From contig DATKYK010000040.1 of the NCBI GenBank assembly GCA_035528575.1, forward strand, positions 1-64,000: a stretch of 64,000 nucleotides of DNA, written 5' to 3'. The position numbers were made by a program, and so were the translations under genes. Source of the stretch: Dehalococcoidia bacterium. GTDB lineage: Bacteria; Chloroflexota; Dehalococcoidia; E44-bin15. Below, in pieces: positions 1 to 64,000 of this stretch. Below the pieces are notes generated by a model. That model searched no databases and had not been told where the DNA came from. It saw only the letters and a program-made list of their open reading frames with translations. Numbering within the stretch: the stretch's first letter is position 1; each line of letters opens with the position of its first letter.

Positions 1-1112
1 GCCCCATCGAAACACACGGCACGGGGATAATCACCGACACTGTAGGTGCCTACCAGGCTGCCGCTAGATGCCGTGAGCTTGGTCACAGTGCCGTCATACT
101 CATTGGCCACCCAGATATTGGCCCCATCGAAACACACGGCAGTGGGATCCCAACCGCCGACTGTGAAGACGTGGCCTGAGGTGTACCATTTCAGCAGGGC
201 AATCTGCATTGGGTTATAGCCTACTCCTGTATTGTCTCCATCCACAGTAAAGTCTCCGTCGATATGGACATCACCTTGGAAGTAACCAGCATAAGCATCA
301 GTCCCTAACGCCTTGGCATAAATACCGCGGCCCTGTTGGCCTGTAGCTTCAGCATAGACACCGCGCCCGTACAAACCAGCGGCTTTAAAGGAGCCGCCAT
401 AGTTGGCATAGTACCCATCGTTGGGAGCATAGCCGTACACCCCTGTGCCCATAGTACCCATCGCCCTACCATATACTCCCGTGCCTGTAGTAGATTCAGT
501 AAAACCATGAACACCATGTATGCCTTCGCCGAATACGCCGTAGCCAACTCCCTCAGCTATACCTTTGATGGCATAACCGCCTCCCGTATTGGTCACACTT
601 AATACGGGATCACTAGTCGCTCCGCTCATGCTGTCCCCGGACTCGTTGACGTACAGGTCGTCCAGGTCGCCGGCATCCAGCCCATCCACGGTTTCCGCAT
701 TGAGGGCGTAGGGCACTGAGGCCAGCAGCTGGCGGGGGGTCATCTCACTATCTGCACCCACCTTTATCCCAAGATACCTGGTAGTTCCGTCAAAGTCGGA
801 GGCGTCGAGCGGGTTCACGCTCCCCAGCAGAACGCTGAAATATCCGTCGTCCACCGTTACCCCCGTTTGTGTCTCGGTCCACAATGGCGTGCCTCCGGTC
901 GCAACATTGTAGATTGAGAACACGAAGTTATAGCCACCGTCCGCCACAGGGTCGCCCGTGACCGGGTCGCACAACACCCCCTGGTAGTGGATGCTTGATG
1001 GAACGCCTGCACCCGACTGGGCTAGGCTTGACCCTGCCATCAGGCCGCCCGCCAGCGAACCAGCCACCATCAAGGCCATAACCGCCAGCAATAGAAGCAC
1101 CTTCTGGTTCAT
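1..1112 (-). CDS. Secreted surface protein with C-terminal beta-propeller repeats (partial, C-terminus off window)
   Basis: The frame is open from an ATG at 1112 to the window edge, so the C-terminus is missing. GGAGGG lies 7 bases before the ATG. The N-terminus (MNQKVLLLLAVMALMVAG) is a signal peptide with likely cleavage near SLAQ/SG. About 100 residues follow of the type found at the start of bacterial surface and tail-fibre-like proteins (HYQGVL, then SVPYALNAETVDGLDAGDL). Next come Gly-rich GVYG/GVYGYA repeats, then YVTN/NHL-like propeller blades (AVCFDGANIWVANEYDGTV). The blade DNA repeats with a 120-bp period: positions 1-21 and 121-141 are nearly identical. Probable exported cell-surface protein; ligand unknown. 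The family call rests on motif recognition only. Confidence 0.75.
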   Translation of the reverse strand, partial: MNQKVLLLLAVMALMVAGSLAGGLMAGSSLAQSGAGVPSSIHYQGVLCDPVTGDPVADGGYNFVFSIYNVATGGTPLWTETQTGVTVDDGYFSVLLGSVNPLDASDFDGTTRYLGIKVGADSEMTPRQLLASVPYALNAETVDGLDAGDLDDLYVNESGDSMSGATSDPVLSVTNTGGGYAIKGIAEGVGYGVFGEGIHGVHGFTESTTGTGVYGRAMGTMGTGVYGYAPNDGYYANYGGSFKAAGLYGRGVYAEATGQQGRGIYAKALGTDAYAGYFQGDVHIDGDFTVDGDNTGVGYNPMQIALLKWYTSGHVFTVGGWDPTAVCFDGANIWVANEYDGTVTKLTASSGSLVGTYSVGDYPRAVCFDG

Positions 1113-1650
1113 TACACCCTCCTTCGGATAAAGTTTACCCTTCAATTGAAGTAGCTTATGTCTCATTTCACCCGCCTTGTGTAAATTTTACTGCTATAAT
1201 TTCCTGTAGGTCTTATTAGGTCACCTTCCCGTGATGCCATTTTAACATGAGAATACAGGTGATGCTTCTTCGATAATTTACACCCATACTGGCTATGATG
1301 GTCTGACCCTCAATATAAGTAGATGGTAATATAAGAAATCAGATTGCGATGAATGGCATGCTAATAACTTTGTGGCTTACTGTGTTGGGCATCCTAGCGG
1401 AGATTAAGCAAGTTGTCAAGTGATTATATATATTTCAGCATTCCGGTATTAACCATGAGATTACGAAACAAGTTCGGAATGACAGATAGCGCAGCTCTAT
1501 ATTCGCGTTAATAGAAGCTGGGTTCATCGGTCGCTATCATAGCTTACTAGAATGATTATCTACTTTATCGAGCATTCATTGTAAACACGTTTGGAATGTT
1601 GTGATGTGATATCGGGGATTAGGTATTTATAGCGTAGGGGTTAGATGAGG
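1113..1650. other. Intergenic region, no gene seen
   Basis: About 540 bases between two minus-strand genes. Apart from the ribosome binding site of the left-hand gene at its left end I see no convincing ORF, tRNA, terminator or dispersed repeat. A TATAAT at 1195-1200 on the plus strand has no matching -35 and no plus-strand gene downstream. Confidence 0.5.
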
Positions 1651-2826
1651 TCAATTGGCAATGGGATATTTCCCGTACTTGTGCGCTGCCTCAACCATCC
1701 ATTTAAGCCTGGTTCCATTCACGTATGGATGGGAATGACACGTTGATAAGATGTAGCCACCGCCTCTCGCCGCGTCCTTAATTGACTTCTTTACAGCGTC
1801 TTCTATCTCCTCCCTGGTGCCTCTGACCAGGAGATAGGAAACATCCAGATTGCCTATCAGTACCAGCTTATGTCCCACCTGTTCTCTAACCTTGCCCAGT
1901 TCCATTCCTGCTGTGGGTTCCATGGTTATTATGCCGTCAAATCCCCACTCGATGAATTTGTCCAGCAACTGGTAAATGTTTCCGCAGGAGTGAAAGACGA
2001 GTTTCTTATTCTGTTTATGTACCAGCTCGGCAACTTGACGGTAGCTATCTCCATATAGCTTCTCGATCTGCTCCGGGCGCAGCATCGGCCCCGTTTTCTG
2101 CCCAAGGTCATCTCCACCCAGCACCACTTCCACACCGGATTTCATCACTCCTTCCAGGTACCTCAGATAGAAATCCGTTTGAAAGTCGATAACCCTTTTC
2201 ACGAAATCGGGCTTCTGATAGATGAACCTGGTGAAGTTTACGAACCCGATAGGCTGCCAGCTATTCTCAAATATCCCCGGCGCAGCATAGCCAATGGGAA
2301 GGATCCGGTCACCGTATTCGTCTACCAGCTTTTTATGGAAAATGGTGGCATTTCTTATTGTACGTTCGAACGTAGGCGTTTTTTTCTCTACCCACTCCTC
2401 CCATTTTCCCTCAGTCTCACACAGGGCACGGCTGTAGTTGACCGCCATACTTCCGTCTTCGGATCGACACACGTCCCAGGTGCGGCCGAACGTGTCATGC
2501 CAGACCACCCCAAGCGATGATTGTGGGTCGATATTCAGTTCCATGAGCGAGTATATGGTCCAGTTCGCATCGAAACCTAGCTTGATAGCGCCTTCCAGCG
2601 CGCCGGCGGTATTGCCATAGTAGAATCTGTTCCAGAACCAGTTGTTATTGAGAAGTCTCTTGGTAAAGCCCTTAAGTAAAGGTTTTTGCAGCATCCCGAC
2701 AAAGTCTGCCGGTTTCTTCTCCAGGATCTGGTTGACAGTGGCAGGGTCCATAATAAGCCCCATCACCGGAACCCGGTCCGGCTCCTCGTGATTCATGGCA
2801 GTTAAGATACGCTTCTTGAAATCCAT
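1651..2826 (-). CDS. Uroporphyrinogen decarboxylase family protein (MtaA/CmuA-like methyltransferase type)
   Basis: 391 residues, normal for the UroD superfamily. It starts in family style (MDFKKRILTAMNHEEPDRVPV), carries GGDDLGQKTGPMLRPEQ, the HSCGN motif that binds zinc through His and Cys in the MtaA/CmuA methyltransferase branch, and a late Cys in STCHSHPYVNG that would complete the site. The canonical haem decarboxylase context is absent, so cobalamin-dependent methyl transfer or demethylation is likelier than haem synthesis. No methyltransferase partner or corrinoid protein is encoded nearby. It is the last gene of the minus-strand group containing three flavoproteins. The ribosome binding site is weak. 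Family is confident, substrate unknown. Confidence 0.88.
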   Translation of the reverse strand: MDFKKRILTAMNHEEPDRVPVMGLIMDPATVNQILEKKPADFVGMLQKPLLKGFTKRLLNNNWFWNRFYYGNTAGALEGAIKLGFDANWTIYSLMELNIDPQSSLGVVWHDTFGRTWDVCRSEDGSMAVNYSRALCETEGKWEEWVEKKTPTFERTIRNATIFHKKLVDEYGDRILPIGYAAPGIFENSWQPIGFVNFTRFIYQKPDFVKRVIDFQTDFYLRYLEGVMKSGVEVVLGGDDLGQKTGPMLRPEQIEKLYGDSYRQVAELVHKQNKKLVFHSCGNIYQLLDKFIEWGFDGIITMEPTAGMELGKVREQVGHKLVLIGNLDVSYLLVRGTREEIEDAVKKSIKDAARGGGYILSTCHSHPYVNGTRLKWMVEAAHKYGKYPIAN

Positions 2827-2842
2827 TATAGTGTGCTCTAAT

Positions 2843-2869
2843 AAAAAAAGGCTGGAATGTTGGTCAGCC
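2843..2869 (-). terminator. Possible Rho-independent terminator
   Basis: Read on the minus strand: GGCTG, a 10-base loop, CAGCC, then seven Ts. It lies about 100 bases past the end of the flavoprotein gene at 2970 and 17 bases before the start of the UroD-family gene. It could end the flavoprotein transcript or act in the leader of the next gene. The stem is only 5 bp. Confidence 0.4.
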
Positions 2870-2969
2870 CTGGGGGGTAACGGTTACTATGACGTGTTTC
2901 TTCCAAAGACATTTCTCACGCTGCCACATTTATACTTAAGAATATTTCTTAAGCCTTTGGAGCAATAAT

Positions 2970-4616
2970 TCATGGCACCAGCTTACGCTCCCTCGCCCTT
3001 ACAATGTAGTCAGGCTCAGTCCACCACGGCTCAATGCCAAGGTCTTCCGCTACCACCCTCGCCGCATTGTAGCCGCCCCCGAGTAGTACCATGCCCCCGG
3101 GGTAGGTGCTTGCCCCACACAAATAGAGGTTCTTAACCGGCGTGCGATAGCCAGAGCACTCGATGTTTGGTCTCATGTATCCCATCTGCGTTGCATCATA
3201 AGCACCGTGTTTGAAAGAGCCTCTGACCATGTTAGCAAACTTCTGTTCAATGTAGGCCGGCGAGTTATCATACCGGCGAATTATCCTCGTTCTGTCCACA
3301 TTTGGTGCATACTCCTGGATCCTGGCTAAAAGGCGGTCCCCATAGCTTGCGGCGATATCGTCCCACTTGCCTTCGTTAGGCTCATAGGGAACCAGCGACT
3401 CAAATCTCAGTGTAGCTACACCTGGTTGGACATCTAGGGGAGCCTGTAGCGGGTCAACATCGCTGGTAACGGTAATGTGACCGGCGGTGCCCAGCTCTCC
3501 TTTTCCTGATCCGTTGAGGTGGGCCAGGAAATCCTCCGGACTGTCATAGCCAATAATCTTCATGAAAGCCTCATTTACCGCAGGGTCGAAATCGGCAGCT
3601 ACAAACTGCGGCCTTTCCTTCAGGGCTAGGTGAAGCCCGAACAGGCTCCAGTGCTCCCATTCCCACTGTTTGGCCGTCTCGACACAGCCTATGGATATCG
3701 GCGCCATAACATCTTCGGGAATAAGCTTGGTAAACGTGGTAAGCGGATCGGTGGAACTGATCACAACTTTAGCCTCAAATGTCTTCCTACCAAGTTCTTC
3801 AGCATTGGTCAGGCCTACCTCCACGCCCCTAGCCGTACCATCTTCGACCACTATCCTTGTTACCGTGTGACTCTCAAGTACATCGCCGCCGGAGGCGATA
3901 ATGGCCCTTTGCAGCGCCGACGATAGACGGTGTGACCCACCTCTAATTAGGGACATGTTCAACATGCGGTTGAGATAGAGAGGTGCCAGGTAGCCTACCC
4001 CGGTGACATCAGGTTCCAACCCCCACATGCAAATCAGGTGCAGAACCAGGGTCTGCAGCAGCGGGTTCTCAAAGCCCCATTCATCCACGATTTCCCTGGG
4101 CGTCTTTTCTCCGATATCGAGGATCTTTTTCCCTATATCGCTTTGCTGAAGCATTGCAGCAAAATCCAGCGTAGGAACAGGAAGGGTATATGTGAGCGGG
4201 ATTATAGCCTCAAATGCCAGTTCCTTGGATTCCAGATATACGTCGCGAAATCTCTCGGCATCCCTGGATGAGAATCTCTTTATAGATTCGACGCTACGCT
4301 CAAGGTCACGATAAAGGGTCAGGGCCTTACCGTCCTTGGTCAGTAGGGAGACCTGCACCTCGGGTTGTAGGTAAACACAGCCTTCGGCGTAGAGGTCCAG
4401 GTCATCGTATGGCGGCATTACGTCCATCATCATCATATAGATAGCATGGAGATTGAACCGGAAGGCGGAGAAGTCCTCGCTGACCAGCCCTCCTCCTGTT
4501 TCATGTCGCCTTTCTATTAGAAGTACTCGAGCCCCGGCACGGGCCAGGTATGCTCCTGCGGTAAGGCCATTGGGCCCTCCCCCCACGATGATTACGTCGT
4601 ATTTCTCGTTTTCCAC
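2970..4616 (-). CDS. CrtI/phytoene-desaturase-like NAD(P)/FAD-dependent oxidoreductase
   Basis: 548 residues. The N-terminal Rossmann dinucleotide fold is clear (VIIVGGGPNGLTAGAYLARAG, then ERR at the end of strand 2). The C-terminal FAD-contact motif is LYLCGASTYPGGMVLLGGGY followed by NAARVVAEDLG, typical of the phytoene desaturase/amine oxidase superfamily. The start is GTG at 4616, with GAGGTG eight bases upstream. It lies 33 bases after a 575-residue paralogue, so the two are probably co-transcribed. No phytoene synthase or isoprenoid gene is near, so a carotenoid role is not indicated. The substrate may be another hydrophobic or unsaturated compound. Confidence 0.88.
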   Translation of the reverse strand: MENEKYDVIIVGGGPNGLTAGAYLARAGARVLLIERRHETGGGLVSEDFSAFRFNLHAIYMMMMDVMPPYDDLDLYAEGCVYLQPEVQVSLLTKDGKALTLYRDLERSVESIKRFSSRDAERFRDVYLESKELAFEAIIPLTYTLPVPTLDFAAMLQQSDIGKKILDIGEKTPREIVDEWGFENPLLQTLVLHLICMWGLEPDVTGVGYLAPLYLNRMLNMSLIRGGSHRLSSALQRAIIASGGDVLESHTVTRIVVEDGTARGVEVGLTNAEELGRKTFEAKVVISSTDPLTTFTKLIPEDVMAPISIGCVETAKQWEWEHWSLFGLHLALKERPQFVAADFDPAVNEAFMKIIGYDSPEDFLAHLNGSGKGELGTAGHITVTSDVDPLQAPLDVQPGVATLRFESLVPYEPNEGKWDDIAASYGDRLLARIQEYAPNVDRTRIIRRYDNSPAYIEQKFANMVRGSFKHGAYDATQMGYMRPNIECSGYRTPVKNLYLCGASTYPGGMVLLGGGYNAARVVAEDLGIEPWWTEPDYIVRARERKLVP

Positions 4617-4649
4617 GATACTTACACCTCTTTCCTTGGAATGGGCACT

Positions 4650-6377
4650 CTAATCAATTAGCACAACCTGCTCACCCATCCTCTTCAGAAATAGCTTAGT
4701 ATAGTCACCCGGTTTGCTCGCCCACCAATCCTGTTCCCTCACGCCGAGGTCTTCAGCGACTACCTTGGCGCACGTGTAACCACCACCCAGGGAGCTTACC
4801 GAGATGCTTCCCATCGAGTTGCTGATGTACAGATTGGCGATCGGGGTCCGCGGTGCGCCGCAGCCGGCAAACGGCCTCCAGCTCCACCATTGTCTTTCCC
4901 CATAATAACCGCTGCTCATATGGCCCCTGGAACTCGGATTTCTTCGCCAGGTATCCCAGGGGGTATCGCAGTAACGGGCTATCTTTGCGCTCTTCAGATT
5001 GGGCATAAGTTTACTTAAACTGTCTTCCACCTTGTCCCCGTATTCCTCCCTGATGTCATCCCATTTCTCTGGACCTCCCAGTGGCTTGATGGTGGTTGGT
5101 ACGTTAGCCCAGGTCAGCACGTTGTACTGCCCGGGGGGCGCCTGTGTCGGATCGGCATCACAGAAGGTGTGAATACAATAGCCCATGTTCACCGGGGGGT
5201 CAGGGGGTGTATCCAATACCATAACATGTTCATCCATCCTGAAAATATCGGCCATGGTATCGGCACCGAAGTTAAAGCTGAACCCTCGATCGATCTCAGG
5301 GAATCTGTCAATACACTTCCATTTTGGCCGCTCGTTGAGCACCCACCAGGTGGTAAATAATGGAGACCCCCTGTAGTCGAAATTCCTGGCCCCTCGAGCG
5401 GCGAAAGCCGGCAGCTTATCCTCACCTACAAGCTCTACAAAAGTAGGATAAGGGCTGAGGTTGCTTATCACCGCTTTCCTTGCCCGGAACTCGGCTTCGG
5501 GGTAGATAGCATCCCTGGAGAGGGCAACACCCTTAGCCTCGCCGTTGTCAACGGTTATCCTGGCCACCGGGCAGCCAGCCAGAATCCTGCCCCCGTGGTG
5601 AAGGAAGCACCTGGCGAGGGCATGGGTAAGGTTGTGGCTTCCCCCTCTGCAGGTTCCGACACAGGCAATGCCTGAGCCCGCCATCAGAGCAGTCATCATC
5701 AGGATCGTCGTTGAGCCAGCGATCCGGCTGGTTATATCCACCGCGAGTGTGATTGGCCAGCCGGATAAAAACACCTTGCTGCGCTCATCCTCCCACATTT
5801 CGTTGAGCAACTCAACGCCGGTCAGGTAGAGGGAATCCTTGGGGAAAGCGGGCACTATACTCGAAAACATATCCAGCATGTTGTGCAGGTTTAGAAAGCT
5901 TTCATCGGTCATCGGTTCGTAGAACATCATGTTCATCATTTCGGGGGCAATATCGCTCTGTAAAATTGGGCCGATCGATTTAGCTATGGTGCGGAAGGTT
6001 TCGGCATCCTTCTCACTTACACGGCGCCAGACATCGTAGGTAACATTGGGGTTGTACCAGTGCCACGCTAATGCCGTACCATCCTTAAAGGGGGCAAAAT
6101 ATACAATGGGCCCGGGCATGAGTAGCTCAAAGCCAAATCTATCCAGGTCGAGGTCAAGGGGAGCCGGACCCACGGCAGGGAACAAACCATTGGCATGAAC
6201 GCTCACCATGGCTCCAGGGTGGAGCAACTCCTGAGTGGAGCAGAAGCATCCAACCTCGTCCCGTCGCTCTAAGATGAGCACCTTGAGCCCCGCCTTCTGC
6301 AGATAACACCCTGCCGTTAGACCGTTTATACCGCCACCGATAATTATAACGTCGTATTCCTGCTCGATCTTAGCCAT
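4650..6377 (-). CDS. CrtI/phytoene-desaturase-like NAD(P)/FAD-dependent oxidoreductase
   Basis: 575 residues, a paralogue of the downstream gene ending at 2970. It has the GxGxxG FAD motif (VIIIGGGINGLTAGCYLQKAG) and the matching C-terminal motif (LYISNSMGSISVSSLGGGY, then CAKVVAEDLGV). The ATG at 6377 has a strong GGAGGG four bases upstream. Two adjacent but divergent family members suggest a heteromeric enzyme or two successive steps on related substrates. A hydrophobic stretch in the middle (around SRIAGSTTILMMTALMAG) may form a substrate channel or membrane contact. Substrate unknown. Confidence 0.88.
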   Translation of the reverse strand: MAKIEQEYDVIIIGGGINGLTAGCYLQKAGLKVLILERRDEVGCFCSTQELLHPGAMVSVHANGLFPAVGPAPLDLDLDRFGFELLMPGPIVYFAPFKDGTALAWHWYNPNVTYDVWRRVSEKDAETFRTIAKSIGPILQSDIAPEMMNMMFYEPMTDESFLNLHNMLDMFSSIVPAFPKDSLYLTGVELLNEMWEDERSKVFLSGWPITLAVDITSRIAGSTTILMMTALMAGSGIACVGTCRGGSHNLTHALARCFLHHGGRILAGCPVARITVDNGEAKGVALSRDAIYPEAEFRARKAVISNLSPYPTFVELVGEDKLPAFAARGARNFDYRGSPLFTTWWVLNERPKWKCIDRFPEIDRGFSFNFGADTMADIFRMDEHVMVLDTPPDPPVNMGYCIHTFCDADPTQAPPGQYNVLTWANVPTTIKPLGGPEKWDDIREEYGDKVEDSLSKLMPNLKSAKIARYCDTPWDTWRRNPSSRGHMSSGYYGERQWWSWRPFAGCGAPRTPIANLYISNSMGSISVSSLGGGYTCAKVVAEDLGVREQDWWASKPGDYTKLFLKRMGEQVVLID

Positions 6378-6608
6378 TTTGCCCTCCTCGTATCTCTCTT
6401 GATCTATCTTTCTCGCTCGATGGGTTGGCGACTAATCATCCCGCTGGCTTGAGTTCCCCGGAACATCGCTACATGACCTTCCCTTTATCAGGGGAGCGGG
6501 CTTCGCTAAACAAACATCTGGGCAATCAGGAGTTTGCCTTATCCATTGAAGCTGTTGGATTCTAACACTTGGTGAGGGAACTATCAAGGTCGCCCCGCCC
6601 AGAAAATG

Positions 6609-6716
6609 TTAGAAACGGTTCTTGTGCTCGGAGGGTAGCTGGTCCGGCCTGCAGTAGACGAAAGGCGTTCCGACTCCGACGTCCATAATGGATCCGGGAT
6701 CCCCTACTGACTTCAT
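6609..6716 (-). CDS. Possible 35-residue ORF coupled to the flavoprotein stop
   Basis: An ATG at 6716 overlaps the TGA of the upstream flavoprotein gene (ATGA). The 35 codons begin MKSVGDPGSIMDVGVGTPF and end PSEHKNRF. Such overlaps usually mean translational coupling, but the product matches no family I know and may be the stub of a lost gene. The rest of the gap (6378-6608) shows nothing beyond the ribosome binding site of the gene starting at 6377. Confidence 0.25.
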   Translation of the reverse strand: MKSVGDPGSIMDVGVGTPFVYCRPDQLPSEHKNRF

Positions 6717-8095
6717 TTCAGGATATCTGCCAGACAGAGGGCGCTTCCTGCGGCCATTTCGGTCCCGATACCGCGCGCGCCAGCGTCGGCACCGACTAGC
6801 CAGAGCCCGGTTACCGGTGTAGCCAGCTCAGGTCTAAGTTTTCCTACCTGCCCCGGAATCTGAGCGAGACCTATAGCCTCGCCGGCGCGGTGACCGGTCA
6901 GTTCCGCTGCGTCGTTACATGTTGAACGGGATTGCCATAGCACTGCCGCCTCCAGGTTAGGGTAAAGCTGGCATACCTTGGCGTGGACCCTATCCAGAAT
7001 TGCGGAGCAAAGGTCGCCTGAGGCTGCGGGTGGAGCGGCAGTTCCCACGATTACCAGCTGTTTTCCATAGGGTGCCAGGTCAGGGTCATGATTTGCGGGT
7101 ACAGGCATAAAGAGATACGGGTCCTCCGGTACCGTTTCCTCTTCCACGTACTCGAAGACTTTATCCGCGGGAAGGTGCGGCATATAGAAGACCACCGGGT
7201 GGGGAACAACCCGACGCTCCAGGGCATATTTCACGGTGACATAGGAATTGGAGTACCGGTACTGTTCCGCATTTCTCACATATTCTTCGGGAAAGTGTTC
7301 CCTGCCTGCCAGATCAATGGTGCGAAGGATCCCGCAGTTGGATATGACTATGTCAGCGGGGTAATCCCCCGAAGCCGTCTCCACCCCCCTTACACTGCCG
7401 TTTTCAATACGAATGCGGACAACCGGCTTACTGAAATGCACTTTTCCGCCGAACCTCTCGAGACCCCTGAGGAAGGATTTGGGGATCTCACCGCTGCCAC
7501 CCACAGGGTAGCCAAAGCAGGCCTCATTGAACATGCGGGATGAGCACCAGATAAATTCTCCGGCGGACGCTTCCTTGTAGGAAAGGGCGAAGAAGAGCTG
7601 GGAGAGGCAGTTAATGAAGAGATGAATCATCTCATCATCGGTGAACCGTGAAACGTAGTCCTGCAGGCATACCTGATCGTTTACCTCCACGTCGCCTCCT
7701 TTCAGAAGAGAACGAAACAGGCGAAAGGCACCGACGTAGCTCTTTGCACTGACCCCCAAGTTTCTGGCAAGGTTCACCTGACGCATCAGAGGTTTAATAT
7801 CGAGGGGGAAGTCGAATTCGACCCTTCCCATCACCCGGCAGGAGGGGTTCCGTGTGATCCATTTCAGATCGCCGCCCAATCTCCGGTTTACTTCGCCGTG
7901 AGGGCCGCGATCACCCCGGCTGAACATGTGCACCCCGAAATCGTAATGAAACCCCTGCTTCTCCATAGAGGCGCAGCGCCCGCCGGGAAAGGGGTGTGCC
8001 TCCAGCAGAGTCACCTCACATCCCGCCTTCGCTAGAAGCGAAGCAATGGCACATCCCCCGATGCCGGCCCCGATGACTACTACCTTTCTTGACAT
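6713..8095 (-). CDS. CrtI-like NAD(P)/FAD-dependent oxidoreductase
   Basis: 460 residues, the third member of the superfamily in this group and shorter than the other two. The N-terminus RKVVVIGAGIGGCAIASLLA, then EAHPFPGGRC, is the FAD-binding motif with the GGR contact of phytoene dehydrogenases. The C-terminal FAD motif is TGLWLVGADAGARGIGTEMA. It is closer to typical CrtN/CrtI-like or retinol-saturase-like proteins than the two long paralogues. The ATG at 8095 has no clear Shine-Dalgarno sequence. A 9-bp hairpin lies 24 bases upstream. Substrate not predictable from sequence alone. Confidence 0.87.
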   Translation of the reverse strand: MSRKVVVIGAGIGGCAIASLLAKAGCEVTLLEAHPFPGGRCASMEKQGFHYDFGVHMFSRGDRGPHGEVNRRLGGDLKWITRNPSCRVMGRVEFDFPLDIKPLMRQVNLARNLGVSAKSYVGAFRLFRSLLKGGDVEVNDQVCLQDYVSRFTDDEMIHLFINCLSQLFFALSYKEASAGEFIWCSSRMFNEACFGYPVGGSGEIPKSFLRGLERFGGKVHFSKPVVRIRIENGSVRGVETASGDYPADIVISNCGILRTIDLAGREHFPEEYVRNAEQYRYSNSYVTVKYALERRVVPHPVVFYMPHLPADKVFEYVEEETVPEDPYLFMPVPANHDPDLAPYGKQLVIVGTAAPPAASGDLCSAILDRVHAKVCQLYPNLEAAVLWQSRSTCNDAAELTGHRAGEAIGLAQIPGQVGKLRPELATPVTGLWLVGADAGARGIGTEMAAGSALCLADILK

Positions 8096-8118
8096 CGTTG
8101 TATGCTCAATGTGTTACC

Positions 8119-8138
8119 GGCCGGTATCAATACCGGCC
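8119..8138 (-). promoter_or_regulatory. Hairpin or operator upstream of flavoprotein gene
   Basis: GGCCGGTAT-CA-ATACCGGCC is a perfect 9-bp inverted repeat 24 bases before the ATG at 8095. There is no T-run on either side, so a regulatory stem or operator is likelier than a terminator. Confidence 0.3.
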
Positions 8139-8290
8139 TTTGCTGTGCGAAGGAGACGTAATCGGTATAAATAATGGATACTCTAAACTCCTAGAATAAT
8201 ATTGTCAAGCTTGCGCAAGCCTAATTATAGCCACATCCTATACGTGGCTCTCGTAGTTTTACCCTATTTCATTCTGCTAAGGCCTTATCC

Positions 8291-9229
8291 CTACCCTGTC
8301 TGCTCCTGAGCTAATAGCCGCACATCTAATGGCTTACCTTTCCTCTCGTCGCGTACTAGCGACAAGGCCTTCATAGGGCACTGTCCCACGCATACCCCGC
8401 ACCCCATGCAGGTGTCCCGATTAATAACGACTGTCCCTTCTACTCGAATAGCCCCGAAGGGGCAAGCGTCTTCACAAACTGGACACGGCGTGCACTGTGC
8501 CGCGTCCACCTGGGACACATAGCCTGACGATGCCATAATCGGCATGCCATATTTTACCATGGCCTCGATTCCGCCGCAGCAGCACTTGCAGCAGTTGCAC
8601 ATGCCATAGAAGCGATCTATGCAGGCATCCTTGAACCAGGCGGAGTGCACGTGACCACGCTCATGCGCTGCCTTAAGTAGTTCAAGGGCCTCTTCTCGTG
8701 TAATACGGCGGCTGGTTTTAGGGTTGTGCTCCAGGGCGAAATCGGTGAATGGTTGGCAGATGTACATGCAGACCTGGGTTGGCTGGCAATGGCTTTCGCG
8801 TGCATGACGGCAAGCGCACTCGTAAACGACCACTTCACGCGGTCCCTTGAGTACCAAATCCCGAGCTGTGGAATAAGGAATAATCTGCTCCAGGTCTCCA
8901 TGATGGATTTCGTGATCAGTTGTGAGCATGGCTTCAGCTTGTTCGTGTGTGAGCACCTTGCCGTGGTAGCGGTTAGACCACCACCGCTTTCCAAATGGCC
9001 CCAGGCGGGGAATGGCGTAGTTTATAGCAAGGTAAATGTATGGGTTTCTCCAGCGGGTATAGATATATCCGTGCAGGGCACTGAGATTGAGCAATCGCCG
9101 TAAACCAGCCTCCCGCATCCACTTCCAGGTCGAGGGGCGTAAGGGCCTCCAGCGTTCACCCCACAGCCACAAAGCCAGCACTATTACCAGGAATGCTCCG
9201 ATGACAGTGAGTACGATGGTCAGCAACAT
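8291..9229 (-). CDS. Membrane-anchored cysteine-rich iron-sulfur protein with two C-terminal 4Fe-4S ferredoxin motifs
   Basis: 312 residues. Residues 1-25 form one membrane span (MLLTIVLTVIGAFLVIVLAL). A middle part has unusual Cys clusters: YECACRHARESHCQ, VCMYICQPF, and MCNCCKCCCGG. The C-terminus has two ferredoxin motifs, CTPCPVCEDACP and CMGCGVCVGQCP, each able to hold a 4Fe-4S cluster. It resembles membrane-associated electron carriers rather than soluble ferredoxins. It is upstream of, and on the same strand as, the three CrtI-like flavoproteins, so it may take electrons from them to the membrane; that link is inference. The middle clusters could hold further Fe-S centres or zinc. Confidence 0.8.
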   Translation of the reverse strand: MLLTIVLTVIGAFLVIVLALWLWGERWRPLRPSTWKWMREAGLRRLLNLSALHGYIYTRWRNPYIYLAINYAIPRLGPFGKRWWSNRYHGKVLTHEQAEAMLTTDHEIHHGDLEQIIPYSTARDLVLKGPREVVVYECACRHARESHCQPTQVCMYICQPFTDFALEHNPKTSRRITREEALELLKAAHERGHVHSAWFKDACIDRFYGMCNCCKCCCGGIEAMVKYGMPIMASSGYVSQVDAAQCTPCPVCEDACPFGAIRVEGTVVINRDTCMGCGVCVGQCPMKALSLVRDERKGKPLDVRLLAQEQTG

Positions 9230-9272
9230 TTTAGGTTTATCATTATGAGGGATAACAATTTATGCAATCCAT

Positions 9273-9731
9273 TTAACTTTTAAGTTTCTCTGCGAGATTT
9301 TTTAGCAGTGATTGGAGCGTAGCCGCGCATTTTTGATATATTTCAATGCCCTGAAGATACGGGTCGGGGACATCACCACTCTCCCCAACATATTCCGATA
9401 GCAGATGGGTTTTCTTGGCCGCATTGGGGAACCGAGATAAGACCATGTCCCTGTGACGGGACTCCATCACCAGAACCAGGTCAGCCCATTGGACTAAATC
9501 GCTCGTTATCGACTTTGGCTGGTGGCTATTCAGGTTTAACCCGTATTCGGCCATACACTCGATGGCCTCCGGCGTAGCAGAATCTAGCCCTATACCTGTA
9601 CCGGCACTGTCTACCTCGATACAGGCTGATAGGAGCGATGGATCGTTATTGACCAGTTTTTTAAATATGACCTGTGCCATAGGGCTGCGGCAGGCATTCC
9701 CGGTGCAGACGAACAGTACCCCTTTAATCAT
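9273..9731 (-). CDS. Low-molecular-weight protein tyrosine phosphatase / arsenate reductase-like protein
   Basis: 152 residues, the usual LMW-PTP length. The P-loop VCTGNACRS gives the C-x5-R catalytic motif (Cys9, Arg15), and the general-acid loop DVPDPYLQG supplies Asp123. It has the family's DSAGTG segment after strand 2. Substrate could be phosphotyrosine proteins; some relatives reduce arsenate, but no thioredoxin-linked Cys pair or ars gene is near. The ATG overlaps the stop codon of the upstream nuclease gene (ATGA at 9728-9731), so the two are translationally coupled. That pairing is unusual and may point to a shared role. Confidence 0.92.
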   Translation of the reverse strand: MIKGVLFVCTGNACRSPMAQVIFKKLVNNDPSLLSACIEVDSAGTGIGLDSATPEAIECMAEYGLNLNSHQPKSITSDLVQWADLVLVMESRHRDMVLSRFPNAAKKTHLLSEYVGESGDVPDPYLQGIEIYQKCAATLQSLLKNLAEKLKS

Positions 9732-11254
9732 TTCTTGCCCTTGTTACTCCTTGGAAGTATACCACCTCTGAGTGTCTCGAACAGCCGGACCTCCGCCTCT
9801 GTGTCACGCTTGCAATAGGCGAGCAGGCTCTCTCTCAGCAGGCCTCGGCGGTCGGCGGGTGTCTCCGGCCTTACCATCTCGGCATAGGCCGCTGAAGCTT
9901 GCCCCCCGTCTGAGATTTCCAGGTCGCTGTAGCCCAGGTCGGGCACGAGCGCCGGGAGAACTGACTTAATGGAGAATGAGCCGTGGAATTCCTGGTGGTA
10001 GCAATGCTTACGGATAAGCGCCAGAAGATCCACAATTCGTCCTTCTAGTAAACCTAAAAGATCTTGGGATAGATGCAGCAAGTTCTCCGCTAGCTCACGA
10101 ATGCGAATAGCCTCGAAGCCTGAATAGACAACGATTGACCCGTTCTTCCCCAGCGTTTCAAGGAGGCTCCTGGCGAACGGCTCACGCGGGTCGTCGAAAC
10201 CTTCATACAGAAACTCTTCATGCCTGAGCTCGCCGTCCCCCGTGATTATATGATTCGACCACTGGAAGGGAATTACCTGGTAGGGCCTTGTACCAACATA
10301 GAGAGGCAGTGCAGGATTAAACGTCTCGAAATCGAGAAAATGGATAGGATATTCGAGCCGCCCCAACGCCTCGGGAAAATAGGGGTCCAGGTAAACGCGG
10401 TTGCTAACCACGCAGTCGCGGACCCGCTGCTGAGTTGCGTTAAGGCCGGGGAAACCTGCGGGGATATCCCGTATATCCTCTATACTGGCATCCTCCAGCG
10501 CCAGTAATAAATCTTCTCTTGCTCGCGGAAGCTGGAGCACACGATACTCTGGCTCAGATAAGAGGCAGTTGCCAACGAATGCACACAGGTACGGTTTAGA
10601 GCACTGCCTCCTCGGTTTAATGTCCGGGGGCTCCAATTCCCATAAGGCAAGCCTCATCTCACCTAATATCGAGGGGATATCCGGCTGAAGCTGTTCAGCT
10701 TTATCGGTTATATCTTCCACAAGGAAGAGCTGGCTCAGGTCGTAGCTGCTGCCCTGGTAAACATATTCCTTATTCAGGTGGCAGAGGCACGCTCGCCCAA
10801 TGTGTATGCCACATCCCTTAAGCACGTAGAGCTGCACGGCAACGTCCGGGATATGCTCCTCCTTTACCCCGGTACCGGACTTGACCTCTATGAGGTCGTA
10901 CATGCCGTTCCCGGATCGCGCGAGAATGTCGGCGCGAATCCGGATATCATCATAAACAAACGCTGCCTCAAATACTGCTCGGACTGAAGGATCGGCCAGC
11001 GCTTCCTCTGTGGATGATACAGCTGCAGCATGGTGGAGGTGATCCTCCGTAATCAGGATACCCTCGGGATAGAGGTCCCTGGCAAACTCACCGACCCGGG
11101 TTCCGGTATCCAGTATTGCCTGCCGTCCTGCATCAACAGGATCGGCAAGCTCGGGGTGAAAGCACTCAAGGTAAAGACGCTTGTGGCACTGTAGCCCCGC
11201 CATGAAGCGGGACTTGGACAGCAGTGGAATCTGTTCTCTATGTAATTCATTCAT
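9728..11254 (-). CDS. DUF2779-type protein: PD-(D/E)XK nuclease with Fe-S cysteines fused to RNase-H-like exonuclease
   Basis: 508 residues. The N-terminal half looks like a Cas4/AddB-type nuclease: LSKSRFMAGLQCHKRLYLE near the start, Asp109 in RIRADILARS and E123-V-K125 in LIEVKSG form the PD-(D/E)XK centre. Cys23 with Cys218, Cys224 and Cys230 could ligate a 4Fe-4S cluster. The C-terminal half (from about 305) begins HFLDFETFNPALP and has the acidic pattern of a DEDD exonuclease, as in DUF2779 proteins. A TATAAT sits about 17 bases before the ATG at 11254, without a clear -35. Likely acts on DNA or RNA ends; substrate unknown. It overlaps the phosphatase gene by 4 bases. Confidence 0.82.
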   Translation of the reverse strand: MNELHREQIPLLSKSRFMAGLQCHKRLYLECFHPELADPVDAGRQAILDTGTRVGEFARDLYPEGILITEDHLHHAAAVSSTEEALADPSVRAVFEAAFVYDDIRIRADILARSGNGMYDLIEVKSGTGVKEEHIPDVAVQLYVLKGCGIHIGRACLCHLNKEYVYQGSSYDLSQLFLVEDITDKAEQLQPDIPSILGEMRLALWELEPPDIKPRRQCSKPYLCAFVGNCLLSEPEYRVLQLPRAREDLLLALEDASIEDIRDIPAGFPGLNATQQRVRDCVVSNRVYLDPYFPEALGRLEYPIHFLDFETFNPALPLYVGTRPYQVIPFQWSNHIITGDGELRHEEFLYEGFDDPREPFARSLLETLGKNGSIVVYSGFEAIRIRELAENLLHLSQDLLGLLEGRIVDLLALIRKHCYHQEFHGSFSIKSVLPALVPDLGYSDLEISDGGQASAAYAEMVRPETPADRRGLLRESLLAYCKRDTEAEVRLFETLRGGILPRSNKGKK

Positions 11255-11299
11255 AGATGCTGATCTGCGTATTATAATAGACAGGTAAATTTAGTTCCT

Positions 11300-12391
11300 T
11301 TAGCAATCCGCTAACATGCGCCGGAGGGCTATATTTCCAAATTTTCTTTTTATTGCCTCTTTAAATCCGATGAACTTATATTTGAATGGCCTGCTTTTAT
11401 TAACCACGTCTAAGCAAGGGAACTTAACCTTTGCGCTACTAATAGGAGGGTTCCAGCAAAGATCAGCGGGCAATGTATTTCCCTCTTTCGCATTGTTATA
11501 GTATTTAGGGATAAGCTCACGGAGGACTTCTATAAGATCCTTCCGCTCAAATTCTGTGATACCACGTCCGTTTAATACAACAGCCGCAATATACGGTCCC
11601 CAATCATGAAAACCCTTAGCCTTAAAAAAAAGGCATTTCTCTTCAGGATTAGTAATTTTTTTAGCGAGTTTATTCTTGACATTCTCAAGCGCAACACCAC
11701 CATGTTTTTGCCTTGGAGTCTTTATTATATCCTTGCATGGGTGATCTAATGTGGATTTACTGTTACGTGATGATTTCCCGTTGTCTAACCAACTGGGCGT
11801 TTCGAAGTATGTCCAGATTAGGATATCGAGAATCCTAATCGGTGTTAAGTTAAAACGTTTAGCTAGATTAATTAATATGACGCGGTTATTCTCTGCATCC
11901 CGCTTAAGCTGTTTAATGTGAAGCACAATTTTACTTTCCAGCTTCATGTTTGGACTTGTCATGAGGAGAGGTTCCAGGTATTTTTTTACAACTACGGAAT
12001 CTAAAATTGGTATAAGTTGCGGACGCTTTTTATGGAGGATCTTTGTAATGTTGGCTTCACGCATTCCGGGTATAACGCAAGCTTTGAACAAATCTTCAAG
12101 TGCTTGCCATGGAATTTGCCGAGAGGAATCTAGTATAGACAAGCTAGGTGATATTTGACTCAAAGCTTTACTAATATTGTTGCTACTGCTGAGTAACACC
12201 TTAATATATGTATTCGGGAAACGGGCTCCCATCTTATGAGATAGCCTTATTTCGTGAGCCCTTAATATATTATCCTGTGACACTGGCTGAGAATCGTAAG
12301 TACTATAACTGGGGTCATGATCGCAGAACTTCGATACTATCTTGTCATATCTAATAATGGGTAATGGAAGAATTACGGTTGCCCGTGTCAT
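11300..12391 (-). CDS. Uncharacterised protein, possibly DUF6308-like
   Basis: 363 residues with AGGAGGT eight bases before the ATG, so the start is sound. The part around residues 90-140 (GMREANITKILHKKRPQLIPILDSVV) resembles the helical DUF6308 domain, from memory and not by search. A second part contains GPYIAAVVLNGRGITEFERKDL, reminiscent of a helix-hairpin-helix or DNA-glycosylase-like fold. The C-terminus is Lys-rich and basic. Its DNA is visibly AT-richer than the flanking genes, suggesting lateral transfer. Nucleases lie on both sides. Function unknown; nucleic acid binding is plausible. Confidence 0.6.
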   Translation of the reverse strand: MTRATVILPLPIIRYDKIVSKFCDHDPSYSTYDSQPVSQDNILRAHEIRLSHKMGARFPNTYIKVLLSSSNNISKALSQISPSLSILDSSRQIPWQALEDLFKACVIPGMREANITKILHKKRPQLIPILDSVVVKKYLEPLLMTSPNMKLESKIVLHIKQLKRDAENNRVILINLAKRFNLTPIRILDILIWTYFETPSWLDNGKSSRNSKSTLDHPCKDIIKTPRQKHGGVALENVKNKLAKKITNPEEKCLFFKAKGFHDWGPYIAAVVLNGRGITEFERKDLIEVLRELIPKYYNNAKEGNTLPADLCWNPPISSAKVKFPCLDVVNKSRPFKYKFIGFKEAIKRKFGNIALRRMLADC

Positions 12392-12497
12392 GGATCAGTA
12401 CCTCCTATGTGCTGAGCTGTGAATGAGAATAGATAGGCGTAACTAACTCCTCGCCTCGGTATTCCAGAGCCGCCTATATAGCATCTCGCGCGTCTGA

Positions 12498-13004
12498 TTA
12501 GATAGAAGCATGGACCCACAATATCTTCCTCAGTGCCTCCAGATTAACCACATCTTCCCTATTATATTCCAGTAGTAGAGCCAGGGCCTCATCGTCACCG
12601 TTTTCCCGATACCGCCACCACAACCGAATAGCCTCAAGCCCATTAATACCTTGTAGCTTTCTATTGATACCCAGTTGCTGCTCTACCGCTTTGAAACCGC
12701 CGTATAGATTGTTCATCCAGCAGTCGTACATCAGGTCATGGTGGTGGAAAATTGTTTTCAGGTCTATCTCCAGAATAGCGTGTATGAATGGGATATCGAA
12801 TCGGCTCCCGTTGTAGGTGTAGATTGTATCCACACCCTCCAGAGCTTCGAGCAGATTATCGCTGGTCACCGCTTCGCCAACCAGTTGAACCAGCCTTCCA
12901 CCGCTACTATCAACCAGATAGATGCCTATCACAGTTATGTCGTGATAAAAAGAGGAAAGACCGGTGGTCTCGATATCGAGGTATGCATGATAAGGGGATG
13001 ACAT
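12498..13004 (-). CDS. Ribonuclease H-like 3'-5' exonuclease domain protein (YprB-like, DEDDy)
   Basis: 168 residues, essentially a single exonuclease domain. Visible catalytic residues are Asp10 and Glu12 in YLDIETTGL, Asp70 in YNGSRFDIPF, and Tyr147/Asp151 in YNREDVVNL (Y-x3-D, the DEDDy signature). This matches the YprB RNase-H-like family. The ATG at 13004 has GGGAGAG about seven bases upstream. It is on the same strand as the DUF2779-type nuclease and the unknown gene downstream, but gaps of about 100 bases leave operon structure open. It probably trims or degrades nucleic acid 3' ends. Confidence 0.85.
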   Translation of the reverse strand: MSSPYHAYLDIETTGLSSFYHDITVIGIYLVDSSGGRLVQLVGEAVTSDNLLEALEGVDTIYTYNGSRFDIPFIHAILEIDLKTIFHHHDLMYDCWMNNLYGGFKAVEQQLGINRKLQGINGLEAIRLWWRYRENGDDEALALLLEYNREDVVNLEALRKILWVHASI

Positions 13005-13120
13005 CCTGTTGCTCTCTCCCGTCTAGTAGGACTCTTGTTGCTATTATAGCACTGTCAGGCTTCAGTGGGCAGTGTTTCGAAGAAAGCCAGTTATGGATAT
13101 TGGAATCGCTCATTACTCTG

Positions 13121-13149
13121 TTGACATCCATTATCTGACTGCGTAATAT
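13121..13149 (+). promoter_or_regulatory. Sigma70-type promoter for the dehydratase gene
   Basis: TTGACA (13121-13126), 17-base spacer, TAATAT (13144-13149). The predicted start near 13156 leaves a leader of about 40 bases before the ATG at 13197. Perfect -35; -10 matches the consensus at four of six positions. Confidence 0.55.
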
Positions 13150-13196
13150 TGTGTTGCTACGATAGACACGTTAGGTAAACAGTGGGGGGACAGAAT

Positions 13197-14480
13197 ATGG
13201 GAATAATAGGGCTGGAACGATTCAAGCGGGATCGGGATACCATGCAGCTTGCGGTGCAGGGGCTTGAGCAGGGTCAATCGCCGGAAAGAAAGCTGACCGT
13301 GACCCTGGTTAGGACCATGATAGAAAGCTACAACCGGATAATTGCGTGTGCTGAGGAGGGCAGGCCATTCATAGCAAGCTCTTACGCCAACGCTCCCGAG
13401 ATATTCGTTGCGTTAGACCTCCCGTGGTACACGCTTTCGCAGATACCTTACCTTCCGACCGCGGAACCCTACATCCTGGAAGAGATCGATGATGCTGAGA
13501 GAGCCGGACTGGGCACTGATATGTGTACGCTTATAAGGTTGGGGATCAACAATGTAGAGGCAGAGCATGTACCGCTGCCAACTGCGTTTATCGGGCTGCT
13601 TTCTCTATGCGACGGCATAAATATGCTGCAGCAGTCAATCGCCCACAATAAATACTGGCGTGATATACCGGTCTTCTGCACCGATGCGCCATATCTGGAA
13701 AGCGATCGCAGCGTAGATTTCCATGCGGGCGAACTACGGCAGATGGTAGCCTTTCTCGAAGAGCACACCGGGCGTGAAATGGATATTGATAGACTGCGGG
13801 AGGTTGTCGAGGAGTCCAACAAGCATTACGAGCTGTGGGCAGAATACAACGAGCTGAGGCGTGCGGTGCCATGCCCCCACAGCGCGGCTAAGGGCGCGCA
13901 GGCATGGAGCGTGGCCCAGAACTATATGGTAGGCGATCGCAAGGGCACGGAGTGGTTGCGGCAGCTTGTTGATATAACCGAGCAGAAGGTGAGCCAGGGT
14001 AAAGGGAGCATCCCAGATGAGAGGATCAGATTGTTCTGGTTCGACGTTCGTGCGGTCTGGTTTCCCGAGTTGACCGAGTGGCTAAAGTCAGAGTGGGGCG
14101 TATGCATCGTCATGGACATGACCGGCTATGCACCCTACACGCTGATTGACACCTCGAGCGAGGAAAGCATTTTCAGGGGCCTGGCCAAGAGGAATTTATA
14201 CGATGTGCCAATGGTTAGGCATGTGCGTGGTACTACGGATAATCTCATAAATGACCTGGTGCGGGTGGTCAAAGACTACAAGATAGACTGCGTGGTCTGG
14301 CCAGCGCATATGGGCCACAAAGATGGGGCGGCAAGCATAGGTATCATGAGGGATGTCTGCCGCGACCTTGGAGTTCCGTTCTTGACTCTGGGGCTCGATC
14401 TCTTCGACAAGAGGTATACCAGCATGGATGAGGTGAAGGACAGGTTCTCCCAGTTCTTCACCGCCATGGGGCTCGGCTAG
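13197..14480 (+). CDS. 2-hydroxyacyl-CoA dehydratase family subunit (HgdB/BcrC-like)
   Basis: 427 residues from the ATG at 13197. A GTG at 13182 is in frame, but it sits in the GGGGGGA that serves as Shine-Dalgarno for 13197, so I chose the latter. Family features are the N-terminal RPFIASSYANAPEIFVALDLPWYT region, Cys in SLCDGINML and VFCTDAPYLES (candidate 4Fe-4S ligands), and the late VKDYKIDCVVWPAHMGHKDG. Such enzymes remove water from 2-hydroxyacyl-CoA or reduce aromatic-CoA by radical chemistry. They need a second subunit and an ATP-dependent activator. Neither is in this window, so it either pairs with distant genes or has another role. Confidence 0.85.
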   Translation: MGIIGLERFKRDRDTMQLAVQGLEQGQSPERKLTVTLVRTMIESYNRIIACAEEGRPFIASSYANAPEIFVALDLPWYTLSQIPYLPTAEPYILEEIDDAERAGLGTDMCTLIRLGINNVEAEHVPLPTAFIGLLSLCDGINMLQQSIAHNKYWRDIPVFCTDAPYLESDRSVDFHAGELRQMVAFLEEHTGREMDIDRLREVVEESNKHYELWAEYNELRRAVPCPHSAAKGAQAWSVAQNYMVGDRKGTEWLRQLVDITEQKVSQGKGSIPDERIRLFWFDVRAVWFPELTEWLKSEWGVCIVMDMTGYAPYTLIDTSSEESIFRGLAKRNLYDVPMVRHVRGTTDNLINDLVRVVKDYKIDCVVWPAHMGHKDGAASIGIMRDVCRDLGVPFLTLGLDLFDKRYTSMDEVKDRFSQFFTAMGLG

Positions 14481-14875
14481 AGCAAAGACAACCTCTTCAG
14501 GCTTATACTGGTAAAAAATATCAAATCTCGCGCGTCGGTTCCAATGCAAAATTGGCGTGACTAAGCAGGAACCATACTTTATATGCTGCCATTTATATGG
14601 ATGATGATATAAACTGTACGGCTATAGGCAAAATGCATACAAAATCTATATTCAACATCTCATTTCTATGTTTTACTAGTTAGCCTAAACAGTCGAGCCT
14701 CACCTTTCTTCTAAGCCTTGGGAGTTTTATGCTGCGGTGGTCAGTTTCATGCTAGAGGTAAAAAAGCGATGAGTCGAAGAAGGTGTTTGTCTAATATTGT
14801 ATAATGGGCTGTATGGACTATTTGACTTATAACCGATCCTACCATAAAAATTGCGCGCCTAAGTGGAGGTGAAAT
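14481..14875. other. Intergenic region with a possible promoter
   Basis: About 395 bases, AT-rich in the middle. TATAAT at 14800-14805 (preceded by TTG) could be the -10 of the downstream membrane protein gene, whose ATG is 71 bases on, but no good -35 is visible. No ORF or RNA gene recognised. Confidence 0.35.
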
Positions 14876-16249
14876 ATGGGTAGCCTTGAAATCGTATATC
14901 TAGTTTTATCGCTTGGGTCCCTTCTCGTATGTGCGTTCTTTTCCAGTGCTGAGATTGGATTCATCAAATTGTCGCGGTTTAGGCTCAAGCATTTGGAGGA
15001 GGAGGGAGTGCATGGAGCAGATCGCGTGGCCAGTATAATGGAGAACCCGGCAAGATTTCTCTCCACGGTACTAACCGGCATCAGCTTTGCTGAAACCATC
15101 GTTGTCTCGCTGGGAACGATCTTCATCGTTACGCTTTTGGGCGAGGGTTTGGGAACGCCGATAGCTATTGTGCTAATAGCGATAATACTACTCATATTCG
15201 CAAAGGTAATTCCCAAAACGATCGCGGCACAGCACCCGGAGCGACTTGCCCTACTTTATAGCAGGACAATAGAATTGTTAATGATTTTGCTCAGTCCAGT
15301 GGTGGTCGTGTTGAGCTGGGTGACATCAATGATTACCCTTATTGCTCATATAAGTACTATGCCCAGGGCGTTGATAAGCATAGAGGAAATAGGCACCATT
15401 ATATCCATGGGCGAAGAGGAGGGAGTGGTAGATGAGCGCTCAGCCCATATGCTACGCAAGGTGGTTGGTATCGGAGAAATCCAGGTGCGTGAGGTGATGA
15501 CCCCGCGGACCGAAGCGACCTGGCTTCAACAGGGATGTACATTGGCGGATTTCCTCAAGGTATACGTTAAGTCCCCTGCCCAGCGCTACCCGATTTATGA
15601 AGAAACCTACGACAACGTTAAGGGTATGCTCTCGATAAGAGATGTGCTAACTGCCCTGGCTCAGGGAACGATAGACCGTAAAGGTTCAGTTACTGACCTC
15701 GCTCGTCAAGTTTATTTCGTTCCCGAGAGTAAAACGGTAGGCCAGTTGTTTAGTGAAATGCAAGAAGAAGGGTATTTAATGGCAGTGGTTGTGGATGAAT
15801 ATGGGGGTTCCTCCGGAATTGTGAGCATCGATCAACTTGTCGAGGAGATTGTAGGGGAGGTACAGGAAGAAATTGTAGGAGCTAGTAAGGCATTCAAGGT
15901 AGTTGGCGAGCACGCCTACAAAATACAGGGCAGCATGCGCATCGACGAGGTTAACGAACAGCTAGGATTAGGATTGCCCGAAGGCGATTACATGACCATT
16001 GGTGGTTACGCTCTCAATCTTTTTGGTCACCTTCCCAAAGAGGGGGAGCAGATAGTCAATGATGATTTGACGTTGGTAGCGGTTCAGGTAAAAGATAACA
16101 AAATCACCCGTTTACTTGTGACCAAAGAGGTGAAAAAGCGGGAGCTGGAGGACGTTATAGTAGAGGGATCTTCTAAAGAGGAAAAGGACAAGGTGGACGA
16201 TTCTTTAACTAAGGGATCTGCTAAAAAGAGAAAAAAGAAGGGGAAATAG
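14876..16249 (+). CDS. CNNM/CorC (TlyC-type) membrane protein with CBS pair
   Basis: 457 residues. The N-terminal half is the DUF21/CNNM membrane domain with three to four spans (from residue 5 LEIVYLVLSLGSLLVCAFFSSAEIGF; FAKVIPKTIAAQHPE is the family signature). A CBS pair follows (REVMTPRTEATW to VTDLARQVYFVPES, then MAVVVDEYGGSSGIVSIDQL), and a CorC_HlyC transport-associated domain (IQGSMRIDEVNEQLGLGLPEGDY). The last 40 residues are a Lys/Glu-rich tail ending KKRKKKGK. Family members move or sense magnesium or other divalent cations. GGAGGTGA precedes the ATG. Monocistronic by context. Confidence 0.93.
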   Translation: MGSLEIVYLVLSLGSLLVCAFFSSAEIGFIKLSRFRLKHLEEEGVHGADRVASIMENPARFLSTVLTGISFAETIVVSLGTIFIVTLLGEGLGTPIAIVLIAIILLIFAKVIPKTIAAQHPERLALLYSRTIELLMILLSPVVVVLSWVTSMITLIAHISTMPRALISIEEIGTIISMGEEEGVVDERSAHMLRKVVGIGEIQVREVMTPRTEATWLQQGCTLADFLKVYVKSPAQRYPIYEETYDNVKGMLSIRDVLTALAQGTIDRKGSVTDLARQVYFVPESKTVGQLFSEMQEEGYLMAVVVDEYGGSSGIVSIDQLVEEIVGEVQEEIVGASKAFKVVGEHAYKIQGSMRIDEVNEQLGLGLPEGDYMTIGGYALNLFGHLPKEGEQIVNDDLTLVAVQVKDNKITRLLVTKEVKKRELEDVIVEGSSKEEKDKVDDSLTKGSAKKRKKKGK

Positions 16250-16483
16250 ACACAGCAACAGAGGTCGGCTCAGTTATTTGCTCTCCAATGGAATTCCACC
16301 TTGATCTGAAACGTATAAATCAGTATAACTAGAAAAGGGTTTCCTGATAAGAAGATTTTAGCCTACCACAGCGTTTGTGGCTATTCTTTATTTTGCCCTA
16401 AGCCTAAGTGTAGAGGGTATACTCCTTGGTGATAGCCCCAATATAGGCCATGGTATTTTTAGTTAAGCAGGGACTCCCCTTTT

Positions 16484-16714
16484 TTAATATAGATGGCTTA
16501 TAGGGCTAAAATAGCTACGGATTTGCGGGAGCAACTCAGCTGGTAGAGTCCCTGCCTTACAAGCACTATTTAGCTTTGTCCTGTGAACGTTTGTGAACGA
16601 GTATATAGCACCTTGGAGCTTTTCTGGACATTTCCTTTGACCACTCAATATCATACTCAGGTAAGATGGACTAACTTCTAATTCCTTTGCCAGTTGCCTT
16701 AATGACTTCCTCAT
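16484..16714 (-). CDS. XRE-like helix-turn-helix ORF; predicted N-terminal piece of the element's split integrase
   Basis: 76 codons. Residues 1-35 (MRKSLRQLAKELEVSPSYLS, then MILSGQRKCPEKL) are a compact XRE-type HTH. From residue 51 the protein is only the antisense translation of the att core, then 12 residues of host sequence (IRSYFSPISHLY). The recombinase ORF at the other end reads the same core in the same frame. Excision through the core would fuse codons 1-50 here to codons 11-292 of the recombinase ORF as one 332-codon gene. The ATG overlaps the TGA of the excisionase-like gene (ATGA at 16711-16714). I infer an int(N) fragment; it may also act alone as a repressor. Confidence 0.7.
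   Translation of the reverse strand: MRKSLRQLAKELEVSPSYLSMILSGQRKCPEKLQGAIYSFTNVHRTKLNSACKAGTLPAELLPQIRSYFSPISHLY
16522..16565 (+). repeat. Left attachment site: 5' fragment of tRNA-Val
   Basis: 44 bases identical to 21516-21559: three upstream bases plus tRNA positions 1-41, from the acceptor strand to just past the anticodon. The sequence diverges from the tRNA at 16566, so this is a fragment, not a functional tRNA. In the minus-strand frame it encodes ACKAGTLPAELLPQ, the tail region of the XRE-like ORF. Confidence 0.9.
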
Positions 16715-16875
16715 TGTTTGCCTCCCTTTGGTTTCCTCTTCCTCTTATAGTTCAGCTCTAACACTACCCAGTCTCGTCCTAGCTTCTTGCCTTTGATTTC
16801 ACCTGCTTTAAGTAGGCGACGCACTTGGCTATCATCCAGGCCGAGTTGTTGTGCTGCTTCTTTTGTGGAGTACAT
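16711..16875 (-). CDS. Excisionase-like helix-turn-helix protein
   Basis: 54 residues from the ATG at 16875 (MYSTKEAAQQLGLDDSQVRR), with an AlpA/Xis-type winged HTH: the KEAAQQLGLDDSQVRRLLKA helix pair, then GEIKGKKLGRDWVV, and a basic tail KRKRKPKGGKQ. The frame is open further upstream, but GAGGTGAT eight bases before 16875 and a strong promoter at 16894-16922 favour this start. It overlaps the XRE-like gene by 4 bases. In family terms it should bind near the att site and direct excision or repress its own promoter. Confidence 0.75.
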   Translation of the reverse strand: MYSTKEAAQQLGLDDSQVRRLLKAGEIKGKKLGRDWVVLELNYKRKRKPKGGKQ

Positions 16876-16893
16876 AGGCATCACCTCAAGAGT

Positions 16894-16922
16894 AGTATAC
16901 ACGCATACAGGCATAAAGTCAA
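16894..16922 (-). promoter_or_regulatory. Promoter of the xis-like / int(N) operon
   Basis: On the minus strand: TTGACT (16922-16917), 17-base spacer, TATACT (16899-16894). Predicted start near 16887, leaving a leader of about a dozen bases that holds GAGGTGAT. In the excised circle the same transcript would run across the att site into the recombinase. Confidence 0.65.
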
Positions 16923-16932
16923 GGCAGACAGC

Positions 16933-16961
16933 TTGTGTCCACAATCGGAACACTGTATCAT
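16933..16961 (+). promoter_or_regulatory. Divergent promoter for the rightward element genes
   Basis: TTGTGT (16933-16938), 17-base spacer, TATCAT (16956-16961) preceded by TG. It starts 11 bases beyond the opposing promoter's -35, so one repressor bound between could control both directions. Confidence 0.45.
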
Positions 16962-16992
16962 CTTAACAGTCCCTACGTTAGCTGGAGGTACG

Positions 16993-17667
16993 TTGGTAAC
17001 TTTTGACTTTGACATTATCCGTAGCCAGTATATTGATTACCTGTTTTGTCTGTTGGCACGACATGAACCATTTACACAGCGACTAGAGGAGTTAAGGCAG
17101 GCTTATTCAGCCCTGATAAGGTATCATTCATGGGCTGAGATAAATGTCCTCAAATCAGTAGAAGCCCCAAAATCTGGAATGAAACAAGATAGCGCACAGG
17201 CTAAACAATACTATGAAAGCCTATCAGTGTTGGTAAAGGAATACGGTTTGAACCCAGATTGGGCGATTGAAAGAATCAACTACGGCATAGTATATCCAAA
17301 CGCTCTGGTCATTGGCGCTGTGGACTCAATTGAAATAGAGCCAAGACAATACACGATAACCTGGGATACCCGGTCTTTTCCAACTAAGAAACGAATAGAG
17401 GAGGACATACTTAAGCAATTGGAGGCGCAATGGTGTGACTATGAGCAGACCATGATAAAGGCTGGATTTATAAGAACACGAAAGCGGGGAGCATTTGAAG
17501 GCCATATGCGGTGGGTTTTCAAACGAATTTGCCTTAAACAAAGTTGGAGCCAAATTGCTGCACAAGAACACGCTGATATGGATAGGATAAGGAAATCAGT
17601 TGTCCCAATCATCAATTTGTTGGGACTTGAACAACCTAAGTTGAAGGGTGGAAGACCTAGGAAATAA
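16993..17667 (+). CDS. Uncharacterised element protein with C-terminal HTH-like helices
   Basis: 224 residues from a TTG at 16993 with GGAGGT just upstream. The frame is open from 16825, but that would overlap the divergent excisionase gene and its promoter. No family recognised. The N-terminal half is helical (YIDYLFCLLARHEPFTQRLE). A beta segment follows (RQYTITWDTRSFPTKKRIEE), then KQSWSQIAAQEHADMDRIRK, which resembles a helix-turn-helix, and a basic end LKGGRPRK. A terminator follows within 25 bases, so it is probably monocistronic. DNA binding in replication or control is a guess. Confidence 0.6.
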   Translation: MVTFDFDIIRSQYIDYLFCLLARHEPFTQRLEELRQAYSALIRYHSWAEINVLKSVEAPKSGMKQDSAQAKQYYESLSVLVKEYGLNPDWAIERINYGIVYPNALVIGAVDSIEIEPRQYTITWDTRSFPTKKRIEEDILKQLEAQWCDYEQTMIKAGFIRTRKRGAFEGHMRWVFKRICLKQSWSQIAAQEHADMDRIRKSVVPIINLLGLEQPKLKGGRPRK

Positions 17668-17691
17668 CTGAATTTTCCTGCAATTAACGGA

Positions 17692-17725
17692 GCGCTCACT
17701 AAAAACAGTGGGCGCTTTTAATTTT
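17692..17725 (+). terminator. Rho-independent terminator
   Basis: GCGCTCACT, loop AAAAAC, AGTGGGCGC (9 bp with one T-G pair), then TTTTAATTTT. It directly follows the gene ending at 17667. Confidence 0.75.
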
Positions 17726-17805
17726 AGCGTTTTTTCCAATTTTTTACACACACATAAAATGTTAAGCTGTTAATAGTGAATATGAACAATGACTAGAGGT
17801 GAGAG

Positions 17806-18012
17806 GTGGAAGAGAAGCTAAAGACCGGGCGAGATTATCGGGCTGAAATGGCAAGAAATTACTTGCTACTCTACGAGGTAGCGGCGGCTATCGGTGTGCA
17901 TCCAGTGAGATTGGGGAGAATGCTTAGAGAAAAAGAACCTATTACTGGGTCGGTTAGGAAAAAACTTGATGCCTTTCTGGAGAAGAAGGAGATAGATAAA
18001 AATGTCGGCTAA
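17806..18012 (+). CDS. Small HTH-like element protein
   Basis: 68 residues from a GTG at 17806 with GAGGTGA at 17796-17802. The middle (YEVAAAIGVHPVRLGRMLRE) looks like a Cro/XRE-type or DNA-binding helix pair; the ends are charged (MEEKLKTGRDYRAEMARNY; KKLDAFLEKKEIDKNVG). It overlaps the following ATPase gene by 11 bases, so the two are co-translated. Such small proteins in integrated plasmids are often copy-control or replication accessory factors, but nothing here proves that. Confidence 0.55.
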   Translation: MEEKLKTGRDYRAEMARNYLLLYEVAAAIGVHPVRLGRMLREKEPITGSVRKKLDAFLEKKEIDKNVG

Positions 18013-19024
18013 GTCAGCCAATGAAATGAACATAGCTGACATACTCCAACCTGCCATAGACGCAATGCTACGGGCTTCAGGACTAAAACTGAACCAAGCC
18101 AAGACCTCTGTCTATTATGCTGTGGTGACATGGTTACGTAATGAACTGGATTTCATTCCGATACTGGAATTCAGGGGCAATTCGGGAACTGGTAAAACTG
18201 CTGCCATAGACCAGTTACAGAAGCTACTTGCTTACCCACAGATGATAAATGGTAGGACTTACTCTGATATTGGTGCCAATCTTAATAATGTACATACAGC
18301 CATAATTGAAGAAGGTGATTTTAAGCAAGAGAGACCTGAAGAACTGGTTAGGGATAGATGCACAAAGAAATTTGCTATTCAGGTTATACACAAACCACCT
18401 AGGCAGGACGCTACTACCATCTACAACTTTGGAGCCACAGTTATCCATAAGAGACAGCCGTTTGTTGATACAGCAACGAGGAACAGAACTATAATTATTA
18501 AAACTCGCAGGGCACCTGGAAAATATTCACCGACAGAAATAACTAATGCATCAGTGAGGGAAGTGGCGGAGCTTATGAAAGGAAAATTAACACAGATTGA
18601 GACATCGGATAGGATTTCCGACGCTTGGAAACCGCTGACGATGGTGGCAACCTTCTGCGGGGATAACGATTGGCTGGAGTATGAGCTTGAGGAAATGGCT
18701 AGGGCTGCCAGAGCTTTAGCCATGGGAGACCAATATGAACCAGAAGATATAATGATTAAGGCTATAATAGCGGCTTCAGAAAAGGGATTCAAACATAATA
18801 TCAAGTTGGTAGAAATTAAAAATACCATGAGAGAGCACTTTGACTTGAAGTGGAGCACCCAGAAAATCCACGCCATGATAGAGGATTTGGGATTCAGCGT
18901 TAAGTTCTATGCTGGTTATGATTGGCTCGTAGCCAACGAGGAGTTGCTTGAAAGGTTGGCTAAAGAAAGGAATTTAGACCTTGGTTCAACAGAGCTTGAC
19001 TTACGTACCAGAGATTTTCAATAG
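18002..19024 (+). CDS. P-loop ATPase, probable replication helicase-like protein of the element
   Basis: 340 residues. Walker A is FRGNSGTGKTAAID (about residue 60), with a Walker B-like stretch HTAIIEEGDF (about residue 100) and an arginine-rich part (DTATRNRTIIIKTRRAP) that could act as sensor or arginine finger. The C-terminal part (MREHFDLKWSTQKIHAMIED) looks like a winged helix. The arrangement resembles primase/D5-like or SF3-like helicases of small replicons. It overlaps the small HTH gene by 11 bases and is followed at once by a symmetric iteron array, the usual layout of a rep gene and its origin. Family assignment is tentative. Confidence 0.6.
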   Translation: MSAKSANEMNIADILQPAIDAMLRASGLKLNQAKTSVYYAVVTWLRNELDFIPILEFRGNSGTGKTAAIDQLQKLLAYPQMINGRTYSDIGANLNNVHTAIIEEGDFKQERPEELVRDRCTKKFAIQVIHKPPRQDATTIYNFGATVIHKRQPFVDTATRNRTIIIKTRRAPGKYSPTEITNASVREVAELMKGKLTQIETSDRISDAWKPLTMVATFCGDNDWLEYELEEMARAARALAMGDQYEPEDIMIKAIIAASEKGFKHNIKLVEIKNTMREHFDLKWSTQKIHAMIEDLGFSVKFYAGYDWLVANEELLERLAKERNLDLGSTELDLRTRDFQ

Positions 19025-19106
19025 TAGAAAATATTAGTAGATATTCTCTCTATATATAAAAAATATATTATTAACTAGAGAAAGAATCTACTAAAAACTT
19101 CTACTA
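19022..19106. repeat. Symmetric iteron array around an AT-rich core; candidate replication origin
   Basis: TAGTAGA occurs at 19022-19028 and 19035-19041; its reverse complement TCTACTA occurs at 19087-19093 and 19100-19106. Both pairs have the same 13-base period, and the four are mirror-symmetric around an almost pure A/T centre (19050-19074). The first iteron includes the stop codon of the ATPase gene. Confidence 0.55.
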
Positions 19107-19703
19107 AATATGTGAATAACCGGAAGTCTCATGCTTTGTAAACACTGAATTTCTAGCTTTGACTTAGGGACATTTATGGACATTTCAGTAATCGGGGCAG
19201 TTAGCTAATGTACACAGCGACTAATTTTGAGACTGAGCCCGGTTGAAATTCGTTTTGTTGATATTGACAAGGGCAATAGCAGTCTAGAAGGATTGGGATT
19301 ACCTGCTGACAGGGAAGGGTGGGGCTGGGTGGGGCTATACTGCGGTGGTATTTGTCTCCAATAGTCCAACAAATAAGTGCAGTTCTTCAGCATATCGCTT
19401 TTATTGATGTTGACAACCTGGCACCTCAAGAGTATCATCGCCTACCTTTACTACTGCCTGACAACCTTTTACCAAGCCCGCACTACGGTATTGACGTGTG
19501 TCAAAGCCTCCCTACAAAAAACCACATTTTTATAAGTGTTTTCCCCACAATAATAAATACATACTTTCCCCACAAAAGATACATAATTTCCTGACAGACA
19601 AATGGCACATCTTGTGTTACTCTTAATATGAGCGGTTGCTAGGCGCTTCCTGCAAGTGGCCACAATCACATATAGATAAAAAGGTAATAGGGTTTGGAGG
19701 CAG
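19107..19703. other. Element non-coding region
   Basis: About 600 bases with no recognisable protein. Two copies of TTTCCCCACAA lie near 19540 and 19564, each 7 of 9 to a DnaA box, which fits an origin region but is weak. A 91-codon open frame at 19319-19594 has no ribosome binding site or familiar sequence. Confidence 0.35.
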
Positions 19704-20129
19704 ATGATGGAATTAAACATTGGTTCTAATATAATTAGAAACACAAGCGGCGTTTTGAGGGTGCAGGGAAAGGATCAGGTCTTTCTCGAAATCGGAGAAG
19801 ATGGTCAACTATTGCTGACCATGGACATTCATGACTCAAACCGCAACCATGTGGCGAAACTTCGCCGCAATGCGTGGGTGTTTAACAATAAGGAGCAATT
19901 TGAGGTTACTACAAGTCCAAAATCCTTGCAGTTAAAAGACAAGGAATCTGGAGCAGTCGTTGTAGAAGTAAAGGTTTTGGACAAAGGCAATATAGAAATT
20001 CCATGTGGGGAGTTTTACACTCATATAGGTAACCTACTGGAGATTACTCCTCAGTATTGGCGTATTGGTGGGTTGACAATGAGCAATAACATATTTGATG
20101 GATGTGGCGGTACTGTGGAAATCGGGTGA
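19704..20129 (+). CDS. Uncharacterised element protein
   Basis: 141 residues with GGAGG just before the ATG pair at 19704/19707. Composition is beta-rich with alternating polar and hydrophobic residues (FLEIGEDGQLLLTMDIHD; LQLKDKESGAVVVEVKVLDK) and ends GGLTMSNNIFDGCGGTVEIG. No membrane span or signal peptide. I do not recognise the family. It lies between the presumed origin and the recombinase, in the position of a cargo or accessory gene, and appears to be a single-gene unit. Confidence 0.55.
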   Translation: MMELNIGSNIIRNTSGVLRVQGKDQVFLEIGEDGQLLLTMDIHDSNRNHVAKLRRNAWVFNNKEQFEVTTSPKSLQLKDKESGAVVVEVKVLDKGNIEIPCGEFYTHIGNLLEITPQYWRIGGLTMSNNIFDGCGGTVEIG

Positions 20130-20169
20130 CTGATATTGTGAGTGCTATTCTAGCATGAGAGTATAGTGA

Positions 20170-20519
20170 AGTTTCAAGCTATCCTCAAACCTCACTGGCC
20201 TAGTGTAGCGTTCCATCGTTTGACTTCTATTTAAAAGAGCAAACTGGGCACTGGTCAATGGAGCATTTTAGAAAAACATCCCCATAAGAAAGGGTAAATA
20301 TCGGGGGCTACCCGATATGGCTGGCCCCACTCGCTTACAGATATGCAAATCTTGGAGCACCTATTGGCACTTAATTTGGAACGTGCAGCAGTATAATCCT
20401 TGTGTATAGCTAAGGCTAGAGGACTGAACATAGAGAGCAAATATTTCACCCCAACGGCTGCTTATAAAAACTTCAGGCTATCCTTATATTCAACCGACCT
20501 GGTGTATCGCTACACCGTA
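20170..20519 (-). repeat. Inverted copies of the host dispersed repeats inside the element
   Basis: 20447-20518 is the near-exact reverse complement of the repeat at 35180-35261 (shared part ACCAGGTCGGTTGAATATGA). A diverged copy lies at 20170-20220. 20303-20328 is the reverse of the GGGGCCACCC...GGGTAGCCCC hairpin module found from 30 kb onward. The rest of 20130-20709 holds nothing I can identify. Confidence 0.65.
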
Positions 20520-20709
20520 TCCAAGCTATCCCATCTATCCCAACTTCTCTCTGTATGACCTTAGCCGGTTTTTGACTTGGAGTAAATTCCCAGAGTGGAG
20601 ATAGAAAACACAAGTTTATCTGAAAACAAATTGACCCGTAGCACCATAGCACGGCTCCAGACCGCTTTCAGCTTCAGGTTGTGAACATTTAGCTTTGAGT
20701 CCCTGCTAC

Positions 20710-21507
20710 TTAGGCATATGTGTTCACAACCTTGTATACCTTCAAAGCATCCTCAAAGGTTAGCGATTGGGCATAGTGGCTGACCATATCGGGAGACTCC
20801 CAACCACCTAAGCTCTGAATAACCTTGTTTGACAGTCCTGATTTGACGTTGTGGACACAGAAGCCACGCCTAAAGCTGTGAGCATTACACTTTATACCCA
20901 TAGCTTCTCCTAACCTTTGTAGCATAGTCTGTATTCCGTGAGTGGTTATTCCTAGGTCGTCATGCTTGGTGAACCAGTCCTTTACAGCACCATTACCAGC
21001 TAGAGCCTTGCGATAGCGATTGCCTTTGCCCAAGACGGTAACTGTTCCTTCAGTCCAGTCAAAGTCCTTAGCCTTCACGCTGGCAGCTTCAGATAATCTC
21101 ATTCCTGAATACCATAGCAGGTTGAGAGTAACTTTGTCCCTCTCGGTAAGAGCATGATTAACCAGAATGTCTAGCTGTTCCTTTGATATGGCTGGCAGTA
21201 TCTTCTTTTGCCTTCGTGGTGGTAATACCTTCTCAATAGGATTGTTGGGAAGCTGGTCAGTATGATATAGCCACCTGCAAAGGGTTTTGATACAGCGGTA
21301 GTAATTATGTTTGGCATTACCGCAGGTAAGGGAATTGATATAAGCGTTGATTCCTTCTGGATTTAACGGATAGCCAACAAAGTTATCAAGGGTCAGGTGG
21401 TAAATTTCTATGGTCTTAGGACTTGTGCCTGATGGTCTGGATTTGATAAACTTATCAAGAAGCTCTTTTGTGAACTGTTCACAACTTTGATTGCCGTTAT
21501 CAGACAA
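20710..21507 (-). CDS. Tyrosine recombinase; catalytic int(C) part of a split integrase
   Basis: 265 residues if started at the TTG at 21507; the frame is open back to an ATG at 21588 inside the tRNA, which only adds antisense tRNA translation. It has an N-terminal SAM-like core-binding domain (SPKTIEIYHLTLDNFVGYPL), then the catalytic domain: Arg in SGMRLSEAASVK, Lys in VLGKGNRYRK, HSFRRG (H-x-x-R), GGWESPDMVSHY with the Tyr nucleophile in SHYAQS. No good promoter or Shine-Dalgarno is seen in the integrated state. In the circle it would continue the XRE-like ORF in frame and use that promoter. It should recombine the 44-base core in tRNA-Val. Confidence 0.88.
   Translation of the reverse strand: MSDNGNQSCEQFTKELLDKFIKSRPSGTSPKTIEIYHLTLDNFVGYPLNPEGINAYINSLTCGNAKHNYYRCIKTLCRWLYHTDQLPNNPIEKVLPPRRQKKILPAISKEQLDILVNHALTERDKVTLNLLWYSGMRLSEAASVKAKDFDWTEGTVTVLGKGNRYRKALAGNGAVKDWFTKHDDLGITTHGIQTMLQRLGEAMGIKCNAHSFRRGFCVHNVKSGLSNKVIQSLGGWESPDMVSHYAQSLTFEDALKVYKVVNTYA
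21443..21484. promoter_or_regulatory. Two palindromes at the recombinase 5' end (putative arm or operator sites)
   Basis: TTGATAA-AC-TTATCAA at 21443-21458 and TTGTGAAC-T-GTTCACAA at 21468-21484, both perfect. The half-site TTGTGAAC recurs at 16591-16598, as TGTGAAC at 16582-16588, at 20679-20686, and inverted at 20722-20729, all near element ends or the recombinase gene. Confidence 0.5.
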
Positions 21508-21515
21508 AAAATAGC

Positions 21516-21559
21516 TTTGCGGGAGCAACTCAGCTGGTAGAGTCCCTGCCTTACAAGCA
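21516..21559 (+). repeat. Right attachment site (core overlapping tRNA-Val 5' part)
   Basis: 44 bases identical to 16522-16565. It supplies positions 1-41 of the functional tRNA-Val, so the element donates the 5' part of the gene on integration. Confidence 0.9.
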
Positions 21560-21594
21560 GGTTGTCGCGGGTTCGAGCCCCGTCTCACGCTCCA
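21519..21594 (+). tRNA. tRNA-Val (anticodon TAC)
   Basis: 76 bases including an encoded CCA. The acceptor stem GCGGGAG pairs with CTCACGC with one G-A mismatch. The D-arm is ACTC/GAGT with loop AGCTGGTA. The anticodon arm is CCTGC-CTTACAA-GCAGG (TAC at the centre). The T-arm is GCGGG-TTCGAGC-CCCGT. The 5' 41 bases come from the integrated element. Confidence 0.93.
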
Positions 21595-21698
21595 GATACA
21601 AAATTGGCCGGAAAACCGCCTTGAACAGCGGTTCTATTTTTTAAAACGCTTAATCCGATCGGCCACCAGCAGGTCCAAATTTGGGAGGGTAACAAGGG

Positions 21699-22916
21699 CT
21701 AACTTAGCAGGTCTATCCTCTCTGACTTCCCGTCCTTATCGATATGCTCGATGACGATGGGGAAACCTTTCTTATCACCCAGGCTGACCTTGCTCCGTGC
21801 AAGCTCGAGCAGATCCATCGGATTAACACATCCCTCGGGTGGATTAACTCCCTCCGCCTTCACTTTTCCCGTGGCCATAAGAATTACCCCGAGCGCTGCG
21901 GGAATGCCTGTACCCTCGCCCATTCCCAGCCCTCTAGAGGACAGGGAGAAGATGTAGGTGTTGTTTTCACCGTTCTTATAGCCTCTTACCACTATTTTGA
22001 GGCAACCCATGGGCTCAATAAGCCCCGCCTCCTTCATCAATCTCTGCCTTTGCGATAGTATGAAAGCTACTGCAAATTCAAGGGGGACAATCCGTTGGCC
22101 TTGAACCTCAATCGGCTTCTCACCGGTGATGCCCAGCCTCACCATACCTTTTATCAGTTCCGCGTAGGCGGGCGGCAATACCAGTCCGAGGTTTGTAACC
22201 CTCTTTATGCCCTTCAGGTACTTTGGCAGCGTTATCGTCTCAGGATGCGGATAGGCATACACGCTGTATGTGCCCACATTTTGAAACTCGACCTCTTCTT
22301 CGAGCGATCTCCCGCTCTCCTCGAAGAGCCTGACCGTTGTGAACTTGCCATCCAGGAACATCGGGACGCCCATTTCCATGGAGTGAATTCTGTGCTTCAC
22401 CACCGCCGGTCCTTCTACCCTTTCGCCGCCGTGGGCATGGTATACATCGACCGCCTCAACCTGCTCCAGAAGCGAATCGGCGCAGAACCTGACCAGCACG
22501 TTTGCCACACCGGGGGAGCTGCCCATTCCGATAAGTGCCGAAATGCCGGCCTTCCTCGCATCCCCGTCCATGTCGAGGAGCTTCTCGGTGGCGTCGAAAT
22601 CGTCGCAGACATCGACGTAGTTGACCTTGGACTCGATCACTGACTTCAGTATGGTGGGGCCGTACTTGTAATAAGGGCCGACACAGTTTAGAACAACCGA
22701 TGAGCCGGAAGTTGCGTCTCTTATGCTCTGAGGGCTTGACGCATCAAGTTTAACGGCTGAAACACTATCCGGTCCCAGCCGCTTCACCATTCCCATCGCC
22801 GTTGCGATCTCAATATCAGCAATTATCACTTCAGAGAACACTCCGCTCGAAACGAGGGTTTCAACGGCTATACTGCCGACCACTCCACACCCTCCCAGTA
22901 CAGTAACCTTCGACAT
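21699..22916 (-). CDS. Saccharopine dehydrogenase-like NAD(P)-binding oxidoreductase
   Basis: 405 residues. The N-terminal Rossmann motif is KVTVLGGCGVVGSIAVETL, followed by the family's LNCVGPYYKYG and YVDVCDD segments and GMGSSPGVANVLV. This matches the Sacchrp_dh_NADP family, many of whose bacterial members are not lysine enzymes. AAGGAGAG precedes the ATG. It sits 18 bases after the RuBisCO-like gene, so it is third in an FGGY kinase-RLP-dehydrogenase operon. It probably oxidises or reduces an intermediate of that pathway; substrate unknown. Confidence 0.85.
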   Translation of the reverse strand: MSKVTVLGGCGVVGSIAVETLVSSGVFSEVIIADIEIATAMGMVKRLGPDSVSAVKLDASSPQSIRDATSGSSVVLNCVGPYYKYGPTILKSVIESKVNYVDVCDDFDATEKLLDMDGDARKAGISALIGMGSSPGVANVLVRFCADSLLEQVEAVDVYHAHGGERVEGPAVVKHRIHSMEMGVPMFLDGKFTTVRLFEESGRSLEEEVEFQNVGTYSVYAYPHPETITLPKYLKGIKRVTNLGLVLPPAYAELIKGMVRLGITGEKPIEVQGQRIVPLEFAVAFILSQRQRLMKEAGLIEPMGCLKIVVRGYKNGENNTYIFSLSSRGLGMGEGTGIPAALGVILMATGKVKAEGVNPPEGCVNPMDLLELARSKVSLGDKKGFPIVIEHIDKDGKSERIDLLS

Positions 22917-22934
22917 AACACTCTCCTTATGTAC

Positions 22935-24245
22935 CTAAACAGTAATGCCTTTGCCAAACGGGTCGCCCCATTGCTTGAGTACAACATCCAGCTCCGGGTG
23001 CTCCTTGGCATACTCTTCCAAGGTGATTCCGTTTACTGTTGCATCGATTGCCTGGCGGAATGCTTTCCCCCCGGCAATCGGGCCCTGAGGATGGGCATGG
23101 ATTCCGCCTCCTGAACCTATAACGATGTCATTCCCAAGGTCTGCCATCGCTTTCGGCACCATGGATGGCGTGATACCACCGGACGGCATTGGGAAGGTCG
23201 GTTTTAAATGGTATAGCGGGAAAGTCAGGTTCTTGGCAACATTCTTGAATTTATCAGGAATTACCGGGGCCTTCCCGTAGGGGGCGGGTATAACGACTAC
23301 ATCGGCCCCGGCAAGGCGCGGCAGCTTCCCCAGTACGATGTGAGAGCTCATGCCGTGCAGAGGTGACATATACATTGCGCCGGCAACATCCATGTGGGCA
23401 AGGATAGGCACGTTAATGCTCGGATCCTCTGCCAGGGCCTGTAAAACAGGCAGTCCAACAGCCAGGTAGTTTACCATCAGCGCATTGCATCCCAACTCTA
23501 CGGCGCGCCTGGCATTGTCGAAAACCTTTGGCAATTTGTCCGTTATGTTCACAGTGTACAGGGTGTGTTCACCGGTCTCCTCGTAGACCTCTCTCTCGAT
23601 CTCCATGTATCGCTTAACTCGACCCTCCACAGAATTAAATGATGCGTCGGCTATCAGTTCGTCATCCTTGATGATATCGCATCCCCCCATAGCCGCTTGC
23701 CGGAAGAGGTCGGCTCCAACCTCGAGCGGATAGCCTGTGCACGGCTTTATCATGTTGTTAAGCAAGGGTCGATTCGGGATCCCCAGGATTTCTCTAATGC
23801 CTGCGATGCCAAATTTCGGCCCCGTGAACCCAGCGACAAATTTCTCGGGGAATCGGATATCCAGCAGCTTGATATTCCCACCCATTGAAATATTTCCCAC
23901 CACAGATGTCAGTAGCATCGGTATCTGTGAGCCTATGTTAACCTCGGGATAGGCTACTTGGATAATCCAGTTCCTGGTTTCCACAGACGGCGGCACGCTA
24001 AACTCGTAGTCCGGCACCTCGTACACGCCGAGCACCTTGGCCACGTGGTGGCGGCGCACTTCCGGGGTCTCACCCGGAACGGCTACCCAGGTGCCCGTGC
24101 TCTGCTCGACAGCGAGGGCCATAGATAGAAGCGGAATAGGCATTTCTGCTGGGAAAGAGGCCAGATAGGTGGCGATAAGATATTCATCATAATCCACACC
24201 ATCAGGTAATGCCAGAGGGAGCCCCAGGATTTCATCTACATTCAT
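22935..24245 (-). CDS. RuBisCO-like protein (RuBisCO large-chain superfamily)
   Basis: 436 residues. RuBisCO motifs with numbering in this protein: N118 in TSVVGN; K167 in NNMIKPCTG (second Lys of TIKPK replaced by Cys); K193-D194-D195-E196 in GGCDIIKDDE, so carbamylated Lys and metal ligands are kept; H284 in ILAHMD; H302; K307 in LGKL; S355-G-G and G378-G-G-G. The changed KPK and loop 6 argue against carboxylase and for a form IV-type RLP, such as the isomerase, decarboxylase or transcarboxylase enzymes of sulfur salvage or apionate catabolism. It overlaps the kinase stop by 3 bases (ATGA at 24242-24245), with GGAGGT inside the kinase end. Confidence 0.88.
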   Translation of the reverse strand: MNVDEILGLPLALPDGVDYDEYLIATYLASFPAEMPIPLLSMALAVEQSTGTWVAVPGETPEVRRHHVAKVLGVYEVPDYEFSVPPSVETRNWIIQVAYPEVNIGSQIPMLLTSVVGNISMGGNIKLLDIRFPEKFVAGFTGPKFGIAGIREILGIPNRPLLNNMIKPCTGYPLEVGADLFRQAAMGGCDIIKDDELIADASFNSVEGRVKRYMEIEREVYEETGEHTLYTVNITDKLPKVFDNARRAVELGCNALMVNYLAVGLPVLQALAEDPSINVPILAHMDVAGAMYMSPLHGMSSHIVLGKLPRLAGADVVVIPAPYGKAPVIPDKFKNVAKNLTFPLYHLKPTFPMPSGGITPSMVPKAMADLGNDIVIGSGGGIHAHPQGPIAGGKAFRQAIDATVNGITLEEYAKEHPELDVVLKQWGDPFGKGITV

Positions 24246-25801
24246 TTAGATACCTCCTTGCACAAACGCGCTTCATCCGATCTCTTTTCATTGAGTCGCC
24301 TGTAGAAACGTCGAAGGCTTCCGTATGCCTCCTGGTATGAATGGAACAGCAAGTCGTAGATCTGGTAGTTTTCCTCTTGCGGCGAAAAGACCCTTTCTAC
24401 CTTCACCACGTTCTTCAGAGTATCGAAACTAGGATATATCCCGAGGCCAACTGCTGCTATGAGAGCAGCACCGACCGCTCCTGCTTCCTGAGGGTCATGG
24501 ACAGCCTCAACCTTTCTTCGGGTCACATCTGCCAGGATCTGCATCCAGGGCTTGCTCCTCGCCCCTCCGCCTACGACGCGGAGACTGGGAAGGGAAAACT
24601 TGAATCGCTGATCCACAATTTCAACGATCCATCTAATATTATAGGCCACTCCCTCGTAGACGGCACGCAGCAGGTTCTCACGGGTATGGTCAGCGCTCAG
24701 GTTAAGAAAGCTGGAGCGAACGTTACAGTCTCCCACGGGTGCCCTCTCTCCATACATCCACGGCGTGAATATCAGGTAGTCGGAACCCGGGGGAACCCCG
24801 CCGACCTTCTCGTCCAAGAAGGCGTAGGTGTCGGGAATCCTGGGGTCTATTTTCTCCGATGTGTATAGCTCATCGCATACCCACTGAAGGCAGGCTCCGG
24901 CAGTTTCCGTCTCAGCGAACAGAAACGCCTTCTCTGGGTCTGCAGACTGTATCGTTGCCGCTCCGCATTTACCCCGCAGTTTACGTTCTGTGACCACTGC
25001 TACCCAGCCGGATGTGCCGAGATAGACATGCCCTTCACCTTCAGCGACCGCGCCTGAGCCGACGGCGGCACAGGGAGCGTCTCCTGCGCCAGCCATAACC
25101 GGTGTCCCCTCCAGCAGCCCAAATTCGGTGGCCGCCTCTCTCGACAGGACTCCGACCTGGTCGATGGAACGCACCAGGGGTGGAAATTTCGCAGGGTCAA
25201 GCCCAACATAGCGGAAGATGCTCTTAAGCCAGGTCTTCTTCTTGAGGTCAATTCCGAAGACGGATGCGCCGGTCCACTCCATGACCATGTTGCCGGTGCT
25301 CCGATAAACGAGGTAGCCATTGACATCGAGGAAACAACGCATCTTATGGTATATATCGGGCTCTTCAGCTTTGAGCCAGAGCAATTTAGGTATGCCATCC
25401 TTTCCGCACAAAGTGGCGCCTGCCAGCAGTGCGAAAATACGAGCGTTAATAAACCTCCTCATCACCCTCTGCGCCTGCCGGCAAGCCCTGTTGTCAAGCC
25501 AGATAATTGCGCGCCTGAGCGGTATCCCCGCTGAATCCATAGGCACAATGCCGAGCATCTGCGTGCTATGGGTAACGCATAACACATCGCCTGGGGAAAC
25601 ACCTGTCTCTTCCAGGAGACGCCTGGTGGTGCTGGTTACCGCGTTCCACCAATCTTCGGGCTCCTGCTCAGCCCAATCAGCCTTCGGGTAGTGGACCCTG
25701 TAAGGCTCGGAGCATTTGCCGTGCACCTTACCCTCCGTGTCCACCAGAACTGCCTTGTTCATGCTCGTCCCCACATCATGGGCGATTATGTAATTGGCCA
25801 T
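24242..25801 (-). CDS. FGGY-family carbohydrate kinase (xylulokinase-like)
   Basis: 519 residues, normal for FGGY kinases. Signatures: HDVGTSMNKAVLVD (phosphate-1 loop), ADWAEQEPEDWW, THSTQMLGIVPMD, MAGAGDAPCAAVGSG with the catalytic Asp, GTSGWVAV, and the late RVVGGGARSKPWMQILADVT. It phosphorylates a sugar or sugar acid, probably preparing the substrate for the overlapping RuBisCO-like protein. GGAGGTAA precedes the ATG and a plausible promoter lies about 50-75 bases upstream. The lack of a transporter in the window means uptake is encoded elsewhere. Confidence 0.92.
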   Translation of the reverse strand: MANYIIAHDVGTSMNKAVLVDTEGKVHGKCSEPYRVHYPKADWAEQEPEDWWNAVTSTTRRLLEETGVSPGDVLCVTHSTQMLGIVPMDSAGIPLRRAIIWLDNRACRQAQRVMRRFINARIFALLAGATLCGKDGIPKLLWLKAEEPDIYHKMRCFLDVNGYLVYRSTGNMVMEWTGASVFGIDLKKKTWLKSIFRYVGLDPAKFPPLVRSIDQVGVLSREAATEFGLLEGTPVMAGAGDAPCAAVGSGAVAEGEGHVYLGTSGWVAVVTERKLRGKCGAATIQSADPEKAFLFAETETAGACLQWVCDELYTSEKIDPRIPDTYAFLDEKVGGVPPGSDYLIFTPWMYGERAPVGDCNVRSSFLNLSADHTRENLLRAVYEGVAYNIRWIVEIVDQRFKFSLPSLRVVGGGARSKPWMQILADVTRRKVEAVHDPQEAGAVGAALIAAVGLGIYPSFDTLKNVVKVERVFSPQEENYQIYDLLFHSYQEAYGSLRRFYRRLNEKRSDEARLCKEVSK

Positions 25802-25846
25802 TTACCTCCGCTCCTGCAACATTGTGATAGAAAAGGAGTTTTCAGC

Positions 25847-25875
25847 ACAATAGCACCACTTGTTGCCAAATGCAA
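25847..25875 (-). promoter_or_regulatory. Candidate promoter of the kinase-RLP-dehydrogenase operon
   Basis: Minus strand: TTGCAT (25875-25870), 17-base spacer, TATTGT (25852-25847). A GTTGC-GCAAC inverted repeat overlaps the -35, a possible operator. Confidence 0.4.
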
Positions 25876-25985
25876 CTTTAAATATTGGTTATTACAATCA
25901 AGAGCCTTCACCTGCAACTCGAAAGACCAATATTTCAAGATTCCCGACCAGCAAGAAGTGAGGGTATATCTTTTTACCTTTTACG

Positions 25986-26804
25986 CTATGGCTTGAACGC
26001 ACTCATGACCAACCAATAGCGCTTGGCGTGGTGGCATTCGATATTGTTCAGCCCCGCCTGTTGAAAGAGCGACTCCAGATCCTCCGGATGGAAGTAATTA
26101 GTCCCCACCTTTTGATAGTACCGGTTAACGAACTTCTTTGAAAGCTGTCCCGGTATCCAATTCCTCAGAGCGGCGGTCGTAAAGCGTCCGCCCGGTTTGA
26201 GCACGCGATTAACCTCTTTAAGAACTCTTAGAAGATCAGGAATAGGGAATAGATGGATTGTCGCGCAGCAAGTGACTACATCGAACTCATTTTCTGGAAA
26301 TGGGAGATCCAATGCATTGCCGTGAATGAATAGGAGGTTATCAAGCCCTTCAGCTCGTGCCCGAGAACTCGCATAGCTCAACATCGGGACGGATAGGTCC
26401 AATCCCACCACCATTCCGCGATTCAGCCTTTTAGCGAAGGATCGTGAGTAGATTCCTGAGCCGCAACCGAGATCCAGAAGGATTTCATCGCCTTCGAGTT
26501 TTGCGGCTTGGATGATCATCTCATATTCCCTGTCGAACGAGATTCCTGAGATGAGAGAGAAGCCCGGGCCTTTGCGGAACCATCGGCTCTCGTATATTTC
26601 GATGAACGGTTTCCATTCCATCAGGGACTGCGAGAGGCTTCTTTGGCGTGATGAGGCGGGCAGGAGGCCGATCACACCTTCCTTCACTGGAAAAGAGGCA
26701 CTGCAATCTGTGCAATGAATCTCGCCGTCGGCCTTCGATTCAAGGGACAGTTGGCCTGTTTTGCAGTTCGGGCACAAGATCCTTAATTGCATGGCTTTGT
26801 GCAT
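25986..26804 (-). CDS. Class I SAM-dependent methyltransferase with N-terminal zinc ribbon
   Basis: 272 residues. A short N-terminal ribbon has CPNCKTGQL and CTDCSASFPV (two CxxC pairs, Trm112/RlmA-like). The methyltransferase core follows: LLDLGCGSGIYSRSFA (motif I, SAM), VVGLDLSVPML (motif II acidic residue), GNALDLPFPENEFDVV, and EVNRVLKPGGRFTTA. Of the UbiE/Methyltransf_11 type; the substrate could be a small molecule or lipid. It lies about 185 bases upstream of the kinase operon on the same strand but appears separate. No link to the neighbours is evident. Confidence 0.88.
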   Translation of the reverse strand: MHKAMQLRILCPNCKTGQLSLESKADGEIHCTDCSASFPVKEGVIGLLPASSRQRSLSQSLMEWKPFIEIYESRWFRKGPGFSLISGISFDREYEMIIQAAKLEGDEILLDLGCGSGIYSRSFAKRLNRGMVVGLDLSVPMLSYASSRARAEGLDNLLFIHGNALDLPFPENEFDVVTCCATIHLFPIPDLLRVLKEVNRVLKPGGRFTTAALRNWIPGQLSKKFVNRYYQKVGTNYFHPEDLESLFQQAGLNNIECHHAKRYWLVMSAFKP

Positions 26805-27639
26805 GCTACAAAAAATCCTTCTATATTAATCCAGTTTTTACGGCAATTATCGACCATTTGTATGTTATCTTGCAGAAATGGGACCTTTAGGCACTGGATA
26901 TAACGGTTACCTCATGGTGCAGAGCTCTGCCCAAAGATGGCACCATTATAGCTTGTTCTCGACAATAAAACATAGGATTGTAACCTGACGATTTCCTCCT
27001 TTATTAACTGGAGCCGGCGTATGAGGTGAGAGCACTAGAACAGGGTGTCGGGCTCAGGGATGCGGGTTGGCCATACGGCCGTAATAGCTGCACAGGTGGG
27101 GGTTCATGTATGCAACGATAAGCCTGTGGATGCCGGTTACAAAGTGCCTAGTATGCTTTGTGGCGAAGGCGGCATTATCGTAGGTTGCAGGGGGAGGCGT
27201 TGGAAGTTCATGAAGGAGTTGCAAAATTGGAAAGCTAGGTTGTGCTGATAAGATAAGACACTGCTGTATGGTATCATGCTGGTAGTCTGCGGAGTATCGC
27301 CGCGGCATAAATGACACATAACGCCCAACTGTGAAGTCTGAAACTAGGTTGCGATGGAGATGGCTCCCACCTCTTAGTGAGTTTGGGAAAGTTGGTACTG
27401 CCCAGAGACGTCATACTGAGACACTCTACTGTCAATAGACATCACCTCCTCTACATCCACCAAGCAGAGTCTCCCCTAGCAGTAAATGGAGGAACTTAGT
27501 TATTTCGAAATCCGTTGAGCCAGCTTGGTCTTACCCACTATACCCCGTACGCCTTACGATATTCTACTACAATTGGTGATATAATACCGTAAGGAACATA
27601 GAGGGCAAAGCCGTACCATTAGGCTTCAGCCGCTGGGCC
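26805..27639. repeat. Long intergenic region with composite dispersed repeat
   Basis: 27031-27258 carries modules of the dispersed family: GAACAGGGTGTCGGGCTCAG (A), then TGTGGATGCCGGTTACAAAG and TAGTATGCTTTGTGG (B), then GTTCATGAAGGAGTTGCAAA with GGTTGTGCTGATAAGATAAG (D). An ATGGTGC/GCACCAT stem with inner palindrome GCAGAGCTCTGC lies at 26914-26946. TATAAT at 27580-27585 lacks a -35. No gene seen. Confidence 0.6.
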
Positions 27640-30054
27640 ATGGCAGGTAAAAAGATGGAAACGTCGGGGGCAACTCGGTCTAGGATCGAACGGATGAAGG
27701 AAAAGCTGCTTTCCTCCCCTTACGAGGTCTGTATCGAGAGGGCTTGCCTCTATACAAAGAGCTATCAGGAAACGGAGGGGCAGCCATCAGCTGTAAGGGC
27801 GGCAAAGGCCTTGGCTAAGACGCTTGCCGAGATGACCATCTACATCTGGGAAGAGGATCTCATTGCTGGCAATAGAACAAGCAAGCGCCTGGCCGGGGTC
27901 ATCCCTATAGAGCGCGGTGACATTAGTGCTGTCCTCGAGATGGATATGGACACGATGGGAAAGAGGAAACGCCCTTTTATGATAAGCGAGGATGATAGGA
28001 GGGTCTTAAGGGAGGAAATCCTGCCCTACTGGAAGGGAAAAACGATTCGAGACAAGAAAGCTACCCTGTGGGCCGAAAGGGGCTTAATGAAAGTAAAACT
28101 CCTCGGCGAAATCGGTAGAAATTGCCCAAACCTTGCCATGGATATATTCGATGTCCAAGGGCATCTGGTTCTGGGACATGGGAACGTGATGCGTCAGGGT
28201 TTCAGCGGAATCAAGGAGAGGTCAAAGGAGCACTGGGAGAAACTGCAAACAGAGAATCCTGACGACAGAAAGAACGCGGACTTCCTCCAGGCGGTGATCA
28301 TCTGCTCCGAGGGCGCCATCGCCTTCGCTCACAGGTTTGCTGGGGAGGCAATGAAGCTAGCGGAGAATGAAGCAGATCCGAGGAGAAGGGATGAGTTGCT
28401 AAGAATAGCGGATAATTGTCGATGGGTTCCTGCCAATCCCCCCAGAACATTTTATGAAGCAATGCAGTGCCTGTGGTTTACCCAGGTGATTGCCCAAATC
28501 AGCTATGGTATGGCTGGAACGTTCGCCCTAGGAAGGGTAGATCAATATCTATATCCATTCTACAAGAGAGATATTGAGCAGGGGATAATCACCAAAGAAG
28601 AGGCTCAGGAGCTTATTGAGGAGCTTGAACTCAAACTGACATCTAATATACTGTTGCTGCCTGAAATGGGGATAGAGGTTTCCAGTACACTAGGTACAAG
28701 CCCACAGCCAATAACCATAGGCGGCCTGACCAAAGATGGTAAGGATGCTACAAATGAATTGTCTTGGATGATCTTGGAAGTATCCGAGAAACTGAAGGCC
28801 GTAATCAACAACCTAGCGATAAGGATTCATAGCAAGACCTCTGATGATTTCATACTGAGGGCATGCCGGGTCTACAGGTCAACTTCAGGACAGGCATTCT
28901 ACAATGATGAAGCAGTCATTCCAGCGTTGCTAAGCGACGGATACAGCTTGGAAGACGCTAGGGATTATGCCATCGTTGGCTGCGTTGAGCCTACCGGTTC
29001 TGGGGACACCTTTGCCTGCACCGGTGGCAACGATCTTAAGCTGGGAGGGGTCTTGGAGATGGTGCTCACCAACGGCGGTTATCGCCTGATGGGTGGGCAG
29101 GGGCTGCCAACAGGAGACCCCACAAGGTTCGAGACCTTCGATGAGGTTATGGACGCTTTCCGCAGGCAGCTAGAGCACAATGTAAAGATGGCAGTCGATG
29201 CGGTGAACATAAAGGATGCTATCTACCAGGCAGAATTCCCTGCACCCTTCGTCTCCGCCACTCTGACGGGCTGTGTTGAAAGTGGAAGGGACGCAACGGA
29301 CGGTGGAGCGCGCTACAACTTCGGCTCAATCACAGCGAGGGGTTTAGGCACTACTGCAGACTCACTGGCAGCGATCAAGAAACTCGTCTTTGATGACCGA
29401 GTGCTCACCGTTTCGGAGCTGGTTGAGCTGCTGGAAACGAACTTCGAAGGAAAAGATGAGCTGCGACATTTATTAATCAACCGAGCTCCCAAGTACGGAA
29501 ACGATGAAGACTATGTAGACCTTATAGCGAAGGAGATTGCGGAGCTCTTCTGTCGTGAGGTAACCGAGCACCAGAGCATCAGGGGAGGGCACTTCAGGCC
29601 ATCGTTCTACTCCTATGGAACCCATGTCCTCGACGGTCTGTTCCTGGGTGCTACCCCTGATGGCAGAATGGCAGGAGAAGCGCTATCAAACGGCATATCC
29701 CCAGTAAATGCCCGGGAGAAAAAGGGGCCAACGGCAGTGCTCAACTCCGCAGCCAAACTGGAGCATACGCTAATATCCAATGGGAATGCCTTGAATCTCA
29801 GACTCCTTCCCTCCCTAGTTCAGGATGAGGCGGCGCTAGGAAAGGTTGCGTCGTTGGTAAAAACCTATTTCTATTTGGGTGGCATGCACCTGCAGTTCAA
29901 CGTGGTCTCCAGCGAAACGCTGGAAGATGCCCAAAAACATCCGCAAGACTATAGGGATTTGGTGGTCAGGGTCTCCGGATACAGTGCCTTCTTTACGGAT
30001 CTGGGCAAGCGCATTCAAGATGACATTATCGCCAGGACAGAGTTCGGCCCTTAA
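27640..30054 (+). CDS. Glycyl radical enzyme (PFL-like, eliminase type)
   Basis: 804 residues, the usual size. The active-site loop is IVGCVEPTGSG with Cys448 and Glu450, the C-x-E pattern of dehydratases, lyases and decarboxylases, unlike the Cys-Cys of pyruvate formate-lyase. The glycyl loop near the C-terminus is VRVSGYSAFF with Gly780. The PFL domain starts with IERMKEKLLSSPYEVCIERA. It makes a thiyl radical to cleave C-C, C-O or C-N bonds and needs an SAM-radical activase, which is not in this window. The first ATG has no Shine-Dalgarno; the ATG at 27652 (after GGCAGGTAAAAAG) may be the true start. Substrate unknown. Confidence 0.92.
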   Translation: MAGKKMETSGATRSRIERMKEKLLSSPYEVCIERACLYTKSYQETEGQPSAVRAAKALAKTLAEMTIYIWEEDLIAGNRTSKRLAGVIPIERGDISAVLEMDMDTMGKRKRPFMISEDDRRVLREEILPYWKGKTIRDKKATLWAERGLMKVKLLGEIGRNCPNLAMDIFDVQGHLVLGHGNVMRQGFSGIKERSKEHWEKLQTENPDDRKNADFLQAVIICSEGAIAFAHRFAGEAMKLAENEADPRRRDELLRIADNCRWVPANPPRTFYEAMQCLWFTQVIAQISYGMAGTFALGRVDQYLYPFYKRDIEQGIITKEEAQELIEELELKLTSNILLLPEMGIEVSSTLGTSPQPITIGGLTKDGKDATNELSWMILEVSEKLKAVINNLAIRIHSKTSDDFILRACRVYRSTSGQAFYNDEAVIPALLSDGYSLEDARDYAIVGCVEPTGSGDTFACTGGNDLKLGGVLEMVLTNGGYRLMGGQGLPTGDPTRFETFDEVMDAFRRQLEHNVKMAVDAVNIKDAIYQAEFPAPFVSATLTGCVESGRDATDGGARYNFGSITARGLGTTADSLAAIKKLVFDDRVLTVSELVELLETNFEGKDELRHLLINRAPKYGNDEDYVDLIAKEIAELFCREVTEHQSIRGGHFRPSFYSYGTHVLDGLFLGATPDGRMAGEALSNGISPVNAREKKGPTAVLNSAAKLEHTLISNGNALNLRLLPSLVQDEAALGKVASLVKTYFYLGGMHLQFNVVSSETLEDAQKHPQDYRDLVVRVSGYSAFFTDLGKRIQDDIIARTEFGP

Positions 30055-30481
30055 GTTCGGTCTTATACAGCCATCGCGGACGACTCATCACGAAGCTGAC
30101 TCTCCAAATGGTCAAAGACTCCAAGAAACGAGCTAGACAGCGCTCCACATTTGACATGCATACCAAGCTTGTCGGCGGTGGTCGCTGGCCAAAGCCTGTT
30201 GAGATAAACCTAAGCCAGGGCAGCCTTATACGTGCAACAATAACACTGTGGATGGCTATCACAAAGTGACTAGTATGCTTTTTGTAGCTAAGTCGGCATT
30301 AAGGTAGGTTGCAGGTTGGATATTAGAGAGGGGGGCCACCCATACTCGGGTAGACCCCCATAATCCCCGCATGGCTGGGCTCTTTGCGCCGTTATAGCAC
30401 TTGAGCAACAACAAGTACCTGCTATAGCCTTTGTCTGGCTTGCCGTTGCATTACACACATCGCGAATTTCCCATCGCCTTT
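30055..30481. repeat. Intergenic region with dispersed repeat modules B and C
   Basis: Module B at 30228-30320 (GTGGATGGCTATCACAAAGT, then GACTAGTATGCTTTTTGTAG) is followed by hairpin module C at 30322-30405 (GGGGGCCACCCATACTCGGG to TGGCTGGGCTC). No gene seen. Confidence 0.65.
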
Positions 30482-30976
30482 TCAGCTATTGCTAGAAATG
30501 ATTTGGGCCAGTTCGTCCAGGATAGGTTGTAGGGCATCAGGAACTGCACCATCCATAGTATATACTGTATGTTCCTTACCCTCTGCTTTGTAGGAAATCA
30601 CGTATTCGAAAAAATCAGCGCCAGTATCAGCAGGGAGGTACTTGTCGTTTAGACTAAAAAAGTCCGCGTCGTCCAGAAGATATATCAAATGCTTTAATCG
30701 GTTCGGCTCAAGTGTGAATTCTCCTTTAGTGTGTTCGCGTTGGAGTTCACAATGTCCACCATCGTCAATGACTAACTGATCATCAAGGCCAGCTATGCCG
30801 CCGCTACGGTGGTAACTTAGCATGATGTTGCTGGCACTAGTTATCCAGACTGCGCTAGTCACGATCGCAATACAGGCCAGGACCATAACCACGATCACAA
30901 TATGCTTCATATTATAGCTCATCTTTTTGTACATACCTTTTTTTGTCTTTACTTTAGCAATATTTGCCTTTGTCAT
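30482..30976 (-). CDS. Membrane-anchored emfourin-like (protealysin-inhibitor-like) protein
   Basis: 164 residues. A basic N-terminus and one span (residues about 24-46, KHIVIVVMVLACIAIVTSAV) suggest a signal anchor with the rest outside. The domain reads SYHRSGGIAGLDDQLVIDDG, then LKHLIYLLDDADFFSLNDK, FFEYVISYKAEGKEHTVYTM and PILDELAQI. This pattern (RxGGxAG, L..AdFF, Y.v....dG..H.V) is that of emfourin-type inhibitors of M4 metalloproteases, from memory. No M4 protease is in the window, though a papain-like protease and a serpin are. Several Met codons near the start make the exact start uncertain. Confidence 0.6.
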   Translation of the reverse strand: MTKANIAKVKTKKGMYKKMSYNMKHIVIVVMVLACIAIVTSAVWITSASNIMLSYHRSGGIAGLDDQLVIDDGGHCELQREHTKGEFTLEPNRLKHLIYLLDDADFFSLNDKYLPADTGADFFEYVISYKAEGKEHTVYTMDGAVPDALQPILDELAQIISSNS

Positions 30977-31043
30977 TACCTACTTCCTGCCATGTAGGTG
31001 TGATGATACTATCGGGGGCATAGGCTGTCAATGCTGTGGGCAA

Positions 31044-31108
31044 AAAGAGAGGGGTTACCCATTTTAGGGTAGCCCCCCGTATTCCGCCTGGCTGGGCTAC
31101 TCACCTAA
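31044..31108 (+). repeat. Dispersed hairpin module C
   Basis: GAGGGGTTACCCATTTTAGG then GTAGCCCCCCGTATTCCGCC and TGGCTGGGCTAC. A hairpin-forming copy between two minus-strand genes. Confidence 0.65.
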
Positions 31109-31163
31109 GAGGTAGGTTCTACGTTTCTTTTATCAGCTCAACTTTTTTATTGATGTGTACTGT

Positions 31164-31877
31164 TTACGACGGTTGCGATCTTTTTCGTCCACGTAATGCA
31201 GAGATAACCATAAGGATTCCTATTATCAGCGCTATTATTCCCCCTACGACAAATCCAATACCTACCCCGAATATCCAGGAAGCCTTCACACCAACGGACA
31301 CGTCTGAGTCTATATCACGTGAACCGTCCTCGTTCATTAGTACCAGCGAATAGGTGCCTGTCTCCAGTTCCCATTCTAGAACCTGGGTTCCGGTGCCAGA
31401 TGTTGACTCCATCCAGAATGTCTCAGAGGTTGGGGCTGTAGGTGAGGAATTACCCGGGTGATTTTTATAATCCACATCGAAGCCATCGGAGTGGATGCTA
31501 AAGTGGATGATCTCGTCATACTCGACATCGCTTAGGTAGCCTGTTAGATATGATTCCTGAGCTACTCCTATAAAGATTCCTTTGGAGTCGTCATTGTTTG
31601 TGCCTTCTACCTTGAAGGTAACTAAGTCACCCAAATCCCAATCAATATTCCATCCCCACCCCCAATGCCATTCATCGTCTATATCTATATCGGCAGACTC
31701 GGTCACAATTGCGTAGGAATCTCTTGCCAGCTGTTCGGTTTCGGTAGTGATAAATCCGTCATCATCGGTCCATACCATATCAGCCCATAGCAAGGTCCCA
31801 CCGCCGATTAGGAGAGGTATGGACACTAGAAAGAGTAGGATTCCGAAGATAAGAAGTATTATTCGCCCAATGCTCAT
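31164..31877 (-). CDS. Uncharacterised protein with two membrane spans and an external domain
   Basis: 237 residues. An N-terminal span (about 5-31, IILLIFGILLFLVSIPLLIG) and a C-terminal span (about 205-228, VGIGFVVGGIIALIIGILMV) flank an acidic, beta-rich domain with Trp repeats (DDEWHWGWGWNIDWDLGD) and a GTGTQVLEWELETGTYSLVL segment like small lipid- or sugar-binding jelly rolls. The end RGRKRSQPS is positively charged, so the ends are cytoplasmic and the domain outside. AAGGGGGT precedes the ATG. Family not recognised. Confidence 0.65.
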   Translation of the reverse strand: MSIGRIILLIFGILLFLVSIPLLIGGGTLLWADMVWTDDDGFITTETEQLARDSYAIVTESADIDIDDEWHWGWGWNIDWDLGDLVTFKVEGTNNDDSKGIFIGVAQESYLTGYLSDVEYDEIIHFSIHSDGFDVDYKNHPGNSSPTAPTSETFWMESTSGTGTQVLEWELETGTYSLVLMNEDGSRDIDSDVSVGVKASWIFGVGIGFVVGGIIALIIGILMVISALRGRKRSQPS

Positions 31878-32111
31878 GATATTACCCCCTTTTTAAATAT
31901 ACGCCTTTACCACGTGTTGGTGAATAGTAGTCTATGTTTATTTAATTGTCAACCGTACGCGGTCTCAGGGAGCCGTAAGCACGTGCGAAAGCGTAGAAAT
32001 GATTAGCGATACTTATGGCTTTCACAATCCCCCGTTTTCTTGGAGAGAATAGTGTGATTGCCCCTATCGTTTCGCTGAAGTACAGCATCGAGCAGTCACC
32101 GACACGCTGTG

Positions 32112-32186
32112 CTAGCGCAGCAAATCACAGACCTCCTTGAACAGACCGGCCAAGCGGGCCCCAATGATAATTATTGACTTTTGCAT
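32112..32186 (-). pseudogene. 24-codon stub of an FAD-dependent oxidoreductase N-terminus
   Basis: ATG at 32186 with a perfect AAGGAGG six bases upstream, reading MQKSIIIIGARLAGLFKEVC, then DLLR and stop. This is the start of a FAD-binding Rossmann fold (IIIIGAGLAGL) with one Gly changed to Arg, then loss of frame. It looks like the remnant of a deleted CrtI-like gene. The surrounding stretch (31878-32345) contains no other recognisable gene. Confidence 0.45.
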
Positions 32187-32345
32187 CTGTTCCCTCCTTA
32201 AACAGGCGTCTTTCCTATTCTCAGGTGTCAAACTAACATTCTAGGCAGTTCATATTAACCAGAATGGGTAAATCACAGGCTAATTTATGCTGGGGCATAG
32301 TAGGCGAATAAGCGGCTGTTGTCAATAGCCAGTCTCTTCCAATAC

Positions 32346-33702
32346 AAGATGAGCCTGGGGGGAGTATCGATTTCTAACGCAAGATGAGCCTGAGAGATTC
32401 AGGCAGCTCGTTTATGATTGGGACATGCGACTGATCATGAACGACGAACAATTACAGACGGTAGAGCAAGTAAGGCAGTTTATAGAGGGGAGTGAGGCGG
32501 TAGAGTTCAGGGGCGTAACGGCCAAAGAGAAATACAACTGGATAGAGGAGGTGCTGATAAGGTTTAGCTATCATCGTATTAAGAGAGCTGAGAAAGGGGT
32601 GATACGGCGGTACATACAGAAGGTTACAGGATACTCCAGGTCACAGGTATCCAGACTGATAGCGGAGTACAAACGGACGGGGAGGTTGAGGAGAACGCGA
32701 TACAGGAGACACTGCTTTCCCAGGAAGTATACCCCATCAGAAGTGGGGCTATTAGCCAGAACCGACGAATTGCACGAGTGGTTAAGTGGACCAGCCACGA
32801 AGAAGGTCATGGAGAGGGAATATGAGGTTTATGGACACGCTGAGTTCGGGAATATTTCCCGGATGTCTGTAGCCCATTTATACAATCTGCGAAGGAGTAA
32901 CATCTATCGGGGCATGAGCAGACGATTTACCAAGACGAAACCTGTCGTATCTAAAATTGGCGAGCGGGCGAAGCCGGAGCCGAAGGGGCAGCCCGGTCAT
33001 ATCCGGATAGATACAGTTCATCAGGGTGACCTCAACGGTCAGAAAGGGGTATACCATATCAATGCCGTGGATGAGATTGCGCAGTGGGAAATCGTATCCT
33101 CGGTGGAAAGGATATCAGAAGCTTATCTGGTGCCGGTACTGGAAATCATGTTGGCAAAGTTCCCCTTTATCATCCGGGGGTTTCACTCTGATAATGGGTC
33201 AGAATTTGTAAACCATATAGTAGCCAGGCTGTTGAACAAACTACTGGTCCGTTTCACCAGATCAAGGCCCAGGCATCCTGACGATAATGGCCTGGTGGAG
33301 ACCAAGAATGGCTCAGTGATACGTAAAAACCTGGGATATGCTTATATCCCACAAACATGCGCCGAATTGCTTAATGAGTATCACAGAGACTATCTAAATC
33401 CGTATATCAATTTCCACCGGCCCTGTTTCTTCCCGGTGTCTGTTATCGACCATAAGGGTAAGATCAGGAAAACTTATCCTTATAAGATGGTGAGGACACC
33501 CTATGAAAGGCTGAAATCTTTGCCCCAGGCTGAGAGTTACCTGTGCCCCGGCGTAACCTTTGAAAAACTGGAGACAATTGCTAATCAAATGAGCGATAAT
33601 CAATTTGCAGAAAGGATGGTAAAAGCTCGTTCCAATCTCTTTGAGCAAATCTTGAGATTTGCTAACCGGGTTGCCTGACCCCCTTTATTCAGGCTCATTT
33701 TT
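32346..33702 (+). mobile_element. Complete insertion sequence with a DDE transposase
   Basis: About 1.36 kb. The left end has AAGATGAGCCTG at 32346-32357 (repeated at 32381-32392). The right end has the inverse CAGGCTCATTTT at 33690-33701. Further matching G-runs lie inside both ends (GGGGGG left; CCCCC right). CAAT flanks both sides at short distance, a possible 4-bp target duplication. One intact transposase gene is inside, so it may still be active. Confidence 0.7.
32425..33678 (+). CDS. IS transposase, integrase-core (rve) DDE type
   Basis: 417 residues. The N-terminal third has two HTH-like parts (VTGYSRSQVSRLIAEYKRTG is one). The catalytic core shows the acidic triad: Asp in IRIDTVHQGD, Asp in FHSDNGSEFV, Glu in DNGLVETKNG. 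The C-terminus has NPYINFHRPCFFP, typical of long integrase-core transposases of the ISNCY-like type. The gene fills the IS, starting about 80 bases from the left inverted repeat. The family name is not certain, as IS481 and ISNCY members look alike at this level. No frameshift seen. Confidence 0.85.
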   Translation: MRLIMNDEQLQTVEQVRQFIEGSEAVEFRGVTAKEKYNWIEEVLIRFSYHRIKRAEKGVIRRYIQKVTGYSRSQVSRLIAEYKRTGRLRRTRYRRHCFPRKYTPSEVGLLARTDELHEWLSGPATKKVMEREYEVYGHAEFGNISRMSVAHLYNLRRSNIYRGMSRRFTKTKPVVSKIGERAKPEPKGQPGHIRIDTVHQGDLNGQKGVYHINAVDEIAQWEIVSSVERISEAYLVPVLEIMLAKFPFIIRGFHSDNGSEFVNHIVARLLNKLLVRFTRSRPRHPDDNGLVETKNGSVIRKNLGYAYIPQTCAELLNEYHRDYLNPYINFHRPCFFPVSVIDHKGKIRKTYPYKMVRTPYERLKSLPQAESYLCPGVTFEKLETIANQMSDNQFAERMVKARSNLFEQILRFANRVA

Positions 33703-33726
33703 CAATTAGAATAGAGTTGCTATATA

Positions 33727-33790
33727 ACAAAGGGGCCACCCATCTCGGGTAGCCCCCCCCATAATCCGCCTGGCTGGGCTACTATAATAT
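33727..33790 (+). repeat. Dispersed hairpin module C
   Basis: GGGGCCACCCATCTCGGGTA, then GCCCCCCCCATAATCCGCCT and GGCTGGGCTAC. It lies 25 bases after the IS right end. Confidence 0.65.
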
Positions 33791-33821
33791 TCATGCGTGC
33801 GCCTATTGCTGGGTATTATCC

Positions 33822-34100
33822 TTATGCCAGCATTTTCTTCATCTCCGCCCAGTCAATTACTGACGCCGGGTAGATGCCATCTATAGGTACATTTTCCATC
33901 TTGGCGCACGCATCTATTATCGCTTGCTCTGAGGGTGCTTCCCATAGGCAGACCATCTTTCCGGCTCCAACCGCTGCCCAAGTAGTAATACAGTAGGCGT
34001 CTGTGGTAAAGCTATCTATTGTGGCCTTAGTGATGGTCATTTGGTTCACGCTCGTCGCTGACTTTGGGTCTATGGTGTGAATCACCAGGTACCTTGCCAT
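33822..34100 (-). CDS. Small alpha-beta barrel-like protein (DUF4242/DUF3303-like)
   Basis: 92 residues from the ATG at 34100 (MARYLVIHTIDPKSATSVNQ), chosen because AAGGAG sits nine bases upstream; the frame is open further but lacks a signal. The strands and helices (RYLVIHTI; AYCITTWAAVGAGKMVCLWE, then APSEQAIIDACAKM) look like a ferredoxin-like dimeric alpha-beta barrel, as in DUF4242 or DUF3303 proteins, some of which bind nickel. The sequence shows a His and two Cys but no clear metal site. Single-gene unit between repeats. Confidence 0.6.
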   Translation of the reverse strand: MARYLVIHTIDPKSATSVNQMTITKATIDSFTTDAYCITTWAAVGAGKMVCLWEAPSEQAIIDACAKMENVPIDGIYPASVIDWAEMKKMLA

Positions 34101-34275
34101 CTTAGTTATCTCCTTTTCTATCGAATTTATCGGGCTGTTTAAGTGCAATTAGCCGACCACTCCACCGCTCCCAGGTGAAGAAGTCAGCTTTTATCTAGCA
34201 TAGGCATTACCTCCCTCGCTTTATATGCAGTGAGCCAGGGCTGCTTCTGCAAAATGCGCAATAGGCTATCATAGG

Positions 34276-34480
34276 AAGGGAATAATACTCCGTAATTCTT
34301 AGTTTGTCAATCCCAGTGTGATTGGAGCGCGGGAACAGGCCGTCAGGCTCAAGGATGCGGGTTGGCCGGATGCGGATTGGGGGCCGTAGGCATGTGGGCT
34401 ATAACAGAGGGGGCACCCATTCTCGAGTAGCCTCCTATAATCCGTCTGGCTGGGCTCTTTTCGCTATTATACGTCCCATA
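34276..34480 (+). repeat. Composite dispersed repeat (modules E, A, C)
   Basis: E at 34280-34326 (AATAATACTCCGTAATTCTT, AGTTTGTCAATCCCAGTGTG). A at 34326-34370 (GGGAACAGGCCGTCAGGCTC, AAGGATGCGGGTTGG). C at 34408-34470. The same E-A order recurs at 42170-42250. Confidence 0.65.
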
Positions 34481-34506
34481 TATAGGTTGTTGCTAATGAT
34501 TGTACT

Positions 34507-35040
34507 CTAGTCTGACTTGGTAAAAGCACAGAGCACAAAGTACCCCTGGAGAGAGTATTCTTTCCCCCAGGGGAGTTTATGATGCCCTTGACCGAGGAAC
34601 ACACCATTATCAATCCTTCTGAGTTGGTCAACTAGGCCAAACATACGCGAAGGAAAGCGGGGATAGGTTATAGAGAGACAGGGGTTCCGGTCAGTCAGCG
34701 ACTTATTAACATAGGTGTCAATTGGAAATCGTTGAGGAAGAATTCGATTCCGGAATAGATTTATCCCTTTCCCTCTTTTCTCCTCATCGAAAAGAGTGAT
34801 GAAACTCTTCCCTTTCCAGCGAGCCAAAGGGTTATCAAAGAAGATTTTGAGTGCTAACTTTCTCCACAACCCTGTTTTCGGATTCAATGCCAGAAGGCTT
34901 CCTACGGTGTCTCCTTCAATTTCTTTAAAAAGGGGTGCCTTACCTTCTTCAAACAATGGATGTAGGTCGTCAAAGGAATATTCTCGAAATCTAGCTATAA
35001 TTGTTTGGACATCTTCAGTGGAATTAGGTTTTACAGACAT
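34507..35040 (-). CDS. Uncharacterised protein
   Basis: 177 residues from the ATG at 35040. AAGGAGG abuts an upstream in-frame ATG at 35049, so the second, nine bases on, fits better. No membrane span or signal peptide. The middle has GDTVGSLLALNPKTGLWRKL and WKGKSFITLFDEEKRGKGIN; the end is GVFLGQGHHKLPWGKEYSLQ, then GYFVLCAFTKSD, reminiscent of lipocalin-like or DUF4334-like small-molecule binding folds, but I cannot place it. Single gene flanked by dispersed repeats. Function not assigned. Confidence 0.55.
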   Translation of the reverse strand: MSVKPNSTEDVQTIIARFREYSFDDLHPLFEEGKAPLFKEIEGDTVGSLLALNPKTGLWRKLALKIFFDNPLARWKGKSFITLFDEEKRGKGINLFRNRILPQRFPIDTYVNKSLTDRNPCLSITYPRFPSRMFGLVDQLRRIDNGVFLGQGHHKLPWGKEYSLQGYFVLCAFTKSD

Positions 35041-35179
35041 ATTTATCATCCTCCTTTAAGGCTTTAGGCAGTGCCACTCCATCTTTATGATCTCTCTTCT
35101 TTTTCTCATGAATGGAGAATACTCCGCAACTCTTTGCTTGTCAACATAGCATGGGAGGGACTTAAGGAAATGGGAATCA

Positions 35180-35261
35180 TTGGAGATGGTCAAAAGATAC
35201 ACCAGGTCGGTTGAATATGAGGATAGCCTGAAGTTTTTATAAGCCGCCGCTGGGGTGAAGA
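35180..35261 (+). repeat. Second dispersed repeat family (R2)
   Basis: TGGAGATGGTCAAAAGATAC, ACCAGGTCGGTTGAATATGA, GGATAGCCTGAAGTTTTTAT and AAGCCGCCGCTGGGGTGAAG in succession. Close copies lie at 36110-36190, 36818-36890 and, inverted, 20447-20518. 35110-35145 carries a diverged module E. The rest of 35050-35708 is covered by the next three entries or shows nothing. Confidence 0.65.
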
Positions 35262-35276
35262 GTGCATTATATTTAG

Positions 35277-35320
35277 TGTGATGAAAATCACATACAAACT
35301 ACAGCGCATGGGGGTATAGT
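35277..35320 (+). promoter_or_regulatory. CRP/FNR-type site and promoter
   Basis: TGTGA-TGAAAA-TCACA at 35277-35292 is a perfect CRP-like palindrome. TATAGT at 35315-35320 could be a -10, giving a start near 35326-35327. The palindrome centre (35284.5) would then lie at about -42, the class II activator position. Confidence 0.5.
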
Positions 35321-35322
35321 GA

Positions 35323-35421
35323 ATGTTGGATAGTTTGGGTAGTAATAGAGTTGTGCTCTATTGCTATCGATGGTTGAGGGCCAAGGCATGTTGCCTTGGC
35401 CCTTCTTGTAAGAAGCTCTAA
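35323..35421 (+). ncRNA. Candidate short regulated transcript (small RNA or 32-residue peptide)
   Basis: The presumed transcript from about 35326 would end at the hairpin at 35377-35403, giving an RNA near 80 bases. A 32-codon frame (35323-35421, MLDSLGSNRVVLYCYRWLRA, ending CCLGPSCKKL) spans it but has no Shine-Dalgarno and would have to be almost leaderless. An RNA gene is somewhat likelier than a protein. Confidence 0.35.
35377..35403 (+). terminator. Strong hairpin, possible terminator
   Basis: AGGGCCAAGGCA-TGT-TGCCTTGGCCCT, a perfect 12-bp stem, followed by TCTTGT. The T-run is poor but the stem is very stable. Confidence 0.5.
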
Positions 35422-35708
35422 ATTAAGATTCATCAGGTGGATATCCAATTTCTTCGGCCACTATCTATCTTACACCATCTCTAAATCCTCCTGCCCGGGC
35501 TACTCGCTCTGGCAGCTTTAGTGGTAGCTTGATATAGTATTAGGTGGCCGTTGGGGATATGTGCCTTAATCAATAGGGCTATCGGTTTGAGGTTTGCCTT
35601 GTACGTTACTTGAGGGTAAAAACCGATGTGTAAAGTAATATCACCTGGGGATATTCAAGAAAGGGGCTATCCATTTGGGGAAGCTCAATTCCTTAATATG
35701 CCGAATCA

Positions 35709-35903
35709 TTATTCTAGCCCCCAAATAAGATATATTCCTCCCCATAGCGCAATAAAAGAGAGAATCGCCCCTATCAAGACATGATTCCAAGTGCTTCTCC
35801 TTGGGGGCTTACGTAACATTTTCCCTAGAGGAAACATTTGTACGGTTGCATAGAGAAGCCACAAACCCAAGATTAGTAACACCATACCGAAACCAAGGCT
35901 CAC
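35709..35903 (-). CDS. Small two-span membrane protein
   Basis: 64 residues from the GTG at 35903 (AAGGAG five bases upstream; another GTG at 35909 is in frame). Two hydrophobic segments (about 4-22, LGFGMVLLILGLWLLYATVQ; about 42-62, VLIGAILSFIALWGGIYLIW) are joined by a basic loop KMLRKPPRRSTWNH that should be cytoplasmic. No family recognised. Composition is convincing for a real membrane protein, but it lies in a repeat-rich region and has no obvious partner. Confidence 0.5.
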   Translation of the reverse strand: MSLGFGMVLLILGLWLLYATVQMFPLGKMLRKPPRRSTWNHVLIGAILSFIALWGGIYLIWGLE

Positions 35904-35956
35904 TCCCACTCCTTCAACCCCTTTCCATAGCCTTCCTATTATCCCCCCAAATCCGC

Positions 35957-36190
35957 CTGGCTGTGCTCTCTGCGATATTATAGCACTGTAGCAACAACAG
36001 GCATGTGGATGGCCATCACAAAGTGACTAGTATGCTTTTTGTGGTTAAGGGGGAGTTGATACGAAGCAAGGAGACACTGTGACCATAAAAGACTTAGGCA
36101 AGTGGGAAGCCTGGAGATGGTGCAGCGTTATACTCGCTCTGTGAGCTAGAGTGATGGCTTGAAGTTTTATAGGCGGCGATTGGGGTGAAA
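35957..36190 (+). repeat. Dispersed repeat modules (C end, B) and R2
   Basis: 35957-36055: CCTGGCTGTGCTC, then GCAACAACAGGCATGTGGAT and GACTAGTATGCTTTTTGTGG (module B). 36110-36190: R2 copy (CCTGGAGATGGTGCAGCG to GGCGGCGATTGGGGTGAA). This fills most of the 35910-36246 gap. Confidence 0.65.
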
Positions 36191-36246
36191 GGTTAGCTTT
36201 CTCGGAAGGCTATCCTAGCTATCACAGAGATACAGCACTTAGCATA

Positions 36247-36759
36247 CTAACCTACCGTATATGTTCCTGTGCCGATTGCTATGAGACACTGTTTTTCATT
36301 ATATAATTCCATGCGGGTGACCGCCAACTTTTTACCAGTACGTAGTACAGAAGCAGTTGCAGTGAACATCTTGCCTTTACCTGGCCGTAGATAGTCAACC
36401 CTTAAGTCAACTGTACTCATGTTTTTGAATTTCTTAACTAGTTCTTGCAGGGGTTGTCCTTTTATTTCCTTTAGCATTTTCCAAGCAACCACGGTGCCTC
36501 CTATTATATCTATCATGGCTGATATAACTCCGCCATGCAGAGCTCCATTCCCAGGGTATCCACGCAATTCATCTCGCATTGCAAGCTTGATATATATATT
36601 GTCGGCATCCATAGGCCCAACCGTGATGCCCAGGAATTCAAAGAAGGGCGGATACCTTCCCTGCAGACCAATTTCCCCTAGTAAGCCCTGATACTCGTCG
36701 TTAAAACCTTGCAAAGTTCCTGTCCCAGCTTTCTGATAGGAAATTCGATGACATTGCAT
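36247..36759 (-). CDS. PaaI-type hotdog-fold thioesterase family protein
   Basis: 170 residues. The hotdog signature is GALHGGVISAMIDIIGG (HGG motif with catalytic region), preceded by MRDELRGYPGNG and followed by STVDLRVDYLRPGKGKMFTA. Likely hydrolyses acyl-CoA or aryl-CoA thioesters, or binds them. A clear paralogue lies at 38133-38594 on the other strand, with the same C-terminal AVGTGTYIVG-like end, so the pair arose by duplication. No Shine-Dalgarno before the ATG at 36759. Substrate unknown. Confidence 0.87.
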   Translation of the reverse strand: MQCHRISYQKAGTGTLQGFNDEYQGLLGEIGLQGRYPPFFEFLGITVGPMDADNIYIKLAMRDELRGYPGNGALHGGVISAMIDIIGGTVVAWKMLKEIKGQPLQELVKKFKNMSTVDLRVDYLRPGKGKMFTATASVLRTGKKLAVTRMELYNEKQCLIAIGTGTYTVG

Positions 36760-36817
36760 TCAGTATACTTATATACTGCTGGTATGCATCCAATTTGTCA
36801 AGCTGACAGCCAAAAAA

Positions 36818-36890
36818 AAGCGGTGCAGCGATATACTCTCTCTGTCAGCTTTATTGATAGCCTGAGGTTTTACAAGCCGCCCGCCGCCAA
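36818..36890 (+). repeat. R2 dispersed repeat
   Basis: GGTGCAGCGATATACTCTCT, TGATAGCCTGAGGTTTTACA, AGCCGCCCGCC. The right part overlaps the last codons of the nitroreductase gene, so the repeat may have altered that C-terminus (ending CKTSGYQ). Confidence 0.55.
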
Positions 36891-37708
36891 GATATCCCCG
36901 GTTCGTTCCGTAGGGGTATGCGGCTGAACTTATACCTAGGATAACCCACCATCATCGCCGCATAGACTTGGTGGCCTTGCGGAAGCTCAAGCGCCTCCGT
37001 CAGCGGAGGGTAAGCGCCGCAAGCTACCTGGAAATAGCCTGCCCAGCATGCCCCCAGGTCCAAGGAATACGCCGCCAGCTCCAGATAGGTCATGGCGATG
37101 ATGCAGGCCGTTTCACCCGGGGGCCCGTACGCCTTATCCGCGTGGGCCATGATGATATGGGGTGCGCTGCGTAGTATCCTATCCTCGCCTCTATCCCAGG
37201 CGTCCACCAGCCTGTCGAAACCCAAGTCGGTGGCTACCTTCGGATTTGCCTCGACTATGGAGCGCATCCACTCTGCCACTAGACCAGCGAGGCGCCGAGT
37301 CTCCTTCGTGTCCTCAACAATTAGCCACCGCACCGGCTGAGTATTATGCCCCGATGGAGCGTAGCGGGCGATATCGATCAGCTTTTGCAGAGTTTCTCGC
37401 AGCACCGGCTTATCCTTATGAGAACGTACGGAGCGCCGTGACTTTAATAAAAGCTCGACCTGCTCAGCAGTTGGCAGCAGTTTCCTGCTCAGCGGGGCGC
37501 ACTCCTCCGCGTCCATTATGTCAATACTGACGGCTGCGGTGGGGCACACCGCGACGCAGTGGCCGCACTTGATGCACCGTTCCTCGCCATCCTCAATCAT
37601 AAAAGGCAGAGACTGCGGTCCTTCCATCTCGATAATTCGAGGCGGGCACTCTGCAACACACATGCCACAAAAGTTACACTTATCACAGTCTACTGATAAT
37701 CCGCTCAC
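36851..37708 (-). CDS. Nitroreductase with N-terminal 2x[4Fe-4S] ferredoxin domain
   Basis: 285 residues from the GTG at 37708, with GGAGGG six bases upstream; the open frame extends to a TTG at 37744 lacking a signal. Ferredoxin motifs CDKCNFCGMCVAECPP and CIKCGHCVAVCPTAA come first (residues 1-60). Then the FMN nitroreductase fold: SRRSVRSHKDKPV, ARYAPSGHNTQPVRWLIVED, DLGACWAGYFQ. Fused ferredoxin-nitroreductases transfer electrons to flavin for reduction of enones, nitro groups or similar in anaerobes. The last residues overlap a dispersed repeat. Confidence 0.9.
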   Translation of the reverse strand: MSGLSVDCDKCNFCGMCVAECPPRIIEMEGPQSLPFMIEDGEERCIKCGHCVAVCPTAAVSIDIMDAEECAPLSRKLLPTAEQVELLLKSRRSVRSHKDKPVLRETLQKLIDIARYAPSGHNTQPVRWLIVEDTKETRRLAGLVAEWMRSIVEANPKVATDLGFDRLVDAWDRGEDRILRSAPHIIMAHADKAYGPPGETACIIAMTYLELAAYSLDLGACWAGYFQVACGAYPPLTEALELPQGHQVYAAMMVGYPRYKFSRIPLRNEPGISWRRAACKTSGYQ

Positions 37709-37789
37709 TGCTACCCTCCTAGCCAAGGATCCGGGTGGTTTCAACCTGCGACCAATCGGTTATAGTGTCGGGTTTTTCATTGTACCCTC

Positions 37790-37985
37790 CCTCTCTATAT
37801 CCGCCTGGCTGTGCTCCCTGCTCTATTATAGCACTGTAGCAACAACAGGCATGTGGATGTCGGTTACAAAGTGACTAGTATGTTTTTTATAGCTAAGGCA
37901 GTATTAAGGTAGGTTGCATGGGGGATATTAGAGAGGGGCCACCCATTCTCGGGTAGCCCCACATGATCTGATTGGCTGGGATAAC
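37790..37985 (+). repeat. Composite dispersed repeat (C end, B, C)
   Basis: CCGCCTGGCTGTGCTCC, then GCAACAACAGGCATGTGGAT, AAAGTGACTAGTATGTTTTT, then GGGGCCACCCATTCTCGGGT and AGCCCC. This is the longest clean B-C copy. Nothing else is seen in 37709-38132 beyond the next gene's ribosome binding site. Confidence 0.65.
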
Positions 37986-38132
37986 CCACGTCACCCTCCC
38001 ACCCTCTCCAGCACCTCTTGCGTCCTGCGCAGTTGGTAGCTCTATCTCAGGAAGTGGTACAATAATCGGTGCTGGTCAAGAGAACCATCAACACATTTAT
38101 AAAGCTAATCTTAGATAAAGAGGAGGAAATTT

Positions 38133-38594
38133 ATGAGTAGTATGAGTGAAGTTGACCAACTGATATTGATGACAAGGGGCCTCAAGCTCCATCCCTTAGA
38201 GGAATATATAGGCATTAGGTTTGAGATGCTGGATTCTGAAGGTATATGTGCAAAATTCACAATGCGAGATGATTTGTGCGGATATCCTGGGGGTGGCGTT
38301 ATACACGGCGGAGTTATAGCTGCCGCGATGGATATTATGGGGGGCCATATAATTACCTGGACTCGGTTAAAGGATGTCGAAGATCAACCCCCTCACGAAC
38401 AAGTGAAAAGGCTAAAAAATATTGGAACCATTGACTTGCGGGTTGACTATCTACGACCAGCCAAAGGTAAAGAGTTCACTGCGACAGCTTCTATTATACG
38501 CGCTGGCAACAAGATAGTGGTCACCCGATTGGAATTACATAATGATAAACAGATACTTGTAGCTGTAGGCACTGGAACATATATAGTAGGTTAA
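38133..38594 (+). CDS. PaaI-type hotdog-fold thioesterase family protein
   Basis: 153 residues. GAGGAGG precedes the ATG. Hotdog signature: GGVIHGGVIAAAMDIMGG, with MRDDLCGYPGGG before and GTIDLRVDYLRPAKGKEFTA after; the last residues are VAVGTGTYIVG. It is the paralogue of the gene at 36247-36759 and lacks that protein's N-terminal 15 or so residues. Probably an acyl-CoA or aryl-CoA thioesterase. It stands alone between repeat arrays. Confidence 0.87.
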   Translation: MSSMSEVDQLILMTRGLKLHPLEEYIGIRFEMLDSEGICAKFTMRDDLCGYPGGGVIHGGVIAAAMDIMGGHIITWTRLKDVEDQPPHEQVKRLKNIGTIDLRVDYLRPAKGKEFTATASIIRAGNKIVVTRLELHNDKQILVAVGTGTYIVG

Positions 38595-38663
38595 TATAGT
38601 CAGTTTTGTCTGGCCTGCTGCCATTATGACATTTCTTACTTATGGTGGCTATAAGTAAAGGAG

Positions 38664-38905
38664 GCGCGTAAGGCTCTGGAACAGGCCATCGGGCTCGAGG
38701 ATGCTGGTAATCTGAGCGCCAGTAGTATCTCTGCATGGGTGGGGATTCATGTGTGCGACAATGTCCATATGGATGGCAGTTACAAAGTGACCAGTATGCT
38801 TTTTGTAGCTAAGGCAGTACTGAGGTAGCTTACATAGGGAAGCAGTGGGGGGTTCATGAAGTAGTCACAATATTGCAACGAGAGGTTGTGTTGGTAAGAC
38901 AAAGA
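38664..38905 (+). repeat. Composite dispersed repeat (A, B, D)
   Basis: GGAACAGGCCATCGGGCTCG (A); GATGGCAGTTACAAAGTGAC, CAGTATGCTTTTTGTAGC (B); GGGGTTCATGAAGTAGTCAC, AGAGGTTGTGTTGGTAAGAC (D). Same A-B-D order as 27031-27258. TATAAT at 38954-38959 (after TG) may serve the gene at 39032 but lacks a -35. Confidence 0.65.
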
Positions 38906-39031
38906 GAGGATATGCTCGCCCTTTTATCTAGAGCGATAAACTAAAATATGATGTATAATTAACAAACCTCAGAATGCTAGCTGGAGCGGTGCTATAGTAA
39001 ATATACGAAAATAGGAATAATAAAGGGAGGT

Positions 39032-39322
39032 ATGATGGTAGCAATAGTTACAAAACTCAAAGCCAAGAGTGGAGAAGAAGGAAAACTAGAGAAAGCTTTG
39101 CGAGACGTACTCCCAAAGGTAAGAGCAGAAGAAGGAACATTAGTCTATAGCCTCCATAAAAAACAGGATGACCCGACAACATTGATGGTTTTTGAGAAGT
39201 TTAAGGATATGGACGCATTACTGGTTCATGGCACCGCACCCTATGTCAAAGATATGTTAGATACAGTAATGCCTCTTCTTGATGGAGATATGTCCCTTGA
39301 AATCTATGAGGAAATTGCATGA
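39032..39322 (+). CDS. Antibiotic biosynthesis monooxygenase (ABM) domain protein, YgiN-like
   Basis: 96 residues, a single ferredoxin-like ABM domain: MVAIVTKLKAKSGEEGKLEK, the strand EEGTLVYSLHKKQDDPTTLM, and FEKFKDMDALLVHGTAPYVK. Family members dimerise; some oxidise quinols or polyketides without cofactor, others are non-catalytic. GGGAGGT lies directly before two ATGs (39032, 39035); the second has better spacing. Oxygen-dependent chemistry would be odd in an anaerobe, so the role is uncertain. Confidence 0.85.
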   Translation: MMVAIVTKLKAKSGEEGKLEKALRDVLPKVRAEEGTLVYSLHKKQDDPTTLMVFEKFKDMDALLVHGTAPYVKDMLDTVMPLLDGDMSLEIYEEIA

Positions 39323-39416
39323 TTTCCTGAGATAAGGCCATTGCAGCCTGTATAGTAGAGAGGCCATCTATTATCAGGTCGCCCCCAAATTTATCGCTAT
39401 TTAATGAAGCATTTGC

Positions 39417-42122
39417 TCAGGGAATATACGTCCCCCCAGGGAATGCTGTAATCGTGCCGACAAGGTATTGCGCCACCAACTGCAGGTCTGCTGAGTCAAG
39501 TGTGACGCTGTCATTTACGTCAGCGGCGAGGAAATCATTGCCAGTCAGCGTTATTGTCCCCACTAAACCCTGGGCTACCAGTTGAAAGTCTGCCGAATCA
39601 ATGGCACCATTGCCACTGCCCAGCGGGTGGATATCACCCTCCAGTCTCGGTGTCCCAATACAGAAGTTGCAATCATTAACTGGGCTTGGCGTTATCGGCT
39701 GTGGGTCGCCTGCCGTCCCATCATACATCGATTGCACCTCGATATCCAGGTCGCTGCACTCTCCAGTACTGCCTACCGCATTTAATGTAACGGTGGCAAA
39801 TGTGAAAGTGCCGGTTGGACCCGGTGAAAACCCTGTGGCCGCTGACATGGTGGTAGTGCTGCCTACTGTATTCGAGTAAACAGTGCCAAGGTCTCCAGCG
39901 GCTATATTGCCCACAGTAACAACAGCCGTATCAACGGTAAGCGTTATGGTAGCTGAACCTATGCCATCTGGATCACTGGTAGTTATGGTAATATCGACAT
40001 CGGCGGTCTCACCCTCTGGCGCACTCGCGCAATCAATAGCTAACGAGGTACCTGGAGTAGGTGTAACTGTTGGCGTAGGTGTAGGCGAAGGTGTCGGAGT
40101 GGGTGTAGGTGTTGGTGTGGGAGTAGGACCTCCAGTAAATTCCACCTTATCAAGCCAGCCACAATCGCTGCCGCTATTTAGAGAGACGTCTTTGGTATAT
40201 TCCCATTCCAGAATATGCGTACCAGAGCCTATGGAGTAGCCCTTCTGCTCCCAACCAACGGAGCCTGAAATCGATGTCTGTTGTGCCCCATCAATATAGA
40301 ATTTAAGGTAATCATAGCCACTTTCGGAAGAGACTTTCCAATAAAACGTTAAGGCTCCGGGACCGCTAACTATAGTTCGAAGCCATGTGTATTGGCTATG
40401 GGTGATAGCGCCGCTTTGGGCGGCATCTCCATTGTAGTAGTAGGTGCTTGTCTGACCGAACCAATTGGCATTACCGCCGGTTGTCCATGGGAGCCCTGTG
40501 TTGTCTACTGCCTCCCCCAGGGTAACCGTTGGTGTAGGCGTAGGTGTAGGAGTAGGAGTAGGTGTTGGGGTAGGCGTGATTGTTGGAGTTGGACCTGCGC
40601 CTGTGGTTACTCTGGCCCGCAGGCAAGCGTTATAACCATAAGGCTCTAGATCATCCCAGGAGCTGCCATCGGTACTGTAGTAGCTCGCCCCGGTCTGTAT
40701 CGTTGGCTCCACGATGCCACTTTCTTGCCCCTCCGCAGGCAAGGGGAAGTTATAGCCCGGCGTTGTCATCTCTACAGCAACACTAAACTGCTGGCCGTTG
40801 GTGAGCGAGACAGGGGTGCTCAGCGGTATTGAATAGTAGCCAAGCTCATCGCATGTTCCGGTCTGGTAGGCAAGCTGAGTTCCAAAGGAGCCATCGTAAA
40901 CGTAAAGCTCATACCCTGCATTGTTGCTTGTTGTCCAGAACTCAACATGGGTTAGGTAGCCGTCCTGCCCCGAATTGAAGACACTGCCCATCCACAGGGT
41001 TGGACTACCCGCACCGATATCGGCTACATAGCCGGCTTCGTCCCAGTAATACAGATTCTCATTGGGGTCGTAGTCCTGGTAGCGATAGGAGGCCACCTCC
41101 TGCATGTTCGCCGAGCCGTAGCACAGATAGAAATACCCGCTATCCCCCCAGACGGTGCCCCAGCTATTCTTTACTATCCACGCCCCGGAGCCGCCACCAA
41201 GCGGGTGCGCTATGCCGTCATCCCACCCTACAATAGAGACGATGTGATTGCCATCTTCCGTGCACCCTGGATAGTAATAGATAGACCCCGGATATAAGTA
41301 GGCATCGTCATAATAAAAGGCCATGGAGACCGGACCGTAGTTGTAAATGGCATCCTTTACCGCGGCTGTATCGTTAGGGTCATCGGTTATCCAGCGATAC
41401 CCCGTTACCCTCTTGATTGTGGAACAGCTATCGTCGCAGGGATCGGTGTTGATGGTGCCCGTGTTGTAGGGGTCACAGGACTCAAGCCTGGTTCCTTTCT
41501 TGGCGAGAAGATCGGCGGCAAGCCAGGACCAGCCACCTCCCATACAGCGGTTGTTAATCAGGTAGACCCATGACGGGTCGGTACAGCAGGCAACATTCTG
41601 TTCGGAGAAATTATACTCCACATCGTCCACGATCAAGACCCTCGATTCCAGTGCCGATAGGGTGCCGAATATCCAGCAGGTCCCGCAGGGATTCTGATTC
41701 TTAACCGGGGTCACATCGCCCGAATCCCTCCAGTCAAACGCGCTGGGCAGACCTACCTGTGCCCCTTCCCGCTGCACCGGGGTGTCCTGGAGGTGGCTCA
41801 GGTCCATCGGCGGGGGCAGATATCCGTAGAAGGGCTCCGGTGGATTCGCAATGCAGTCGATGAAGTCGGGATTGAGCGGCGCCGCCTCGAGCTTCTGCGG
41901 AGCCTGCTGCGACACTTCGGCGGCACCAGCCACCGCCAGCTGTTGTTGCAATGGGAGGTCGGTCACCGCTCCCTCTGGAGCCTGAGCCAAGGCAACTCCC
42001 ATTAGACCAAAGGCAAATCCAACAATGAGGGCAATGGCCAGAATCCTGCCCAATTTTCTTTTCGTTATCTTCGCCTCACTTTCTTGAGTAGTCTTGCAGC
42101 AGTCTTGCCACTGAGTTGCCAT
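39417..42122 (-). CDS. Secreted papain-family (C1A) protease with cohesin-like and dockerin domains
   Basis: 901 residues. Order: signal or anchor segment (about 24-47), propeptide-like stretch, C1A protease (VKNQNPCGTCWIFG with Cys149; His in GNHIVSIVGWDDG; Asn in IVKNSWGTVWGD), a jelly-roll-like region, Thr-Pro linker, a second beta domain (WEQKGYSIGSGTHILEWEYT), a second linker, a cohesin-like domain ([20 protein letters not shown]) and a type I dockerin ([12 protein letters not shown], then [20 protein letters not shown]). An exported, calcium-dependent assembling protease. The cohesin-dockerin end is nearly identical to those of the next two genes. No Shine-Dalgarno before the first ATG. 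Confidence 0.88.
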   Translation of the reverse strand: MATQWQDCCKTTQESEAKITKRKLGRILAIALIVGFAFGLMGVALAQAPEGAVTDLPLQQQLAVAGAAEVSQQAPQKLEAAPLNPDFIDCIANPPEPFYGYLPPPMDLSHLQDTPVQREGAQVGLPSAFDWRDSGDVTPVKNQNPCGTCWIFGTLSALESRVLIVDDVEYNFSEQNVACCTDPSWVYLINNRCMGGGWSWLAADLLAKKGTRLESCDPYNTGTINTDPCDDSCSTIKRVTGYRWITDDPNDTAAVKDAIYNYGPVSMAFYYDDAYLYPGSIYYYPGCTEDGNHIVSIVGWDDGIAHPLGGGSGAWIVKNSWGTVWGDSGYFYLCYGSANMQEVASYRYQDYDPNENLYYWDEAGYVADIGAGSPTLWMGSVFNSGQDGYLTHVEFWTTSNNAGYELYVYDGSFGTQLAYQTGTCDELGYYSIPLSTPVSLTNGQQFSVAVEMTTPGYNFPLPAEGQESGIVEPTIQTGASYYSTDGSSWDDLEPYGYNACLRARVTTGAGPTPTITPTPTPTPTPTPTPTPTVTLGEAVDNTGLPWTTGGNANWFGQTSTYYYNGDAAQSGAITHSQYTWLRTIVSGPGALTFYWKVSSESGYDYLKFYIDGAQQTSISGSVGWEQKGYSIGSGTHILEWEYTKDVSLNSGSDCGWLDKVEFTGGPTPTPTPTPTPTPSPTPTPTVTPTPGTSLAIDCASAPEGETADVDITITTSDPDGIGSATITLTVDTAVVTVGNIAAGDLGTVYSNTVGSTTTMSAATGFSPGPTGTFTFATVTLNAVGSTGECSDLDIEVQSMYDGTAGDPQPITPSPVNDCNFCIGTPRLEGDIHPLGSGNGAIDSADFQLVAQGLVGTITLTGNDFLAADVNDSVTLDSADLQLVAQYLVGTITAFPGGTYIP

Positions 42123-42169
42123 TTGAGCACTGGGTCATGAAATGTACCGCTAGGATGTGTTTTTGTGTT

Positions 42170-42432
42170 ACGGAATAATACTCCGTAATTCATTGTTTGT
42201 CAATCCCAGTGTAATTGGAGAGCAAGAACAGGCTGTAAAAGCTGCGGGTCGGCGGGATGTGGGTTGGGGGCATTAGGCGAGGGGCAATAGCAAGCATGTG
42301 GATGCGAGTCACGAAGTGACTAGTATGCTTTTTATGGCGAAGTCAGTATTAAGGTAGGTAATTCGGGGTGAAAAAAGAGGGGCCACCCATTATCGGGTAG
42401 CACCATATAATCCGCCTGGATGGGCTCTTACT
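42170..42432 (+). repeat. Composite dispersed repeat (E, A, B, C)
   Basis: The most complete copy in the window: GGAATAATACTCCGTAATTC (E), AACAGGCTGTAAAAGCTGCG (A, diverged), GTGACTAGTATGCTTTTTAT (B), GAGGGGCCACCCATTATCGG and GTAGCACC (C). It fills the gap between two secreted-protein genes. Confidence 0.65.
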
Positions 42433-42501
42433 CATCGGCAATTGCCACGACTGCCCTCTGATGTCTTAATCCTGTGAGCACAACGTGCCACAAGAACAAG
42501 C

Positions 42502-43518
42502 TCAGCACATATGCTGCAGGCAGACATCTCCCTCAGGGTTGCTGTTCACCCACCAATCGCACGTGCTATCGACGGACGGGATGCCCGCCATAAATTCGGG
42601 AACAAGCTTTGTCCACTCTATGTCTCCTGGCTGGCCGTCAGCGGTAGGCCACTCTCCATACTCGGTATTGTAAGCACCAAGGGCATCCTGAATGGCATCC
42701 CTGGCTTGCACGCATGACATCGGAATAATTGGCAGCGGAGTAGGCGTTGGCGTGGGAGTAGGTGTAGGAGTAGGAAACTCGATAATGGTTTCAGCAAGGT
42801 ATTGCGCTACCAGCTGTAGGTCTGCTGCGTCAACCGTGCCACTGTCATCGACATCGGCAGCGAGGAAATCATCGCCGGTCAGCGTTGTAGTATGCACTAT
42901 ATGCTGGGCTACCAACTGGAAGTCTGCCGAGTTAATGACACCATCGCCACTGCCAAGCGGGTAGACATCACCCTCCAGTCTCGGTGTCCCAATCCCAATA
43001 CAGAATTCGCAATCGGTGACTGGATCTGGAATTATCTTTTGTGGGTCGCCTGCCGTCGCATCATACATCGATGCCACCTCGATATCCAGGTCGCTGCATT
43101 CTCCACCAGTGCCTTCCGCATTTAATGTAACGGTGGCAAATGTGACAGTACTTCCATCCCAGCCTGGCCCGGGTGAACTGCCGGTGGCCGCTGACATAGT
43201 AGTGGTGCTGCCAACTGTATTCCAATAAACAGTGCCAAGGTCTCCACCGGCGACATCAACTACTTCGACAACCGACGTGTCGACTGTAAGCGTTATGGTA
43301 GCTGAGCCTATGCCATTAGCTTCATCGGTATTTATTCTCAGTTGGACATCGGCATTGCCCCCAACGGCTACAACTAAAGCGTCTTCAATAGATACCGATG
43401 TGCCTGGGTCGGCCAGTGCTACTGGCATCGCCGTTAACATCAAGGCAACCACCGACGCCAAAACTACGGCTGATATCTTTCTGATTACTATTGGCACACC
43501 TTCCTTTCTAATTATCAT
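42502..43518 (-). CDS. Secreted cohesin-dockerin protein with pseudopilin-like C-terminus
   Basis: 338 residues from the ATG at 43518; the open frame extends upstream into the previous gene and was not used. Signal peptide (SAVVLASVVALMLTAMPVALA), cohesin-like domain ([20 protein letters not shown]), dockerin ([13 protein letters not shown], then [20 protein letters not shown]), a Thr-Pro linker, and a C-terminal part CVQARDAIQDALGAYNTEYG, WPTADGQPGD, like the globular part of type II pseudopilins but without the pilin N-terminus. It starts 8 bases after the 1,625-residue gene's stop, so they form an operon. Probably an adaptor that links surface proteins. Confidence 0.8.
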   Translation of the reverse strand: MIIRKEGVPIVIRKISAVVLASVVALMLTAMPVALADPGTSVSIEDALVVAVGGNADVQLRINTDEANGIGSATITLTVDTSVVEVVDVAGGDLGTVYWNTVGSTTTMSAATGSSPGPGWDGSTVTFATVTLNAEGTGGECSDLDIEVASMYDATAGDPQKIIPDPVTDCEFCIGIGTPRLEGDVYPLGSGDGVINSADFQLVAQHIVHTTTLTGDDFLAADVDDSGTVDAADLQLVAQYLAETIIEFPTPTPTPTPTPTPLPIIPMSCVQARDAIQDALGAYNTEYGEWPTADGQPGDIEWTKLVPEFMAGIPSVDSTCDWWVNSNPEGDVCLQHMC

Positions 43519-43525
43519 CCCTTGC

Positions 43526-46500
43526 TCAGGGAATATACGTTCCCCCAGGGAATGCTGTAATCGTCCCGACGAGGTATTGCGCCACCAGCTGCAGGTCTGC
43601 TGAGTCAAGTGTGACGCTGTCATTTACGTCGGCGGCGAGGAAATCATCACCACTAAGCGTTATTGTTCCCACTAAACCCTGGGCTACCAGTTGAAAGTCT
43701 GCCGAATCAATAGCATCATTGCCACTGCCCAGCGGGTGGACATCACCCTCCAGTCTCGGCGTCCCTATACAGAAGTTGCAATCATTAACTGGGCTTGGGT
43801 AGATGAGCTGAGGGTTGCCCGCCGTCGCATCGTAGAGCGACGTTACCTCAATATTCAGGTCGCTGCACTGTCCAACACTACCGACCGCGTTTAATGTCAC
43901 CGTGGCAAATGTGACGGCACTCCCATCCCATCCCGGTCCCGGATGAGTACCAGTTGCTGCTGTTATGGTCGTGGTATCGCCTATGGTGTTCCAGGAAAAC
44001 GCATTGGTAAGGTCTCCAGCCACCACATTGCCGACAGTAACAACGGATGTATCCACTTTTAGCGTTATGGTAGCTGACCCTATGCCATCTGGATCACTGG
44101 TAGTTATGGTGATGTCGGCTTCGCAACTGCCACCCTCAGTTACATCTGGGCAACACTCAATATCTACAGCGGCGGTATCAGCGGTTATTGGTGGCGGTGT
44201 GGGTGTGGGTGTCGGAGTCGGTGTGGGTGTCGGTGTTGGCGTCGGTGTAGGAGTAGGAGTAGGAGTAGGAGTAGGAGTAGGAGTAGGCGTTGGTGTTGGC
44301 GTCGGTGTAGGAGTAGGAGTGGGAGTAGGAGTAGGCGTAGGGGTTGGAGTTGGCATTGGCGTAGGCGTTGGCGTTGGCGTTGGCGTGCTGCACGGCACGT
44401 TAACGGTGGCCGTGTCTCCATCATAAGCCAGGTCCGAAGGGGATCCCACACAATAGCCAATTGCTTCCTGCCGGTTTACGTCCACGCCGCAAGCTATCAC
44501 CGTGGTATCGAACTCGATGATTTTTTGCTCGCACGGTTCGAGCACCCAATCCGGGAATTCCCACATGAAGCCGTTGGGCGGCTCCAAAATGGGAGGAGTC
44601 GAGAAGGGAGTGCCATTGATTGTTACGTTGCCGGCATACTCAAGGCTGTCCGAGAGAATGTCGTGGACATTTATGTGGGTCAGGTTGCAGCAGGTACCGT
44701 CGTTGTGGATAACGCACGAGAATCTTACTGTATCGCCGATTTCGGCGGTGACCTCATCCACCCACTGACCAGTACCTTCGTCCCAGATTGTCTTATTCAC
44801 GCTTATGCTGGGGACACAGGGTGTAGGCGTTGGTGTAGGCGTAGGCGTTGGCGTTGGTGTAGGCGTAGGCGTTGGCGTGCCGCACGGCGTGTTAACAGTG
44901 GCGTTGCCCGTGCCATAAGCCCAGTAGGATGGATCCTCAACACACGTGCCATTTGCCGTCACATTGTTTACGTCCACGCCGCACTCTATCACCGTGGCAT
45001 TGAACACCATGTTTATGCTCTCCGACGGTTCTAGGGGGGTAAAACCTAAACTTGTCAGATTCCACGTATATGTGTAGAGACCAATCGATATCCCATCTAA
45101 TTCTAACCGCGGGCCGTCGCCGTTAATTATTGTAGTAAGTGGGAGGTACTCCAGGCTGTCCGAGAAGATGTCGGTGACCACTATCTCGGTCAGGTTGCAG
45201 CAGGGACGGGTGTTGTGGATGGTGCAGTTGAAAGTCACGGTCTCGCCGAGTGCGGCAGTGACCTCGTCCACCCACTCTCCGGCACCCGGGTCCCACACCA
45301 GCTTCTCCACCTCGATACATGGCACGTAAACGGTGGCCGTGTCCTCGCCGTAAACATAGCCACCGTAACTATTTGCCTCTACCATCTGGAGGTTTACGTC
45401 CACGCCGCAATCGACAACCGTGGCATTGAACGTGATGCTCATGCTCTGGCACTTTTCGAGGTCATACCAACCCTTTATAGCCGTTTTAGGCTCACCGAGG
45501 CCAAGGGGGGTGAATAACCGGTCGCCCGAGAAAAAGTACAGGAAATCCCACTCATACTCATTGGGGCCAACCTGATCTGGCTCAAACGGGCCCGATAGTA
45601 CGGGTGTGTAGGCGACAGCGCTATTTTCACTGTAATTCAGGCTGGGCGAGAGGATATCGGTGAACAGCACGGTCTCTGCCCACACAGCATCGTCGCCGTT
45701 GTTATGGACGGTCAGATTGAAGGTCACGGTCTGGCCCAGCGTGGCAATGATCTCATCCACCCACTCCCCGGCATCCGGGTCCCACGCCAGCTTCTCCACC
45801 TCGATACATGGCACGTAAACGGTAGCTGTATCCTCGCCGTAAACATCGCCACATTCACTACTCACCTCTACCATCTGGAGGTTCATGTCCTCGCCGCAGG
45901 CGACCACCTCAGCATCGAAGATGATGCTCATGCTCTGGCACGGTTCGAGGTTAGCGATGCCGGGGACAAAATCACGGAAATTCCACTCAAACTTATCGGG
46001 ACCGACCTGCACCGGCTCAAACGGGTCCGACCTCCATGATGTATAGGCGAAGGCGCTGCCGTCGACATAATCCAGGCTCTCCGAGAGGATATCGGTAACC
46101 AGCATGGTCTCTGCGAAAACATCATCGTCGCCGTCGTTGTGGACGGTCAGATTGAAGGTTACGGTCTGGCCCAGCGTGGCATTGACCGTCTCCACCCACT
46201 CCCCGGTATCCGAGTCCCACACCAGCTTTTCCACCTCGATGTGTGCGAGAGGCACATTAACGGTGGCGGTGTCCTCGCCATAGCCATAGGGGCCATCTTG
46301 TGTTTCTACAATCAGAAGGTTTAAGTCCACGCCGCAATCGCGCACCGTGGCATTGAACGTGATGCTCATGCTCTGGCACGGTTCGAGGTCCGGCTCCTCA
46401 ACTGGAATAAAGTACCAGAAATCCCACAAGTACTCGTTGGGACCGACCTGCAGCGGCTCAAACGGGTCCGACCGCCATGGTGTGGAGGCGAGAGCGCTGC

Positions 46501-48403
46501 CGTCAACGTACTCCAGGCTGTCGGAGAGGATATCGGTGAACAGCATTTCCTCTGCATAAAAATCATAGTCGGCGTTGTTGTGGGCGGTCAGATTGAAGGT
46601 CACGGTCTGGCCCAGCGTGGCATTAACCGTCTCCACCCAGTCGCCGGTATCCGGGTCCCACACCAGCTTCTCAACATCCAGAGGGCACGGCACGTTAACG
46701 GTGGCCGTGTCCTCGCCATAAAAATAGCCACTGTCGAGGTCGCCGTAACTTTCCGGTTCCACAATCAGGCGGTTTATGTCCACGCCGCAGTCGACCACCT
46801 CAGCTTCGAACTCGATGCTCACGCTCTCGCCTGGGTAAAGGTACGTTGGACCGTTGGTAATAGACCCGAAATACCACAAATATGTATTTGAACCAGGCCC
46901 ACCAGCCGGCACCGGCTCAAAATCAATGGGGTCGTCTTCCCATGGTGTGTAGGCGTGAGCGGTGCCGTCGTCGTACTCCAGGCTCTCCGAGAGGACGTCG
47001 GTGACCAGCATGGTATCTACCCTCACGTTATCGTCGCCGATGTTGTGGACGGTCAGATTGAAGCTCACGTTTTCGCCGATTTCGGCGGTGACCTCATCCA
47101 CCCACCCCCCGAAATCCCCGGCATCCGGGTCCCAGACCAGCTTCTCCACGTCTATGGTGTCGCACGGCACCTTAACGGTGGCCCAGTCCCAGCCGTCAAC
47201 CTCGCCACCGTAACCATCTACCAACAGGACGTTTATGTCCTCGCCGCAGTCGACCACCTCAGCATCGAAGACGATGCTCATGCTCTGGCACGGTTCGAGG
47301 TCCCGCGATTCACCGCGGAAAAATTGCAGGAAATACCATAGATACTCGTTGGTATCGACCTGAAACGGCTCAAATGGGCCGTCTCTCCATGGTGTGTAGG
47401 CGAAAGCGCTGCCGTCGACGTACTCCAGGCTGTCCGAGAGGATATCGGTGAACAGCACTTCCTCTGCATACACAATATCAGGGCCGACGTTGTGGACGGT
47501 CAGATTGAAGGTGACGGTGTCTCCGATGTCGGCGGTGACCTCCTCCACCCATTTATCACTATCCGGGTCCCACACCAGCTTCTCGACGTCTATAAAGCAC
47601 GGCACGTTAACGGTGGCCGTGTCCTCGCCATAAAAATAAAAATAGCCGCCGTCACTTTCCGCTTCTACAATCAGGCGATTTACGTCCACGCCGCAGTCGA
47701 CCACCCAAGCCTCGAACTCGATGCTCACGCTCTTGTCTGGGTCAAGGTATTCGTCACCGTCGGTAATATACCCGAAATACCACAAATACGTATTTGAACC
47801 AAGCCAGCCAGCCGGCACCGGCTCAAAGGGGCCATCTCCCCATGGTGTGTAGGCGTGAGCGCTGTAGGGGACGTACATCAGGCTCTCGGAGAGGACGTCG
47901 GTGAACAGCACGGTCTCTGCCCACACAGCAACGTCGCCGGTGTTGTGGACGGTCAGCTTAAAGGTCACGAGGTCTGGGGATTCTCCGAGTTCGACGGTGA
48001 TATAATCCACCCACTCATGGGTATCCGGGTCCAACACCAGCTTCTCCACGTCTATACTGGCGATAGGCAGGAGCCTCCCGGTCATGTCTATGCCGGGCCT
48101 GCCGGCGTTATCACTGACCTTCCCGGTCACTTCTATGCCGGGCCCGCTGGCGTTATCCCAAACCTTCCTGGCCACGTCTATGCCAGGTCTGCTGGTGATA
48201 TCACTGACCTTCCCGGTCACGTTTATGGTGGGTCTGCTGGTGTTCCGCGGCACTATGCCCTCACCTTCAACCTCGGTGCTCACCATTGCCATAGCCGGTA
48301 TGGCGATACCGACAAGCGCCACCATCATGACCGCCGCCAATAGCAATTGTACCTTTATCACGGCTCTCGAAGGCTTACCCGATCTCTTGCTAAAGTACCT
48401 CAT
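43526..48403 (-). CDS. Large surface protein: eight DUF11-type repeats, Thr-Pro linkers, cohesin-like and dockerin domains
   Basis: 1,625 residues. Signal peptide ([20 protein letters not shown]), then four short repeats of about 18 residues around RPGIDVTGKV, then eight DUF11/CARDB-like units each opening with [17 protein letters not shown]-like sequence and containing VTFNLTVHN and [11 protein letters not shown]. Long (TP)n linkers follow, then a cohesin-like domain and a dockerin as in the two downstream genes. It should form a long extracellular rod. TATAAT (48443-48438) lies about 35 bases upstream of the ATG, with a poor -35. First gene of the operon. Confidence 0.88.
44190..44390. repeat. 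GGTGTN/GGAGTA hexanucleotide tract encoding (Thr-Pro)n
   Basis: About 200 bases of 6-base units such as GGTGTC, GGAGTA and GGCGTT. Shorter related tracts lie at 44821-44880, 40060-40130, 40529-40575 and 42733-42772. Units of 6 keep the frame when copy number changes, so linker length can vary. All six frames stay largely open here, which creates false ORFs. Confidence 0.85.
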
Positions 48404-48821
48404 TGTTTAAGTCCTTTGTCATGGATACCTGTGCTTCATTATACTACATTACTTCATTAGAGCCTGCAATTCGTTAGAGAATGCGGTTCCGTTCGGTTAT
48501 GGTTGACTTAACCATTGAAAGCGATATCGCAATTTCGTTTACTGAAGTAGCTCTGATTGAACGATGGATTGCTCGTGGTCTTTGAGGGAAATAAAAAGTT
48601 GAATATTTAAGAGGATTAGTTAGCTGGGAACTGCGGCACTTACCCGGGGGAATTACCTCTGTTGTACACGTTCTGGATACACACTGAAAAATGACTCCAC
48701 ACTCCTTAGCTTCTCGGAACAATTATCGTATCACTTTACTGCTAGAATCGCAATATCTTGCGACTTCACATTTCTTAACTTATCTTCCCAATAGTCTACT
48801 TACTCAGATAGTAACATGACG
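48404..48821. other. Intergenic region between surface-protein operon and IS3 element
   Basis: Holds the presumed -10 TATAAT (minus strand, 48443-48438) of the operon. An 82-codon minus-strand frame at 48474-48722 has no ribosome binding site or recognisable features. Nothing else seen. Confidence 0.35.
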
Positions 48822-48830
48822 TGCACCCTG

Positions 48831-49712
48831 TTAAACTGGACTGTTTTGGGCCACCAATAAGTTAGATTCTCCTTTGGCCTTCAGCTCTCCCTGAGCGAAC
48901 GTGCGTGGGCTCTTGTACCTCAGATTCTGGTGCAATCTCTCATCACGATACCAGGAACGATAGCTTTCCCAGCCTGCTCTCGCTTCGGCCAAACTGAGAT
49001 ATTCATTTCGATACACCTCTTCTACCTTGTACTTGTCGAAGAATGACTCTATATACGGCTTGTCATCAGGGCACTGGATCCCTGCATATTCCAGTTTTAC
49101 GTTCAGCAACCTGGCGGTCTCATGGAAACCGCGAGCTGCAAACTGCGTCCCGCGGTCAACCCTGAGGGTCAACTCGTGGCCTTCAGGTACCCGTCCGCCA
49201 AAGCGCCTGATTACGGCATACTCCACGGCCTTTGCGGCCTCCCGCGCACGACAGCGGTCTGAGAAGACGTCTCCCACTATGTCCCGATCATAAGCATCTA
49301 TCACCGCACACAGATAGGCATTGGCATCACCAGCCCACACGTATGTCAGATCAGCCTCCCAGTACGTATTACAGGCATCCGGCCTGACTTTGGAGGGCCT
49401 GCTCCACTTTCGCCCCCTCATCTTCCTGGGCTGAGTAAGACCAAGTACCCGAAGATGCCTCAATACCTTTTTGCCGTTAACTACCCAGCCTGCAGCCCTT
49501 AGCGACTCGGCTACCTTGCGATAGCCGTAGACCTGCGCATATCCCTGTCTCACCTCTTCAATGGCTTTGACCAGAGACTCATCCAGCGGACGCGGCTTTC
49601 TCTGTTTTATGGGTCGATAGTAATAACTGGACCTGGCCAGACCCACCGCCTCCAGTGCCACTTTCACTGATTGCCCTTCCGCTACCATTTGCTCTGCCAG
49701 CCTGCGCTTCAT
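48831..49712 (-). CDS. IS3-family transposase OrfB
   Basis: 293 residues. N-terminal HTH_21-like region (SVKVALEAVGLARSSYYYRP), then the rve core with the DDE triad: Asp in YWEADLTYVWAGD, Asp in RVDRGTQFAARGF, Glu in KPYIESFFDKYK. The C-terminal RLHQNLRYKSPRTFAQGE is typical of IS3 OrfB. The ATG at 49712 overlaps the orfA stop (ATGA), so expression normally depends on coupling or frameshifting from orfA. As orfA carries an early stop, activity may be lost. Confidence 0.93.
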   Translation of the reverse strand: MKRRLAEQMVAEGQSVKVALEAVGLARSSYYYRPIKQRKPRPLDESLVKAIEEVRQGYAQVYGYRKVAESLRAAGWVVNGKKVLRHLRVLGLTQPRKMRGRKWSRPSKVRPDACNTYWEADLTYVWAGDANAYLCAVIDAYDRDIVGDVFSDRCRAREAAKAVEYAVIRRFGGRVPEGHELTLRVDRGTQFAARGFHETARLLNVKLEYAGIQCPDDKPYIESFFDKYKVEEVYRNEYLSLAEARAGWESYRSWYRDERLHQNLRYKSPRTFAQGELKAKGESNLLVAQNSPV

Positions 49713-50002
49713 CGATGTCCCAATACCCTATCCAGCTTTTTTTGGGCTTCTATGACCAGGGCCTGTTGCCCTACCAGCTCTTTCAACTGGCGGTTCTCAT
49801 CTACTAGGGGATCGCGCCCGTTCCCTCTTCGACTGTCAGCAAGCGCTTTGCGCCCTCACTCCACAAACCGGTCCAGCCACCTGTATGCCTGTGTAGCGCT
49901 TACACCATGCCGGTTGCAGATCACAGCTATGGGCTCATCGCCACGAAGCATCTCCAAGACGATAGCTGTCTTCTCTTCGTTAGACCACACCTTTCGATTC
50001 AT
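49709..50002 (-). pseudogene. IS3-family OrfA with internal TGA
   Basis: From the ATG at 50002 the frame reads MNRKVWSNEEKTAIVLEMLR, then GDEPIAVICNRHGVSATQAY, a classic IS3 OrfA HTH. Codon 49 is TGA at 49856-49858 (after LDRFVE). The frame resumes as GRKALADSRRGNGRDPLVDE with the leucine-zipper-like NRQLKELVGQQALVIEAQ and ends at 49709. A single base change from GGA would explain the stop. Confidence 0.85.
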
Positions 50003-50138
50003 TATATTCTACCCCTTCCCGGTGGCCTCATTATATCTTATACCAGTGTCCAGTTCTAAAGGGGTGCATTCCAATATAAATACCTAGGGATACATTTATT
50101 TGCAGGTGTTGTTCTCAGGATGGCATGGACACAACTGA

Positions 50139-50171
50139 AAAAAGGGCTATCATTTGATGATAGCCCTTTTT
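50139..50171. terminator. Bidirectional Rho-independent terminator
   Basis: AAAAA, GGGCTATCA, loop TTTGA, TGATAGCCC, TTTTT. Perfect 9-bp stem with A/T runs on both sides. It ends the serpin transcript on the minus strand. Confidence 0.85.
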
Positions 50172-50212
50172 GTACATTGCTACTTGATCTGGCAGTACGG
50201 TCGATGGGTGTA

Positions 50213-51481
50213 CTATGCGCTCGGGTTTGCCACGCGCCCGACAAACAGAACAGCGCCGGTCTCGATGTCGCGGATCAGGAATATAAAGGGGCGGTCGAGG
50301 GTAACCTCAACAGGCTGCTCCGGTGCTGCCGTCAGGGACATAATAACAGCAGTTGCGGCTGCTGCCTCTGTGCCCGCCTCGTCCACAGAGACGAATGCCT
50401 TGTGCAGGATATCAGAGATGAACAAATCGCGGTAACCGGTCATGCCTGAGAAGTCGGCTGCTGTGGAGAAGGCAACTGGCATGCCCATCGCAGCAAGCGT
50501 GTCGACCAGGCTGAAATCCGAATCATATTCGAATTTGGGCATGGTCAGCGTGACCTTGCGGTATTTCAGGTCATTTGTGATGGCATCTACGAGGTCGGCG
50601 TCCAGAGTGCTTTCAAGATCCTCAAACTCACCGTTATTGGGAAGCACTATAACCATCGATAGCTCACGTCCATCGTACAACAGTTCAACTGCCTGATACC
50701 CTTCGCCCTCTGCATAACCAAAGGACTCGGTCTGAGTCATCATCGGCACGGTGACCTCGCTGCCGTCGAGCAGATGGAAAGCGCCATCCCCTGTCATATC
50801 CTCGCTGAAGGGATTCAGCCAAGCTGCATTGAAGTAGATCGCATTGGTGAGGACAAGCCGGGTCAATATGTCGATAGCGCCCTGCGGGATGAGGTCTTCT
50901 ATCCTGCCCTCCGTCCGGTCGCTGACCCAGTCGTTGATGGTGATCCGGGACGCTTCCGGTGCGTTTATGAAATCGAGGAGCCTCAGCCCGGCACCGTAGT
51001 TCTCCGCCAAGACATCGAGGAACTCATCGAGAAATTCAAAGTCCTCCTGTCCCCAGATTGAATTGGCGATGTTCAGCCGGAAGCCCTCTTCATCCGTGCC
51101 CTCGGCGCCCTCACCCCGACTGGCGAGCTTGAGGTCTAGGCTGTTTAATGCGGGATGCAGACGGTCCTGTGGGAGGGTGAAGTTTAGGGTATCCGCCATC
51201 TGCTGTTCGGTTTCGCCGCGGGCACCGGCGTATGTCATCGCCAGTGCAAGAGAGATGCTGTACGGAGAGTAGAACAGGTTCCCCTCCTCCTTGCTGAGTT
51301 CCTGGTAGAGGTCGAAGGCGAATGCGCTATTTCCGTCCACCAGCTCGGTAAGCTCCGAGGCGGTTACGTCGGGCAAGGTCGAACGCGGCTTGTCCGATTG
51401 TGCCATCCCTATCGCCTGCCCACAACCCGCCAGGCTCAGCGGTATTATCAACATCAATAGAGCGAGTAGTGTCCTTTTCAT
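50213..51481 (-). CDS. Lipoprotein serpin (serine protease inhibitor family I4)
   Basis: 422 residues. Lipoprotein signal LIIPLSLAGC with Cys20 as the lipidated residue, so it sits on the outer face of the membrane. Serpin core: NSAFAFDLYQELSKEEGNLF, SPYSISLALAMTYAGA, LVLTNAIYFNAAWLNPF, and the C-terminal RPFIFLIRDIETGAVLFVGR. The hinge VDEAGTEAAAATAV has the small residues needed for loop insertion, so it should be inhibitory. By spacing from the hinge, P4-P1 would be MSLT. GGGGAGGT precedes the ATG, with two overlapping TATAAT boxes at 51530-51540. It could guard against foreign or own proteases. Confidence 0.92.
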   Translation of the reverse strand: MKRTLLALLMLIIPLSLAGCGQAIGMAQSDKPRSTLPDVTASELTELVDGNSAFAFDLYQELSKEEGNLFYSPYSISLALAMTYAGARGETEQQMADTLNFTLPQDRLHPALNSLDLKLASRGEGAEGTDEEGFRLNIANSIWGQEDFEFLDEFLDVLAENYGAGLRLLDFINAPEASRITINDWVSDRTEGRIEDLIPQGAIDILTRLVLTNAIYFNAAWLNPFSEDMTGDGAFHLLDGSEVTVPMMTQTESFGYAEGEGYQAVELLYDGRELSMVIVLPNNGEFEDLESTLDADLVDAITNDLKYRKVTLTMPKFEYDSDFSLVDTLAAMGMPVAFSTAADFSGMTGYRDLFISDILHKAFVSVDEAGTEAAAATAVIMSLTAAPEQPVEVTLDRPFIFLIRDIETGAVLFVGRVANPSA

Positions 51482-51744
51482 GGTAATTACCTCCCCTTAA
51501 ATTTTCACCACAGGCATCTAATTTGCCTCATTATATTATAGACGGATTTGGAGCCAAAAAAGTTCCCTCTGTCCAAGGACCGGCTACAGGAACACGGTTT
51601 GGTCGTAGAGAATGTTCATCGTGGTTGCATTGAACGATTTGAACTTTGGTTTAATGTGAGGGAGCCAGCGACTGGACACCTCCAGACGAATGCGGTATCC
51701 ATATCGGCCGTAAGCCATCCCACATCCATAGGGAATAATTGGAT

Positions 51745-51780
51745 GGATGGACGTTATTCTAGCTAGAATAACGTCCATCC
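51745..51780. repeat. Perfect 36-bp palindrome
   Basis: GGATGGACGTTATTCTAG followed at once by its exact reverse complement. No spacer and no T-run. The rest of 51482-51788 has only the serpin promoter region. Confidence 0.8.
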
Positions 51781-51788
51781 CCACATAA

Positions 51789-52121
51789 AGGGAACACCCT
51801 TTAACAAAACAGTATCTTGTAAAGAACTCTGAAGCGTGCGCCGCTGACATCTACTATGCCCTGAGTCGCGAGATTGAGCGCATGAACAAAGAACGGATTG
51901 AGACGGGGGAAAAGCCCATCGAAAGGCCGAACTACTCAAGCTTCGCCAAGTATTTTCACTGGTTCAAGTTGCTTGAGCTCGTAGAGCGCACCGATAGAAA
52001 GGAGCCTGCCATTTACGATTTCCTGGAGAAGCGTGTGTTCTACATATTGACAGATAAGGGTAAAGCCGAAGTGAGAACATGGGAGGACCCGGTAAGGGAA
52101 GCGCACCCGGAGTTTGGCTAG
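51789..52121 (+). pseudogene. 5'-truncated gene of unknown family
   Basis: The frame is open from 51789 to the stop at 52121 and reads TKQYLVKNSEACAADIYYAL, then SREIERMNKERIETGEKPIE, YSSFAKYFHWFKLLELVERT and EKRVFYILTDKGKAEVRTWE. The protein-like sequence starts before the only ATG (51882), which has no ribosome binding site. The gene therefore seems to have lost its 5' end, just where the 36-bp palindrome lies. The C-terminal part looks like a winged-helix domain. If started at 51882 it would give 79 residues. Confidence 0.5.
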
Positions 52122-52149
52122 AGCTAACAAGGGAATGGTAATGTGAACC

Positions 52150-52256
52150 CGTGTGCGTGCGAAATGTAGTTATAAAATTGCAGCGTGAGGTTGTGCCTGT
52201 AAGATAAGGGGCCACCCATCTAGGGTAGCCCCTTATCCTGCGACTAGGTTGGTCTA
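52150..52256 (+). repeat. Dispersed repeat modules D and C
   Basis: D: TTATAAAATTGCAGCGTGAG, GTTGTGCCTGTAAGATAAGG. C: GGGGCCACCCATCTAGGGTA, GCCCC. Here the C hairpin is extended by GATAAG/CTTATC on its flanks, giving a long stable stem. 52257-52423 shows nothing further. Confidence 0.65.
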
Positions 52257-52423
52257 CTCTACGGCAATTTTCCCCTTGCACGCAGGATAAAGAGTACAAA
52301 CATGGAATTGACGGCCAGCATTTGGACCTTGCTTTGCTGTGCGTATGACCGTTTCAGAGCCGCACAATGGACATCTGATACCTTCAGACGTAATATCTTC
52401 AGGCCCACTGCCGGGGGCAACTG

Positions 52424-54427
52424 TCACCTGTGATTTCCTGGTTTTTTTACGACTTGAACCTTGGGCTTCCTAATCACGCGAAGGTAAATAATGGCTACCA
52501 GTAGCACCAGTACAACACCGATCACACCAACAACGGGCCAGAGCCACACGGGCAGTGTGGATTCCGATCCATCACCGGTCAGTTCAAATACATAGGGCTC
52601 ATCTGGAATATCAGTTACTGGCACATTCTCAGCCAAGAATATGGTTGAGTCACCATAGCTGACCATTAGACTGAACGTATCTGTTGGCAACGCGTCCGCA
52701 TCTGGTATCACTTCTATTAGGTAATCCCCTATTTTGGGATTCGGAACACCGACAAAGTCCTCAAGATCGCCATCGCCATCAACATCCTCAACTATATATA
52801 CTGCTCCCGTGATCTCATTTAGTTCTTTGGAGATGGTGAGGCCGTCCGGGTCGGTGACCACGATATCCGCTGGGCTCAACAGGCTGATCGTATAACCTGC
52901 TAGATTCAGGACGCATTCCTGATGGCCACCAATCACGTAGGTATCTTCGTCATCGTGTATCTCCTGCGGGTAAACAGAAAACCAGTCTGGCCCATCTTCG
53001 ATATCTATACCCTGATTCTTATACGCAGCCCACACAAGCTCACTAGAGTACCACGAATCTTCATTAGATTCTTGGCTCTTTCCCACGGGATTAAACAACC
53101 ACGGTTTGTTCTCCTGCTGAAGGGCAAAGCGGACTGCTTCACTCTTCTGGCTGGCAGTAGCCCCAGCAACGCGGAGTATCTCAACACACGTCTTGGGGTC
53201 GCAGTCCCAGTCGGTGATGGGATTGATTTTAACCCCTTCAGCCACTGCCTCGACAACCATATCATCGCCTACGTAAATGCCCGCGTGAGTCCAAAAATGA
53301 CCCAAACCTTGAGTCAATACAAAGCCAACCACGGTGCCGCTTCTGCATAGCAGAATATCACCTAGTTGGATGTCTTTGCGCCATTCAGATACAGACATAG
53401 GTGATGGCCGTTGGGATGGATTCGCCCACAGTGGCGGCATCTGGGATAATGCAGCCTCGACAAGAGACAACGCTTGCAGATTTTCCATAGAGCAATCATG
53501 GCGCTCAGAAGGGTCAGCCGCCCATGCGTCAGGACATGTCAAAAGGAGGCTTTTCCAAGCATGCGGAGTAAAAGACTGATCTGAGAGAACAACATCATCC
53601 CATGTGTTTCCAATCTGGACAAAATCAACGCGTTTTGTGCCATACTCCATCCTTTCCTTTACACACTCATTTACGAGATCCTCAGCGGCGCTGCCTCCAA
53701 AAAGTGACGCAAATAGTGAACGTAAAACATCTGTTCCCGCAATTGGACTATCAAACGTAAACACGGTTCTCACAGCAGATAATACGTCCGATTCTGCGTA
53801 TGACGCCCAGTAGGCCGTGACTGCACCGCCAAGGCTATGTGCAACTATGACGATTTCTGGAGTTGACTCTCCACCCCATGTGTTGATAAGATCACGGATC
53901 TGTTCGTCGAGAGCGTTGGCAGAATCCTTTAGGTGCTGCTTCGTGTCATCGTCGGTATATTCTGCATCCCCACCATCGTAGCCACCGGAACTCTTATAGC
54001 AGAAATACGCGGGATAGTACGACTCGAATTCACTTTGGAGTTCTGAGGGGAACGTGTCAGTTACCCGTTCCTCTGCAGTCCACTCCCCTGACAAAAGAAT
54101 GATACCTGGCATATACAGTACATATCCTACCTTTGGTGATGGGCTAGGCGATGGCGATGGGCTAGGCGAAGACGTCAGTAAGTTCCAGCTCCCCACGTCG
54201 CACTGGCCATAGCCGTTGTCTCCCACGGCGACCACGGTGCCGTCGGACCTGAGCCCCACCGTGTGCGTGTCACTTGCGGCCACCATGGCACTGCCAACAT
54301 CTGCTCTGGCTTCCCTATTACTAAACACACTATGAAGAGCGGGTATGGCTGTACTGACCAATATGAATATGACCAACACCAGCGTAATAATGGCCTTACG
54401 ACAATAACTAGGGGGCTTACAGTTCAT
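52424..54427 (-). CDS. Membrane-anchored lipase-like hydrolase fused to permuted NlpC/P60 (YiiX-like) domain
   Basis: 667 residues from the ATG at 54427, which has GAGGAG seven bases upstream; the ATG at 54442 has no signal. Order: signal or anchor segment, one RCC1-like repeat (SDGTVVAVGDNGYGQCDVGS), Ser-Pro linker, alpha/beta-hydrolase with nucleophile elbow IVIVAHSLGGAVTAYW, a YiiX/permuted NlpC-P60 domain (LGDILLCRSGTVVGFV; HFWTHAGIYVGDDMVVEAVA; WYSSELVWAAYKNQGIDI), a beta domain, and a C-terminal span (VWLWPVVGVIGVVLVLLVAI) with basic tail. In YiiX relatives the catalytic Cys is in CSELV; here it is Ser. Outward-facing enzyme, possibly acting on lipids and peptides. Confidence 0.8.
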   Translation of the reverse strand: MNCKPPSYCRKAIITLVLVIFILVSTAIPALHSVFSNREARADVGSAMVAASDTHTVGLRSDGTVVAVGDNGYGQCDVGSWNLLTSSPSPSPSPSPSPKVGYVLYMPGIILLSGEWTAEERVTDTFPSELQSEFESYYPAYFCYKSSGGYDGGDAEYTDDDTKQHLKDSANALDEQIRDLINTWGGESTPEIVIVAHSLGGAVTAYWASYAESDVLSAVRTVFTFDSPIAGTDVLRSLFASLFGGSAAEDLVNECVKERMEYGTKRVDFVQIGNTWDDVVLSDQSFTPHAWKSLLLTCPDAWAADPSERHDCSMENLQALSLVEAALSQMPPLWANPSQRPSPMSVSEWRKDIQLGDILLCRSGTVVGFVLTQGLGHFWTHAGIYVGDDMVVEAVAEGVKINPITDWDCDPKTCVEILRVAGATASQKSEAVRFALQQENKPWLFNPVGKSQESNEDSWYSSELVWAAYKNQGIDIEDGPDWFSVYPQEIHDDEDTYVIGGHQECVLNLAGYTISLLSPADIVVTDPDGLTISKELNEITGAVYIVEDVDGDGDLEDFVGVPNPKIGDYLIEVIPDADALPTDTFSLMVSYGDSTIFLAENVPVTDIPDEPYVFELTGDGSESTLPVWLWPVVGVIGVVLVLLVAIIYLRVIRKPKVQVVKKPGNHR

Positions 54428-54544
54428 ATGGATTCTCCTCATTATCTTGCAACAGGAGCCGAATATCTATAGTTAGTGTGTCTAGATCACTTATGGAAAG
54501 TAGGGGAATAATATACCATGGCTCTTTAATCTGTCAATACATAT

Positions 54545-54715
54545 AGAGCAAGCCTGATAGCTCAGAGTGCTGGAACAGGCTATCAGGCTCAGGGATATAG
54601 GTTGTGGGCAGCCTCATCGTGCAACAACAGCCATGTGGATGGCCATTATTGCAAATCATATGGGAAGCAAGCGGTCCTCAGGTAGCCCCCTGTAATCTGC
54701 TTTGCTGTGCTCCTC
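54545..54715 (+). repeat. Diverged composite dispersed repeat (A, B part, C end)
   Basis: GGAACAGGCTATCAGGCTCA (A), GCAACAACAGCCATGTGGAT (B start), then AGGTAGCCCCCTGTAATCTG and TTTGCTGTGCTCC (C end). 54716-54922 contains an AT-rich stretch with no identifiable feature. Confidence 0.55.
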
Positions 54716-54922
54716 GGTCTGTACCCAATAGGCCAATTTCATCGTGTCCAATCTGAACCAAGAAAGTAATTACTTCATATTCTTTCCCAAAGCATCTTTT
54801 GTAAAGCATAATATTTGTAGCAAGTTTGATTTAGCTTTGAAAATTATCACTTCAGGCAACACCAAAGGACATTTTGTGCAATCTTAGCAATATAGCAGAG
54901 CTAGCATTTAGAGGGGTGAGCA

Positions 54923-55144
54923 ATGAGGAAAAGTGGATCAATCAGCATCGATGATCTCTGGCGTAAGGGGCCTTTAGGCGTTGTAACGGCTTGTAAAGAG
55001 GAGATATTTGGTCTCAAAGGGTCTTTACTGGCGACATGTCGTCAGAGCGGGCTTGGCTTAGACGCCTGGAAGGAAGCGCTGAGGTTAACTCTCGAGGAGC
55101 TAAAGAGTATAAGAAGACGAAATAAGAGGGATGACCAATTATAG
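54923..55144 (+). CDS. Uncharacterised small protein
   Basis: 73 residues with GAGGGGTGAGC just before the ATG. It reads MRKSGSISIDDLWRKGPLGV, then ATCRQSGLGLDAWKEALRLT and LEELKSIRRRNKRDDQL. Mostly helical and basic at the end, with no membrane span. Two Cys occur but not as a metal motif. No family recognised. It is the only plus-strand gene between two minus-strand groups. The good ribosome binding site makes it probably real. Confidence 0.55.
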   Translation: MRKSGSISIDDLWRKGPLGVVTACKEEIFGLKGSLLATCRQSGLGLDAWKEALRLTLEELKSIRRRNKRDDQL

Positions 55145-55404
55145 CTTACAAGAAGCTGTATGCTTTTAATTTTCAGTATTCACTGCACTTTATGGACAAC
55201 CGTGCAGTAGATGGCCACAGTATCCGGATGTCGGATAGAGGGTGATTCCGGAGGCGATGGTCTAGTATCCAAACCCTCTAAGAGATTGGTTGCGGAGTCT
55301 AGCACTGTTATTAAATAGATTCTCCCTGCTGTGCCTTCGATAATGGTAAGACGTTGGAGATGATTAAGGGGGAACCGAAAGATGAGAAAGGGGACGACGT
55401 CAAT

Positions 55405-57771
55405 TTATACCCCAAGTCGTGTCCGGGCGATAATCTCCTGTTTGGCGGCCTCGGGAAGGTCATCGAAATACGCGCAGTAACCCGATACCCGCACTACCAG
55501 CCCCGGGTACTTGCCGGGGTTACGTAGGGCATCCTCCAGCATCTCCGGGTCGAGCACGTTCAGTTGCATCTCCATTCCACCTGAATCGAAAAAGCCCTTC
55601 ACCAGAGCGGCCATTATATTCACTCCTCGATCACCGGCGAGGGTATTAGGGTCGAAGCGCAGGTTCAGGGCGTAACCGTTGGGCGCCAGGGTGGAGTCTA
55701 CGTGAGCCACCGAGTTGAGCAGTGCAGTGGGCCCCAGTCTGTCACGTCCGTTTGAAGATCCCAGGCTGGCTGCGAACGGTTCCCCGGCACTTCTTCCGCT
55801 GGGTAGAGCGCCCACTCTGCGCCCGAACGCCACGTGACATGTCACCGAGTAGAATCCAGGCACATAGGGGCCTCCACGCGTGTTGCGGTGTCGAGCCAGA
55901 GACGAGTGGAAAATCCGCGCTGCTGTATCGGCATAGCCATCGGATAGCTTATGGTCGTTCCCATACTTGGGGGCGTTGAGCAGCATGGCCTGGATCTCAG
56001 GATTAGAGGCGAAGTTGTCGCGCATTGCCTTAATTATCTGGGACATGGTATATTTGTGGCGCTGGAAAACCACCTCATCGAGGGCTGCCAGTGAATCAGC
56101 CACGTCTGCTACCCCTACCCCCTGTATACCGCTTGAGTTAAACAGGGCTCCCCCCGCAGTAACATCTTCCCCCGACTCAAGGCAGCCATCCACCAGCATG
56201 GAGGATAGCGGTGTGGGATGGTAATCACGGTTCCCTTTCTCGATTACCTGCAGGTCACCTATCATACGCGCTACCATATAATCCACCTGCACCCGGAAGG
56301 CATCAACCACCTGGTCGATGCTGGTAAAAGAGGTTGGGTCAGGAGTGGCGGCGCCCACTCGCCGGCGACCCTTGAGTCGCCTCCCACGATTGAGTGCAAG
56401 CTCAAGGCTGAGCGGAAGGTTGAAGAGCGCGGCATCTGTGGAGAAAAAGCTATTACCCGGCAGGGCAAGCTCCACGCATCCCACCACCCCGTAGTTGCGT
56501 GCCTCCTCCAGGGGATAGCCGTGTGAAACGAGGGAGGCTATAGCCGCCTCATCATTGAAGAGCGCAGGCACCCCGTTGCCTTTCATCGCCACTTCCGAGA
56601 CCCGTCTGATGTAATCCTGGGAGGAACTGGCGTGAACGCGCGCCTGGTAGTTGGGATCCCGCAGGCCGGACTCCTCCATTACGTCGAGAAAGAGATAGGT
56701 GAGATCGTTTGCGGCATCATTCCCCTCTCGGTCTATACCGCCTACAATCGCTGCCTGCACCACCAGGAAGCCGCCGTGGTACTGGCTGACCTTCTCCGAG
56801 AGGAGGAAGACGTGCTCGGTCGCCTTGGCAGAGAAGCAGAGCAGAAGCTCGCCAGCCTGCTCCCGGGTGATTCTTCCTTTATCCAGGTCACGCCTGTAGT
56901 AGGGATAGAGATACTGGTCCATCCTGCCGAATGAGATAGCGGAGTTAAGCCCTTCCAGGTTTACCGCCATATGGGTTAGCCATAGGGACTGCAGGGCTTC
57001 GTGGAAGGTCTCCGCTGGGCCGTGTGGTACCTTGTAGCAAATGCGCGATATTTCGTTGAGCTCGGCGGCGCGCCCGGCATCCTTTTCCTCAGTGGCTAGG
57101 CGCTCGGCCTCCTGTGCCAGACGCCTGGCAAATTCGACCAGACCCTCGCAGCAGATGCGCGATGCCCGGTGGAGGTCCCCTTCTTTTCCCTCCATAGCCT
57201 CCAGGTAACCCTTCACGCCAAGCTTGAGCATCTTTTCATAGTTGGGAAGAAAGTGTCCGATACCACCTGCTTCGTTGATAAGGTAGAACGTAGCATTAAG
57301 CTGTTCTACTACGTAGCGCAGTAATTGTGGGAAGTGCGGAGAGAAGGCCCGAAGGGGCATGTTGCGAACGAGCCAATAAGGGAAGACGCGAAAGAGCAGC
57401 TTTAGGCGGTCGCGCCAGGCGATACGCAGAGGATTGGTCTTCCTCCTACCTATCCATAGCAAGTCGCTGCTTAAAAAAACACTGCTCAGCTCAGGTTGCA
57501 TAACGCATGAGATGCGCTGGCTGCCCACATTTCCTACGATCAGCTCTTCAGGATAGATACGCACCAATTTGTGTCTCAAGAGATGGCGTAGGGCCTTAGC
57601 CTTGCGAATCACCATCGGCTCGGCTCGATTGTCATGGTGCCTGAAGTAATCGCTTATGAGGTATGCCCGCTCCGGGCATAGGTAGACCGGTGTGGAGAGC
57701 AACTCCTGCTTTATGCGCTTGAAGCGCTCCGATTCCTTTTTGCCCTCAATGGTTTTTGCAGTTTCTCTCAC
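55405..57771 (-). CDS. Glycyl radical enzyme (PFL-like, eliminase type)
   Basis: 788 residues. Start is GTG at 57771. Active-site loop VVGCVELALPG with Cys432 and Glu434 (C-x-E), glycyl loop VRVSGYCAYF with Gly764. It therefore belongs with dehydratases, decarboxylases and lyases rather than pyruvate formate-lyase. It shares only family-level similarity with the enzyme at 27640-30054, so substrates probably differ. No SAM-radical activase lies in the window. It is downstream of the ferredoxin, FixC-like and FAD-oxidase genes, about 290 bases apart, and may act in the same pathway, for example on an aromatic or hydroxylated acid. Confidence 0.92.
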   Translation of the reverse strand: MRETAKTIEGKKESERFKRIKQELLSTPVYLCPERAYLISDYFRHHDNRAEPMVIRKAKALRHLLRHKLVRIYPEELIVGNVGSQRISCVMQPELSSVFLSSDLLWIGRRKTNPLRIAWRDRLKLLFRVFPYWLVRNMPLRAFSPHFPQLLRYVVEQLNATFYLINEAGGIGHFLPNYEKMLKLGVKGYLEAMEGKEGDLHRASRICCEGLVEFARRLAQEAERLATEEKDAGRAAELNEISRICYKVPHGPAETFHEALQSLWLTHMAVNLEGLNSAISFGRMDQYLYPYYRRDLDKGRITREQAGELLLCFSAKATEHVFLLSEKVSQYHGGFLVVQAAIVGGIDREGNDAANDLTYLFLDVMEESGLRDPNYQARVHASSSQDYIRRVSEVAMKGNGVPALFNDEAAIASLVSHGYPLEEARNYGVVGCVELALPGNSFFSTDAALFNLPLSLELALNRGRRLKGRRRVGAATPDPTSFTSIDQVVDAFRVQVDYMVARMIGDLQVIEKGNRDYHPTPLSSMLVDGCLESGEDVTAGGALFNSSGIQGVGVADVADSLAALDEVVFQRHKYTMSQIIKAMRDNFASNPEIQAMLLNAPKYGNDHKLSDGYADTAARIFHSSLARHRNTRGGPYVPGFYSVTCHVAFGRRVGALPSGRSAGEPFAASLGSSNGRDRLGPTALLNSVAHVDSTLAPNGYALNLRFDPNTLAGDRGVNIMAALVKGFFDSGGMEMQLNVLDPEMLEDALRNPGKYPGLVVRVSGYCAYFDDLPEAAKQEIIARTRLGV

Positions 57772-57914
57772 GCCATAACCCTACCTATGCAATTATAACA
57801 TGCCGCGGGTTCTCTATGTGTGCGCATTTATAAAGAGAGTATCTGGTATAGCATGTACTGAAATGACTTAGAAAAGTAAGTATAGCAAATTAGACGCTTT
57901 ATCGGAAACCGGGG

Positions 57915-58073
57915 ATGAGCTCGCTAGCAATAGGTAAGAACCGGCGGCAGGCCTGCGGTGTGCGTGAGCAAAAGGATGAATGCCCTTATCTGGTCGGGGA
58001 CTGCGGCTCAGACGCCGGGATATACAGATACTACCGCTGCAAAGGAGAGTGCTTGTATCAGCCCCGCTGGTAG
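57915..58073 (+). CDS. Possible small Cys-rich protein (52 residues)
   Basis: ATG at 57915, stop at 58071-58073. It reads MSSLAIGKNRRQACGVREQK, DECPYLVGDCGSDAGIYRYY, RCKGECLYQPRW. Cys at 14, 23, 30, 42 and 46, with Tyr and Arg enrichment, looks protein-like and metal-binding. It overlaps the ferredoxin gene's 3' end antisense by 16 bases only, so it is not a shadow. The Shine-Dalgarno is poor. No family recognised. Confidence 0.4.
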   Translation: MSSLAIGKNRRQACGVREQKDECPYLVGDCGSDAGIYRYYRCKGECLYQPRW

Positions 58074-58336
58074 ACGATCCCGTATCCACCTGGAGGGAAG
58101 GTGAAATCGATGGCGTCGTAATCGCATACGGCATAGCACGATGCACACTCGGTACAGAATTTCTTGTAGGCTTTTTCTAGTATTGCCTTGCCGTCTCGGA
58201 TCTTCCACAGGTTCATACCACAGATTATCACGCAGTTCTTGCACCCTACGCACTTTTCATGATCGACCGAGATAAAATCTACCGGCGACTCGATCACTGT
58301 CACCAGGTCTCTCTTTTCTATCGAATACTTCTCCAT
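58058..58336 (-). CDS. Ferredoxin-like protein (FixX-type)
   Basis: 92 residues. Cysteines: CVGCKNCVIICG and CTECASCYAVCDYDAIDF, the pattern of a two-cluster-like ferredoxin; FixX relatives often keep one 4Fe-4S. It starts two bases after the stop of the FixC-like gene, with GGAGGAGAG inside that gene's end, so the two are coupled. In FixABCX/ETF-QO systems FixX takes electrons from FixC. No FixA/FixB (ETF) genes are in the window, so the electron donor lies elsewhere or is the adjacent oxidase. Confidence 0.85.
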   Translation of the reverse strand: MEKYSIEKRDLVTVIESPVDFISVDHEKCVGCKNCVIICGMNLWKIRDGKAILEKAYKKFCTECASCYAVCDYDAIDFTFPPGGYGIVYQRG

Positions 58337-58338
58337 GA

Positions 58339-59730
58339 TTACTCTCCTCCTGCAGGTGGCTGCATCATACCCTTCAGCATGGGGGCCATCATCTTGGTGC
58401 CAGCGAGGAAACCCTTAATTTTATATCTGGAGGCTTCTTCGGCTATAGGGAAGTAATAGCGCGACATGAAAAGCAGTTGCGGTATCATGTCCACCATAAT
58501 CGCCGGTACTCGCAACATGCCATGTGCATGTGGTTCGGCAAAGGTCAGCATACCGTAGAACATGGCATCGGCAAGGTTGTCGAAGAGGTCAAAGAAGGTC
58601 TGTGACGTCCATGCAGCAAAAAAGTCTCTAAGCACGGTGCCGGATGTAAAATCGACACCCACTGGCGATGCCTTCAGTTCCTCCATGTATTGTTTGAAGT
58701 ATTCCTTGGAGAAATCACTATCCTGGTGAGCTCGCACTGCAACCTGGGCGGCAAGCCGCGACGAATACATTGCCTGCCACACGCCCTCAGCCATGAACGG
58801 CTCCGGCACTCCTGCGGCGTCCCCGGTAAGCATCAGACCACCGCTGTAGATCCTTTCATTGAACGTCTTTAACCACGGTAGGAAGTGTAGCTGGAACTCG
58901 CGAGGATGGGCACGAGTGGCTTTGATCAGGCGCTGAATGAAATCAAGTTGAACATTATCTATCACTGATCTGGTTGATAGGTTTCGGCCTGCGTCGATTT
59001 CGCTCTGTAGCGTCTTCGCTGGGCGGGAGCCGATGTGAAATCCGTCCCGGCAGATAGTGCAGTATCCGCCGCGGTCTGGGCCCATAAATATATGGACATT
59101 GGTGTCGCCGCAATATTCGGCAAGACGCTCCGGATCTGCCTCGAAGTCTACAGTGGAAAGTACGGTTATCTGGTCTTTATCCCATCTCTTTCGAATCCCA
59201 GCCTTATTGGCCATTAGGGAGTGCGCGCCGTCGGCCGCGATGACCACCGGCGCACGGTACTCGTTTCCATGATGGTCAACTACACCGACAATGTTCTGCC
59301 CATCTTTGATTACGTCATGCGCCAGGGTGGCGAGCTTGAGCTCCGCACCGGCCGAGGTGGCTTTGTCCGCCATCCACTGGTCGAACTCAGGCCGGTACAT
59401 TATCTGCACCATGTATTCGCTGGCCTGGGGATAGCTGTTACGCTTTGGAGGAGTCAGACCCCAGGTTAAGCGATCAGAGTTGGATGGCGTGGGCTCGACT
59501 ATATGCATCACTCCGAACTTGGTCGGCCACAACGATGGTACGTCCAGATCCTTAATGTAATCGAAATCCCGAGCGGCCTTAGGCGCGAGGCCAAAACCAG
59601 ACGAGTTTTTTTCGCCGCAGAAGCGTCCCCGCTCGAGGATGACCACCTTAAGACCGGCATCCGCTGCTTCCTTGGCAGCAGCACTTCCTCCCGGTCCGCC
59701 GCCCACTACTATCAAATCATAGTTACTCAT
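58339..59730 (-). CDS. FixC-like FAD-dependent oxidoreductase (ETF-QO / geranylgeranyl reductase family)
   Basis: 463 residues. FAD motif LIVVGGGPGGSAAAKEAADA, then VILERG; the second FAD motif VIAADGAHSLMANKAG; the late motif GLMLTGDAAGVPEPFMAEGV. GGAGG precedes the ATG. The C-terminal part has hydrophobic stretches that may touch the membrane. With the coupled ferredoxin it resembles the FixC/FixX half of an ETF:quinone oxidoreductase-like complex. It probably passes electrons from a dehydrogenase to quinone or low-potential carriers. Confidence 0.88.
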   Translation of the reverse strand: MSNYDLIVVGGGPGGSAAAKEAADAGLKVVILERGRFCGEKNSSGFGLAPKAARDFDYIKDLDVPSLWPTKFGVMHIVEPTPSNSDRLTWGLTPPKRNSYPQASEYMVQIMYRPEFDQWMADKATSAGAELKLATLAHDVIKDGQNIVGVVDHHGNEYRAPVVIAADGAHSLMANKAGIRKRWDKDQITVLSTVDFEADPERLAEYCGDTNVHIFMGPDRGGYCTICRDGFHIGSRPAKTLQSEIDAGRNLSTRSVIDNVQLDFIQRLIKATRAHPREFQLHFLPWLKTFNERIYSGGLMLTGDAAGVPEPFMAEGVWQAMYSSRLAAQVAVRAHQDSDFSKEYFKQYMEELKASPVGVDFTSGTVLRDFFAAWTSQTFFDLFDNLADAMFYGMLTFAEPHAHGMLRVPAIMVDMIPQLLFMSRYYFPIAEEASRYKIKGFLAGTKMMAPMLKGMMQPPAGGE

Positions 59731-59801
59731 TTGGCCTCCTTCCCTGAGTTGCGGAATTGATAGATACTAGGGATGTAGTTTGAAGCTTCATTGCACCTCC
59801 T

Positions 59802-61367
59802 TTATTCATCCGGTGATATGTAAGCAGTAGGATCGCACGTATTGTTTGGATCCAGCTGCTTTTTGATCTCGCGCAACCACGCATCATAATTAAAGCACGC
59901 AGGCCCGAACACGCCGTGCTTGCCCGTCCCCACTTGCGATATCTGGAAAATGGGCGAACCCAGCCCCTGTTTCAGGCATGTCTCGTTCGATTCCGCCAAG
60001 TACTCAAGTGCTCCTTGCGCGGATTCACTGTCATGATGGTCATACATAATTAGCACTTCAGTATAAGCTAGATGGCCCTGCTCAAACAATAGGGTCGCGG
60101 AATTGTCGCCCCCGTCGTCCATGATCACGCCCCTCTTGATGTACTTTTCCTTTAGTCCCGCTCCGGCCTTGATCTGGTTTATGGCCAGGTCTACGGTATC
60201 CATCGCTCCGAACGAGGTATTGAAGCCCCCCGCACTACGGAAGCACGAGCGTACAACCGCATCCACCTTGAGCACGGTAATGGCGGTTTGCTCCTGCATC
60301 TCCTTGGTTTCAGACATGGGGGAGACCTGACCGTCAGTCTCCTCCAAAACCTGTGCAAGAACCTTTTGCTGATAATCAAACTCCCGCTCTGAGTTGCCGA
60401 AGATCACAAACAAGAAGGCATATTTGAGCACCTGCTGCATCATGCCTGATTGCCACATATCAACGTAGTTCTTGCCGGAAGTCATTTGCAAGCCCACGAA
60501 CGCAGGGGTCAGCCTGCAGATGAAATAGCCGATCTCCGACTCGCCAAGCTTGTAAGCTGCCTCGGCAAGCTGGTCAAGGCTGGGGAAGCTGAACAGCGAG
60601 GCCTTGAAGAACTGGAGCGGCTCTTTAAGCACGTAGTTGGGAGGGGCGTTCTTCATCTCCAGTTCAGGCGGTCCGTTCCAATGAAACAGCTTGACTGCGC
60701 ACTTGGTGAACACCCCCAGCCCTCCCCACGCTCCTTCCCAGCCCCGCATAATCCCCCTCATGCTGGGACCTGGCCCATCGCCACAGAACCAGCCTGCATC
60801 CGCTCCAAGTGATCCTAGCTTGAGTACCTCACCCGTGGGCAGCACCCACTCGACGCCAAGGAGATTGCGGCCGCTGTAGCCCATGCTGAGTCCATCAGGC
60901 CCGTAGCCAACCACTGAAGTTGCGCTGGCAAGTACAGAAGTGTTGGAGCCCGCTCCGATAATGTGGCAGTTGAGCCCCTTCTTCATCGCTTCTACCTGGA
61001 GTTGCATACAGATCACGTGTGGTTCGACAACCGCAAACATGTTTTTCTCGTCAATCTCAAGAATGCGGTTCATGCGGCGCAAATCCAGTAGTACCGCCCC
61101 TTCGACTCCTGGCAGGTTGTGGATGCCCCACCCGGTGCTCATGGCCTTGAAGACTATGTGGTGCCTATTGCAGATTTTGGCGACGGCAACCACCTCCTCT
61201 GTGCTCGCAGGCATGAGCACGGCCTCGGGCGAGATGTCGGCCCACACGCCTTTATTGTTACCAAAAGGCTGGTACATGTATGACCTGAGCACTGCCGGGT
61301 CACCAGAGATGTTCTCCGGTCCTACTACGCTCTCGAATGATTTGTATACTTTTTTGGCAAGGGACAT
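59802..61367 (-). CDS. FAD-binding oxidase (VAO/PCMH superfamily, PchF/GlcD-like)
   Basis: 521 residues. PCMH-type FAD-binding domain: PEAVLMPASTEEVVAVAKIC, GVEGAVLLDLRRMNRILEID, FAVVEPHVICMQLQ, then GWEGAWGGLGVFTKCAVKL. The length and C-terminal KKQLDPNNTCDPTAYISPDE resemble 4-cresol methylhydroxylase flavoprotein subunits and related FAD_binding_4 oxidases. GGAGG precedes the ATG. It directly follows the CCG-type Fe-S gene and is second in a run of three. Likely a dehydrogenase of a hydroxy acid or alkylphenol-type compound that donates to the Fe-S partner. Confidence 0.87.
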   Translation of the reverse strand: MSLAKKVYKSFESVVGPENISGDPAVLRSYMYQPFGNNKGVWADISPEAVLMPASTEEVVAVAKICNRHHIVFKAMSTGWGIHNLPGVEGAVLLDLRRMNRILEIDEKNMFAVVEPHVICMQLQVEAMKKGLNCHIIGAGSNTSVLASATSVVGYGPDGLSMGYSGRNLLGVEWVLPTGEVLKLGSLGADAGWFCGDGPGPSMRGIMRGWEGAWGGLGVFTKCAVKLFHWNGPPELEMKNAPPNYVLKEPLQFFKASLFSFPSLDQLAEAAYKLGESEIGYFICRLTPAFVGLQMTSGKNYVDMWQSGMMQQVLKYAFLFVIFGNSEREFDYQQKVLAQVLEETDGQVSPMSETKEMQEQTAITVLKVDAVVRSCFRSAGGFNTSFGAMDTVDLAINQIKAGAGLKEKYIKRGVIMDDGGDNSATLLFEQGHLAYTEVLIMYDHHDSESAQGALEYLAESNETCLKQGLGSPIFQISQVGTGKHGVFGPACFNYDAWLREIKKQLDPNNTCDPTAYISPDE

Positions 61368-61397
61368 GTTCGCCTCCTGTTCATCAATGATCCGTTG

Positions 61398-62684
61398 TTA
61401 TAGCGCTTGTTTCACAAGTTCCACGATATCGTAGACCATCAGGTGATCGCCAGATTGAGCAATGGCATCCTTAAAATTGCGCTCGCACCAAGGGCAGGCG
61501 GTCACGATCGCTTCAGCTGCCACTGACTTAGCCTCCTTGATCCGCTCAGATGCAGTCCACAAGGCAAAGTCATCCATGGAAAGCTTGACTCCAGAGCCAG
61601 CTCCACAGCACCAGGAGTATTCCCTTATCCTCTCCATCTCTACTAGCTCGATCCCCGGAACCCTCCTAATGATGTCGCGGGGAGGTTCGTAGACCCCTTC
61701 CCAGCCCCGATGCACGACCTTTTCTGGCTCCCTCAAGATGAATTGGCCTAGCACCTTTTTCTCCACACCCCTCCAGGGCACGTACTGCTCGGAGTTGCGG
61801 CCCAGGTTACAAGGGTCATGATAGGTGACGCGTGCAGGGATGCTCTTGGAAAGCTGCAGCTTGCCCTCTTTAATTAGCTCATCAAGGATCTGGGTGATGT
61901 GCAGCACCTCAAACTTCATCTCTTTGCCCAGTAGAGGATACACCGCCTTCATTATTCCAAAGCCACACGCGCAGGAGGTGACCACCCTTTTGGCGCCAGC
62001 GGCATTCCAGTCATCGATGTTGCTCTCCGCGAACTTGATGAATTCACCCTGGAAGCCCAGTTGAAAGGCCATACTACCACAGCATGTTTCATTGCTGCCC
62101 ATAATGCCCAGGTCGATTCCCGTCTGTTTAAGCAGGGTCACTGCATCCCTGGCTATCGACGACAAATCTGGGTCGTAACAATAGAGACAACCCGCATGAT
62201 AGATTACCTCCGCTTGCCCGCCCTGTGATAGGTCTCTGATGTTCAGGCCCTCGGCCCATTTGGCGCGGTCAGCCTTGGGCTGCATCATGGTATTGTCTTC
62301 CTTTCTCAGACTTTCGATAATCATAAGGTGCTCGGGCAGGAAATTGCCCATACTCACGAGGTGCGCACGGGTGGAGTATATCGACCATAGTACTTCCAGC
62401 TCGGAATTGTACTTGCACGAAGAATCACACGCGCCGCATGACGTGCAGCGGTAAACTATGTTCAGCAGTTCGTCCGTCACATCATCCAGTTTACCCTCAG
62501 CGAGGGCAAGTCCCAGTGCCATCCTGCCGCCACCAGAATACGAGTAGAAGTTATACCTGGCGATGCTGGGGCAGTTTTGAGAGAATCTCCAACTTTTCAT
62601 CTGAGCCAAAGGTGGCCACTTACAGATCGAGCACCTGGCGCACCTCTTCATATCCCCAACGTAGTCATTGAGTTCAAGCAACAT
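61398..62684 (-). CDS. CCG-domain iron-sulfur protein (GlcF/HdrD-like)
   Basis: 428 residues. N-terminal ferredoxin-like Cys (CARCSICKWPPLAQ; CTSCGACDSSCKYN) followed by two CCG domains: VIYHAGCLYCYDPDL with TCCGSMAFQLGF, and RVTYHDPCNLGRNSE with YSWCCGAGSGVKLS. The CCG domains bind non-cubane 4Fe-4S or haem in HdrB/HdrD relatives. GGAGAG precedes the ATG. Sitting between two FAD oxidase genes, it matches the glycolate-oxidase-like D/E/F arrangement, in which it carries electrons from flavin onwards. Confidence 0.88.
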   Translation of the reverse strand: MLLELNDYVGDMKRCARCSICKWPPLAQMKSWRFSQNCPSIARYNFYSYSGGGRMALGLALAEGKLDDVTDELLNIVYRCTSCGACDSSCKYNSELEVLWSIYSTRAHLVSMGNFLPEHLMIIESLRKEDNTMMQPKADRAKWAEGLNIRDLSQGGQAEVIYHAGCLYCYDPDLSSIARDAVTLLKQTGIDLGIMGSNETCCGSMAFQLGFQGEFIKFAESNIDDWNAAGAKRVVTSCACGFGIMKAVYPLLGKEMKFEVLHITQILDELIKEGKLQLSKSIPARVTYHDPCNLGRNSEQYVPWRGVEKKVLGQFILREPEKVVHRGWEGVYEPPRDIIRRVPGIELVEMERIREYSWCCGAGSGVKLSMDDFALWTASERIKEAKSVAAEAIVTACPWCERNFKDAIAQSGDHLMVYDIVELVKQAL

Positions 62685-62704
62685 GTTCTCTCTCCTTTAT
62701 CATT

Positions 62705-64000
62705 TTAGAAGAATAGTTTCCCGGGGTTCATTATGTCATTGGGATCGAAAATCTTTTTGATTTTTCTAAGCGCGATAACATTTTCGGCGTACTGGTTGCG
62801 AATCATTTCCGGCCAAGTCCCATAAGGCCTTGAGAAGAATGCCCCCTGGTTCATCATAGCTTTACTAGCTCTGTCGAATGTAACTCCTGCGCTTGCGCGT
62901 TCCGTTTTGCTAATCGAATCAAAGGCGAGGTTGAACTCTACATGACAGGATCGGCCCTGCTGGATCGGTTGTATGTATACGCCGATGCTGGTTGCGGGGA
63001 AACCTGTTTCGTTCGCGGCCTCACGCATGACCTTTATGAACTCGGGGGACCGATCGAGAGTAGTCAAGAAGAATATATCAGCGCTGTTGCCCCTGTAACG
63101 CAACTTCCAGTAGGGTTCGGGGCAAGGCTCACTCAGCGCTTTAAGAAGCTTTGTCGAATTTACCCCAGCAAGTGCGGTTACGGGATGAACGCCATGTCTT
63201 TGCGCAAGCTCCTTTATGTCTTTTGATTGGTAATCCACCCGCTCCTCGGGGAATCTATCGTAGCCGGCAACTACATAGATTAGGAGATACGGCGGCAGTT
63301 CAGCGCTGAGTTTCTCGATAGACTCCGAATCTTGCTCGAGAATCGAAGCCAGATTGAGCCGGTCTAGGACCAGACATTCGTCGCCTAGTTTAAGCCGTTG
63401 AATCCAGTACACAAAGTCTATGATTTCATTCACGTTCTCGCAGCCCACCATGAACAGTTCCTGGATGGACGGTAAAAGCTCCAGCCGGATGGTGGCCCAA
63501 GTGACAATCCCAAGCGTACCTTGAGCCCCCTGTATCACTCTGAACAGGTCGCTTTGGGAGGGGCCCAGAGGGCTCTTCTGGGCTTGCCCTGATTTCCACT
63601 GTTCCTCGAGCGTGCCAGGACCAGCCGCAGCTCCCGTCCTAAATAGGTCACCTTTGCCGAAAACGACCTCTATGCAGCAAAGCGGGTCGGACATATCCCA
63701 ATGGCATTTGGGTACCAGGATCGGCTCCCGCTCAAGGTAGCTGGCGATGACAGATTTGGTAACTCGCGGAGCTAGCGGAATCATTAAACGCATACCTTGT
63801 TTTTCAATTTCAGGTTTGAGGTCGCTGAAAGTAACACCCGGTTCGACCATGGCCACGCGATTCCTGCGGTCGATACGCAGTATTCTATTCATCCGGCTCA
63901 GATCCACGACAACCCCTCCCTGGTCCGGGACGGTATCGCCCCGGAAGTGGGGTGGGCCGGAGCTCACCGGGATCAGGGGCGTGCCCGTCCGGTTAGCCCA
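62705..64000 (-). CDS. FAD-binding oxidase, GlcD/PchF-like (partial, N-terminus off window)
   Basis: The frame stays open to the window edge: upstream of GTG 63967 the codons read WANRTGTPLIP, which belongs to the conserved FAD-binding fold, so the start is beyond 64000. Visible: VVVDLSRMNRILRIDRRNRV, VEPGVTFSDLKPEIEKQG, GAQGTLGIVTWATIRLELLP, and the C-terminal KKIFDPNDIMNPGKLFF characteristic of glycolate-oxidase-type and VAO enzymes. It is a paralogue of the gene at 59802-61367 (shared DLxRMNRIL). The two may form a heteromer or oxidise related substrates with the same Fe-S partner. Confidence 0.87.
   Translation of the reverse strand, partial: WANRTGTPLIPVSSGPPHFRGDTVPDQGGVVVDLSRMNRILRIDRRNRVAMVEPGVTFSDLKPEIEKQGMRLMIPLAPRVTKSVIASYLEREPILVPKCHWDMSDPLCCIEVVFGKGDLFRTGAAAGPGTLEEQWKSGQAQKSPLGPSQSDLFRVIQGAQGTLGIVTWATIRLELLPSIQELFMVGCENVNEIIDFVYWIQRLKLGDECLVLDRLNLASILEQDSESIEKLSAELPPYLLIYVVAGYDRFPEERVDYQSKDIKELAQRHGVHPVTALAGVNSTKLLKALSEPCPEPYWKLRYRGNSADIFFLTTLDRSPEFIKVMREAANETGFPATSIGVYIQPIQQGRSCHVEFNLAFDSISKTERASAGVTFDRASKAMMNQGAFFSRPYGTWPEMIRNQYAENVIALRKIKKIFDPNDIMNPGKLFF

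Follow-up and report, generated by a model that had tools for sequence, protein, structure and literature searches.

The window is a 64,000-nucleotide stretch of a Dehalococcoidia bacterium genome (GCA_035528575.1, contig DATKYK010000040.1, positions 1 to 64,000), and it contains a 4,994-bp element at a tRNA-Val(TAC) gene (16522-21515), bounded by two 44-nt copies of a direct repeat (16522-16565 and 21516-21559) that are identical and cannot be extended by a single base on either side. The right copy, consisting of the first 41 of the 76 tRNA-Val bases and 3 bases upstream, belongs to the 5' part of an intact tRNA-Val gene with anticodon TAC (21519-21594, plus strand; ARAGORN), the integration target, which is restored at this end of the element. 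The left copy is a displaced version of the tRNA-Val 5' part, and the promoter-like site just to the left of it (16484-16512, plus strand; consensus match only) is probably the displaced native promoter of tRNA-Val. The cargo spans 17044-20129 on the plus strand and comprises an ORF without family (17044-17664), a small HTH-like ORF (17806-18012), a 340-aa ORF with a P-loop-like motif (18002-19024) and a 141-aa ORF (19704-20129). No informative family was found for this cargo, and it matched none of the named phage structural families among those tested.

Each end of the element is overlapped by a minus-strand ORF, namely one of 76 aa with a helix-turn-helix (HTH) at 16484-16714 and one of 292 aa encoding a recombinase at 20710-21588, and both translate the core in the identical frame as ACKAGTLPAELLPQ. 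The first ORF, int(N), supplies the start codon and an XRE/HTH_3-type HTH (16566-16714, minus strand), from which the frame continues through the left core to a stop at 16484. The second, int(C), has the right core within its frame and supplies the tyrosine-recombinase part with its core-binding and catalytic domains (20710-21515, minus strand; PF00589 and start scan). When the ends are joined as by excision, a single ORF of 332 codons results, which starts with the ATG at 16714 and encodes, in this order, the XRE-like HTH, a tRNA-encoded linker, the core-binding domain and the catalytic domain. The first-pass annotation had described this shared frame and the joined ORF, and both were confirmed, as was the exactness of the repeat. 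The catalytic part scores 69.8 bits with Phage_integrase (PF00589; curated cut-off 27.1), the R, K, HxxR, W and Y positions read from the alignment are conserved in A1, and a match to XerA (PDB) covers residues 72-244, including the core-binding region. The XRE-like N-terminus proposed in the same annotation holds for the 76-aa ORF, where HTH_3 (Pfam) reaches 24.3 bits against a cut-off of 23, but falls just short in the joined protein (22.0 bits); in the tested relatives HTH_3 scores 26-31.

Directly upstream of int(N) lies an excisionase-like HTH gene (16711-16881, minus strand; TIGR01764, 33.5 bits against a cut-off of 28.8), the TGA of which overlaps the ATG of int as ATGA. The xis-int(N) pair is preceded by a promoter-like site, TTGACT-17-TATACT (16894-16922, minus strand; consensus match only), and in most elements a purine-rich ribosome site stands ahead of the start of int(N), e.g., AAGGAGGTCAAATG or AAAGGAGGCAAAATG.

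Related elements and their targets

A recombinase with 62% identity (L009) is found on another contig of the same genome, adjoining tRNA-Glu(CTC). The corresponding element measures 8,048 bp, its 44-bp cores are identical at 43 of 44 positions, and the joined frame, which starts MRRQNDIAKELGISKSYLSMILSGQRK, likewise has 332 codons. The two elements differ in tRNA, in core sequence and in codon phase, and arrive at the same joined outcome. Relatives are present in 32 of 393 genomes of the same class, and strong matches were confined to this class in a sample of 400 genomes from the phylum. A scan of genome contigs named 19 close relatives, all from Dehalococcoidia or other Chloroflexota metagenome-assembled genomes (MAGs), in which the matches start no earlier than about residue 51, so that no match includes the HTH. 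Many relatives are located at contig ends, which left their second end unread.

The elements with both cores on one contig, termed type A, number nine (the window, L009, L047, L050, L051, L052, L086, L063, and L068). All are hosted by MAGs, and they are related to each other and hence do not amount to nine fully independent cases. The seven elements besides those of the window and L009 come from Dehalococcoidia MAGs and occupy tRNA-Arg, Glu, Ala, Phe, and Gln, bringing the targets to six isotypes (Val, Glu, Arg, Ala, Phe, and Gln). In every one of the nine, the joined frame is open, in frame and equipped with an XRE-like HTH; joining yields 326-346 codons, with the core beginning in codon phase 0, 1, or 2. 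An accidental origin of the joined frame is not reasonable, because L009 also joins in frame, all nine elements join, and the core phases differ. The interpretation that integration separates int(N), with the HTH, from the catalytic int(C), as in SSV-type integrases, is supported, and many related bacterial elements share this anatomy. Two candidates were left out of the count, namely an imperfect repeat (73/83) at L059 and two extra imperfect repeats at L063 that lack a joined HTH. The first-pass annotation had also raised the case of relatives that encode the recombinase without the HTH part; with the imperfect extra repeats set aside, none was encountered among the elements of which both ends could be read.

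The position of the core relative to the tRNA varies within type A. It corresponds to the antisense 5' half of the tRNA in the window and in tRNA-Glu, to the sense 5' half in tRNA-Gln, and to the sense 3' half in tRNA-Arg and tRNA-Ala, and the linker peptide of the tRNA-Phe element is antisense tRNA. A core in the 5' part of the tRNA, as noted in the first-pass annotation, is thus found in the window, tRNA-Glu and tRNA-Gln, but not in tRNA-Arg and tRNA-Ala; the 5' half is not essential as core location. Between elements, synonymous sites are near saturation, while pN/pS lies within 0.20-0.39 in int(C) and within 0.24-0.62 in int(N), which indicates long-term conservation of both halves at the protein level. 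As the assembled copies are all integrated, purifying selection would act while the gene is whole.

Insertion was followed at the 2,496-bp tRNA-Ala element L052, for which the left flank, core and right flank are contiguous in three related genomes (L143, L138, and L137); on the evidence of these empty sites, an L052-type element really inserts at the tRNA-Ala site. The first-pass annotation had suggested looking for an empty tRNA-Val site and for the full-length joined protein, and neither was recovered from related genomes, in the former case because the genes neighboring the window's tRNA-Val locus are not syntenic there. An intact type A int(N)-core-int(C) gene was found zero times in genome contigs (own assembly included), viral contigs, phages, and plasmids.

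Three further elements with exact cores of 50-53 bp, termed type B, have the core placed before the HTH. They come from the genome of the window (L010), from a single-contig genome (L064) and from L065, and the intact tRNA lies toward int(N) in all three. Only the start codon and ~10-15 codons are missing from the type B int(C), which retains the HTH and the recombinase; this uninterrupted HTH-recombinase frame supports the joined protein of type A. A degraded type B example (L011) is also present in the genome of the window. Matches of a type B query to viral contigs were rejected, being distant integrases (24-29% identity) or short C-terminal matches.

Candidate arm sites beside the core

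The hexamer GTTCAC occurs four times near the cores of the window, twice on the int(N) side (16583-16588 and 16593-16598, both minus strand) and twice on the int(C) side (21470-21475, minus strand, and 21477-21482, plus strand, inverted relative to its neighbor). In the eight int(N)/int(C) pairings of the close group, GTTCAC or its complement lies within ~45 bases of the core, with two copies toward int(C) and one or two toward int(N). Across ten pairings, 29 copies fall in the 2.2 kb beside the cores, whereas the element interior holds 34 in 53 kb and the chromosomal flanks 0. All three codon phases are represented among the copies, as are both orientations, and the counts of 13 and 14 on the two sides of the core (shuffle means 1.6 and 4.2) were reached by none of 2000 synonymous shuffles on either side. 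The hexamer is also present in 15 of 16 further int(C) fragments, and a search of L063 and L068, the two most distant type A elements, did not find it. These copies can be read as candidate arm-type sites for Int or Xis and, since GTTCAC flanks the core within the gene beyond what the protein sequence requires, the entire attP probably lies inside int.

A proposed one-way cycle and its alternatives

These small mobile elements carry their tRNA landing site within int, so that every integration cuts this gene in two. We consider it highly probable that the window harbors a tRNA-integrating element in which int holds its own attP, and that integration severs the HTH from the catalytic half, which would switch Int off and make integration one-way. 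In the circular form, the xis-like gene and int would constitute an overlapping pair that is transcribed together and yields full-length Int of 332 residues. Int would bind the predicted GTTCAC arm sites, which are also coding sequence, through its HTH, and recombine the linker-encoded core with tRNA-Val, so that int is cut between the HTH and the catalytic half. One end would then keep the promoter, ribosome site, xis and HTH, the other a catalytic half with neither promoter nor start, and Int would stay off until another circular copy supplies the full-length protein in trans, allowing excision.

Among 38 int(C) frames, no start is common to all, 32 are devoid of any start codon having a 5-base Shine-Dalgarno match, and several contain no ATG, GTG, or TTG anywhere from the preceding stop to the core-binding domain. 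By itself, the catalytic half is therefore no normal gene. Stops or frameshifts are carried by some int(C) copies. Int(C) could still be made once integrated, by read-through from the tRNA or from a cryptic start, and excise the element together with Xis, in which case full-length Int would not be needed. This would be in line with the int(C) frames at tRNA-Arg and tRNA-Ala, which lie downstream of and co-directional with the tRNA and have a GTG in the T-loop part, and with the finding that int(C) is frequently intact. In the window, however, int(C) is antisense to tRNA-Val and a search for a promoter-like site ahead of it found none, and the relatives that lack a start codon, as well as the interrupted copies, likewise argue against this alternative, which we regard as unlikely.

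Inactivation of Int by the split also has to be weighed against the view that the HTH ORF encodes a small regulator of its own beside xis, with an accidentally open frame, while the recombinase starts in or near the tRNA and stays active. Although xis-like and small HTH genes are often found near att sites, and some int(C) frames do contain a GTG or TTG codon, such as the GTG at 21588, such an arrangement is very improbable in view of nine HTH frames that all lack a stop before the core and join in frame across three core phases, of several int(C) frames without a start codon before the core-binding domain, and of the single HTH-recombinase frame of type B. Hardly credible is a fossil, with int broken by a recent aberrant event outside any regular cycle, since the decayed int(C) copies in several relatives are set against an identical break point in different tRNA genes and genomes, purifying selection on both halves, and cores that are exact or near-exact.

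Whether bacterial self-splitting integrases arose independently of those of archaea and constitute a Dehalococcoidia-wide group with at least two att positions and a coding attP, in which the split serves as a directionality switch, appears to us evenly balanced. The att positions would lie before and after the HTH, each new tRNA target would rewrite ~14-17 residues of the Int linker, and the Xis and Int(N) remaining after the split may together act on newly arriving copies.

Comparison with known integrases

The likeness to archaeal SSV-type integrases that had been noted from the window alone extends to L009 and the other type A elements, all of which have the core inside int and the int(N)/int(C) split. 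The archaeal suicidal integrases (SSV1/SSV2, pTN3, and pT26-2) similarly contain a tRNA core of ~45 bp within int, belong to small tRNA-targeting elements and are separated into int(N) and a catalytic int(C) on integration, and one-way integration until another copy supplies Int has been proposed for them (PMC8371274). Phage_integr_3 (PF16795) is given for the SSV, pTN3-like and pT26-2-like integrases (PMC8371274), whereas it was not matched when int(C) and the joined proteins were scanned with Pfam. The Dehalococcoidia family further differs from the archaeal integrases in its bacterial hosts, its XRE-type HTH N-terminus, the xis-like gene overlapping int, and the arm-like motif flanking the core on either side. 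Archaeal SSV-type integrases need no directionality factor in vitro, and the excisionase-like gene suggests that the present family may differ in this respect. The family thus appears to work like an SSV-type integrase, yet we do not class it as one, because the PF16795 domain is missing and the hosts are bacterial.

To our knowledge, the nearest known bacterial precedent is phage Mx8, in which int crosses attP. Integration reportedly alters the C-terminus of Mx8 IntP, to go by the title of a paper by Tojo from 1996; in the Dehalococcoidia family, in contrast, it is the start codon, the promoter and the N-terminal HTH that are cut off. Lambda-type integrases possess an N-terminal arm-binding domain, arm sites and Xis. 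The present family shares with them an N-terminal DNA-binding domain and an excisionase-like partner, with the two-sided arm sites being candidates here, but differs in that the core and the candidate arm sites are inside int, which is not intact after integration. In mycobacteriophage BPs, with its integration-dependent immunity, attP is likewise located within an ORF and integration changes a protein; there, however, the repressor gene is cut and the truncated form is active, whereas here it is the integrase frame that is cut (PMC4557955).

A 2021 review states twice that integrases disrupting their own gene are exclusive to archaea, and suggests a single event as their origin (PMC8371274). 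The expectation of few or no bacterial cases therefore agrees with the review, but has to be restricted with regard to Mx8, which the Islander paper names alongside SSV for integrases extending across attP (PMC4383910). A full-text literature search, with subscription papers mostly outside its reach, yielded no description of any bacterial integrase severing its own N-terminal domain. A bacterial family with another N-terminal domain, an excisionase-like partner and arm-like sites would imply that the strategy evolved more than once. It would also allow tests in bacteria of how such elements excise and change target. The split of the gene, in addition, explains why such integrases look like headless ORFs that start inside tRNA genes.

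The tRNA-Val ends and motifs beside the core

In the integrated state of the window, the 5' half of tRNA-Val and its upstream region (21440-21518) are supplied by the element. The probable native tRNA-Val promoter remains at the left end (16484-16521), where it faces an antisense int(N), the HTH-encoding 5' part of the integrase gene. The two end regions have AAATAGC in common, on the upstream side and within a few bases of the core, the att repeat of tRNA origin. In the A1 elements, a group in which the core lies between the HTH and catalytic halves, another short motif is repeated close beside the core on both the int(N) and the catalytic int(C) sides; it reads AGCTA, directly or as the complement, and may be an additional protein-binding site.

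ATPase-like cargo

The tRNA-Glu element L009 encodes an AAA_25 (RepA-like) ATPase at 8266-9510, which is consistent with a plasmid-like circular stage. In the window, the ORF at 18002-19024 (340 aa) carries a P-loop-like motif, GNSGTGKTA, and has no family match in Pfam, PHROG or NCBIfam; its product is possibly a replication ATPase.

Related loci

At tRNA-Arg (L047, G134:C49), three cores form an array at positions 597, 6692 and 8873 (int orientation), with two copies of int(N) and a single int(C), and the second interval holds a xis-like gene and lacks a recombinase. The tRNA-Ala element L052 (520-3067) spans 2.5 kb, contains int, two small ORFs and little else, and may be a minimal element or a dependent one. 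The window's own genome has at least three other recombinases of this kind: L010 (G000:C21) is a type B element (core before the HTH), L011 (G000:C9) is a type B copy that has degraded, and L012 (G000:C24) is a degraded fragment.
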